32,065 bases of DNA from a virus: positions 1 to 32,065 of IMG/VR virus record IMGVR_UViG_3300022665_000643. One strand, 5' to 3'. This document shows positions 1-32,065 of the stretch, one piece after another. A program made the translations under genes and the position numbers. A model generated the notes under the pieces. That model did no database searches and was not told the DNA's origin. It worked only from the letters and a program-made list of their open reading frames with translations. How positions within the stretch are numbered: position 1 is the first letter of the stretch; each line of letters opens with the position of its first letter.

Positions 1-1470
1 ACTTTCGCTACTGCTCTTGTTGGTAGGGCAATTCGAGGAGCCATCAGTTCACAGATTGAGCTTTCGAAGTCATTGGCTCGGACTCGGTTTTTTCTTGCTC
101 AAGTGGGCGGGGAGATGCAAACAAATCTCGCTACTGTTAAGAGATTCGGATCGGAGATGCAGAAGACGGGACTCGCCTCAAAAAACTTGGCAACAGAAAT
201 CGGGGCGAAATCCCTCAAGGCTTTCAAGGATCAGGACAAAGCTCTCCGAGTTGCTAGGACTGTCCTCATAGGGCATAGAATAGGGCTACTAGATGCGAAT
301 GCAGCCATCAATGCGATGGTTGATGCTCAAAATGGAAATGATCTCGCATTGCGTAATTTTCTCGCTACCTTGGGGATTGCAGCGCCAGAGTTCGCATCAT
401 TCGAGACTCTAGTCGCCAATCTCACAGGAGCATTGGAAGGAGCAGAGGGGGCACTTTCGGATTTCGGAAATGAGTTCACTCGCCTTACCGGATTATTGAA
501 ACAAAAGGCAGAAGAAGCAGGGGCAGTATTCGCTGACCTATTGTTGCCATCACTTCGGGATTTGAATCTTCTCCTGTCTGATCCTGGAAGAGCATTCGAT
601 CAATTCGTGGATTCATTCTCGGGATTCTTCACAGACATCGGAAAGATATTCACAGGAAGATCGGCGGAGATTCAAAATGTATGGGTTTTATTCTTGATAG
701 AACTTGGGCTTACTCTCGACAGAATCGGAAGAACGATTCTCGCAGGGGTTTCCTTCTTCATGGGAGGATTTTTCGAAGTGATGAAAAGGGTTTCGGGAGT
801 CATTCTCTCCTTGTGGATCGGATGGATTAACGGACTTGGAGAAGCTTTGTTCCTTTTCTTCGATATTGCTCGCTCAAAATTGAGAGGATTTTGGGCAGAT
901 ACTAGGCGATTGTTTCTTCTCGGGAGCAGGCTAGTCGCAAGAGTGTGGACATCAATGCTCAATTTCATGAGAAACAGCCTCGCAGTTATATCTCAATTTG
1001 TCGAGACTCAATGGTTTCGTTTTTGGGGCAGGATCAGCGGGATTGTTGATGGAGCCAAAAGATTTATTTTAAAAACGATACAAGCACTTGTGAATGGCGT
1101 GATCCAACAGGTTGAAAGAATCAAGAATCTCATTCAGGAAGCGAGAGAGGCGGCGAAAAAGCCGATCACTCTCTTCATGAATATCGTGCAGAGAGTTGTG
1201 AGTGCAGGGGCGAGATTAGTCCGACAGGCGGGTGGAGCTATTCCTGCCAATGTTTCGGCTCTGGTCGGGGAAAGAGGTCCCGAGATATTCACTCCGAATC
1301 GCACAGGAACAATCATTCCGAACAACAGAATTGGTGGCGGGGGAACTGTCATCAACATCACTGTTACAGGCAATACATTCGTGGGAGAGGATCGGGAAAC
1401 TGCTAACAGAATCGGGGATCAGATCATCAAAAGACTCGAGCTGGTTCATCGATTCGGACTATCAATATGA
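1..1470 (+). CDS. Tail tape measure protein, C-terminal part (cut by window edge)
   Basis: The frame is open from base 1, so the true start lies outside the window and the in-frame TTG near base 73 is not a start. The visible 489 residues are Ala/Gly/Leu-rich helical sequence with two long hydrophobic stretches in the middle (around FLIELGLTLDRIG and VILSLWIGWINGLG), then a basic amphipathic region. Near the end is the signature ALVGERGPEIFTPN followed by GTIIPN, typical of tape-measure C-termini. The family sets tail length and is ejected with the DNA, its hydrophobic segments helping membrane passage. It overlaps the hub gene by ATGA. The N-terminal half is missing. Confidence 0.93.
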   Translation, partial: TFATALVGRAIRGAISSQIELSKSLARTRFFLAQVGGEMQTNLATVKRFGSEMQKTGLASKNLATEIGAKSLKAFKDQDKALRVARTVLIGHRIGLLDANAAINAMVDAQNGNDLALRNFLATLGIAAPEFASFETLVANLTGALEGAEGALSDFGNEFTRLTGLLKQKAEEAGAVFADLLLPSLRDLNLLLSDPGRAFDQFVDSFSGFFTDIGKIFTGRSAEIQNVWVLFLIELGLTLDRIGRTILAGVSFFMGGFFEVMKRVSGVILSLWIGWINGLGEALFLFFDIARSKLRGFWADTRRLFLLGSRLVARVWTSMLNFMRNSLAVISQFVETQWFRFWGRISGIVDGAKRFILKTIQALVNGVIQQVERIKNLIQEAREAAKKPITLFMNIVQRVVSAGARLVRQAGGAIPANVSALVGERGPEIFTPNRTGTIIPNNRIGGGGTVINITVTGNTFVGEDRETANRIGDQIIKRLELVHRFGLSI

Positions 1471-3002
1471 TCACAATCACAATCGATGCGATAAACAGAA
1501 CAAGTTTGATCGATTGGAAGTCCTTCAAAAAGATTGAGATTCTCACAAAAGAGGCAGATATTCTTGAGTTCAGAATTAAGAGATATCCTTCAAAGCTTTT
1601 CAAGCCCGCGCTCAATGAAGAGGTGATTGTTACTCGTGATTCACTTCGAATCTTCGGGGGTAATATCGTGGAAGTTCGAGAAGAGGTGCAGGGGAAACTG
1701 CTCTTCTTCAATGTCCTTTGTAAAGACTTTACATTTCTCTTGGATCGTTTCCTTGTCACGAGACGATATGAATCTCTCACAGCGGATGCCATCATCGCAG
1801 ATATCGTTGCGAGTTTCGTTGAGGCAGGATTCACTACAACAAATGTAGTTGCTGATGTGGTGGTGTCGGATATGAACTTCAACTTTTTCTATGTCTCCGA
1901 TGCTCTTCACAAATTGGCAAAAGCGATTGGCTTCGACTGGTATGTGGATTATGACAAAGACATCCACTTCTTCGAAGAAGAGCAGAACATCGCCCCGTTC
2001 AATGTCACAGAATTGGTTGCTGATGAAGAAAACTTCGTGGGCGATTCTCTTCGATTATCCGAGAACATTCATCAGTTGAGAAACAAGATCATTGTTCGAG
2101 GTGGGGTGCTTCTCGGGAATGTGGTTGCGAATACATGGATTCAGGACGCAAGCGGACAGACGACTTGGTTCATCGGAAGGGATCATGTATCGATAACTGT
2201 GAAGCTGAACAGCGTTGTGCAGACTCTCGGGAAGGAAGGAGTCGATGATGAAGATGCAACAATCGCAGTTTTATATAATCCGAACTCGGGACATATTCGA
2301 TTCAAGACAGCCCCATCGGAATCCGATGTGATCGATTCCACTTCAACACCAGAGTACCCGCTCATCAAACAATTCGATGATACAGTTTCAATCGGGGATT
2401 TCGGGATCCATGAATTTGTGATCGTGGATAAAACTCTCAAGTCATCGGCGGCGGCTAACCTTCGGGCAAAGGCAGAATTGAAAAGATGGGGGGATGAAGT
2501 TCGGGTGGGAACTTTCACTACTTACAAGGATGGATTGAGATCGGGGGAATTGATCACAGTCGATCTCCCCACGTTCGGGATAAACAGGAGATATCTCATC
2601 AACAGGATCGTAACTACTGCGCGAGGTCCCGAATCAGACCTCCGATATGATGTATCTCTCCTCGCATCGGAAAGCAACACGATGATTGATATTCTTTCCG
2701 ATCTTCTTATCAACCGACCTCTTGCGGAAATTGAGATCCAAGAGAATGAGATCATCGATCTAGTCAAGTCATTCGAAGAAGAGGTGATCGTGGTGGAAGC
2801 ATTCACAGCAACTGTATTTCCGAGAGCGATTCCTGATTTCGAAGATACAGTCACAGTTGTCGAACCAACCTTTACTATCAATGCATTCGTTCCATGTTGG
2901 GTGGCGGCTCCGTTCTTCGGGACATTCCCCACAGATACAAGAAGAATCACCTTTACTGATGTGGGAGCAGAGGCTCAAGATGATACTCCATGTGCCACTT
3001 AA
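1467..3002 (+). CDS. Tail hub / tail-associated protein (Gp27- or Tal-N-like)
   Basis: 511 residues, starting at the ATG of an ATGA overlap with the tape-measure stop. The N-terminal part has a compact beta-rich start (MITITIDAINRTSLIDWK), then LTADAIIADIVASF and SDALHKLAKAIGFDWYVD, the pattern of baseplate hub proteins that form the ring closing the siphovirus tail tube. Position directly after the tape measure agrees. The C-terminal 80 residues are acidic with repeated EEEVIVVEAF / FEDTVTVVEP phrases and probably link to the following fibre proteins. No peptidase motif was recognised. A -10 box for the next gene lies just after the stop. Confidence 0.8.
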   Translation: MITITIDAINRTSLIDWKSFKKIEILTKEADILEFRIKRYPSKLFKPALNEEVIVTRDSLRIFGGNIVEVREEVQGKLLFFNVLCKDFTFLLDRFLVTRRYESLTADAIIADIVASFVEAGFTTTNVVADVVVSDMNFNFFYVSDALHKLAKAIGFDWYVDYDKDIHFFEEEQNIAPFNVTELVADEENFVGDSLRLSENIHQLRNKIIVRGGVLLGNVVANTWIQDASGQTTWFIGRDHVSITVKLNSVVQTLGKEGVDDEDATIAVLYNPNSGHIRFKTAPSESDVIDSTSTPEYPLIKQFDDTVSIGDFGIHEFVIVDKTLKSSAAANLRAKAELKRWGDEVRVGTFTTYKDGLRSGELITVDLPTFGINRRYLINRIVTTARGPESDLRYDVSLLASESNTMIDILSDLLINRPLAEIEIQENEIIDLVKSFEEEVIVVEAFTATVFPRAIPDFEDTVTVVEPTFTINAFVPCWVAAPFFGTFPTDTRRITFTDVGAEAQDDTPCAT

Positions 3003-3009
3003 CATTTTT

Positions 3010-3018
3010 TGCTATAAT
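3010..3018 (+). promoter_or_regulatory. Extended -10 promoter, probably leaderless
   Basis: TGC-TATAAT (TATAAT at 3013-3018) is followed by only 6 nt (AGAATC) before the ATG at 3025. A start site about 7 nt after the -10 would fall on or next to the ATG, giving a leaderless mRNA. No convincing -35, which suits an extended -10. Confidence 0.6.
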
Positions 3019-3024
3019 AGAATC

Positions 3025-3516
3025 ATGAAAACAATCTCCAAAGGCTTCCAAGAGGGCATCATCTCAAAAGGAATATGGACAATCACAGTCCGAGATCCTC
3101 TCGGGAATATCGTTTCACAAAAGACAATCGAAAATATCGTGGTTACTGCTGGAAGGAATCAGATCGCAAAGGCTCTCGCTGTTGAGTTGGTCGCTATATC
3201 AGATATCGAAATAAGCCATCAAGAATTGGGAACAGGAACTACTACCCCCGCAGTAGGCGATACAGGATTGGAGACTCCTACGGGGGGAACAAGAAAAGCC
3301 ATCACCTCAACTGCATCATCGGGGAAACAATTGAATATCACTGCATTCTGGGCGGCTGGAGAGGCGACAGGCACGCATGAGGAGTATGGAACTTTTATCA
3401 ATGGTACGGGAGTATCGAACTCTGGCGTTTTACTTAATAGAGTCCTTCTTTCGAGTGTGGTGGTTCTGGCCGCGAACTCTCTCACCGTAGATGGAACAAT
3501 CAATTTCAATATATAA
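3025..3516 (+). CDS. Tail fibre-like / distal tail structural protein
   Basis: 163 residues. An upstream in-frame start would overlap the hub gene by about 145 nt; ATG at 3025 directly after the TATAAT box is the better start. The sequence has an N-terminal strand (GIWTITVRDPLGNIV), NIVVTAGRNQIAKALA, then a Thr/Gly-rich beta segment (LGTGTTTPAVGDTGLETPT) and a C-terminal LTVDGTINFNI. This pattern is common in small phage tail-tip and fibre proteins, where it forms part of a trimeric receptor-binding device. No enzymatic motif is visible. It sits between the hub and the LamG adhesin, consistent with a tip role. Confidence 0.6.
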   Translation: MKTISKGFQEGIISKGIWTITVRDPLGNIVSQKTIENIVVTAGRNQIAKALAVELVAISDIEISHQELGTGTTTPAVGDTGLETPTGGTRKAITSTASSGKQLNITAFWAAGEATGTHEEYGTFINGTGVSNSGVLLNRVLLSSVVVLAANSLTVDGTINFNI

Positions 3517-3518
3517 AC

Positions 3519-5051
3519 ATGAGTTTTAACTGGACAGCAGGAGACAAAATCACAGCGACTCGGTTGAATCAAATTGATTCAAATACTGAAAGTAGAATCG
3601 GCACAAATGAGCACAATATCTTACAGCTGTATCTTGAGAATTTTTTTGCCAATAAAGTTACTCCTTTTTTGGGATTATTTTTTGATGGATTTTCTGACAC
3701 TACAAAGGCAGATATAAACACAAACACAACGATTGACACCGCAAACAAGAAATTGGATTTGGACGCAACATTCACATCGGGAGTATATGAGAGCATTGTC
3801 ACCTCATTTCAGCAATCAATGAAAACTGCAAAGTTGTGGATTGTAAGAAAAGCAGGAACTTCAAACGTTAACTCAATAGATTTAGAGAAAGACTCAAGCC
3901 AATTTTTATCCATAACCGATGCCGCACAAACAGGATTAGATATTCTTGGTGATATTACTCTTGAAGCGTGGGTCAATATTGAAAGCCAACCTGCTACGGA
4001 TATAGTCTATGGGATAATTTCTAAAAGAGACAGTAGCCCAAGTGGAGAGAACTCTTGGATTTTACAATACCAAGATGTTTCAGGAACAAAAAAGGTATCC
4101 TTATTTCTATTTGATGCTGCTGCCCCTATTGTAAATGTCAACTATATCTTTATTCAAACTTTGACGACAGGAACTTGGGTACACGTTGCAATGACTTGGA
4201 AACAATCAACTGGAACGGCAGAACTTTTTATAGACGGCGTAAGTCAGGGAACTGTCGTTGATACGTCTGCCGCTGATATAAATAATTCAACCACAGATTT
4301 TAGCATAGGACGGGCAGACGCAAAGGTTGGTTTGGAGAGTTTCTTTGACGGCAAAATTGACGAGGTAAGAGTTTGGGACGATATACGGACATCAACAGAA
4401 ATATCTAACAATAAAGATAAACAACTTGTGGGAAATGAAGCGAATTTGCAAGGATACTGGCGATTGAATAATGATTTACTTGACGAAACAGCAAACAACA
4501 ATGACTTAACGAATAATGGCGGGGCAGTATTTTCAACAGATATTTCACCTACATTTGTGGGTGATAAATTTAATCTTGATGCCGCAATTTCAGTGGGCGC
4601 AACAACACTTACAATTGATGGCGATCAAACAGGCGTATTCGCCAATGGAGATACAATTGATATTTCTACCTCTGACAATCTCACAAGAGAAAGAAAAACA
4701 CTGACTGCCGTTCCGACTTTTGCTGCTGGAAAAACAACTCTGACATTTTCCGCCACCGCTAACGCCTTTGGAATAACTGATTTTGTTGAGAGGGTAAATG
4801 TCATTCCGCAGATTTCTTTAGTTGATGTCGGCACTGCCAAAAGTTTTCAAGCAATGACTTATGTGAGATCAGAATTGGGAACTGGGATAGGTTCAACTGG
4901 AAATGGCATTGCAAAGAATGAAGTTGAAGATGAATATGAATTTACCGCCCCTACCGCACAAGAAGATTTGAAAATTAAATTAGACCTTACAAGAAATGAC
5001 ACTAGTTTATCAGTTTTTGCGAAACGACTCGGGGTTGTTGTCAATATCTAA
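3519..5051 (+). CDS. LamG / concanavalin A-like virion adhesin
   Basis: 510 residues. The N-terminus (TAGDKITATRLNQIDSN) looks like a virion anchoring segment. Residues about 125-325 form a LamG/ConA-like jelly-roll: SQFLSITDAAQTGLDI, ITLEAWVNI, TGTWVHVAMTWKQSTGTAEL, FIDGVSQGTV, GKIDEVRVWDDIRT and LQGYWRLNNDLLDETANNN. Such domains bind carbohydrates and act as receptor-binding parts of tails. The C-terminal third is a second beta-rich domain. Base use differs from neighbours: GATC occurs only twice in about 1.5 kb, GAC and ACA codons are commoner, and AT content is higher, suggesting recent exchange of the adhesin. Confidence 0.82.
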   Translation: MSFNWTAGDKITATRLNQIDSNTESRIGTNEHNILQLYLENFFANKVTPFLGLFFDGFSDTTKADINTNTTIDTANKKLDLDATFTSGVYESIVTSFQQSMKTAKLWIVRKAGTSNVNSIDLEKDSSQFLSITDAAQTGLDILGDITLEAWVNIESQPATDIVYGIISKRDSSPSGENSWILQYQDVSGTKKVSLFLFDAAAPIVNVNYIFIQTLTTGTWVHVAMTWKQSTGTAELFIDGVSQGTVVDTSAADINNSTTDFSIGRADAKVGLESFFDGKIDEVRVWDDIRTSTEISNNKDKQLVGNEANLQGYWRLNNDLLDETANNNDLTNNGGAVFSTDISPTFVGDKFNLDAAISVGATTLTIDGDQTGVFANGDTIDISTSDNLTRERKTLTAVPTFAAGKTTLTFSATANAFGITDFVERVNVIPQISLVDVGTAKSFQAMTYVRSELGTGIGSTGNGIAKNEVEDEYEFTAPTAQEDLKIKLDLTRNDTSLSVFAKRLGVVVNI

Positions 5052-5052
5052 T

Positions 5053-5217
5053 ATGAAAAAAATTACTCACAGTTCAGGCGCTATCGAGATGATTCCCGAT
5101 GAGAAGGAGCAGGCTTCGAAGGACAAATACAAAGGGAAAAAGAAGGAGTCGGATTTCACTCAAAAAGAACTCAATGGATTAACTATCGAGCTTGCAAAGC
5201 GAGCCAATTTGATATGA
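5053..5217 (+). CDS. Small charged protein of the tail/lysis junction
   Basis: 54 residues, ATG 1 nt after the adhesin stop. Lys/Glu-rich and hydrophilic, starting MKKITHSSGAIEMIPDEKE and ending LNGLTIELAKRANLI; the C-terminal half looks helical. Its stop overlaps the next start. Function not recognised. Position between adhesin and lysis genes is the only hint. Coding is supported by tight spacing and the ATGA-type junction that follows. Confidence 0.55.
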   Translation: MKKITHSSGAIEMIPDEKEQASKDKYKGKKKESDFTQKELNGLTIELAKRANLI

Positions 5218-5393
5218 ATGGAACAATCGATCCAGTAGAAAATGAGAGAAGAATGACGAAGATCGAAACAATCCTCGATGATGTAGTTGAAAATCATCTT
5301 CCCCATATCGATAAGAAAATCAACTGGGTGATCGGGATCCTCGTGTCCTTCATGATCAGCATCATTCTATTGCTCATTAAACTAATGACATGA
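5214..5393 (+). CDS. XhlA-like small membrane protein (holin accessory)
   Basis: 59 residues: MNGTIDPVENERRMTKIETI, then a helical segment ending HLPHIDKKI, then one C-terminal membrane helix (WVIGILVSFMISIILLLI). An N-terminal soluble helix followed by one C-terminal membrane segment, directly before an endolysin, is the layout of the XhlA (hemolysin) family, which works with a holin and amidase in host lysis. It overlaps the preceding stop and shares ATGA with the amidase start, so the three lysis genes are translationally coupled. Family assignment rests on layout and the T-K-I-E-T pattern. Confidence 0.68.
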   Translation: MNGTIDPVENERRMTKIETILDDVVENHLPHIDKKINWVIGILVSFMISIILLLIKLMT

Positions 5394-5938
5394 TGAAGAA
5401 AAACAACCCCGTTGAAATCTATGTGCATCACACCGCAGTATCTCGGGCAGTTCAATCGAGACAGTTCCTTCCTGTGAATCGATATCATCAGCGGAAGTTT
5501 GGAGCTTATTGCCTCTCATCGATGGCTTATTACGGAGGGTATCAGATCCTCATCGAGCCGGATGGAACAGAGTATCGATATCGAGAAGACAATGAAGAAG
5601 GATGCCACACCAAAGGATTCAATGATCGATCTCTCGCAGTTGCTCTGGCAGGACATTTTGATATCGAGAGTCCGACAGATGCACAGATTCGAACTCTCAA
5701 GAAGAGATTGCGAAAGTGGGTTGATCGATACAATATATCTCTCGAGAAAATCAAGCCACATCGTGCTGTGGCGAACACAACTTGCTATGGATCGAATCTC
5801 GCCAATGATTGGGGGAAGAGGATCCTCGATGATTCAAGAGAGGTCGAACTTGTAAAGTTGCAGAAGAAACTTGATCGGCTTCAGCTGATCATCATCGCTC
5901 TTCAAAAACTTATTCGTAGACTCTATAAAACAAAATGA
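5390..5938 (+). CDS. Endolysin, N-acetylmuramoyl-L-alanine amidase (Amidase_2/PGRP fold)
   Basis: 182 residues, starting at the first of two adjacent ATGs. Zinc ligands are visible: H13/H14 in YVHHTA, H124 in KPHRA and C132 in TTCYG; GCHTKGFNDRSLAVALAG (residues 71-88) is the core strand and loop of the amidase fold. The enzyme cleaves the bond between N-acetylmuramic acid and L-alanine in peptidoglycan at lysis. The last 30 residues are a Leu/Lys-rich amphipathic helix (VKLQKKLDRLQLIIIALQKL) instead of a known cell-wall-binding repeat. There is no signal peptide, so release depends on the flanking membrane proteins. Confidence 0.9.
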   Translation: MMKKNNPVEIYVHHTAVSRAVQSRQFLPVNRYHQRKFGAYCLSSMAYYGGYQILIEPDGTEYRYREDNEEGCHTKGFNDRSLAVALAGHFDIESPTDAQIRTLKKRLRKWVDRYNISLEKIKPHRAVANTTCYGSNLANDWGKRILDDSREVELVKLQKKLDRLQLIIIALQKLIRRLYKTK

Positions 5939-6114
5939 ATTACGATATTTTCAAAAGCACTCGATTCTGGTCAGTTGTCCTTGTCGCTGTGATCTGGTTC
6001 CTCGAAGGGAATGGATGGATGGCGCCAGAGGCAGTTCAGGCCATCACTACTGTCCTTATCGGGCATGTGATCATTCGCACAGTTGATAGACACGGAGACA
6101 AAACTAATGTATAA
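5935..6114 (+). CDS. Holin-like two-segment membrane protein
   Basis: 59 residues, overlapping the amidase stop by ATGA. Two hydrophobic segments are visible: FWSVVLVAVIWFLEG and AVQAITTVLIGHVII, separated by a short turn (NGWMAP) and followed by a charged tail (RTVDRHGDK). Size, two segments and position after the endolysin fit a class II holin that opens the inner membrane for the amidase. No family signature is decisive. It is the last gene of the lysis cassette; a strong terminator follows about 100 nt downstream. Confidence 0.68.
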   Translation: MNYDIFKSTRFWSVVLVAVIWFLEGNGWMAPEAVQAITTVLIGHVIIRTVDRHGDKTNV

Positions 6115-6217
6115 TTCCACTCAATAAGATTCTCCATTGCTGGGCTATTCGTTAGAGCTTTGGCTAGTGCAACGAACAGGAGAGCCGACGATATCGTGGG
6201 GTGGAGTTCCTCTATTC
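6115..6217 (+). other. Non-coding stretch with inverted repeats after the holin gene
   Basis: No ORF is credible. TTCGTT and AACGAA can pair around the middle, with CTCC/GGAG outside them, and TCCAC near 6116-6120 can pair with GTGGA near 6201-6205. A palindrome CGATATCG is also present. It could be the structured 3' end of the lysis mRNA or a separate small RNA; no promoter of its own was seen. Confidence 0.35.
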
Positions 6218-6247
6218 AAAAGGGCGGGAGAAATCCTGCTCTTTTTT
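6218..6247 (+). terminator. Rho-independent terminator after the lysis cassette
   Basis: A 12-bp stem (AAAAGGGCGGGA pairing TCCTGCTCTTTT with two G-U pairs) closes a GAAA tetraloop at 6230-6233 and runs into TTTTTT. The A-rich 5' arm makes it potentially bidirectional. The core is nearly repeated in the terminator at 15211-15240. Confidence 0.85.
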
Positions 6248-6273
6248 GATGGGGAATATTCGATATTATATGC

Positions 6274-6302
6274 TTGACAAAAAAGATGTAGCATGATACA
6301 AT
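6274..6302 (+). promoter_or_regulatory. Consensus sigma70-type promoter, early operon 1
   Basis: TTGACA (6274-6279), exactly 17 nt, TACAAT (6297-6302). Upstream is GGGGAATATTCGATATTATA. It is closely similar to the promoter at 6994-7022 (shared ATTCGATATT box and AGCATGATACAAT). Transcription from about 6309 would produce the structured RNA elements and the 6626 gene. Confidence 0.85.
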
Positions 6303-6330
6303 GTAAGTAGGTTGAAAATTGAATATTTGG

Positions 6331-6472
6331 TTCCTTGAACGAGGGGGTAAGGGGGATCGGTAGCCCGTTCTCGCAAAATCATTCTCAATATAGCATTACC
6401 CTCCCACAGGTTTGAGAGTAAAAAAATGCTAGAGAGATGGTGGAATAGCAATCCACTCTCTCGTTCAGGGAA
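6331..6472 (+). ncRNA. Structured RNA element, copy A
   Basis: Closed by a 13-bp stem: TTCCTTGAACGAG (6331-6343) with CTCGTTCAGGGAA (6460-6472), one G-U pair. Inside, ATTCTCAA (6381-6388) pairs TTGAGAGT (6412-6419), while TAGCAT (6391-6396) in its loop pairs ATGCTA (6426-6431), a possible H-type pseudoknot. GTGGA/TCCAC forms a last hairpin (6440-6456). GGGTAA/TTACCC and GAACG/CGTTC offer alternative pairings. It follows the 6274 promoter and has a homologue at 10532-10640 with compensatory stem changes. No known RNA family was recognised. Confidence 0.7.
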
Positions 6473-6479
6473 TCAATAT

Positions 6480-6610
6480 GGACTGATGAGAGAGGGAATC
6501 GACAGCGAGGATCAGGCGGATGTCCAATGGATGGTTGCCCTTGCGGGCTATAAAATGCCATCTTGCCGAGTACTGCAAGCTCCTCGTTGCATTCTCTCTC
6601 TTATCAGTTC
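6480..6610 (+). ncRNA. Structured RNA element, copy C
   Basis: Closed by a 20-bp stem, 6480-6499 (GGACTGATGAGAGAGGGAAT) with 6591-6610 (ATTCTCTCTCTTATCAGTTC), three G-U pairs. After a small internal loop the stem continues as CAGCGAGGA (6503-6511) with TCCTCGTTG (6581-6589), then GGC/GCC, GATGG (6530-6534)/CCATC (6558-6562) and GCCC/GGGC around a TTGC loop. The whole forms a long rod ending 15 nt before the ATG at 6626. The GAGAGAG and CTCTCTC blocks match copies A and B, so it is probably a diverged third copy. Confidence 0.72.
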
Positions 6611-6625
6611 ATTGCAAAAAAAATT

Positions 6626-6943
6626 ATGAAAATTAAAAAAGCGTATCTAATTGACGAAAGATCAATCACAAGACAACCTCAATTAGAAGGGAAGGAATTA
6701 GACCTCGAAGTGCTTTATCCCCTTGTTGAGTGTCATATAATCGAGCATGTTGGACTGAAGAAAGGAGTGGATTTGTGGGTAGATGAAGAGGGATTGCTAA
6801 AGCCGAACTTTATTAACCGAATCGCAAGTAAAATGTATCAAGGTGCATATCCCCATGTAAAAGAAGAGCTTGGGATCGCGGGGCGTGCAATTCTTACGGA
6901 CAACACAAAAAAGGGTGATTATATTGAAAATTGTTACAAATAA
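6626..6943 (+). CDS. DUF3846-like small protein
   Basis: 105 residues. An in-frame ATG at 6563 lies inside the structured RNA, so the ATG at 6626 is preferred. The segment LYPLVECHIIEHVGLKKGVD, then LWVDEEGLLKPNFINRIAS and GIAGRAILTD match the layout of DUF3846 proteins of phages and plasmids (a (V/I)E-V-L core, D-L-(W/Y)-V-(D/N)-E-E-G-L, and a late G-x-A/V-I-L strand). Function of that family is unknown. It is a single-gene unit behind a strong promoter and the structured leader, and is closed by a terminator 6 nt after the stop. No SD precedes it, only an A-run. Confidence 0.68.
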   Translation: MKIKKAYLIDERSITRQPQLEGKELDLEVLYPLVECHIIEHVGLKKGVDLWVDEEGLLKPNFINRIASKMYQGAYPHVKEELGIAGRAILTDNTKKGDYIENCYK

Positions 6944-6948
6944 CAAGG

Positions 6949-6969
6949 ACACCCTTCGGGGTGTTTTTG
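6949..6969 (+). terminator. Rho-independent terminator with UUCG loop
   Basis: ACACCC-TTCG-GGGTGT followed by TTTTTGT. A 6-bp stem with the very stable UUCG tetraloop and a T-tract; ends the 6274-6943 unit. Confidence 0.85.
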
Positions 6970-6993
6970 TGTGGAACATTCGATATTTATCTA

Positions 6994-7022
6994 TTGACAA
7001 ATAGAGCCTAGCATGATACAAT
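6994..7022 (+). promoter_or_regulatory. Consensus sigma70-type promoter, early operon 2
   Basis: TTGACA (6994-6999), 17 nt, TACAAT (7017-7022). It shares with the promoter at 6274 the upstream box GGAAYATTCGATATT and the string AGCATGATACAAT. It should drive the run of overlapping small genes from 7078 to 9665. Confidence 0.85.
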
Positions 7023-7077
7023 AGATTTATAAGGTCATCGACAAGACGGATTATCAATCACTTAAAAATTTTAACGT

Positions 7078-7275
7078 ATGAAAAAAGAAGTTGAAAAGGC
7101 GTGGGGGGCTCTCGATAGGATCAAGTTCCTCATCAAGACAGGGGGGCTTGATTACGATGCAGGACATGAGTTCGCCTCGCCTCACTTGAAAATTATCAAT
7201 GACAGAGGAAGGGAGGTTTCCAAAGAACATGGTCGACCCTACTATCCTCTAAAGTTTAACAAAATGATGCGATGA
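7078..7275 (+). CDS. Hypothetical early protein
   Basis: 65 residues, first gene of the operon driven by the 6994 promoter, with a leader of about 50 nt lacking an SD. The sequence begins MKKEVEKAWGALDRIKFLIK, then GGLDYDAGHEFASPHLKI, ending KFNKMMR. No family was recognised and no membrane segment or metal site is visible. It overlaps the next gene (ATGA), so it is coupled to it. Small lysine-rich first genes of early phage operons often act on host functions, but nothing here shows that. Confidence 0.65.
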   Translation: MKKEVEKAWGALDRIKFLIKTGGLDYDAGHEFASPHLKIINDRGREVSKEHGRPYYPLKFNKMMR

Positions 7276-7433
7276 AAAAAAATTGTTCTATCTGCAAAAA
7301 AGACTTTGTTGAATTGGGGAACAATGCTGAACCCGTGAATGCGGGAACCTGCTGTGATCATTGTAATTCCACTGTAGTGATCCCTGCGAGGTTGAATCAA
7401 ATCAAAAAACAACATGGGCGCAGACTTATATAG
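7272..7433 (+). CDS. Small zinc-ribbon-like protein
   Basis: 53 residues. Two cysteine pairs are visible, CSIC near residue 5 and CCDHC at 27-31, separated by about 20 residues, enough for a small zinc knuckle. The rest is polar, ending LNQIKKQHGRRLI. The start overlaps the previous stop by ATGA and its end overlaps the next gene by 20 nt, both supporting translation. The function is unknown; several neighbours carry similar cysteine pairs. Confidence 0.6.
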   Translation: MKKNCSICKKDFVELGNNAEPVNAGTCCDHCNSTVVIPARLNQIKKQHGRRLI

Positions 7434-7770
7434 ACAAAAACAGGAGCATCACATCTGTGGCTTCGAAAGAAGCGAAGATGCGATAGGCAAAGGATATTTC
7501 CGAGATGCCTATAATGAGGGATCGATCCTTCGAAAGTTCGATCTCTCATGGTGGCAGGATATCTCGGGAGTCCTCACCGACAAGGAAGGGGTGATGTCTC
7601 CTGAAAATGTCGTCAAGTTCAGATCAATGCTTGATGACAAATTATTCGAAAAGAATCTCGAGATTGAATCTGTGGAGAGCAAAAAATACTTCCGAGAGGG
7701 GGCGACTCTTCTCAAAAAATATCTCGATGAGACTATTGATCGTAAAGTGGGCATTGAGTGCTCATTGTAA
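7414..7770 (+). CDS. Conserved phage hypothetical protein
   Basis: 118 residues, starting MGADLYRQ and continuing with GKGYFRDAYNEGSILRKFDLSWWQDI. This combination (MGAD start, YFRD-YN, then S-I-L-x-K-F-x-L-S-W-W) is familiar from uncharacterised small proteins in many phages. The C-terminal half is charged and helical (ESKKYFREGATLLKKYLDET). No catalytic or binding motif is apparent. The start overlaps the preceding gene by 20 nt and the stop is 1 nt from the next start. Confidence 0.68.
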   Translation: MGADLYRQKQEHHICGFERSEDAIGKGYFRDAYNEGSILRKFDLSWWQDISGVLTDKEGVMSPENVVKFRSMLDDKLFEKNLEIESVESKKYFREGATLLKKYLDETIDRKVGIECSL

Positions 7771-7771
7771 A

Positions 7772-7978
7772 ATGACTAAAACAAAAGTTACTAGAGAGGA
7801 ATTGAAAGAACTAACAGAAAGCATGTTCAGAAAAGTTGTTGAGGCAGGAGCGGGATCACAATTTATGACATTCGTCAGGAAAGACGCGAAGGAAGAGGGC
7901 GTGAAGATAGGAGCTATTATCGGATTTATAGTCGGATTCGCTATCGCCACAATCGGAGCGATTCTGATCGCAATATAA
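7772..7978 (+). CDS. Small glycine-zipper membrane protein
   Basis: 68 residues. ATG at 7772 is chosen because a start further upstream would overlap the preceding gene heavily. A charged helical N-terminal half (REELKELTESMFRKVVEAG) is followed by one C-terminal membrane helix with a glycine zipper, GAIIGFIVGFAIATIGAILI. It may insert in the host membrane; function not known. Stop and next start share TAATG. It is an isolated membrane protein among soluble early genes and lies far from the lysis cassette. Confidence 0.65.
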   Translation: MTKTKVTREELKELTESMFRKVVEAGAGSQFMTFVRKDAKEEGVKIGAIIGFIVGFAIATIGAILIAI

Positions 7979-8238
7979 TGTTCTGGCAAAAAAAATTACC
8001 AAAGCCAAAGATTGATCCGAACCGACTGATGACGATGAAGATCCTCATGATGACAGCGATCTTCTGCAAGAGACTCGGGATTTCTCCGAGAGAATATCAT
8101 CGACTTTTGCAAGAAGAGGCGAAGAGCATGGAGTGGCTTAATGAGTTCAACCAAGTCGTGATCGAAGAATTAAAATCAAAAGGGATCGGACACATGACCG
8201 AAGATGGCAAGCTCGTTCCTGACAAAAAACATGAGTAA
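7978..8238 (+). CDS. Hypothetical early protein
   Basis: 86 residues, sharing TAATG with the previous stop. The sequence runs MFWQKKLPKPKIDPNRL, a hydrophobic helix MKILMMTAIFCKRLGI, then SPREYHRLLQEEAKSMEWL and a polar end. The pattern (L-G-I-S-P-x-E-Y-x-x-L) resembles a small helical, possibly HTH-like, domain but is too weak to assign. It overlaps the next gene by 8 nt, so it belongs to the same coupled early operon. Confidence 0.6.
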   Translation: MFWQKKLPKPKIDPNRLMTMKILMMTAIFCKRLGISPREYHRLLQEEAKSMEWLNEFNQVVIEELKSKGIGHMTEDGKLVPDKKHE

Positions 8239-8461
8239 AATTATTCTTAAAAATATCGGGCGTGGAAAAATCAACAGAACGCTTGAACTGGAACAAAACC
8301 TTGATGAAGAAAATCTCGCCGAAATTGCCTACACAGAAGTTTGCAAACATCTTGCAAGCAGTAGCGTTGAACTTTCTCCAGACGGAAAGAAAGGAAAAGG
8401 GTTTTGGAAGGTGCGTGTTGGAATAGGCTACCATGTTGGCGATGTGCAAATAATTGTATGA
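8231..8461 (+). CDS. Hypothetical early protein
   Basis: 76 residues from the ATG at 8231. An upstream in-frame start would overlap more of the previous gene. Sequence: MSKIILKNIGRGKINRTLEL, then acidic ENLAEIAYTEVCKHL and a C-terminal beta-rich part (FWKVRVGIGYHVGDVQIIV). No family recognised. The stop is overlapped by the next ATG (ATGA), as is usual in this operon. Confidence 0.58.
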   Translation: MSKIILKNIGRGKINRTLELEQNLDEENLAEIAYTEVCKHLASSSVELSPDGKKGKGFWKVRVGIGYHVGDVQIIV

Positions 8462-8709
8462 AAAAAAACATGGATGAAGATACAGAAAAATGCGGAGAGT
8501 GTGGTCGGAATGCTCCTTCCGAGTGCCTCTCTCCGATGGCTGTGGGCGGTGGTGGAAAGTTAGGCTACACACCCGCTATCTGCCCCCTGTGTGCCTTAAA
8601 GATATCAAATGAAGTGCATGGAATCGAGAGAACAGAGCTCACAGGGACAATGGCTCAACAAATGCTCGAAGAGTGCGAGGAGTATTATCAGGAAACTAAC
8701 CAAATATAA
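8458..8709 (+). CDS. Small zinc-ribbon protein
   Basis: 83 residues from the ATG overlapping the previous stop. Two pairs, CGECG (about residues 12-16) and CPLC (about 52-55), can bind one zinc ion; between them lies SPMAVGGGGKLGYTPAI. The C-terminal half is a helix rich in Glu (LTGTMAQQMLEECEEYYQET). Proteins of this layout are frequent in phage early regions and are mostly uncharacterised, perhaps binding nucleic acid. Confidence 0.63.
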   Translation: MKKNMDEDTEKCGECGRNAPSECLSPMAVGGGGKLGYTPAICPLCALKISNEVHGIERTELTGTMAQQMLEECEEYYQETNQI

Positions 8710-8711
8710 TT

Positions 8712-8888
8712 ATGATTGATACTTGGACATGCCATGCTTGCAACAAAGAAAGACCTGACCGTAGCATCAGCGTCTTAACTTATTCACTAAAGGATTTGCC
8801 AAATGCAGAGCGCAACTTCAGGTATTGCAATGACAACGATGAGTGTCTTGCAACTGCAGAAAAAAATGCTCGTGCAGGAAAGCCATGA
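8712..8888 (+). CDS. Small zinc-finger protein
   Basis: 58 residues: MIDTWTCHACNKERPDRSIS at the start, then NFRYCNDNDECL near the middle of the C-terminal half. The arrangement C-x2-C...C-x5-C looks like a one-zinc finger; the WTCHAC-x-x-x-RPD start is common to small phage proteins. Target unknown. ATG lies 2 nt after the previous stop; the stop is overlapped by the next ATG (ATGA). Confidence 0.68.
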   Translation: MIDTWTCHACNKERPDRSISVLTYSLKDLPNAERNFRYCNDNDECLATAEKNARAGKP

Positions 8889-9043
8889 GGAGAATCAGCG
8901 ATGGAGACCTCCAACTCCTCATCGATGGATTGACGGAGTACAAAAAGGATGGCGTGATCGATCCGTGGTTGCTCGGTGATGGTCGAATCATCGAACCTCT
9001 CGATGTCCTCCTTGAATTACAAGAGTTAAGATCACAATCATGA
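8885..9043 (+). CDS. Conserved small phage protein
   Basis: 52 residues, starting at ATG 8885 in an ATGA overlap; a GTG at 8843 is in frame but lies inside the previous gene. The sequence MRRISDGDLQLLIDGLTEY, then DPWLLGDGRIIEPLDVLLEL is one compact helical domain with a well-conserved look (R-I-S-D, D-P-W-x-L-G-D-G, E-P-L-D-x-L-L-E-L). I know similar short proteins from phage genomes without a function. Confidence 0.65.
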   Translation: MRRISDGDLQLLIDGLTEYKKDGVIDPWLLGDGRIIEPLDVLLELQELRSQS

Positions 9044-9210
9044 AAAAAATACACAAATATGGGACAGGGGATGAAGTGCCTAAAGGCGCAGAATATCTCA
9101 CGACAATCGTTCAAGAACAGAGCATCGCGCAAGATAATATCCAAACAGTCACAACGCGATTGGTGTGGCATTATTTTCTTGTTGATGTTGATCAAAAACA
9201 ACATGAATAA
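9040..9210 (+). CDS. Small hypothetical protein
   Basis: 56 residues: MKKIHKYGTGDEVPKGAEYL, then TIVQEQSIAQDNIQTVTTRL and VWHYFLVDVDQKQHE. It shares ATGA with the previous stop and overlaps the next gene start by 8 nt. The N-terminal phrase Y-G-T-G-D-E-V-P-x-G-A-x-Y-L is seen in short phage proteins of unknown role. Probably a small beta fold. Confidence 0.58.
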   Translation: MKKIHKYGTGDEVPKGAEYLTTIVQEQSIAQDNIQTVTTRLVWHYFLVDVDQKQHE

Positions 9211-9469
9211 AATCAGCGAGAAAGCATTTGCTATGCTGTGCTATCTTGTCCTGATGGATCATCACGGACATGGATATATAGATGCTCACCCTTCGTATAT
9301 CGAAGAAAAACTCTACATTCTCAATCTCGGAATCGAGGCGTGGGAATTATTGGACTATCCCAATCAAAGGAAAGTTCTCCAGTATCTCGGGCATTGGAAG
9401 TTTCAAGTCCCCGAAGAGATCAAAAAGCAAGAGGCGGTTCGCAAAAAATATCATGGCGAGAATATATAA
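9203..9469 (+). CDS. Hypothetical early protein
   Basis: 88 residues from the ATG at 9203; an upstream in-frame codon would run back across the preceding gene. Mostly helical: MNKISEKAFAMLCYLVLM, a His/Gly-rich turn (DHHGHGYIDAHPSYIEE), then AWELLDYPNQRKVLQYLGHW. No recognised family. DHHGHGY and DAHP could be a metal site but lack context. Overlaps the next gene by 17 nt. Confidence 0.58.
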   Translation: MNKISEKAFAMLCYLVLMDHHGHGYIDAHPSYIEEKLYILNLGIEAWELLDYPNQRKVLQYLGHWKFQVPEEIKKQEAVRKKYHGENI

Positions 9470-9665
9470 AAAGCATTACACATCATTCAATCGGGAGATC
9501 CTCGGGGAAGTCCTATCGCAAAAAGCCCTTCGTAGTTTGGATCGATTTTATACCCAAGCGAAGGTGATCAGGACTCTTCGGAAACTCCACGATGATCCTG
9601 TCGTGCAATTCAACTATGAAATACAAATCCTTGATCGTAAACCCACCAAAAAAGTGTTGAAGTGA
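9453..9665 (+). CDS. Small basic protein, last gene of the early operon
   Basis: 70 residues from ATG 9453, strongly basic (MARIYKKHYTSFNREILGEV, RSLDRFYTQAKVIRTLRKL). The net charge suggests nucleic-acid binding, but no fold is recognisable. It overlaps the previous gene end and is followed after about 55 nt by a terminator that also overlaps the next promoter, so it ends the transcription unit. Confidence 0.58.
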   Translation: MARIYKKHYTSFNREILGEVLSQKALRSLDRFYTQAKVIRTLRKLHDDPVVQFNYEIQILDRKPTKKVLK

Positions 9666-9719
9666 AAGGGATCCTAATCGATGTGGGGATAAGGTGTGCG
9701 TATGTGTATAAAACAAAGA

Positions 9720-9740
9720 CCCGACAGAAGTCGGGCTTTT
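9720..9740 (+). terminator. Rho-independent terminator
   Basis: CCCGAC-AGAA-GTCGGG followed by CTTTT. Compact 6-bp GC stem with T-tract; it ends the early operon and abuts the next promoter. Confidence 0.82.
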
Positions 9741-9748
9741 GTTATAAT
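9740..9748 (+). promoter_or_regulatory. Extended -10 promoter for the wHTH gene
   Basis: TGT-TATAAT (TATAAT 9743-9748) immediately after the terminator stem. CCGACA at 9721-9726 is a poor -35 at 16 nt, sitting in the terminator stem. Leader of about 25 nt before the ATG at 9779, without SD. Confidence 0.6.
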
Positions 9749-9778
9749 AGGTAGATATCAGCTAACCTATTAAAATCT

Positions 9779-10483
9779 ATGTTTTCACCTTCATTCATTA
9801 TCATACCAAAAAGCGTTTATCAAGACAAGAAGCTCCAACCTCTCGATCTCAAGGTATGGGGCATTATTTATTGGTATCTCAATCTTAAGGATGGAAAATG
9901 TTTTGCCTCGAATCTCTCTATTGCTCGGCAGTGTGGATGCCTTGAAAGGTCGGCAAAAAGAAGCGTGAAAAGGCTCGAAGAAAGGGGTCATATCAAAAGA
10001 TATTTCAAAGACAAATCAAAAAGGAATCGAATCAGAATTGAGATTACTTCTGCTTTGATGGGTCAAATGGTCACTCGCGAGGGTCCATCTGATGACTCTA
10101 TCGAGGGTGCATCTGGTCACCATATAAAGAATAATATAGAAAAGAATAGAGAGGTTGCGACAAAAGTCGCGACCCCCCCTAAAAAGACCCGAAAGGACTC
10201 CGATCCAATGACTCTTGACGAATTTGTGAAGTTATGCCGAAAGGACAAGAATCGACATATCAATCTCATCGCTGAATATGCTGATGAGAAGAAAGTCGGA
10301 TTCAAGACCTATGGACAGTGGAGATTATTCATTGTCAGGAATGTGCGCCCCGCAAGGGATCTCTCCCATTTTGACGATGATCAGATCAGCAAAGCGATGA
10401 AAAGAATCGATCAGGCGAAGAATGGAGATCGATATCTTACGAAGTGGACTCTTGAAACAGTGTTGAAATATCTCGAGGATTGA
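9779..10483 (+). CDS. Winged-helix DNA-binding protein, probable replication initiator
   Basis: 234 residues. Residues about 1-85 form a winged helix: FIIIPKSVYQDKKLQPLDLK, WGIIYWYLNLKDGKCFAS, LSIARQCGCLERSAKRSVKR and LEERGHIKRYFKDKSKRNRI (recognition helix and wing). This N-terminal type occurs in phage replication initiators (lambda O / RepA-like) and related HTH proteins. A Thr/Lys-rich linker follows, then a C-terminal helical domain (TLDEFVKLCRKD, GFKTYGQWRLFIVRN, AMKRIDQAKN) resembling DnaD-like tails. It has its own promoter and stands before the recombination genes. A regulator is the alternative. Confidence 0.65.
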   Translation: MFSPSFIIIPKSVYQDKKLQPLDLKVWGIIYWYLNLKDGKCFASNLSIARQCGCLERSAKRSVKRLEERGHIKRYFKDKSKRNRIRIEITSALMGQMVTREGPSDDSIEGASGHHIKNNIEKNREVATKVATPPKKTRKDSDPMTLDEFVKLCRKDKNRHINLIAEYADEKKVGFKTYGQWRLFIVRNVRPARDLSHFDDDQISKAMKRIDQAKNGDRYLTKWTLETVLKYLED

Positions 10484-10507
10484 CCCATCATCGGGAGCGT
10501 GTATAAT
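10480..10507 (+). promoter_or_regulatory. Sigma70-type promoter upstream of RNA element B
   Basis: TTGACC (10480-10485), 16 nt, TATAAT (10502-10507), overlapping the stop codon of the wHTH gene. Transcription from about 10514 gives a 134-nt leader containing structured element B before the ATG at 10648. A GGAACATTCGG box just downstream resembles the upstream boxes of the 6274 and 6994 promoters. Confidence 0.7.
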
Positions 10508-10531
10508 TAAAAGACTGGAACATTCGGATAG

Positions 10532-10640
10532 TTCTTTGAATGAGAGACAAAGAGTATTGTGGCGGTGCTTTAAGTCATTGGTTATCTAATAAGCTCGGCA
10601 AGGTTAACCACATAATCCCTTGCCTCTCTCATTCAGGGAA
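10532..10640 (+). ncRNA. Structured RNA element, copy B
   Basis: Closed by a 16-bp stem: TTCTTTGAATGAGAGA (10532-10547) with TCTCTCATTCAGGGAA (10625-10640), two G-U pairs. Relative to copy A the pair AAC/GTT has become AAT/ATT on both arms, a compensatory change. Inside, GGCAAGG (10597-10603) pairs CCTTGCC (10618-10624); TGTGG (10558-10562)/CCACA (10608-10612) and GGTTA/TAACC cross it, so they form a pseudoknot or alternative state. It ends 7 nt before the next ATG, with AGGGAA possibly acting as an SD held in the stem. Confidence 0.72.
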
Positions 10641-10647
10641 TTCAACT

Positions 10648-11076
10648 ATGCTCAAAAAATTCCTACAAAAACAAAAGAAGCAGACCGAATCTTTCCGAGT
10701 GATGGACAAAACTGATCTTGAGTTGTTTGATTCGAAGATCAAGAAGTATCTTGCTGAATGGTGTGTGGACAGGGCGAAAATGTCCTTCGAGGATCCCAGA
10801 ATGAGCGATGAGGGGATGAAATGCCCTCAAGGGTATCATGCGGTTATGATCCTCACAAAAGAACAGAGAGAGGCGTTTCTGATGGATCAGGGAGCGATCA
10901 ATCGGAATGGATCAATCATCGGGCAAAGGGTCGGGGGGGAGTGGCAACTTCCTTTTTTATTCCATAAGCTCGAGGATCAGATCGGGCAGTGGGAATCGTG
11001 GAAGGGCAAGAGGCAATATGCACAGATGAAACAGCTTGAGGGTTACGAGGAGAGGGCCGGAGAGAAATCAATATGA
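10648..11076 (+). CDS. Hypothetical protein behind RNA element B
   Basis: 142 residues from ATG 10648. The frame is open to an ATG at 10540, but that lies inside the 5' arm of the RNA stem and its peptide looks non-coding. Sequence: basic start (MLKKFLQKQKKQTESFRVMD), DLELFDSKIKKYLAEWCVDR, GYHAVMILTKEQREAFLMDQ, GSIIGQRVGGEWQLPFLF, ending in a charged helix. Soluble, no recognised family. The AGGGAA 8 nt upstream is the only SD-like string before a main gene and is paired in the element, so translation may be gated by the RNA. Confidence 0.62.
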   Translation: MLKKFLQKQKKQTESFRVMDKTDLELFDSKIKKYLAEWCVDRAKMSFEDPRMSDEGMKCPQGYHAVMILTKEQREAFLMDQGAINRNGSIIGQRVGGEWQLPFLFHKLEDQIGQWESWKGKRQYAQMKQLEGYEERAGEKSI

Positions 11077-11357
11077 AAAAATGTTTACTTGAAAATAAGC
11101 ACGCTAAACAAGCAAAAAATGTAGAGCATTGTGTGTTTTGTAAAAAGAAAATAGGCCTATCTTATAAAGAGAGGGTGCAAAAAAGAGTTGATTTAGTGCC
11201 ATATCTGGTAAAACAAAAAATTCTTGACCTTCTTCATTCAGGAAAAACTGTTGGGGAAGCCCTTGATGAGTCGGGCATCAAAGACAGAGATGCGGGTTAC
11301 GAAATTATCAATCAAAATATTGATTCGGTTCACTTTTTGAGAAATACGGCATTATGA
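11073..11357 (+). CDS. Small zinc-knuckle and HTH-like protein
   Basis: 94 residues, ATGA overlap with the previous gene. A cysteine/histidine set lies at the N-terminus (KKCLLENKHAKQAKNVEHCV followed by FCKKK: C-x-x-x-x-x-H, H-C-x-x-C). The second half reads ILDLLHSGKTVGEALDESGI then KDRDAGYEIINQNI, a helix-turn-helix-like pattern in which G-K-T-V-G-E-A-L-D-E-S-G-I resembles small phage or transposase HTH segments. A role in DNA binding is likely but inferred. Base use is more AT-rich than its upstream neighbour. Confidence 0.58.
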   Translation: MKKCLLENKHAKQAKNVEHCVFCKKKIGLSYKERVQKRVDLVPYLVKQKILDLLHSGKTVGEALDESGIKDRDAGYEIINQNIDSVHFLRNTAL

Positions 11358-11397
11358 AAATAGTATTGAGGGCGTTAGTACTTTGATGGGGGAAGAT

Positions 11398-11590
11398 AAA
11401 AAATGAGGGGGTGGGACACGAACCCACCTATATGAGGCAACGGGTGCAACGCCTAAAAAACATGAGGTTTGCCCTCAACTCTCCCCATCAGAGCATTAAT
11501 TACTTGATTCCTGTCTGCGAGTAAATTCGGTTTTTATTTTCCACCCATGGGATTTTGAGCTTGAGTTTTCCTCAATCGTAGGCAGGAATC
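11398..11590 (-). ncRNA. Candidate minus-strand structured RNA
   Basis: The 355 bp between genes at 11357 and 11713 holds no credible ORF. Read on the minus strand, an extended -10 (TGT-TATAGT, 11596-11604) would start RNA at the 5' base of a 15-bp stem: 11590-11576 with 11520-11506 (arms GATTCCTGTCTGCGA / TCGTAGGCAGGAATC on the + strand, two G-U pairs). Further 3' come a TGAGG/CCTCA hairpin (11463-11477), AGGC/GCCT (11435-11454) and a GGTGGG/CCCACC hairpin with a tRNA T-loop-like TTCGTGT (11410-11428), then six Ts (11403-11398). An 8-bp stem TGATGGGG/CCCCATCA (11384-11391/11483-11490) spans the end. No family recognised; the + strand could be the functional one. Confidence 0.5.
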
Positions 11591-11595
11591 AGGGT

Positions 11596-11604
11596 ACTAT
11601 AACA
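11596..11604 (-). promoter_or_regulatory. Extended -10 promoter for the minus-strand RNA
   Basis: On the minus strand TGT-TATAGT, 6 nt before the base of the 15-bp stem. A TTGACA lies at 11616-11611 but only 9 nt upstream, too close to be its -35. Confidence 0.4.
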
Positions 11605-11611
11605 AGAAGAT

Positions 11612-11637
11612 GTCAATATTGAGGACTTGATATTGAC
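11612..11637. promoter_or_regulatory. Operator-like inverted repeat
   Basis: GTCAATAT (11612-11619) and ATATTGAC (11630-11637) form a perfect 8-bp inverted repeat with 10 nt between. It overlaps the -35 of the rightward promoter and lies just upstream of the leftward -10, so a bound dimer could control both. The binding protein is unknown; the 9779 or 11073 products are candidates. Confidence 0.6.
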
Positions 11638-11655
11638 TCGAAGATTCGATATAAT
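11627..11655 (+). promoter_or_regulatory. Sigma70-type promoter for the recombination operon
   Basis: TTGATA (11627-11632), exactly 17 nt, TATAAT (11650-11655). ATTCGATAT again precedes or overlaps the -10, as in the 6274 and 6994 promoters. Leader of about 50 nt before the ATG at 11713, without SD. Confidence 0.8.
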
Positions 11656-11712
11656 ATAGATATTAACAAATTATTCCCGCTGTCGAGGGAAGATGAACCA
11701 TCATTAAAAAAT

Positions 11713-12483
11713 ATGGTTGAAGAAAAAAAAGACCTTGAGATTGTGACAGAATCCAAGGCAGTTCTATTACAAGGCGATCCCGAAGCGCAGTTGGCGTTTG
11801 CACAAAAGTCCTCATCGGCTCTCATGGCTATCATGAGACAAAAGCCGAAGAAGGTGATGATCAATGGGGAGCAATATCTCGAGTTCGAGGATTGGCAAAC
11901 TGTTGCTCGGTTCTATGGAGCGAGTGTCGGGGTTGAGTGGACAAAAATCATCATCAGGGATGATAAAGTTTTCGGCTATGAGGCGAGAGCGTATGTGAAG
12001 ATGGGGGGAGAGATCATTTCAAACGCAGAGTCTGCTTGTATGCGTGACGAGCCGAAGTGGGACACTAGAGCAGTATATGAATGGGAAAATAATAAGCGTA
12101 AAAAAATCGGGGATGAGCCCGTGCCGGAATTTCAGCTTCGGAGCATGGCGCAGACTCGAGCATCAGCAAAAGCCCTTCGCAATGTTTTTGCTTGGGTGGT
12201 CGTTCTCGCAGGATTCAGGCCAACTCCTTCCGAGGAGATGCCTCTTGAGCAATCGAATTATCAGGATCAGGATCAACCGCCATTCCCGTCAAAGCCTTCA
12301 CCGAGGGAACAGGCGCCGAAGGCGGGAACCAAGGAGATTGATCAAGGAGATGGCAATGTTTTGATCTGCTCGGTTGAAAATTGCGATGTCGAATTGAGCG
12401 AGAAGGTGGCGCAGTATTCAATGCAGAAATTCGGGGAAGGATTGTGCTTCGATCATCAAAAAGGCGCAAATAAAAATGGTTGA
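11713..12483 (+). CDS. Probable recombination/ssDNA-annealing-type protein with C-terminal zinc finger
   Basis: 256 residues. The core has LEFEDWQTVARFYGASVGVE, GYEARAYVKMGGEIISNAES, ACMRDEPKW and FQLRSMAQTRASAKALRNVF, then AWVVVLAGFRPTPSEEM. The S-M-A-Q-T-R-A-x-x-K-A-L-R helix after a beta sheet recalls Rad52/Erf-type single-strand annealing proteins, but I cannot place it in a named family. After a Pro/Gln-rich linker a zinc finger follows (CSVENCDVEL...SMQKFGEGLCFDH), as on many phage annealing proteins. It leads an operon with a Gp157-like gene, and its promoter carries an operator. Confidence 0.55.
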   Translation: MVEEKKDLEIVTESKAVLLQGDPEAQLAFAQKSSSALMAIMRQKPKKVMINGEQYLEFEDWQTVARFYGASVGVEWTKIIIRDDKVFGYEARAYVKMGGEIISNAESACMRDEPKWDTRAVYEWENNKRKKIGDEPVPEFQLRSMAQTRASAKALRNVFAWVVVLAGFRPTPSEEMPLEQSNYQDQDQPPFPSKPSPREQAPKAGTKEIDQGDGNVLICSVENCDVELSEKVAQYSMQKFGEGLCFDHQKGANKNG

Positions 12484-12904
12484 AACAAAAAAGAAGGAGC
12501 TGTCCGTCAAGTCGATGGCAACTCTCTCGGAAAAACTCTATCAAGTGCGAAGGGATATAGAGGAGATCGAAGAACATTTCCGAGAGTCAATCAATTATCA
12601 AAAAACGATCCGAGATGGCTTGCAGGGAAAATTGCTCGATGCCATGAACCATCATGGGTTGAGATCGCTGAAAACAATATCGGGGGATTCATTCTATATC
12701 GGGTCGAGAAAATCAATTAACATCATTAACCCGATTTTCGCGCTCAAGTGGGCGAAGGAAAATCATTGCTTCAATGTCGACAAAAGACTCGTGGCTCAAA
12801 AACTCAAGAGCATGGACAAAGTTCCTGCAGGTTTCGAGCTCATTGAAGGGCAGTATATTGGGATCAAAAAACCGAAAGAAAAAGTCCTCGATCATCTCGC
12901 ATAA
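12476..12904 (+). CDS. Gp157-like coiled-coil protein
   Basis: 142 residues, overlapping the previous gene by 8 nt. An N-terminal coiled coil (MATLSEKLYQVRRDIEEIEE through ESINYQKTIRDGL) precedes an alpha/beta part: MNHHGLRSLKTISGDSFYI, FALKWAKENHCFNVDKRLV and GFELIEGQYIGIKKPKEKV. The order resembles siphovirus Gp157-type proteins, which usually sit next to annealing proteins and may assist recombination or phage resistance. Family match is by pattern only. Confidence 0.55.
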   Translation: MVETKKKELSVKSMATLSEKLYQVRRDIEEIEEHFRESINYQKTIRDGLQGKLLDAMNHHGLRSLKTISGDSFYIGSRKSINIINPIFALKWAKENHCFNVDKRLVAQKLKSMDKVPAGFELIEGQYIGIKKPKEKVLDHLA

Positions 12905-13319
12905 AAACGAGAATCTCAAGCAGTATCTTGATCGGTTATTCGATGAAGCAAGAGTGCTGTTCGACAGATCGAAGCGGTGGGGCAAGATCGAAATGATCAC
13001 AGCGCTCACAATGATCATTGTGATCTGGTCTACAGGCGTTGTTTGGATATGGATCATCGCATTCAACTTGTGGATGATAGTGGCTCTTTCAAGGAATCTC
13101 TATATCGATCGCCACTTGAACAAAAAGTTCGGAGAGATCGAGGGAGCATTCCGTGTCTTGAGGCTCCTCGGGTTGATTGATGATGATAAGCCGAGCGGGA
13201 AGAAGGACAGGGAAACCAAGAAACAAAAGAGGGCTTTATTCGAAAGGCTGAAGGAAACATGGGGCAAGATCAGACTCGCACCTCAACTTCAGCCACAGTT
13301 GGCGAAAATAAAATCATGA
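12858..13319 (+). CDS. Membrane protein with two hydrophobic segments (start uncertain)
   Basis: 153 residues from a TTG at 12858; an ATG at 12774 overlaps the previous gene by 131 nt and GTG at 12954 is the shortest option. The conserved-looking part begins about NENLKQYLDRLFDEARVLFD. Then come MITALTMIIVIWSTGVVWIW and IIAFNLWMIVAL, one long or two short membrane helices, followed by a basic cytoplasmic tail (KKDRETKKQKRALFERLKE). Not recognised. It overlaps the next gene by ATGA, so its C-terminus is secure. Confidence 0.55.
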   Translation: MGSKNRKKKSSIISHKNENLKQYLDRLFDEARVLFDRSKRWGKIEMITALTMIIVIWSTGVVWIWIIAFNLWMIVALSRNLYIDRHLNKKFGEIEGAFRVLRLLGLIDDDKPSGKKDRETKKQKRALFERLKETWGKIRLAPQLQPQLAKIKS

Positions 13320-13441
13320 CCAAAGAAGAAAGATTTAAAACAAAAGTGAAAGCGGGGATTGCCCTTCTAAATGTAGCAAGACCAACATGGCTTACGAGAA
13401 TAGATTTAGGCAGGCTAGATTTAGCTAGTACTAATTCCTGA
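13316..13441 (+). CDS. Small protein, possibly truncated
   Basis: 41 residues: MTKEERFKTKVKAGIALLNV then ARPTWLTRIDLGRLDLASTN. The W-L-x-R-I-D-L-x-R-L-D-L core belongs to small phage proteins that usually continue with a cysteine-containing segment (C-I-L-G-Q); here a TGA follows directly, so it may be shortened. Start fixed by an ATGA overlap with the membrane protein. Function unknown. Confidence 0.5.
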   Translation: MTKEERFKTKVKAGIALLNVARPTWLTRIDLGRLDLASTNS

Positions 13442-13603
13442 ACAGTATTAAAAAGGGAGAAACAATCAGGCCAGATCACTGCTCTATTTGTAAGATCAAA
13501 ACTACCCCCCCACGCCCACCATGATGATTATTCAAAACCGCTAGAAGTAAGATGGGGGTGCCGAACGTGCCACGCTGGGCTTCATAGCAAGAAGAAGAAA
13601 TGA
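13435..13603 (+). pseudogene. Frameshifted HNH/zinc-finger-type ORF
   Basis: Two frames together spell one small zinc protein. Frame 1 gives KKGETIRPDHCSICKIKT up to 13503; frame 2, from 13511, gives HAHHDDYSKPLEVRWGCRTC then HAGLHSKKKK and a TGA. The C-x2-C ... H-x-H-H-D-D-Y-x-K-P-L-x-V-x-W-x-C-x-x-C-H layout is typical of small phage HNH-like zinc proteins. The frames meet at a run of seven Cs (13505-13511); removing one C restores one ORF. No ATG was found for the first half. Either a true pseudogene, a homopolymer read error, or frameshifting. Confidence 0.6.
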
Positions 13604-13609
13604 TAAAAT
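13604..13609 (+). promoter_or_regulatory. -10 box 6 nt before a start codon
   Basis: TAAAAT followed by TAAGTC and the ATG at 13616: the same spacing as the 3013 and 25250 boxes, suggesting a leaderless transcript. No clear -35. Confidence 0.4.
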
Positions 13610-13615
13610 TAAGTC

Positions 13616-13834
13616 ATGCAATATTCACAATACAGGCTCACTCTTTCGAGATGGGATCCTGACAAAAAGAGATTCATTCGGATTCAGGCGGCTGATGCGG
13701 CCTTTAGCCCTGAATTTTTTGCTCAAGCTATTGGAGCAGATGGCGTACTTGAAAAATTATTCGCTGATCGGGCAACAGAGATGATTCGAAGAGAGTTGAA
13801 GATTTCCCGAAGTATGGCGAAGGTGGGCTTATGA
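13616..13834 (+). CDS. Hypothetical protein
   Basis: 72 residues: MQYSQYRLTLSRWDPDKKRF, then AADAAFSPEFFAQAIGADG and KLFADRATEMIRRELKISRS. Mixed beta start and helical end; soluble. No family recognised. The stop overlaps the next start (TTATGATG), so it is coupled to the following gene. It lies directly behind a -10 box. Confidence 0.58.
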   Translation: MQYSQYRLTLSRWDPDKKRFIRIQAADAAFSPEFFAQAIGADGVLEKLFADRATEMIRRELKISRSMAKVGL

Positions 13835-14211
13835 TGCACAAAGAAACAGAAAAAGAGTTTGTAGAAGAAGGCGCTAATCTTGAACATGATAGATGGGCGA
13901 GGTGGCAGAAGTATATGTTTTCAAAATGTCTTCTTTATAGAGATGGGGCATTGATTATTCCGCAAAAGTTTGCATCAAGATGGTTTCGTCAAATCGACAC
14001 ATTATATTCAGAACTCTCCGAAGAAGAAAAAGAAAGTGACAGAAAAGAAACAAGGCAATATCTTGAACTCATATCTCAATTTTTTATAGACAAACGAACA
14101 TTAAAAGAGTTGAGCTGTCCAAAGCACAGAATTGCTGATACCAAAAGTGCAACTTTGGGTGGTTGTGAAACTTGCAAAACTCTCCAAGATATAAAAGATA
14201 AATTATTGTGA
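13831..14211 (+). CDS. Conserved phage protein (EHxRWxRWQ type)
   Basis: 126 residues, first of two adjacent ATGs overlapping the previous stop. ANLEHDRWARWQKYMFSKC, ALIIPQKFASRWFRQIDTLY and SELSEEEKESDRKETRQYLE form a pattern well known from uncharacterised phage proteins, sometimes labelled RyR-domain-like: E-H-x-R-W-x-R-W-Q, R-W-x-R-Q-I-x-T-x-Y, L-S-E-x-E-K-x-S-D-R. The tail adds CPKH and GGCETC, probably one zinc site. Function unknown. It overlaps the nuclease gene by ATTGTGATC. Confidence 0.65.
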   Translation: MMHKETEKEFVEEGANLEHDRWARWQKYMFSKCLLYRDGALIIPQKFASRWFRQIDTLYSELSEEEKESDRKETRQYLELISQFFIDKRTLKELSCPKHRIADTKSATLGGCETCKTLQDIKDKLL

Positions 14212-14948
14212 TCCTCGATATCCTCATCAAGTCCGAACAAAAAGAATATGCGTGGGCGCTTGTCAAGCGAGTCAATTTCGGCCAGAGAGGAGAGTTCGAT
14301 GGAGATCAGGAACAACAATATACAGGGATACTCGGCGAAGTTATGTTCGCTGATATCTACGGATTCACCCGACCTGATGGTTCGGGTGGTTTCGATAATG
14401 GGATCGACTTCACCCACAAGGGAATCAAGATCGATCTCAAGACGATGGGCAGAACTGTCGATGTCGGGATGACAAAAGACTTCGTGAATAACCTTGTCGC
14501 ATCGCAGATCGAATATGATGCTGATGTTTATATCTTCGCATCGATCAACAAAGATTCGGGGGAGTTCCAAGTCCCGGGGTTCTATCTCAAGAAGTGGGGA
14601 TTCGAAAATTACAGAATCCCGAAAGGGGCGAAAAGAAGAAGACACGATGGCACGATTTTCGAAACTGAAGCAGAGATGTTTGAGATTCCCAATTCATGTA
14701 TCGGCACAGCTGCTTCGTGGGGGAGCTTGCTTCCTGATATTGAGAAAGCGATGAAGGGCTCGGGGAACAAGAAGGATGAGAGATGCAAAGAGGGACACAA
14801 TACAAGGATTGCCAATATCGATGTTCCAAAATTCGGATATCGAAAAGTTTACTGGTGTCCGATATGTGAAAACATCCTTGCGATCGATGGGATTCTTTCA
14901 ATCATGGCTCTTGAAGATGGTATGAAAATGAGCGATGTGTTCAGCTAG
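14208..14948 (+). CDS. Predicted PD-(D/E)XK nuclease with C-terminal zinc finger
   Basis: 246 residues, GTG start overlapping the previous stop. The nuclease signature is readable: E44 in GILGEVMFADIYG, D67 in FDNGIDF, and D76-x-K78 in KIDLKTMGR. The beta strands around DVYIFASINKDSGEFQVPGF complete the fold. Residues about 205-235 hold CKEGHNTR ... YWCPIC, likely a zinc site for DNA. PD-(D/E)XK enzymes in phages serve as restriction-like or recombination nucleases. The gene lies among recombination genes (annealing-type protein, NinG). Specific role inferred only. Confidence 0.72.
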   Translation: MILDILIKSEQKEYAWALVKRVNFGQRGEFDGDQEQQYTGILGEVMFADIYGFTRPDGSGGFDNGIDFTHKGIKIDLKTMGRTVDVGMTKDFVNNLVASQIEYDADVYIFASINKDSGEFQVPGFYLKKWGFENYRIPKGAKRRRHDGTIFETEAEMFEIPNSCIGTAASWGSLLPDIEKAMKGSGNKKDERCKEGHNTRIANIDVPKFGYRKVYWCPICENILAIDGILSIMALEDGMKMSDVFS

Positions 14949-15010
14949 AAGTCTTGTGGCTTTGCCCTCTTTGCCACAAACAAGCACCTCATGTGAAAAT
15001 TTGATATCAT

Positions 15011-15038
15011 TAGACTGACAGGTCGAGCCGATTATAAA
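15011..15038 (+). promoter_or_regulatory. Weak promoter for the 38-residue acidic peptide
   Basis: TAGACT (15011-15016), 16 nt, TATAAA (15033-15038), with the ATG at 15058. A TTGTGGC/GCCACAA hairpin (14954-14979) upstream separates the unit from the nuclease gene but lacks a T-tract. Confidence 0.4.
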
Positions 15039-15057
15039 CTCAATCCTCTTTTCAATC

Positions 15058-15174
15058 ATGGTATATTTAGATGATGAAAATGCAGAGGCAACTCCACCCG
15101 CAGAGGGCGGTGAGCAAGCCGCAGAGGGCGGCGAAGCTGCCCCTGAAGGCGACAAAGGTGGTGCTGACGCATAA
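15058..15174 (+). CDS. Acidic Gly/Glu/Ala-rich 38-residue peptide
   Basis: MVYLDDENAEATPPAEGG then repeats of A-E-G-G / P-E-G-D and a GADA end. It has many Asp/Glu and one Lys, so it is very acidic and probably disordered. Three imperfect GCAGAGGGCGG-type repeats are visible in the DNA. It is a one-gene unit with its own promoter-like sequence and two hairpins after the stop, which argues that it is expressed. Function unknown; an acidic DNA-mimic or a structural tag are possibilities only. Confidence 0.55.
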   Translation: MVYLDDENAEATPPAEGGEQAAEGGEAAPEGDKGGADA

Positions 15175-15179
15175 AAAAG

Positions 15180-15196
15180 AGCCAAAGTTTTTGGCT
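15180..15196 (+). terminator. Hairpin after the acidic peptide gene
   Basis: AGCCAAA-GTT-TTTGGCT, 7-bp stem, 5 nt after the stop. Followed by TCAAATTG, not a good T-tract, so weak alone; the A-run on its 5' side would make it a terminator for the other strand. Confidence 0.55.
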
Positions 15197-15210
15197 TCAA
15201 ATTGAGTCGG

Positions 15211-15240
15211 AAGGGCAGGAGAAATCCTGTCCTTTCATTT
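15211..15240 (+). terminator. Rho-independent terminator
   Basis: AAGGGCAGGA-GAAA-TCCTGTCCTT, 10 bp with one G-U pair and a GAAA loop, then TCATTTT. Core nearly identical to the terminator at 6218-6247. Confidence 0.8.
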
Positions 15241-15310
15241 TACCACATGATCTTGCTATTATGAAGTCAATGTGGGGAAATGCTTGCTTTTGCCTTTCGG
15301 CATTTCTCTG

Positions 15311-15316
15311 TACAAT
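15311..15316 (+). promoter_or_regulatory. -10 box 6 nt before a GTG start
   Basis: TACAAT followed by ATAGGT and the GTG at 15323. Same spacing as at 3013, 13604 and 25250. A second box, TGC-TATTAT (15254-15262), lies 7 nt before an ATG at 15270 that opens a 16-codon ORF ending just before the GTG. Confidence 0.45.
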
Positions 15317-15322
15317 ATAGGT

Positions 15323-15982
15323 GTGCTAAAACAAAGTCCATTTAAGAGAAAAAATACGCTTGTTGTTAAAAATTGCAAGGAGTGTGATGAGGATTTTGAA
15401 TCTCGTTCATATAAAATGAGAGCCTTTTGCAGTCATCGTTGTGCAAACGCAAGGATAGCGAGAAACAATATGGAGAAAGCAAAAAGAGATATTGTTTGCA
15501 GAACTTGCAAGAAACAATTCACAAAAAGAGCAAGCGACTTGAAAATCTATGGGAATTCCCTAGCCAAAAAAAGAGGACAGTATTGTTCTCGGCAGTGTTG
15601 GACAGCAAGGGTGCAGACTATATCATCACTGAAAAAGAGAACTTGGAATGTTTTTAGTAAATACATTCGAGAACGAGACAATTGGGAATGCTTTACTTGC
15701 GGTGTTGTAAAGAAAGGTTCAGCTATGCACGCAGGACATTTTATTTCAAGGAGATATAATAGTGTTTTATTTGATGAGAAGAATGTTCACGCACAATGTG
15801 CTTCTTGCAATATGTGGAGAAACGGACAGCCTCATATTTATGCTGATAAAATTATTAGAATCTACGGGAAGAAAGGCTTTGATGATTTGATTAAAAGAGG
15901 CAGTTTGATTAAAAAATTTACAAAAGAGGAGCTTCTCAATTTGCATGATTGTTACAAATCTAAACTTTTGTGCTATGATTAA
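15323..15982 (+). CDS. ninG: NinG/Rap-like recombination protein
   Basis: 219 residues from GTG 15323; a GTG at 15272 is the longer alternative. Two zinc ribbons come first: CKECDEDFESRSYKMRAFC, then CRTCKKQFTKRA with QYCSRQC. The C-terminal domain is the lambda NinG type: FSKYIRERDNWECFTCG, MHAGHFISRRYNSVLFDEKN and VHAQCASCNMWRNGQPHIYA, with IIRIYGKKGFDDLI. NinG (Rap) is a structure-specific, HNH-like nuclease factor helping phage recombination at Holliday-type junctions. The H-A-G-H, C-x-x-C and C-x-x-C-N residues are all present. Confidence 0.82.
   Translation: MLKQSPFKRKNTLVVKNCKECDEDFESRSYKMRAFCSHRCANARIARNNMEKAKRDIVCRTCKKQFTKRASDLKIYGNSLAKKRGQYCSRQCWTARVQTISSLKKRTWNVFSKYIRERDNWECFTCGVVKKGSAMHAGHFISRRYNSVLFDEKNVHAQCASCNMWRNGQPHIYADKIIRIYGKKGFDDLIKRGSLIKKFTKEELLNLHDCYKSKLLCYD
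15971..15979 (+). promoter_or_regulatory. Extended -10 promoter for the HU-like operon
   Basis: TGC-TATGAT inside the last codons of the NinG-like gene (the GAT is its final Asp codon). Leader of about 27 nt before the ATG at 16013, no SD. Confidence 0.45.
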
Positions 15983-16012
15983 AGAGGTCGAAGAATCGAT
16001 ACAAAAACTACC

Positions 16013-16249
16013 ATGAAAATTATCAAGAAAACAGAGATCGTTGATGACATCATCGGCGGATTAAGGAAAGAAGGGAAAGCGAGATTCGATTTCGGGACAT
16101 TCCATGTGAAGCGAAGAAAGAAAGGGAAGATCATCAATTCACAAACAGGGGAACAGATCAAGGTCAAGCCGTATCTCACTCTCTCTTTCAAAGCGAGCAA
16201 TCAGATGAAAAATTCTCTCAAGGGGATTCGCATCAAATCGCATGGATGA
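16013..16249 (+). CDS. HU/IHF-like DNA-binding protein
   Basis: 78 residues, shorter than HU (about 90). ARFDFGTFHVKRRKKGKIIN, SQTGEQIKVKPYLTLSFKAS and NQMKNSLKG follow the HU pattern F-G-T-F-x-V-x-x-R, N-x-x-T-G-E-x-I-x-I, V-x-F-K-x-x-x-x-L-K, that is the beta saddle, flexible arm and C-terminal helix. The N-terminal dimer helices are shortened (MKIIKKTEIVDDIIGGLRKE). HU-like proteins bend DNA. It overlaps the ParB-like gene by 8 nt. Confidence 0.65.
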   Translation: MKIIKKTEIVDDIIGGLRKEGKARFDFGTFHVKRRKKGKIINSQTGEQIKVKPYLTLSFKASNQMKNSLKGIRIKSHG

Positions 16250-16859
16250 TTCCGAAATACAAATCAATTATCTTCGAATCGATGGATTGAAGCCGAGTGA
16301 ATACAATCCTCGGAAACTATCGAAGAAGGAATATCACAAGCTCAAGCAGAGTATTGTGAAATTCGGAATGGTTGATCCGATCATCGTGAACATGCATCCT
16401 GCTCGGGAGAATATAATCGTTGGCGGGCATCAGCGATTCTATATTTGCAAAGAGCTCGGGCATCAAACAATCCCTTGTGTTTTTGTGAATCTCGCCCTTA
16501 CGGATGAGCAAGAGTTGAATGTTCGACTGAATAAAAATCTCGGGGAATGGGATTATAATATGCTCGCAAATATCGATGAAAGCATCTTGAGAGATTCGGG
16601 GTTCGAACAGAAAGACCTCGATAAGATATTCGAATTGAATGATGATATTGATGAGCCATCGATTGAGTTCACGAAGGAGTTGCTCGAAGAGAATAATTAC
16701 ATTCTTTTTGTATTCGATAACACAATGGATTGGCAAGTCATTCGGGATCATTTCGATCTCAAGACTGTCCTCGCTCTCGATTCAAAAGAGGGGTATGAAA
16801 GGCCGGGAATCGGCAGAGTCGTGGATGGAAAGAAATTGCTTGCCCTTGTGCAAAAATGA
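16242..16859 (+). CDS. ParB-like N-terminal domain protein
   Basis: 205 residues. LKPSEYNPRKLSKKEYHKLK, FGMVDPIIVN, IIVGGHQRFYICKELG (GGHQR at 61-65) and VNLALTDEQELNVRLNKNLG are the ParB/sulfiredoxin-type core. The C-terminal part is unique and acidic. Phage members of this family often stand next to DNA methylases or glycosyltransferases and take part in DNA modification or packaging control, not plasmid partition; there is no ParA here. It shares ATGA with the glycosyltransferase gene, so the two are translated together. Confidence 0.82.
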   Translation: MDDSEIQINYLRIDGLKPSEYNPRKLSKKEYHKLKQSIVKFGMVDPIIVNMHPARENIIVGGHQRFYICKELGHQTIPCVFVNLALTDEQELNVRLNKNLGEWDYNMLANIDESILRDSGFEQKDLDKIFELNDDIDEPSIEFTKELLEENNYILFVFDNTMDWQVIRDHFDLKTVLALDSKEGYERPGIGRVVDGKKLLALVQK

Positions 16860-17572
16860 GAATCTTCATCATCAGCTACAAGCGCCCTTCGAAAGTTCGA
16901 ACTTCAAGATGGTTGAAATCGGCAGAGATTGTGGTTCCCGAATCACAGAAAGCGGATTATGAAACCTACAATGAAAATCCGATTCTTGCGATTCCTGACG
17001 AAGAGGATGGGAATATCTCGAAGAAAAGGAATGCGATCCTCAAGCGATTCGAAGGAGAGGACATCGTGATCCTTGATGATGATGTCGGGCATGTGGGATA
17101 TCACGAAGAAGGCATCATGTATCAGGCGAGGGAAGATCAGTTCATTCGATTCTGCGAACAGATGTTCCTGATGGCGCATGATCTCGGGATCGGATTGTGG
17201 GGGGTGAATGTTCAGACAGACAAGAAGTTCTATCGGGAATACTCTCCATTCTCCCTGACAAGCGTGGTTCTCGCGCCATTCTGCGGGATCATCAATACAG
17301 ATGGGATCCGATATGATGAGGAGATATTCCTAAAAGAAGACTATGATTTCTTTATCCAAAAGATTTACAAACATCGGAAAGTGTTGCGATATAATAAGTG
17401 GTATTACATGAGCGATCATATCAAGAACGAGGGGGGATTATCCGGACACAGATCGATGGTTTTGGAAAGGGAACATGCGAAGAAACTTCAACAAAAATGG
17501 GGAGATTCTATTGTGAAGATTCGCAGGAACTCGATCAATCCTGTGGTTAAGATTCCCATCGGGGGAATTTAA
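16856..17572 (+). CDS. GT-A-type glycosyltransferase, possibly TAGT-like DNA glycosyltransferase
   Basis: 238 residues. MRIFIISYKRPSKVRTSRWL opens a Rossmann-like domain; residues 56-62 KKRNAIL and DIVILDDDVG (DDD at 74-76) are a nucleotide-sugar site with the metal-binding DxD. LWGVNVQTDKKFYREYSPFS, APFCGIINTDG and FLKEDYDFFIQ (acceptor side and catalytic acid) follow. The layout recalls TET/JBP-associated glycosyltransferases that sugar-coat modified bases in phage DNA, and the coupled ParB-like gene fits such loci. No base oxidase or hydroxymethylase is in this window, so the acceptor is unknown. Confidence 0.65.
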   Translation: MRIFIISYKRPSKVRTSRWLKSAEIVVPESQKADYETYNENPILAIPDEEDGNISKKRNAILKRFEGEDIVILDDDVGHVGYHEEGIMYQAREDQFIRFCEQMFLMAHDLGIGLWGVNVQTDKKFYREYSPFSLTSVVLAPFCGIINTDGIRYDEEIFLKEDYDFFIQKIYKHRKVLRYNKWYYMSDHIKNEGGLSGHRSMVLEREHAKKLQQKWGDSIVKIRRNSINPVVKIPIGGI

Positions 17573-17599
17573 TAACTGCCAATAGCTGACATTTGAGTT

Positions 17600-17737
17600 A
17601 TGGACAAACAAGAGAAAGTTGAATCACAAAAGTCCTGTGTCCATGTGTGGCACTTCATAGAGAAACACATTGGCACTGATGTCAAAATAACATATACGTT
17701 TCACTGTGTGCTGTGCTTGGAGATCATACAAAAATGA
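17600..17737 (+). CDS. Small zinc-knuckle-like protein
   Basis: 45 residues: MDKQEKVESQKSCVHVWHFI, then YTFHCVLCLEIIQK. C-x-H and H-C-x-x-C can form one small zinc site. The arrangement S-C-x-H-x-W-x-F ... F-x-C-x-x-C is familiar from short phage proteins. ATG lies 27 nt after the glycosyltransferase stop. Function unknown. Confidence 0.55.
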   Translation: MDKQEKVESQKSCVHVWHFIEKHIGTDVKITYTFHCVLCLEIIQK

Positions 17738-17776
17738 AAAGCAGAATTATAATGAAAGACGAAAAGCTCCGCCAAT

Positions 17777-17887
17777 TTGGTTTGGAATATTCTCAACGAA
17801 AGATTGAATAGGTTGCGTGATGAGGCGGCATTTCTTGAGAATCAATGCGACCTTATAGAGAAATTGGATAATGAAGAAAACAAATGA
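17777..17887 (+). CDS. Short coiled-coil ORF, possibly frameshifted
   Basis: 36 residues from a TTG: LNERLNRLRDEAAFLENQCD then a charged end, a heptad-like helix. Its stop overlaps the next ATG (ATGA), the usual arrangement here. Just upstream a different frame from ATG 17734 gives 25 residues (MKSRIIMKDEKLRQFGLEYS...) and stops at 17811. The two may be one gene split by a one-base change; no single intact ORF exists. Confidence 0.4.
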   Translation: MVWNILNERLNRLRDEAAFLENQCDLIEKLDNEENK

Positions 17888-18210
17888 AGCCGAAACCACG
17901 AATTACAAAATTCATCCGATACGCTTCGGGAGTGGGGAGACATGCTTGGTATGAAGCAAAAACTTTCATGGGAAAAACTCTGATCCTGAAGAAACCCATC
18001 GTGGGGGGAGCTACTCCGCTGACCGAAGAAGAAAGAAAATTGATGTGGCATGAGGTTGAAAAATCTATGCAGAATCTCTCATTTCTAGGCAAACTCATGA
18101 ATATAATTCGCAAAAATCTATGCAGAATCGGGATCCACAGATGGCTTCCAATGGACTCGGCAGGGAATTGGAAGTGTTTTTATTGTAAAATAGAAGAGAA
18201 GAGGGCATGA
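17884..18210 (+). CDS. Hypothetical protein before the packaging genes
   Basis: 108 residues: basic start (MKPKPRITKFIRYASGVGRH), then LTEEERKLMWHEVEKSMQNL and a C-terminal IGIHRWLPMDSAGNWKCFYC. The H-R-W ... W-K-C-x-x-C ending occurs in small phage proteins that may bind zinc. Its stop TGA lies inside the 5' arm of the tRNA-like element that follows, so translation ends 7 nt into that structure. Function unknown. Confidence 0.58.
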   Translation: MKPKPRITKFIRYASGVGRHAWYEAKTFMGKTLILKKPIVGGATPLTEEERKLMWHEVEKSMQNLSFLGKLMNIIRKNLCRIGIHRWLPMDSAGNWKCFYCKIEEKRA

Positions 18211-18276
18211 CAGGGGTGATGCAATTTTTCTAGTAAGGTTTTATTGCATATGCGAGTTCGAATCTCGCCATGTCCA
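18203..18276 (+). ncRNA. tRNA-like element without a canonical D-arm
   Basis: 74 nt long. GGGCATG (18203-18209) pairs CATGTCC (18269-18275), one G-U, as a 7-bp acceptor stem; A18276 is the discriminator. GCGAG-TTCGAAT-CTCGC (18252-18268) is a perfect T-arm with the consensus loop. The middle is odd: instead of D- and anticodon arms a 7-bp hairpin ATGCAAT/ATTGCAT surrounds a 17-nt loop containing CTA. No CCA follows position 73. It starts inside the previous stop codon region and ends 1 nt before the terminase ATG. It may be a degenerate tRNA, an RNase P/Z processing site, or the tRNA-tail half of an old attP. Confidence 0.55.
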
Positions 18277-18277
18277 T

Positions 18278-18817
18278 ATGAAATTATCGAAGGAAAATAT
18301 TGAAGAGATCAAGGCGCAGATTCGACAGTTAAAAGTTCAAAAACCAAATATATCCGCGAGGCAGATTGCGAAACTTCTTGATCGGGATCATACATTCATC
18401 TCGAAGCTTAAGAATAAAGTTGATCAAGAGAATCGCCATAAGATTGATCATGATACTGTTCGGAAAGAATTGGCGAGACTTGAGGAGTTGGTGCATGAGG
18501 GTGGTATCACCATGAGGGGAGTGATGTTTAACACAACCAATTTCGATAAAGAGAAAGTTGCCGCCTATGTCGCCCTGATCAATGCTTACAAGATGCTTCT
18601 CGATGCGAAATTCGATGCAGGGCTTTTCAGGAAGGAGCTCGGAAGGATCGAGGCGGATCACAAATTAAGTCCCGAAGATAAGGCGGACATCAAAAGAGTT
18701 ATTGAATATGCAATCGGAAAAGGAAAACATCAACCCACAGGATTCGAACTTACTCACAACCTCGGAGATGGAGAAACTGATCGAGGATCCAAACAAGAGA
18801 AAAGTCCTCGGGGCTAA
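18278..18817 (+). CDS. terS: Terminase small subunit
   Basis: 179 residues, ATG 1 nt after the tRNA-like element. An N-terminal HTH is visible: IRQLKVQKPNISARQIAKLL then DRDHTFISKLKNKV. The middle is helical (RKELARLEELVHEGG, VAAYVALINAYKMLLDAKFD) and suits the oligomerisation domain of TerS. The C-terminus is polar and overlaps the start of the large subunit. TerS binds the pac/cos site and hands the DNA to TerL. Identity rests on HTH layout and position before TerL. Confidence 0.75.
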   Translation: MKLSKENIEEIKAQIRQLKVQKPNISARQIAKLLDRDHTFISKLKNKVDQENRHKIDHDTVRKELARLEELVHEGGITMRGVMFNTTNFDKEKVAAYVALINAYKMLLDAKFDAGLFRKELGRIEADHKLSPEDKADIKRVIEYAIGKGKHQPTGFELTHNLGDGETDRGSKQEKSPRG

Positions 18818-20132
18818 TTCTCTTTCATGGTTCACATCCATCTATCTTCGGCCTTACTTAAAATCGGCAACTCCTTCTTTCCATTGGGATATCTACAATC
18901 TCCTGATGGATGAGAACATTCCGTTCCTCGAGATCGTGGCGTTTCGTGGTTCGGCGAAGAGCACTCTCGCATCTCTCGCATATCCTCTATGGTGTGCAGT
19001 CACAGGCAGAAAGAAGTTCATCATTCTTCTCTCGGACACTACTCTGCAATCTCATCTGCTCATTCGGAACTTGATCTCGGAACTCGAACACAATGAAGAC
19101 CTCAAAGAAGACTTCGGGTCATTTCGAAGTGATGAAGAATGGCAAGCATCGAATCTCAATCTTGTGAATGGCACAAGAATCATCGCTCGATCCCGAGGGC
19201 AGAGGATCCGAGGATTGAGGCATCGAGAAGATCGCCCTGATCTTGTGATCTGTGACGATGTGGAAACTACTGATCACGTTCGAACAAAGGATCGAAGAGA
19301 CAAAACTGAAGAATGGTTCTTCTCGGAAGTTCGCCCCGCTGTTGATGTGAAGACCGGCAAGATTGTCCTTGTCGGGAATCTATTGCATACTGATTCGTTT
19401 TATATGAGAGCAAAAGCGGTGATCGGAAAAATTGATCGGGCAAAGTTCGCGGCATATCCTCTTCACAATGAAGATGGCGTGAATGTCTGGCCAGAAGAAT
19501 ACCCAGAGGATCGGGTGAATGAAATCAAAGCATCGAAAGGAGCATTCTATCTTCGGGAGTACGAATTGAAAATCGTTCCCGATGAGGGTCAGGTTGTCGA
19601 GAGAGTTCACTACTACCAGAAACTTCCGATGATGAAGAGGCTTGCCATCGGAACTGATCTTGCAATCTCGGAAAAAGAAACTGCTGACTACACAGCGATC
19701 GCAGTTGTTGGCGAGGATGAAGACAGGAATATGTATTCAATTTATAACTGGTACGGGAGAGTCAATTTCAATAAGACCTTGACAAAGATTGATGAAGTGT
19801 ATCGTGCTATGAAAGACAAATTTAAGGGGGTTCCTTGCGTTGTTGGGTGGGAAGATGTGGGATACCAGCGAGCAGGGCAACAGGAAGCGCAGAGAAGGCA
19901 TAACTACCCCATCAGACCCATCAAGAGAACCAAAGACAAAAGAGCAAGGCTTCAAACAATCGAGCCGAGATTATCAACAGGGCAGATGAAGTTCCGAGAG
20001 GATGGGGATGAGGATGCGATAATCCAAATCCTAAACTTCGGTGTCGAACAGCACGATGATCTCATGGATGCTTACGAGATGGCGATCTCTCAACTCGGCA
20101 CTCAACCGAGGCCATCGATTGCATGGGTATAG
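18768..20132 (+). CDS. terL: Terminase large subunit
   Basis: 454 residues from ATG 18768 (overlap 50 nt with the small subunit; an ATG at 18708 would overlap 110). ATPase: FRGSAKST at about 59-66 is the Walker A variant, DLVICDDVE (161-164) the Walker B with catalytic acid, LVGNLLHTDSF the coupling motif. Nuclease: IGTDLAISEKETADYTAI (first Asp at about 297), GWEDVGYQRAGQ and the final HDDLMDAYEMAI carry the RNase H-like acids. It pumps DNA into the prohead and cuts it. All key residues seem intact. Confidence 0.95.
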   Translation: MEKLIEDPNKRKVLGANSLSWFTSIYLRPYLKSATPSFHWDIYNLLMDENIPFLEIVAFRGSAKSTLASLAYPLWCAVTGRKKFIILLSDTTLQSHLLIRNLISELEHNEDLKEDFGSFRSDEEWQASNLNLVNGTRIIARSRGQRIRGLRHREDRPDLVICDDVETTDHVRTKDRRDKTEEWFFSEVRPAVDVKTGKIVLVGNLLHTDSFYMRAKAVIGKIDRAKFAAYPLHNEDGVNVWPEEYPEDRVNEIKASKGAFYLREYELKIVPDEGQVVERVHYYQKLPMMKRLAIGTDLAISEKETADYTAIAVVGEDEDRNMYSIYNWYGRVNFNKTLTKIDEVYRAMKDKFKGVPCVVGWEDVGYQRAGQQEAQRRHNYPIRPIKRTKDKRARLQTIEPRLSTGQMKFREDGDEDAIIQILNFGVEQHDDLMDAYEMAISQLGTQPRPSIAWV

Positions 20133-20139
20133 AAAAATT

Positions 20140-20148
20140 TGCTAAAAT
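20140..20148 (+). promoter_or_regulatory. Extended -10 box before the portal gene
   Basis: TGC-TAAAAT, 9 nt before the ATG at 20158. A start about 7 nt downstream gives a leader of only about 3 nt. It may start a separate head-gene transcript. Confidence 0.45.
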
Positions 20149-20157
20149 AAAAGTACA

Positions 20158-22290
20158 ATGTTTGATCGAATCAAAAAGGCTTTCGGTTGGGTCACAAAAG
20201 CGAAGTCGCCTTTCGTTGCGATCCTTCGTTCTGTTTTCGGCGAGGGAATCATCGGGAAAGAAAAAAGATTCCTTGATGCATACAAGGGGTGGGTGTATGC
20301 GTGCGTAAATGTTATCGCAGAAGAGGTTGGAGCAATGAGGCTTCGCCTCATGGAAGGTGGCATGCACGATGATGAAGAAGACGAAGAAGTATTCGAACAT
20401 CAAGCTCTCGAAGTTTTGCACAGACCGAATCCTCTGATGACAGGATCGGAACTCCTCTCTATTACATCAAGCCATCTCGATCTCGATGGCAATGCTTTTT
20501 GGTATATCTTGAGAAACGAATCGGGGATGATCGTTGAGGTGTATCCTCTTCGCCCGGATCGGGTGAACCTGATTCAAGATGTAAAAGAACCATTGTCATT
20601 GAAGGGGTACATCTACAATCAAGAAGGAGGATCAAGGATTCCTCTCGAACTTGATGAGGTTCTCCATTTCAAAAACTTTCATCCTGCCGCGAAGTATCCA
20701 TTCCCTGATCGGGGCATGGGAGTTGTTGAAGCGACGGCTCTCACTATCGATACAGATGAATTCGCTCGAGAGTGGAGTCGAAACTTTTTCCTAAACTCCG
20801 CCCGACCTGATGGCGTTCTCACTTATGAGGGCGATCTTGATGCGGATGAGTTCGAGAGATTGAAGGCAGAATGGACAACAGAGCATCAGGGGGTTCGCAA
20901 TGCAAAGAAAACTGCGATCCTCAAGTCGGGAATGAAATATGAAATCCTCGGCTTTTCACAGAAAGATATGGAGTTCATTGAACAAAGGCGATGGACTCGA
21001 GATGAGATTCTCGCAATGTTCAGAGTCCCAAAAACTATTCTCGGGATCACAGAAGATGTGAATCGAGCCAACGCAGAGGCTTCCAACTTCGTGTTTGGCT
21101 TGAGAGTATTGAAACCACGATTCACAAAGATCGTGGAAGTTCTCAATGAGTTCTTCCTTCCGCTATTCGATGATGGAGAGGGATTCTTCTTCACATTCGA
21201 TTCTCCTGTTCCCGAAGATCGAGAGGCGACCATCCGAGAGTATGTCGCAGGGATGGATCGATGGCTCACAAGAAATGAAATCAGAATGAGAGAGGGGCTT
21301 CCTGAAACAGAAGAGGGAGATACCTTCTTCGCGCCTTTCGGATTGCAACCACAGGACAAGGTCAAGGCAATAAAAATCGAAAGAGAAAAGCCAACTCTAG
21401 TCCTCAAAGACCTCAAGGATCGGAAGGCAGAGAAATCAAAGTTTGCAGAAGAAGAAGAACATGTATTTCTCTCGGATAAGGTTGTGCATCAATATGGCAC
21501 GATGTTCGAAAAAAGAGTTGAAATCAGCGTTGAACATTTCTCAAAAAATATCATCAAGTTTTTCGAAGAACAAAAGGATCGAGTCGTTGAGAATCTCCGA
21601 AAAGAAATGAGAGGGCTCGAGCCACAGGAGTTCAAGATGAAGGATTCTGATCTCTTCTTCGACTGTGGGAATGAAATTGAAAATACAAAAGCATTGATCA
21701 TCGAACATCTCAATGGATATACAGAAGCGGCGAAAGACAATGTGATGCTTCTTCTCAAGGGATGGGATGATCCGACCAAAGCAAAGAAACCGAGAAAAGT
21801 TCCTGAAGCACAAATCCTCGAAGAGTTCACTATTGATGAAGAAGCTTTCAATTCCTTCCTCGATGAGAGGGCAGAAAACTTTGCTCGAAGAACCAATGAA
21901 GAGATCAGAGATGATCTGTTCAATCAGATTCGGCTCGGAACAAGCAAGGATGAAGACTTGAGTGATATCATCGAAAGGGTTGAGGATGCACTAGGGAAGC
22001 GAAGAATCGAGGCACAGGGCTTCAATCCGACCACAGTGGCAAGAACTGAAATCTCGGCTCTTGAAAACTTCGTAAGTGAAGAATCATTCAGGGCATCGGG
22101 GATCGAGAAGAAGCGATGGGAAACTGTCACTCCTGATTCGCAGATTGATCGTGCCTGCCTCATGAACAAAAAAGTTGTTCGGAAAATCGGGATCAGCAAG
22201 AGTACAGGGAAGGCGACAACCTTCCCGAGTGGATCGGTTCGCCCTCCCGAACATCCAAACTGTCTATGCTTCCTCGTTCCAGTGAAATAG
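20158..22290 (+). CDS. Portal protein fused to a MuF-like head morphogenesis domain
   Basis: 710 residues, much longer than a usual HK97-type portal (about 400). Residues 1-410 are the portal: YKGWVYACVNVIAEEVGAMR, LDLDGNAFWYILRN, HFKNFHPAAKYPFPDRGMGV, FLNSARPDGVLTYEGDLDAD and RVPKTILGITEDVNRANAEA. A coiled linker leads to a C-terminal MuF domain (TTVARTEISALENF, KKRWETVTPD, RPPEHPNCLCFLVPV), which is normally a separate minor capsid gene. The fusion would tie the MuF protein to the portal vertex at 12 copies. No frame break or internal start was found at the join. Confidence 0.9.
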   Translation: MFDRIKKAFGWVTKAKSPFVAILRSVFGEGIIGKEKRFLDAYKGWVYACVNVIAEEVGAMRLRLMEGGMHDDEEDEEVFEHQALEVLHRPNPLMTGSELLSITSSHLDLDGNAFWYILRNESGMIVEVYPLRPDRVNLIQDVKEPLSLKGYIYNQEGGSRIPLELDEVLHFKNFHPAAKYPFPDRGMGVVEATALTIDTDEFAREWSRNFFLNSARPDGVLTYEGDLDADEFERLKAEWTTEHQGVRNAKKTAILKSGMKYEILGFSQKDMEFIEQRRWTRDEILAMFRVPKTILGITEDVNRANAEASNFVFGLRVLKPRFTKIVEVLNEFFLPLFDDGEGFFFTFDSPVPEDREATIREYVAGMDRWLTRNEIRMREGLPETEEGDTFFAPFGLQPQDKVKAIKIEREKPTLVLKDLKDRKAEKSKFAEEEEHVFLSDKVVHQYGTMFEKRVEISVEHFSKNIIKFFEEQKDRVVENLRKEMRGLEPQEFKMKDSDLFFDCGNEIENTKALIIEHLNGYTEAAKDNVMLLLKGWDDPTKAKKPRKVPEAQILEEFTIDEEAFNSFLDERAENFARRTNEEIRDDLFNQIRLGTSKDEDLSDIIERVEDALGKRRIEAQGFNPTTVARTEISALENFVSEESFRASGIEKKRWETVTPDSQIDRACLMNKKVVRKIGISKSTGKATTFPSGSVRPPEHPNCLCFLVPVK

Positions 22291-22294
22291 AAGA

Positions 22295-23596
22295 ATGGAC
22301 AAAAATACAAAACAAATAAGAGAAGCTCTCAAGGCGGAGCTTTCTCCTCATATCGTTGGACTCCGTAATGAGATCAAGAAATTGATCAAGGCTTTCCGCA
22401 ATGCTCACAGAGAGGATCAGGCAGAGATCAAGCAAGTCCACATTACGAATCATGATCCCGCAGTCAAGAAAGTTGAGGTGCAGAATCCTGTGGACAATGT
22501 CGAGACATTGAAACATATCGAGATGGCGATCGATGAGGGATCAGAAAAGACCGAGAGGGAGTTCATGAACTTCGGGAGCTATCTGAAATCTCTCGGGCTT
22601 GGTTTCTCGAAGTGGATGACATGGGCGAAAGAGGATGCTGAAAAAACAAAGAGCGTGGAAGTCGAGAATCTCGATGAGATCAAGTTCCCGAAGGAGATGG
22701 AGATCACAAACTTCCCAACACAGAAAGAGCCACCGAAAGAGATATTCATCAAGAACAGAGATGTGGGAGAGGCGATCCCTGTTGTCCTCACATCAGCAGA
22801 TCGCAAGAAGTTCTATTCGGCAATGACTGCGCTATTCGGATCGGGAGGTGGTGGTGTCCCCACAATCGTGATCGATCTCCTTAAGAAGATTGATCAGAAT
22901 ACTGATCAACTTGAACTCAAAGCGGATACTGTAATTCTCAATACAGATGAACTCGAGGCTCGGCTTGGCGATCTCACTGATACAGAGGCGACAGGGAATG
23001 GATCGATCAATGCGATCCTTAAAAGGATTCGAACATTGCTTGCAAAAATCCCGTTCCTCACATTCATCGGGGATCGATTGAAGGTTGATGCAGATGTCAC
23101 TGTGATGCCTGACCCCCGCCCGGGCTTGCGGATAGCCGAGTTTTTAAAAGAGAGCGGCGGGTCGTCTGACCTGAACGTTGACGGCTCCGTCACACCCGTT
23201 ACGTTTTCGGCAGCACCGCCCACCGGAAAAAAGTGGTTCATACAGAGCGTCACGTTGGTGCTCGAGGACGCGAGCATCAACTTCACAAAGTTTGGCGGCA
23301 TACCCGGAGGCCTCACCAACGGCATTGAAATCAGGGTAAAGGAGGGCGGATTGGCGGAGGCGACATTGGGGACTTTTAAAACAAACGGAGACTTCCATGT
23401 GTTCACCACAGACATACGGATAGATAGTGCTGCTACTGATTTTCTCACGGTGAACGCCAACATAAAAGAGAATACGGGCACCACCCTCGAGATTGCCGAT
23501 GCGAACAGCGAGATATTTAAAATAATTGTAAACGACGACCTAACCACATTGGACAGGTTCAACGTCCTCATAAAAGGGTTCGAGGTTGCCGAATAA
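22295..23596 (+). CDS. Chimeric head-associated / adhesin-type protein
   Basis: 433 residues. The N-terminal part has coiled-coil sequence (KQIREALKAELSPHI, NEIKKLIKAFRN), repeated E-V-x-N-x-x-x-I strands and IDLLKKIDQNTDQLELKAD. After about residue 270 (VDADVTVMPDPRPGL) style and codons change abruptly towards GAC, AAC and GGC, and a beta-rich domain follows (SVTPVTFSAAPPTGKKWFIQ, FHVFTTDIRIDSAA, FNVLIKGFEVAE). This looks like a coiled-coil stem carrying an exchanged surface domain. Position after the portal suggests a head- or neck-mounted fibre. Function by architecture only. Confidence 0.55.
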   Translation: MDKNTKQIREALKAELSPHIVGLRNEIKKLIKAFRNAHREDQAEIKQVHITNHDPAVKKVEVQNPVDNVETLKHIEMAIDEGSEKTEREFMNFGSYLKSLGLGFSKWMTWAKEDAEKTKSVEVENLDEIKFPKEMEITNFPTQKEPPKEIFIKNRDVGEAIPVVLTSADRKKFYSAMTALFGSGGGGVPTIVIDLLKKIDQNTDQLELKADTVILNTDELEARLGDLTDTEATGNGSINAILKRIRTLLAKIPFLTFIGDRLKVDADVTVMPDPRPGLRIAEFLKESGGSSDLNVDGSVTPVTFSAAPPTGKKWFIQSVTLVLEDASINFTKFGGIPGGLTNGIEIRVKEGGLAEATLGTFKTNGDFHVFTTDIRIDSAATDFLTVNANIKENTGTTLEIADANSEIFKIIVNDDLTTLDRFNVLIKGFEVAE

Positions 23597-23597
23597 C

Positions 23598-25070
23598 ATG
23601 CCAAAAGGAATCAAAATCATCACCGACGATAATCTAGACTTAAGCATTGTCGACATCGGCGGCAAGAAAGTTTTGGAAGTGTTCGACTTGAGCATCGGAG
23701 ACATCGAGAGCGAGAACGGACTCGGCGCGCCATTCAAAAAAATATCCTACGCATCGACGCTCAAGCAGGTTCAGAAAGGGGGCAAGACAAAAATCACAAT
23801 CAGGCCGAGGGTGCTGATTGAGAACATGATCGACGACACCAACAATGTGCAGGAGCTCGGGGCCGGGGGGATCACGGATGTCGGGCAGGTGTTCCGGCTG
23901 ACCGGGGGCATCTTCGACATCGACAGGGTGCATCTCACGCTCGAGGCGATCGCCGGGGGAGCGATCACGGCGATCGACAACTTCGAGAGCTACGCGGATA
24001 CTGCGGCGCTCCGGGCAGTATGGGTATCGAACGACACAACCAACACACCAAACACGCTTGAGACGACAATCGTGCAGGAGGGAACAAAGGCAATGAAAGT
24101 TGACATGCCGAACACGGGAACCAAATCAAAGGGCGACGACATCACAAAAACCTTCGGCGCAAATCAGGACTGGTCGGCATTCGATGGAATACAATTCCAA
24201 TTCCGAAACGACGGCAGCTCGATCATCGAGATTCACATTGAGGACTCAAGCGGCGACGGCTCAAAGCAGACGATCACAGTGTCGCAAGAAGGTATTTACG
24301 AGTTCATCAAATTGAATTTCAGCAACTTTGTTCCCGTCGGCGCGATCCCCGCTGACCTGTCGATGGTCAAAAAAATAAAATTCGTCATTAAAACGCCGAA
24401 AGTTGCGCCGTTTTATTTGGATATCATTGAGATATTTTCAACGCAGAGCTTCGGAAACGTGGACTTGGAGCTCCACGACTTCGGAACAGACCCGACCCCG
24501 ACGTCGCTCGGGATGCCATTGGTGACAAAAAGCTTCGACCTGCAAAGTGGCAAGAGAACTTACGAGATAGAATTCAAGGCAACCGGCCTCACGCCAAATA
24601 ACTTCTTCGGGCTTGTCCTCACGAACCCGTCGGTGGCGACCGTGAAAGTGTTTGGCAAAAACGGAAGCGACCAATATGCGAGCGGGTTTGCGTTTGACAG
24701 CTCCGACAATGGGGCGAGCATCGCAAGCACGGGATCGGGGGACGACATGTTCTTCCTCGTGTTCGCTCTAGACAAGGCGATTTTCAACGGCATACGATTC
24801 ACCACAAATGCCACGCCCGGGCAGGGAAAGATCAGCGCGTTCATAAACGACAACGCGAGTCAAAAAGGTCGAACCTCGCTGTTTCTCGGCGAGAGCATGC
24901 AGAACAGAAAGGAGGCAGACTTTCCAACAAAAACACAAACAGGCGTCGGGATCAAGATCAATAAGAACGAGCTCGTGCTCATCGCCTTCGAGGACGACGC
25001 AAGCTCTCTCGTCACAAAATTACAGGCGACGGTCTACTTCACATTCATCGACCGGCCGCTCAACGGATAA
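23598..25070 (+). CDS. Virion surface protein with CBM11-like domain
   Basis: 490 residues from ATG 23598. Residues about 130-290 resemble a CBM11/galactose-binding jelly-roll: AIDNFESYADTAALRAVW, GTKAMKVDMPN, WSAFDGIQFQFRND, DLSMVKKIKFVIKT and FYLDIIEIFS. The opening and final domains are beta-rich without assignment. It probably binds surface sugars. The GC-rich codon style matches the C-terminus of the previous gene, marking one imported block. Such adhesins are unusual between portal and prohead protease. Confidence 0.62.
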   Translation: MPKGIKIITDDNLDLSIVDIGGKKVLEVFDLSIGDIESENGLGAPFKKISYASTLKQVQKGGKTKITIRPRVLIENMIDDTNNVQELGAGGITDVGQVFRLTGGIFDIDRVHLTLEAIAGGAITAIDNFESYADTAALRAVWVSNDTTNTPNTLETTIVQEGTKAMKVDMPNTGTKSKGDDITKTFGANQDWSAFDGIQFQFRNDGSSIIEIHIEDSSGDGSKQTITVSQEGIYEFIKLNFSNFVPVGAIPADLSMVKKIKFVIKTPKVAPFYLDIIEIFSTQSFGNVDLELHDFGTDPTPTSLGMPLVTKSFDLQSGKRTYEIEFKATGLTPNNFFGLVLTNPSVATVKVFGKNGSDQYASGFAFDSSDNGASIASTGSGDDMFFLVFALDKAIFNGIRFTTNATPGQGKISAFINDNASQKGRTSLFLGESMQNRKEADFPTKTQTGVGIKINKNELVLIAFEDDASSLVTKLQATVYFTFIDRPLNG

Positions 25071-25071
25071 C

Positions 25072-25200
25072 ATGAATTTTGAATACCTAGTATTAAACAA
25101 CCCAAGCGACGCGGAGGTGCAGCAAGCTGGATCAAACGGTTGGGAATTGGTCGTGGTAAAGGGAACCGCGTTTTGGTTCAAGCGGCCGGTGATCGCATAG
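25072..25200 (+). CDS. Small DUF4177-like protein
   Basis: 42 residues: MNFEYLVLNNPSDAEVQQAG, SNGWELVVVKG and AFWFKRPVIA. The pattern (Y-x-V, x-x-L-N-x-x-G-x-x-G-W-E-L-V-x-V, F-x-F-K-R) is that of DUF4177-type small alpha/beta proteins of unknown function. ATG is 1 nt after the previous stop. Its codon style follows the imported block. Confidence 0.6.
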   Translation: MNFEYLVLNNPSDAEVQQAGSNGWELVVVKGTAFWFKRPVIA

Positions 25201-25249
25201 AATCATGGTGAACAATCCACAGTAACTATTTTAAAATTATAAATTAAGC

Positions 25250-25255
25250 TATAAT
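25250..25255 (+). promoter_or_regulatory. -10 box 6 nt before a start codon
   Basis: TATAAT followed by AAAATC and ATG at 25262. With its neighbours it reads GCTATAATAAAATCATG, nearly identical to GCTATAATAGAATCATG at 3011-3027. Strong sign of a leaderless promoter class. Confidence 0.6.
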
Positions 25256-25261
25256 AAAATC

Positions 25262-25618
25262 ATGATAGACATAGAAACATACGCACCCAAATCGGGGCGA
25301 GTTCTCAAGGAAGACAACACTGTTGTCAACATGGCAGAATTGGCAACTGCCGAAAATCTATTTCCTAAAAAAGTTACAGTCGCAACGGCGGGCACTCTCG
25401 TACAGCTTGCTGACCTTGCAGTTGAAAGTGTTGTCATCAAAGCAGACCCCACGAATACTGGCGACATTCTCATTCATGCTTCAGGCACTCCTGCGGCTGG
25501 TGAAGAATATCTTTTAGAAGCAGGGGATACTGTTGCTTTTGTCATTGATAATCTCAACAAGATTTTCATTGATGCAACAGTGAATGGTGAGAGCATTTAT
25601 CGGCTAGGCATCAAATAA
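25262..25618 (+). CDS. Small structural protein, possible head fibre or decoration
   Basis: 118 residues: MIDIETYAPKSGRVLKEDNT, VNMAELATAEN, then a beta-rich half (VATAGTLVQLADLAVESVVI, KADPTNTGDILIHASGTPA, LLEAGDTVAFVIDN). The T-L-V-Q-L-x-x-x-x-x-x-x-V-x-I-K-A-x-P-x-N-T-G-D-I-x-I pattern is common in phage head-fibre or fibre-base proteins. It has its own leaderless-type promoter, so it may be made in larger amounts. Its stop is 1 nt before the next ATG. Confidence 0.58.
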   Translation: MIDIETYAPKSGRVLKEDNTVVNMAELATAENLFPKKVTVATAGTLVQLADLAVESVVIKADPTNTGDILIHASGTPAAGEEYLLEAGDTVAFVIDNLNKIFIDATVNGESIYRLGIK

Positions 25619-25619
25619 C

Positions 25620-26306
25620 ATGTTAGGACTTAAAATATTCTCGACGACAAAACCCAAAGGCGTGTTGGCGGTGACTCCGCTGACCGATGGAAGTGTTCCC
25701 TTCGGAAGTGGTGGAAAGTTGGGGCAAGACAATGCTAATCTCTTCTGGGATGATACAAATAAAAGATTAGGTATTGGGACATCTAATCCTCAAGCTCAAC
25801 TTGAAGTGGGGGGTAACCCGGGTGCTTCTGTTGGAGGTTTCCCAAGTGGCAATCTTCATGTTACAGGTCAATCAGCTTCAGAAAATGCTAATTCGGTTAT
25901 TACGGGTCATAACTTATTTGGAGGAAATAAACAACTTTGGTACTTTGGTTCCGTTTCAAGTTCAAATGACAACATTGCATTTATTAACAGACAAAATGCT
26001 AGTTTGGCTTTTTCAACAAACAGTCTTACAAGAATGACAATAACTTCTACAGGCAACGTCGGCATAGGGACGGCGAGTCCTTCAGGAAGATTACACATTG
26101 ACCAAGCAAGTGCAACGGGTGCAAACCCCGTACTGTTCCTAGATCAAGCTGATGTCAGCGAGGAGATGATTCAGTTCGCTACTACGATAGGCGCAGGAAA
26201 TGCGATTGAGGCAGTAGGCGCAAAAGTGCTGACAATAACACATTTCATCAAGGTAACTCTTCCGGGAGCATTGACACGATATATCCCCGTGGGGACGATA
26301 GCTTAA
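25620..26306 (+). CDS. Tail-fibre-like protein with GIGT repeats
   Basis: 228 residues. LFWDDTNKRLGIGTSNPQAQ and MTITSTGNVGIGTASPSGRL are two copies of the trimeric fibre repeat (F-W-x-x-x-x-x-x-L-G-I-G-T-x-x-P). The C-terminus ends in a beta knob (VLTITHFIKVTLPGALTRYI). No intramolecular chaperone (S74) domain is present, so it is complete but short. It is probably a receptor-binding fibre. Placement inside the head gene cluster is unusual, and GATC occurs only once in about 690 bp. Confidence 0.72.
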   Translation: MLGLKIFSTTKPKGVLAVTPLTDGSVPFGSGGKLGQDNANLFWDDTNKRLGIGTSNPQAQLEVGGNPGASVGGFPSGNLHVTGQSASENANSVITGHNLFGGNKQLWYFGSVSSSNDNIAFINRQNASLAFSTNSLTRMTITSTGNVGIGTASPSGRLHIDQASATGANPVLFLDQADVSEEMIQFATTIGAGNAIEAVGAKVLTITHFIKVTLPGALTRYIPVGTIA

Positions 26307-26307
26307 T

Positions 26308-26451
26308 ATGTACAAAATAAACGAAAAATTGGCGCAGGCGATTTTAAATTATTTAGGGAGACAGCCCTATGCCGATGTTTGGGAGCTGATAGGCGCCCTG
26401 CAGAATTTAGAGAAAATAAAAACGAGAATAAAAACAGACAAGAAATCATGA
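26308..26451 (+). CDS. Small protein upstream of the prohead protease
   Basis: 47 residues: MYKINEKLAQAILNYLGRQP then YADVWELIGALQNLEKIKTR. One helical domain, no family recognised, although N-Y-L-x-x-x-P-Y-x-x-V-x-x-L-I-x-x-L-Q resembles short phage proteins next to fibres. The stop shares ATGA with the protease start, supporting translation. Codons such as GCG and TTA differ from the protease. Confidence 0.58.
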   Translation: MYKINEKLAQAILNYLGRQPYADVWELIGALQNLEKIKTRIKTDKKS

Positions 26452-27716
26452 CAAAAAAAACCACAAAAAAAATTCTCATCGGATATCTTCAAAAACAGGA
26501 AGGTGACAATCGATCTTTTGAAGTGATCGCATCTACTGATGATCTTGATCGGGAAGGTGAACGAATCGCTCAAGATGGATGGGAACTCGAGAACTACATG
26601 AAGAATCCTGTGATCCTGTGGGCTCACAACAATGAAGCTCCTCCTATCGGGAAAGCGACAAGCGTAAAAATTGAAGATGGCAAGCTCATCATTCGTGGAG
26701 AGTTTGCTAGTGCTGAAGCGAATCCTCTGGCAGAGCAGATTCGGCTTTTGCACAATGAAGGAATCCAACAGGCTGTATCCGTTGGCTTTATTCCTCTTGA
26801 AAGAGAGGGGGAAACAATAACTCGGGCTGAATTGCTTGAGTTATCTTTCGTTCCTGTTCCTGCAAATCCTGAAGCGATGGCGGTTCAGAAACGACTCAAT
26901 CTCGATGAGAGGTTGATCTCTCCGAAGGTCGAAAAGGAGAGCAACATTATCAATTACGATCCAACTAATTTTCGAAACAAAATGTCTAAAATAAAAGTGA
27001 ACGATGAGGCTGAAGAAGCAACAGGCCTCTCAAAAGAACTCGAAGAGATCAAAGTTGATCTCAAGGAAGTTGCTGTCGAGATCATCGAAGAGAAGATTCC
27101 TGCCATCGAGGAAGCTGTCGGGAAACAACTCGAGGGCGAGCAAGTTATCGTAGAGCTCGAGAAGGAAGTCGAGGAGATCATCGACAAGAACATCGATGCC
27201 ATGGAAGAGGCCGTGGTTGAAGATGTTGCAGAAATTGTCGAGATGAATGGCGACAAGCAAGGAGATGCCATCATCGAAGAGGCAGAGATGGAAGTTGAAA
27301 AAGCCATCGATGACGTTGTTGTCGATATCGCAGAAGAAATCGGCACAGCGATTGAACAGAAGGCAGAAGAAATCCTCTCCGCAGTTGAGGAGGAAAAACA
27401 AGCCGAAGCTGAAGAGGCTCTTGCTCCTGTTATCAAGGAAATTGAAGATGAGATCATGAAAGAGATCGAAGATATGCTCATCGAAGAAAAAACAGCAATC
27501 GCCACCGAAGCTGTTGAAGAGGTTGGCACAGGCGAGCCAGATGAGAAGGCAGAGCATGAGGATGAAGATGAAGATGAAGATGAAGAGAAGAAAAAGAAGC
27601 AAGCTGAAATCGATCAGATATGCGATCCCACTGATCCTGCTTATGATCCTAAAAAGTGCGAAGAGATGAGGAAGGAAAATCCGAAAGAGGATGAGGATGA
27701 GGAAAAAAAAGCATAA
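26448..27716 (+). CDS. HK97-type prohead protease with acidic scaffold-like C-terminus
   Basis: 422 residues from the ATG of an ATGA overlap. Residues 1-165 are the S78-type protease: FEVIASTDDLDREGERI, NPVILWAHNNEAPPIGKA (H60), AVSVGFIPLERE (S111) and LLELSFVPVPANPEA. The remainder is a long acidic coiled coil with repeated E-x-x-I-x-x-E/D heptads and a DEDEDEDEE run, suited to act as an internal scaffolding (delta-like) domain. It matures the head by self-cleavage and removal of the scaffold. The last codons contain an A8 tract just before the stop; see the frameshift site. Confidence 0.9.
   Translation: MTKKTTKKILIGYLQKQEGDNRSFEVIASTDDLDREGERIAQDGWELENYMKNPVILWAHNNEAPPIGKATSVKIEDGKLIIRGEFASAEANPLAEQIRLLHNEGIQQAVSVGFIPLEREGETITRAELLELSFVPVPANPEAMAVQKRLNLDERLISPKVEKESNIINYDPTNFRNKMSKIKVNDEAEEATGLSKELEEIKVDLKEVAVEIIEEKIPAIEEAVGKQLEGEQVIVELEKEVEEIIDKNIDAMEEAVVEDVAEIVEMNGDKQGDAIIEEAEMEVEKAIDDVVVDIAEEIGTAIEQKAEEILSAVEEEKQAEAEEALAPVIKEIEDEIMKEIEDMLIEEKTAIATEAVEEVGTGEPDEKAEHEDEDEDEDEEKKKKQAEIDQICDPTDPAYDPKKCEEMRKENPKEDEDEEKKA
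27703..27710 (+). promoter_or_regulatory. Predicted -1 ribosomal slippery site (A8)
   Basis: Eight As read as GAA-AAA-AAA-GCA-TAA in the protease frame, stop at 27714-27716. Slipping back one base gives AAA-AAA-AGC-ATA-AGC and enters a frame open to 28213. The downstream ORF has no ATG, and its conserved domain starts before its first possible GTG, so slippage (or a miscounted A) is needed to make it. Confidence 0.6.
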
Positions 27717-28213
27717 GCCCTGATCTCAAGCAAAGGCCACCTACTTCTGTTCAAACAGTTATTCTCTCCAAGGATAAATTCCCCACTCGGGAGTCAGCAA
27801 GCAAGTGGGTGACAGATCATGATTTCAGGGCAGATAAGGTTGACGAAACCGATGAGTCTTTTCGCTATCGGCAATTCTCGCCCACACTCTGTCGCGAAGG
27901 TTCGGAAAGAACCATTGAATTGACCAAGGGGGTCAAGGCTGTGATCTGCAGAAAAAAAGAGACAAAGAAATCCCGAGGGAGAGGGCTCACTATATCAGAT
28001 CGACTCTTATTGAAAAAAGTTTTTGCGGCGCTGGGCGAAAGCTCTAATCGAGCCGCCAACTCTAGCGGGGAAGGTCGAGATCCCGACAAGATTGTCATTT
28101 CAAAGGGAGAGTTATCCTCCATGCGAAGACAAATCTTGATCGGCATTAAGAATTACGAAGAAGTGCTCGGGAAACTCAAAAGGTATCTCGAGGACTCAAA
28201 AGAAGATGCGTAG
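27710..28213 (+). CDS. XkdF-like C-terminal extension of the prohead protease (via -1 frameshift)
   Basis: 167 codons in the -1 frame. The first conserved segment is VQTVILSKDKFPTRESASKW then VTDHDFRADKVDETDESFRY and RQFSP, the XkdF-type small domain (P-V-x-x-V-I-x-x-K-x-x-x-x-T-x-x-x-A-x-x-W, K-V-D-E-T-x-x-S-x-R-x-R-Q). GTG 27809 would remove its first strand. The rest has a basic linker and a helical end (SMRRQILIGIKNYEEVLGKL). XkdF-type domains are found together with phage proteases in other genomes. It overlaps the capsid gene by 8 nt. Confidence 0.62.
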   Translation, partial: SISPDLKQRPPTSVQTVILSKDKFPTRESASKWVTDHDFRADKVDETDESFRYRQFSPTLCREGSERTIELTKGVKAVICRKKETKKSRGRGLTISDRLLLKKVFAALGESSNRAANSSGEGRDPDKIVISKGELSSMRRQILIGIKNYEEVLGKLKRYLEDSKEDA

Positions 28214-29384
28214 AATTAAAAAACTATCCAGTCGGGAGATGCGAAAGTTCGCTGATGAAATGGTGAAGGGTCGTCTTGAAAAAGAGATCAAGCGCCTCGG
28301 ACTCGACAGGATAGATCGGAAGTTCGGGAATCATCCTTTCCTCTCCGAGAAGGAGATCAAAGGACTCGACAAAAAGGAGAAAGTCGCAAAGTTCATCAAA
28401 GCTGTGTACTGGAAGGATACTGCTACCATGCAGGCTTTGGGTGGCAAGGCTCTTTCCGAAGGTGTCGCGGCCGCAGGTGGCTTCCAAGTCCCTGAAGAGT
28501 TCGCTGCCGAGATCAATAGAATAATCGAAGACTTCGGCCTCATCAGGAAACTTTCAAGGAAGATCACGATGACGACAGACAAGATGCACATTCCCCGATT
28601 GGCTAGCTCCGTTGGAGTTACCTTCCCGGGAGAGAATGTCGCAGGAACAGAGACAGAGCCAGTGTGGGAAGAAGTTTTGCTTCTACCCTCCACCGCTGTC
28701 GGGCTTACAGTCATGTCGAATGAATTGCTTGCAGATGCAAACATTTCAATAGTTGACTTGCTCGCAGAGTTGTTCGGCGAAGCTCTTGCAGGAGAAGAAG
28801 ACAATCAAGGATTCGCAGGAACAGGTGCTCCGTTCACAGGCATTCTCAAGGACACGGGTGGTGTCTTTGAAGTTGTACTCGGTGCAGGTGACACAGACCC
28901 CGCCAATGCTGATGCAGATGATTATCGAGATGCGATCTCGGGAATCAAGCCATGGGCTCTCAAGGGAGCGGGATGGTTCTTGCACAGGACAGTGTGGGGA
29001 GCAGTTCAGAAATTGAAAGATGGAAATGGTGCATTCATTGCTGCGGCTTTGAATCCCATCATGAATCCAGTTGCAGGTTCGCCTCAATCGGACTCCTTCT
29101 TGAATCTCGTTGTCGGCACTCTGTGGGGATATCCTGTCTGGCTTTCAGACAAAATGCCCGCTACAGGAGTTTCGATCAACACCGAGTTTGCAATCTTCGG
29201 GAATTTGACACACCTGTGGTTTGGTGATCGACAAGGTATGGAGTTCACAGTATCCGATTCGGCTACTGTTGGCGCCAATAATACTTTCGAGAGAAACCAA
29301 TCTGCAGTTCGCGTAACCGAAAGGTTCGCTGTCGCTGTCGGACTTCCTGCAGCATTCGCACGACTCAAGACTGCGGCTGCCTAG
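28206..29384 (+). CDS. Major capsid protein (HK97 fold)
   Basis: 392 residues. A charged helical N-terminal arm of about 75 residues (MRRIKKLSSREMRKFADEMV...) is probably removed by the protease near ALSEGVAAAGGF. Then QVPEEFAAEINRIIEDFGLI, RKITMTTDKMHIPRL, GTETEPVWEEVLLLPSTAVG, NQGFAGTGAPFTGILKDTGG and WFLHRTVWGAVQKL show the typical capsomer order, ending in RVTERFAVAVGLPAAFARLK. It forms the icosahedral shell. A strong two-part hairpin follows the stop. Confidence 0.95.
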   Translation: MRRIKKLSSREMRKFADEMVKGRLEKEIKRLGLDRIDRKFGNHPFLSEKEIKGLDKKEKVAKFIKAVYWKDTATMQALGGKALSEGVAAAGGFQVPEEFAAEINRIIEDFGLIRKLSRKITMTTDKMHIPRLASSVGVTFPGENVAGTETEPVWEEVLLLPSTAVGLTVMSNELLADANISIVDLLAELFGEALAGEEDNQGFAGTGAPFTGILKDTGGVFEVVLGAGDTDPANADADDYRDAISGIKPWALKGAGWFLHRTVWGAVQKLKDGNGAFIAAALNPIMNPVAGSPQSDSFLNLVVGTLWGYPVWLSDKMPATGVSINTEFAIFGNLTHLWFGDRQGMEFTVSDSATVGANNTFERNQSAVRVTERFAVAVGLPAAFARLKTAAA

Positions 29385-29409
29385 TATTGTTTTGTAGCCA
29401 TTGCAATAC

Positions 29410-29461
29410 TGCCACTAATTGGGGGATGGCTCATACCCCTCCATCCCCCCGAAAGGTGGCA
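29410..29461 (+). other. Two-tier hairpin after the capsid gene
   Basis: TGCCAC (29410-29415) pairs GTGGCA (29456-29461) and inside it GGGGGATGG (29421-29429) pairs CCATCCCCC (29441-29449) around an 11-nt loop. There is no T-tract, so it is better read as an attenuator or mRNA-stabilising structure that lets capsid mRNA be more abundant than connector mRNA. Confidence 0.6.
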
Positions 29462-29492
29462 TTAACAAGATAGATTATCTTCACAGATCACT

Positions 29493-30161
29493 ATGCCCTT
29501 AACACCACAAGCATTAACTACATTGGCAAGGTTGAAAGAATATCTCGGCATCACAGGTACAACCGATGATGGCGTGCTTATTTCCTTTATTAACCGAGCC
29601 ACGGATTTCCTCGAACAGAGAACGAACAGGCGGTTTGTGAAGACAACCTATACCAATGAATTGCATAATGGGAGAGAGGGGAAGGACAAAGTGTTCCTCT
29701 TTAATTTTCCCATCATTTCCGTTGCATCTTTTCAATTCAGGACAGGAACTCTTGCATCTCCTGTGTTTAACGATTTCAATGTAAATGATTTCATCGTATT
29801 CAAGAATGCAGGATTCATCCAAGTCCTTGCCTTCAGAATCATCGGGGTATCTCCAAGTATCGCGGCAGGATCGACAATAAAAGGAGTTCAAAATCTCCGA
29901 GTCACTTATGATGCAGGATTCTTGATTGATTTCGATAATGTAGATAATCCCGCCCTTCATACTCTTCCTCTTGATATTGAAGATTTTGTGATCAGAATGG
30001 CAGCTCGAAGATTCAACCTGCGGAGGGCAGATGGAGTCGTATCGGAAGCCGTTGAAGGATCATCGATCACATGGGCAAGTCCGACTCTCGAGCAACTATC
30101 GGCAGATGACAAAGCTGTCATCAAGAAGTACGAGAAGAAGATCGTCACCAATGAAATATAA
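29493..30161 (+). CDS. Head-tail connector (adaptor, Gp6-like)
   Basis: 222 residues. TTLARLKEYLGITGTTDDGV, FINRATDFLEQRTNRRF, ELHNGREGKDKVFLFNFPII and DIEDFVIRMAARRFNLRRAD match the HK97 gp6 / phage gp6-like adaptor pattern: N-terminal L-x-x-V-K-x-x-L-x-I, D-x-x-L-x-x-x-I-x-x-A, then P-x-D-I-x-x-A-x-x-x-x-A-x-x. The protein forms a ring under the portal. It follows the capsid hairpin and precedes the closure gene by 2 nt. Confidence 0.82.
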   Translation: MPLTPQALTTLARLKEYLGITGTTDDGVLISFINRATDFLEQRTNRRFVKTTYTNELHNGREGKDKVFLFNFPIISVASFQFRTGTLASPVFNDFNVNDFIVFKNAGFIQVLAFRIIGVSPSIAAGSTIKGVQNLRVTYDAGFLIDFDNVDNPALHTLPLDIEDFVIRMAARRFNLRRADGVVSEAVEGSSITWASPTLEQLSADDKAVIKKYEKKIVTNEI

Positions 30162-30163
30162 TC

Positions 30164-30481
30164 ATGAGGACATTTCTCAACCAACAAACAATCTCAATCG
30201 AGAGGCAAACATGGACAGCAAACAAATCAACAACTACGGTAATCGCGACAGGAGTGAAGGCATATATCCGACCTCTCGAAGAAAAGGAATCGACAGAAAA
30301 TGACTTCCAGTATGGTGAAGAGCATTTCGTTTTAGTTGAGGTTGAGGATTCAGTTGATATAAGACGAGGAGATAACATCATCTTCGATGGCAAGACTCAT
30401 GGAGTCGAGGGAGTCGGAAGGCATAATCGGGGAATCTCTCTTCCTGATTTCAAACAAGTCCTGACAAGGCTCGGCAGATAG
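30164..30481 (+). CDS. Head closure / head-tail joining protein
   Basis: 105 residues. TISIERQTWTANKSTTTVIA, TGVKAYIRPLEEKE, RGDNIIFDGKTHGVEGVG and DFKQVLTRLGR form the small beta barrel of head-completion proteins, which seal the channel below the adaptor. Gene order adaptor, closure, gp10-like, terminator is the standard siphovirus one. A 144-bp part (30198-30341) is copied exactly at the right end of the window. Confidence 0.75.
   Translation: MRTFLNQQTISIERQTWTANKSTTTVIATGVKAYIRPLEEKESTENDFQYGEEHFVLVEVEDSVDIRRGDNIIFDGKTHGVEGVGRHNRGISLPDFKQVLTRLGR
30198..30341 (+). repeat. 144-bp exact repeat, copy 1 (inside head closure gene)
   Basis: Identical to 31922-32065, starting TCGAGAGGCAAACATGG. 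The flanking base differs (A versus C) and the second copy runs to the window end. Confidence 0.95.
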
Positions 30482-30482
30482 T

Positions 30483-30959
30483 ATGGCAGATTTTGTTCAA
30501 GTTCAAATCGAAGCTCCATCGGTGAAAGTCCTCACAAGAAAATTGTCGAAGTATCCCGAAGAACTGAAAGAGGCAAGAAAAAAAGCAATGATTAGATCGA
30601 CACGATTGGTTCAGAAAAAGTTGAGACAAAAGAATGTGACTCCGTTCAAGACAGGAAGACTCTCGAGAGGATGGAAGATCAAGGAGAATAGAGCATCGGT
30701 GGGCAAGATTGTCAATAGAGTTCCTTATGCACCTTTCATGGAGTTCGGCACGAGTGCTCATGTAATTCTTCCAAGAAAGGCAAGAGCATTGAGATTCAAA
30801 CCGAAAGGATCAGCAAAGTTTGTATTCGCAAAAAGAGTTCTCCATCCGGGGACGAAACCATTTCGCATGACAAAAAAGGCTATCGCTAAAAGCATAAAAA
30901 GGATTCGCAAGATATGGGTTGAAGAACTCGAGGAATCGTTAAGATCAATCAAAGTATAA
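30483..30959 (+). CDS. HK97 gp10-like neck/tail completion protein
   Basis: 158 residues: VKVLTRKLSKYPEELKEARK, KKLRQKNVTPFKTGRLSRGW, VNRVPYAPFMEFGTSAHVI and HPGTKPFRMTKKAIAKSIKR. The P-x-x-T-G-x-L-x-x-S/G-W, Y-A-x-x-x-E-F-G-T, H-P-G-T-x-P-x-x-x-x pattern is diagnostic of HK97 gp10/neck proteins. Basic overall. It sits between head closure and tail terminator as expected. Confidence 0.88.
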   Translation: MADFVQVQIEAPSVKVLTRKLSKYPEELKEARKKAMIRSTRLVQKKLRQKNVTPFKTGRLSRGWKIKENRASVGKIVNRVPYAPFMEFGTSAHVILPRKARALRFKPKGSAKFVFAKRVLHPGTKPFRMTKKAIAKSIKRIRKIWVEELEESLRSIKV

Positions 30960-30960
30960 T

Positions 30961-31428
30961 ATGGCGGGATTCGCATCAATCAGAACAAAAATCAAAGCAA
31001 AGCTCATTACGATTGCATCGTTGGCTTTTGTCGCTGATACATTCGAAGACAATCTCGATGGATTCCCTGCTGCGATATTCGATGTATCGGATTCGGAAAA
31101 TGATTTTCTAACTAATGCCGATAATTCGAGGATATATACCTTTACAATTCTAGTATTCGTTCCCTTTGATCAGGATGCCACATTGGGAGGACCCAAGACG
31201 AATAAAGAGGCAACTGATATACTAGATGCAGTAGCGGATGACATAGTAGATGCCTTCGAGAGCGATATTGATCTCGGGGGAGAGGTCGACTGGTGTCTTC
31301 CATTTACAGGCTCTCGGGATGAGGTGGATTCCCCACAGGGACACATGCTCATGCAAGAGCTCATTATAAGTTGTGTAACATCGAAACAAGTGGAAATGCT
31401 CGATCCACATTCTCCCCCTTCTCGGTGA
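30961..31428 (+). CDS. Tail terminator-like protein, 3' end probably chimeric
   Basis: 155 residues, of which about 143 look native: SIRTKIKAKLITIASLAFVA, FPAAIFDVSDSENDFLTNAD, YTFTILVFVPFDQDA and MLMQELIISCVTSKQV. This matches tail terminators, which cap the tail tube and stop its growth. The final residues (EMLDPHSPPSR) are antisense to the tail-tube gene on the other strand, so the true C-terminus lies near 31390 and the rest is produced by the junction. Confidence 0.7.
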   Translation: MAGFASIRTKIKAKLITIASLAFVADTFEDNLDGFPAAIFDVSDSENDFLTNADNSRIYTFTILVFVPFDQDATLGGPKTNKEATDILDAVADDIVDAFESDIDLGGEVDWCLPFTGSRDEVDSPQGHMLMQELIISCVTSKQVEMLDPHSPPSR

Positions 31429-31780
31429 TTGTGAGAGAAGGATGCTGTGCAGTTTGCAGAACGCTGAAGGTGTGAGTGTTAGCCCCGACTTCAGGAGAAT
31501 CCACCACAGTCGCAACTTGCCCGAGAACAGCGAGAAGAATCAATCCGATGTTGTCAGGAGTAGCGATTGCCCGCAACGATCCTTCCATCATTTTCTCAAC
31601 TATTTTTGCATCGATTGTATCCTCAATGACATTCACAGCCGATTCATTGATCGCTTGTGTGATCTTGTCATCGACTGTGAGTTCGAGATGAGGGATGAAG
31701 AATGTCGGGGCAACTGCTATTCCCCTGACGGTTTCTTTTGCGAATCCGACACTTGTTTTTCGTCCAATTTGTTTACTCAT
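31364..31780 (-). CDS. Major tail (tube) protein, N-terminal part, inverted
   Basis: 138 residues on the minus strand: MSKQIGRKTSVGFAKETVRG, IAVAPTFFIPHLELTVDDKI, VNVIEDTIDAKIVEKMMEGS, LGQVATVVDSPEVGANTHTF and LQTAQHPSLTITEKGENVDR. This is the N-terminal half of a siphovirus tail-tube protein; the full protein should be about 250-300 residues. The last six residues before the stop come from the antisense of the tail terminator gene. A real tail tube should lie on the + strand directly after the terminator, so this block is inverted in the window. Confidence 0.75.
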   Translation of the reverse strand: MSKQIGRKTSVGFAKETVRGIAVAPTFFIPHLELTVDDKITQAINESAVNVIEDTIDAKIVEKMMEGSLRAIATPDNIGLILLAVLGQVATVVDSPEVGANTHTFSVLQTAQHPSLTITEKGENVDRAFPLVSMLHNL

Positions 31781-31813
31781 ATTTGTAATGATTGGCGATC
31801 AATTCGCCGATTG

Positions 31814-31921
31814 TTATTTGTTTTCCTTTTCAGCAAGCTCGACCGCTTCTTGCAAGGAACTAGCGCGATAAGTCTTTCCGTACTTCGGAAGGAAGTAAGG
31901 GGTCAGGCCATTGGTTGCTTC
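31814..31921 (-). CDS. C-terminal fragment of a small protein upstream of the tail tube gene, inverted
   Basis: 35 codons on the minus strand ending in TAA: TNGLTPYFLPKYGKTYRASS then LQEAVELAEKENK. It reads as a genuine protein end, 33 nt before the tail-tube ATG, with a GGCGA/TCGCC hairpin between. Its 5' part is lost at the junction near 31921, after which the + strand copy of the closure gene begins. Confidence 0.5.
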   Translation of the reverse strand, partial: EATNGLTPYFLPKYGKTYRASSLQEAVELAEKENK

Positions 31922-32065
31922 TCGAGAGGCAAACATGGACAGCAAACAAATCAACAACTACGGTAATCGCGACAGGAGTGAAGGCATATATCCGACCTCT
32001 CGAAGAAAAGGAATCGACAGAAAATGACTTCCAGTATGGTGAAGAGCATTTCGTTTTAGTTGAGG
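31922..32065 (+). repeat. 144-bp exact repeat, copy 2 (window end, gene fragment)
   Basis: Exact copy of 30198-30341, that is 47 codons of the head closure gene (E-R-Q-T-W-T-A-N-K...), abutting the inverted tail-tube block at 31921/31922. It has no start and no end, so it is not a gene. A one-molecule artefact or an assembly path closing back on itself explains it best. Confidence 0.95.

Follow-up and report, generated by a model that had tools for sequence, protein, structure and literature searches.

In the window (the whole 32,065-nucleotide stretch of viral DNA analysed here), the gene of a predicted prohead protease probably undergoes programmed −1 recoding at a run of A, which would yield a short protease-scaffold protein and a longer form. 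The original prediction had proposed two products made by a −1 slip. Their existence is supported by 19 loci, some of them near-identical, in which an S78 protease and, downstream of it, the same small domain (hereafter the QT domain) share one ORF and one frame, the window being the only split case, and by the sister phage L004, which carries a run of nine As and a −1 ORF; the slippage itself we infer.

The protease gene and its two frames

The features of the region, all on the plus strand, are as follows.

26448–27716, +: S78 prohead protease with an acidic helical scaffold-like region, 422 aa, the putative short form (PF04586, TIGR01543)
27024–27527, +: acidic, almost wholly alpha-helical insert, common to the window and L004 only
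27618–27659, +: motif ICDPTDPAYDPKKC just 5′ of the slip site, retained in L004 as ICDPESEEYDADLC
27703–27710, +: A8, candidate slip site, with the in-phase heptamer A_AAA_AAA at 27704–27710
27714–27716, +: 0-frame stop TAA, a single sense codon after the A-run, with equal spacing in L004 (GAT TAA)
27710–28213, +: −1 frame extension, 167 codons past the slip, ending at the capsid start
27717–27831, +: possible long-range stem, weak, GCCCUGA (27717–27723) with UCAGGGC (27825–27831), 6 nt past the A8
27743–27961, +: QT domain (VQTVILSK...GVKAVIC), a small alpha/beta domain without prior description
27809–27811, +: first GTG of the −1 frame, residue 35 (first strand predicted by AlphaFold2 at residues 13–21)
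28103–28207, +: C-terminal helix directly 5′ of the capsid gene; relatives have this helix in frame with the protease
28206–29384, +: HK97-fold major capsid protein (MCP; PF05065, 1e-42), its gene start and the end of the −1 frame overlapping by 8 nt

The 0-frame product is a predicted prohead protease of the Peptidase S78 family (PF04586), as judged from profile searches (PF04586, E 1e-4, above the gathering score; TIGR01543, 2.5e-8) and from H60 and S111, which are invariant in a 13-sequence protease alignment. S78 proteases work inside the prohead. The insert of ~170 residues, acidic and helical, is present in the window and L004, and the aligned relatives are without it; AlphaFold2 places its helices at residues 193–360, mostly with pLDDT 82–95. 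The ICDP..P.YDP..C motif near the slip site occurs as one copy in each of these two phages and is repeated in the relative L018 (2560–2745), between the protease and the QT domain.

Re-reading of the sequence bore out the original description of the A8 at 27703–27710, followed by GCA and by TAA at 27714, and of a −1 frame open to the TAG at 28211–28213. The 0-frame codons at the protease end are thus GAA AAA AAA GCA TAA, and the two frames overlap by 16 nt, half of which is the A8; the A-run also lies inside the frame overlap in L004. In the phase of the 0 frame, both phages have an X_XXY_YYZ heptamer, A_AAA_AAA (27704–27710 in the window, 4784–4790 in L004), which is a known slip heptamer. 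Both runs (A8 and A9) are also longer than seven As, the length above which A-runs are known transcriptional slip sites, and slippage on poly-A in reporters reached 10% with 7 As, 40% with 9 and 63% with 11 (PMC3711429). A8 in itself is not rare in the window, where eight runs in 32 kb were observed against 4.6 expected.

The −1 ORF beyond the 0-frame stop is judged to be coding. The stretch remains open in only 1 of 2,000 dinucleotide shuffles, and of the forward frames it is the one whose codon usage best matches the genome; tblastn finds it in other phages at 52% identity (E 1e-22), and it is under the constraint described below. The downstream ORF could be a gene of its own with its own start, either by reinitiation close to the TAA or at a non-canonical codon; the −1 frame closely overlaps the stop, an in-frame ATG follows ~35 nt past the stop of L004, and starts poor in Shine-Dalgarno (SD) sequences are normal in the window genome. 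We nevertheless consider two separate genes unlikely, given where the possible starts fall. The conserved stretch VQTVILSKDK (27746 on) begins before the first GTG at 27809, as originally claimed, and a start at that GTG would cost the QT domain, as predicted by AlphaFold2, its first beta-strand and the greater part of its first helix. The earlier claim that the −1 frame holds no ATG proved wrong: there is one at 28121–28123 (...ELSS-M-RRQ...), codon 139 of 168, past the conserved domain, and a start there would yield just 30 residues. The window has no ATG before the QT domain, and relatives with S78 upstream make this domain as a fusion.

No stimulator of slippage common to both phages was found by RNA folding. 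As a candidate downstream pseudoknot or stem, the window offers a single 7-bp long-range pair after the A8 (z −2.5), and this stem is absent from L004. SD-like stretches lie upstream of the slip site in the window (27684–27691, −5.8 kcal/mol) and in L004 (−6.1 kcal/mol), both weak. Most of the start codons checked in the window are without an SD-like sequence, which argues against an SD stimulator, and we do not rely on one; the SD-poor starts suggest an SD-poor host.

The sister phage, the relatives and the origin of the split

L004 is the closest sister of the window, with a capsid protein 69% identical; both phages are uncultured, and the MCP tree pairs them at 100/100 to the exclusion of the in-frame types. 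The original prediction had proposed a comparison of A-tract length with related phages; in L004 the protease ends GGT AAA AAA AAA GAT TAA, with A9 (4782–4790) in the same place as the A8 of the window. Its −1 frame, read from the A9, is open for 68 codons, stops just short of the capsid ATG and overlaps the 0 frame by 13 nt. L004 is without the QT domain and retains a C-terminal helix similar to the one in the window: against the C-helix profile its C-terminal end is the best of 182 L004 ORFs, and it is beaten by 0 of 5,000 shuffles when the window is in the profile and by 6 of 5,000 when it is left out. The split is conserved in one sister, and more distant relatives are in frame. Because the window and L004 share both the frame split and the helical insert, and the relatives outside are in frame and without the insert, the two features probably have a single origin that predates the divergence of these phages, and the −1 frame has stayed open from then on.

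The main alternative raised originally was a homopolymer counting error, in which the true run would be one A longer and protease, QT domain and helix would form one ORF in the window, like that of L018. Relatives as a rule carry the fusion in frame, homopolymers are error-prone, and the 3′ end of the window (31388–32065) looks misassembled. Such an error would, however, have to occur twice, at homologous A-runs of separate contigs, and elsewhere in the window intact ORFs contain four A8 and six A7 runs. It would also have to leave the 0-frame stop exactly one sense codon past the A-run in both phages; simulated loss of one A gives such a one-codon stop in 7% of cases, or ~0.5% for both if independent. 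As the split occurs in two separate contigs and the −1 frame is under strong constraint, plain sequencing or assembly error is very improbable, and we rejected it.

A true frameshift mutation, which would make the C-terminal part a decaying remnant or the A-run a phase-variable switch, accords with the ready mutation of A-runs and with the different run lengths (8 and 9) in the two phages. We hold it very improbable: 30% divergence in the MCP has left the −1 frame undisturbed in both phages, and constraint on the QT domain exceeds that on the capsid protein.

Programmed recoding remains our preferred reading, and the C-terminal domains of its long form would be ancestral. In L018 the protease, the ICDP...YDP...C motifs, the QT domain and the C-terminal helix follow one another in one ORF, with the MCP gene next, and in the capsid relatives L005–L009 and L013 the C-terminal helix is in frame directly 5′ of the capsid gene. 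The next phage in the tree, L106, begins inside the QT domain, with no protease visible. None of ~75 other S78 loci had both an additional −1 ORF and an in-phase A7 close to the stop. L016 has A8/A7 at the protease stop and no −1 ORF, which indicates that A-runs at protease stops can be incidental. Searching with nothing but the protease sequence turned up no close relative, and genome contigs yielded none either.

Some further observations concern the contigs themselves. At the contig end of the window, the start of a tail-tube gene lies on the minus strand (31780–31388), and positions 31936–32061 hold a fragment of a head-tail gene that looks like a second copy, out of order relative to L004; the stretch 31388–32065 is probably a chimeric assembly end. 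At 9169–9670, L004 has the classic G/GT layout, with the ORF of a tail assembly chaperone continued in the −1 frame as far as the tape-measure gene.

The QT domain

Part of the extension is a domain of ~73 aa, which we named after its VQT. AlphaFold2 predicts it with pLDDT 95–98 over residues 11–80, the first strand preceding the first GTG. It is 52–73% identical between the window and relatives. Compared with L106, the QT domain shows 73% identity and a pN/pS of 0.21, and the MCP 56% and 0.39; by this comparison, which is rough with synonymous sites saturated, the domain is under tighter constraint than the capsid protein.

The domain had been called XkdF-like, an inaccurate description: a profile search with the −1 ORF gave no PF14550 match at E up to 10, and we rejected XkdF (Peptidase_S78_2) as its identity. 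In L001, PF14550 matches residues 226–337, outside the domain common to the −1 ORF of the window. No family match to the QT domain was found in Pfam, NCBIfam or PHROG, a PDB fold search gave nothing significant, and no match was found in annotated phages; predicted viral structures gave weak matches, mostly unnamed.

An improved QT profile matches 83 viral loci. In these the domain is fused to head proteases of five kinds (S78, XkdF (PF14550), ClpP-like, DUF2213 and Mu-I), and portals and a capsid protein carry it too; it is N-terminal to the XkdF protease domain in L001, L097 and L107 and C-terminal to S78 proteases elsewhere. Named QT loci are L001, L096, L107, L115, L121, L146, L148, L159, L167, L168 and L174. 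As the domain is fused to such varied head proteins, its partners suggest a shared head-assembly contact, and a shared role in head assembly is probable. Our best guess, a tentative one, is that it anchors the scaffold or protease to the portal or coat. Separately, in L002 (2801–4978) and also in L001, a head gene has an intein-like start (CFRAGTRVFCADGE) and end (VVEGVIVHNC), and in L002 a 281-aa endonuclease-like ORF lies between these ends in a different frame (3825–4670), the host frame also being open.

Proposed recoding and known systems

We propose that most expression yields the short protease-scaffold protein ending in EEKKA, and that a fraction slips −1 at the A8 to continue as EEKK-SISPDLK..., with the QT domain and then the C-terminal helix appended. 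The long form would be ~588 aa and would terminate at the capsid start codon. The slip could occur on the ribosome, by tandem tRNA-Lys slippage on A_AAA_AAA, or during transcription, by RNA polymerase adding one A; we hold the two routes about equally probable, and they would give an identical peptide product. The occurrence and efficiency of slippage, and the fixed product ratio suggested originally, are inferred. The added domains may anchor or tune the scaffold or protease in the prohead, with the short form serving as bulk scaffold. In a broader and speculative picture, to which we give somewhat less than even credence, an ancestral in-frame protease with a capsid-proximal module became recoded on gain of the helical insert, the A-run sets the ratio of bulk to anchored scaffold-protease, and the QT domain is a general head-assembly module of unrelated proteases and portals.

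Recoding in the structural genes of tailed phages is already known for coat and tail proteins; we found no report in the open-access literature of recoding of a prohead or head-maturation protease. If our reading is true, phages could set the ratio of protease/scaffold variants inside the prohead, and before-and-after forms of the gene are supplied for testing. A −1 extension of this sort would be overlooked or misnamed by annotation pipelines.

Among known systems, the nearest in logic is the tssM1 gene of Citrobacter rodentium. It has A11 before a stop, and slippage there, which adds an A, restores a C-terminal domain and gives two length variants at a functional ratio, both forms being needed (PMC4256274). 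The window resembles it in having an A-run shortly 5′ of a stop, followed by a C-terminal domain found in frame in relatives. It differs in run length (A8/A9 versus A11) and in being a phage head gene instead of a secretion gene, and slippage has been demonstrated in tssM1. In phage capsid genes, −1 frameshifting is known from Lactobacillus A2, T3, T7 (10A/10B) and Listeria A118/A500 (reviewed in PMC5009743), and in these, as proposed here, one gene gives two C-terminal variants of a head protein by a −1 shift. There the coat proteins are affected, with an Ig-like domain added in T3 and A2, whereas in the window an S78 protease-scaffold gene would be extended by the QT domain and a helix. The G/GT frameshift of tail assembly chaperones (lambda, HK97) differs from the window in gene, slip heptamer and function. 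Also close to the window are the in-frame S78-QT proteases (L018, L100, L065), which have the same domain order directly 5′ of the MCP gene, but which are encoded in one frame, without the A-run and without the helical insert.
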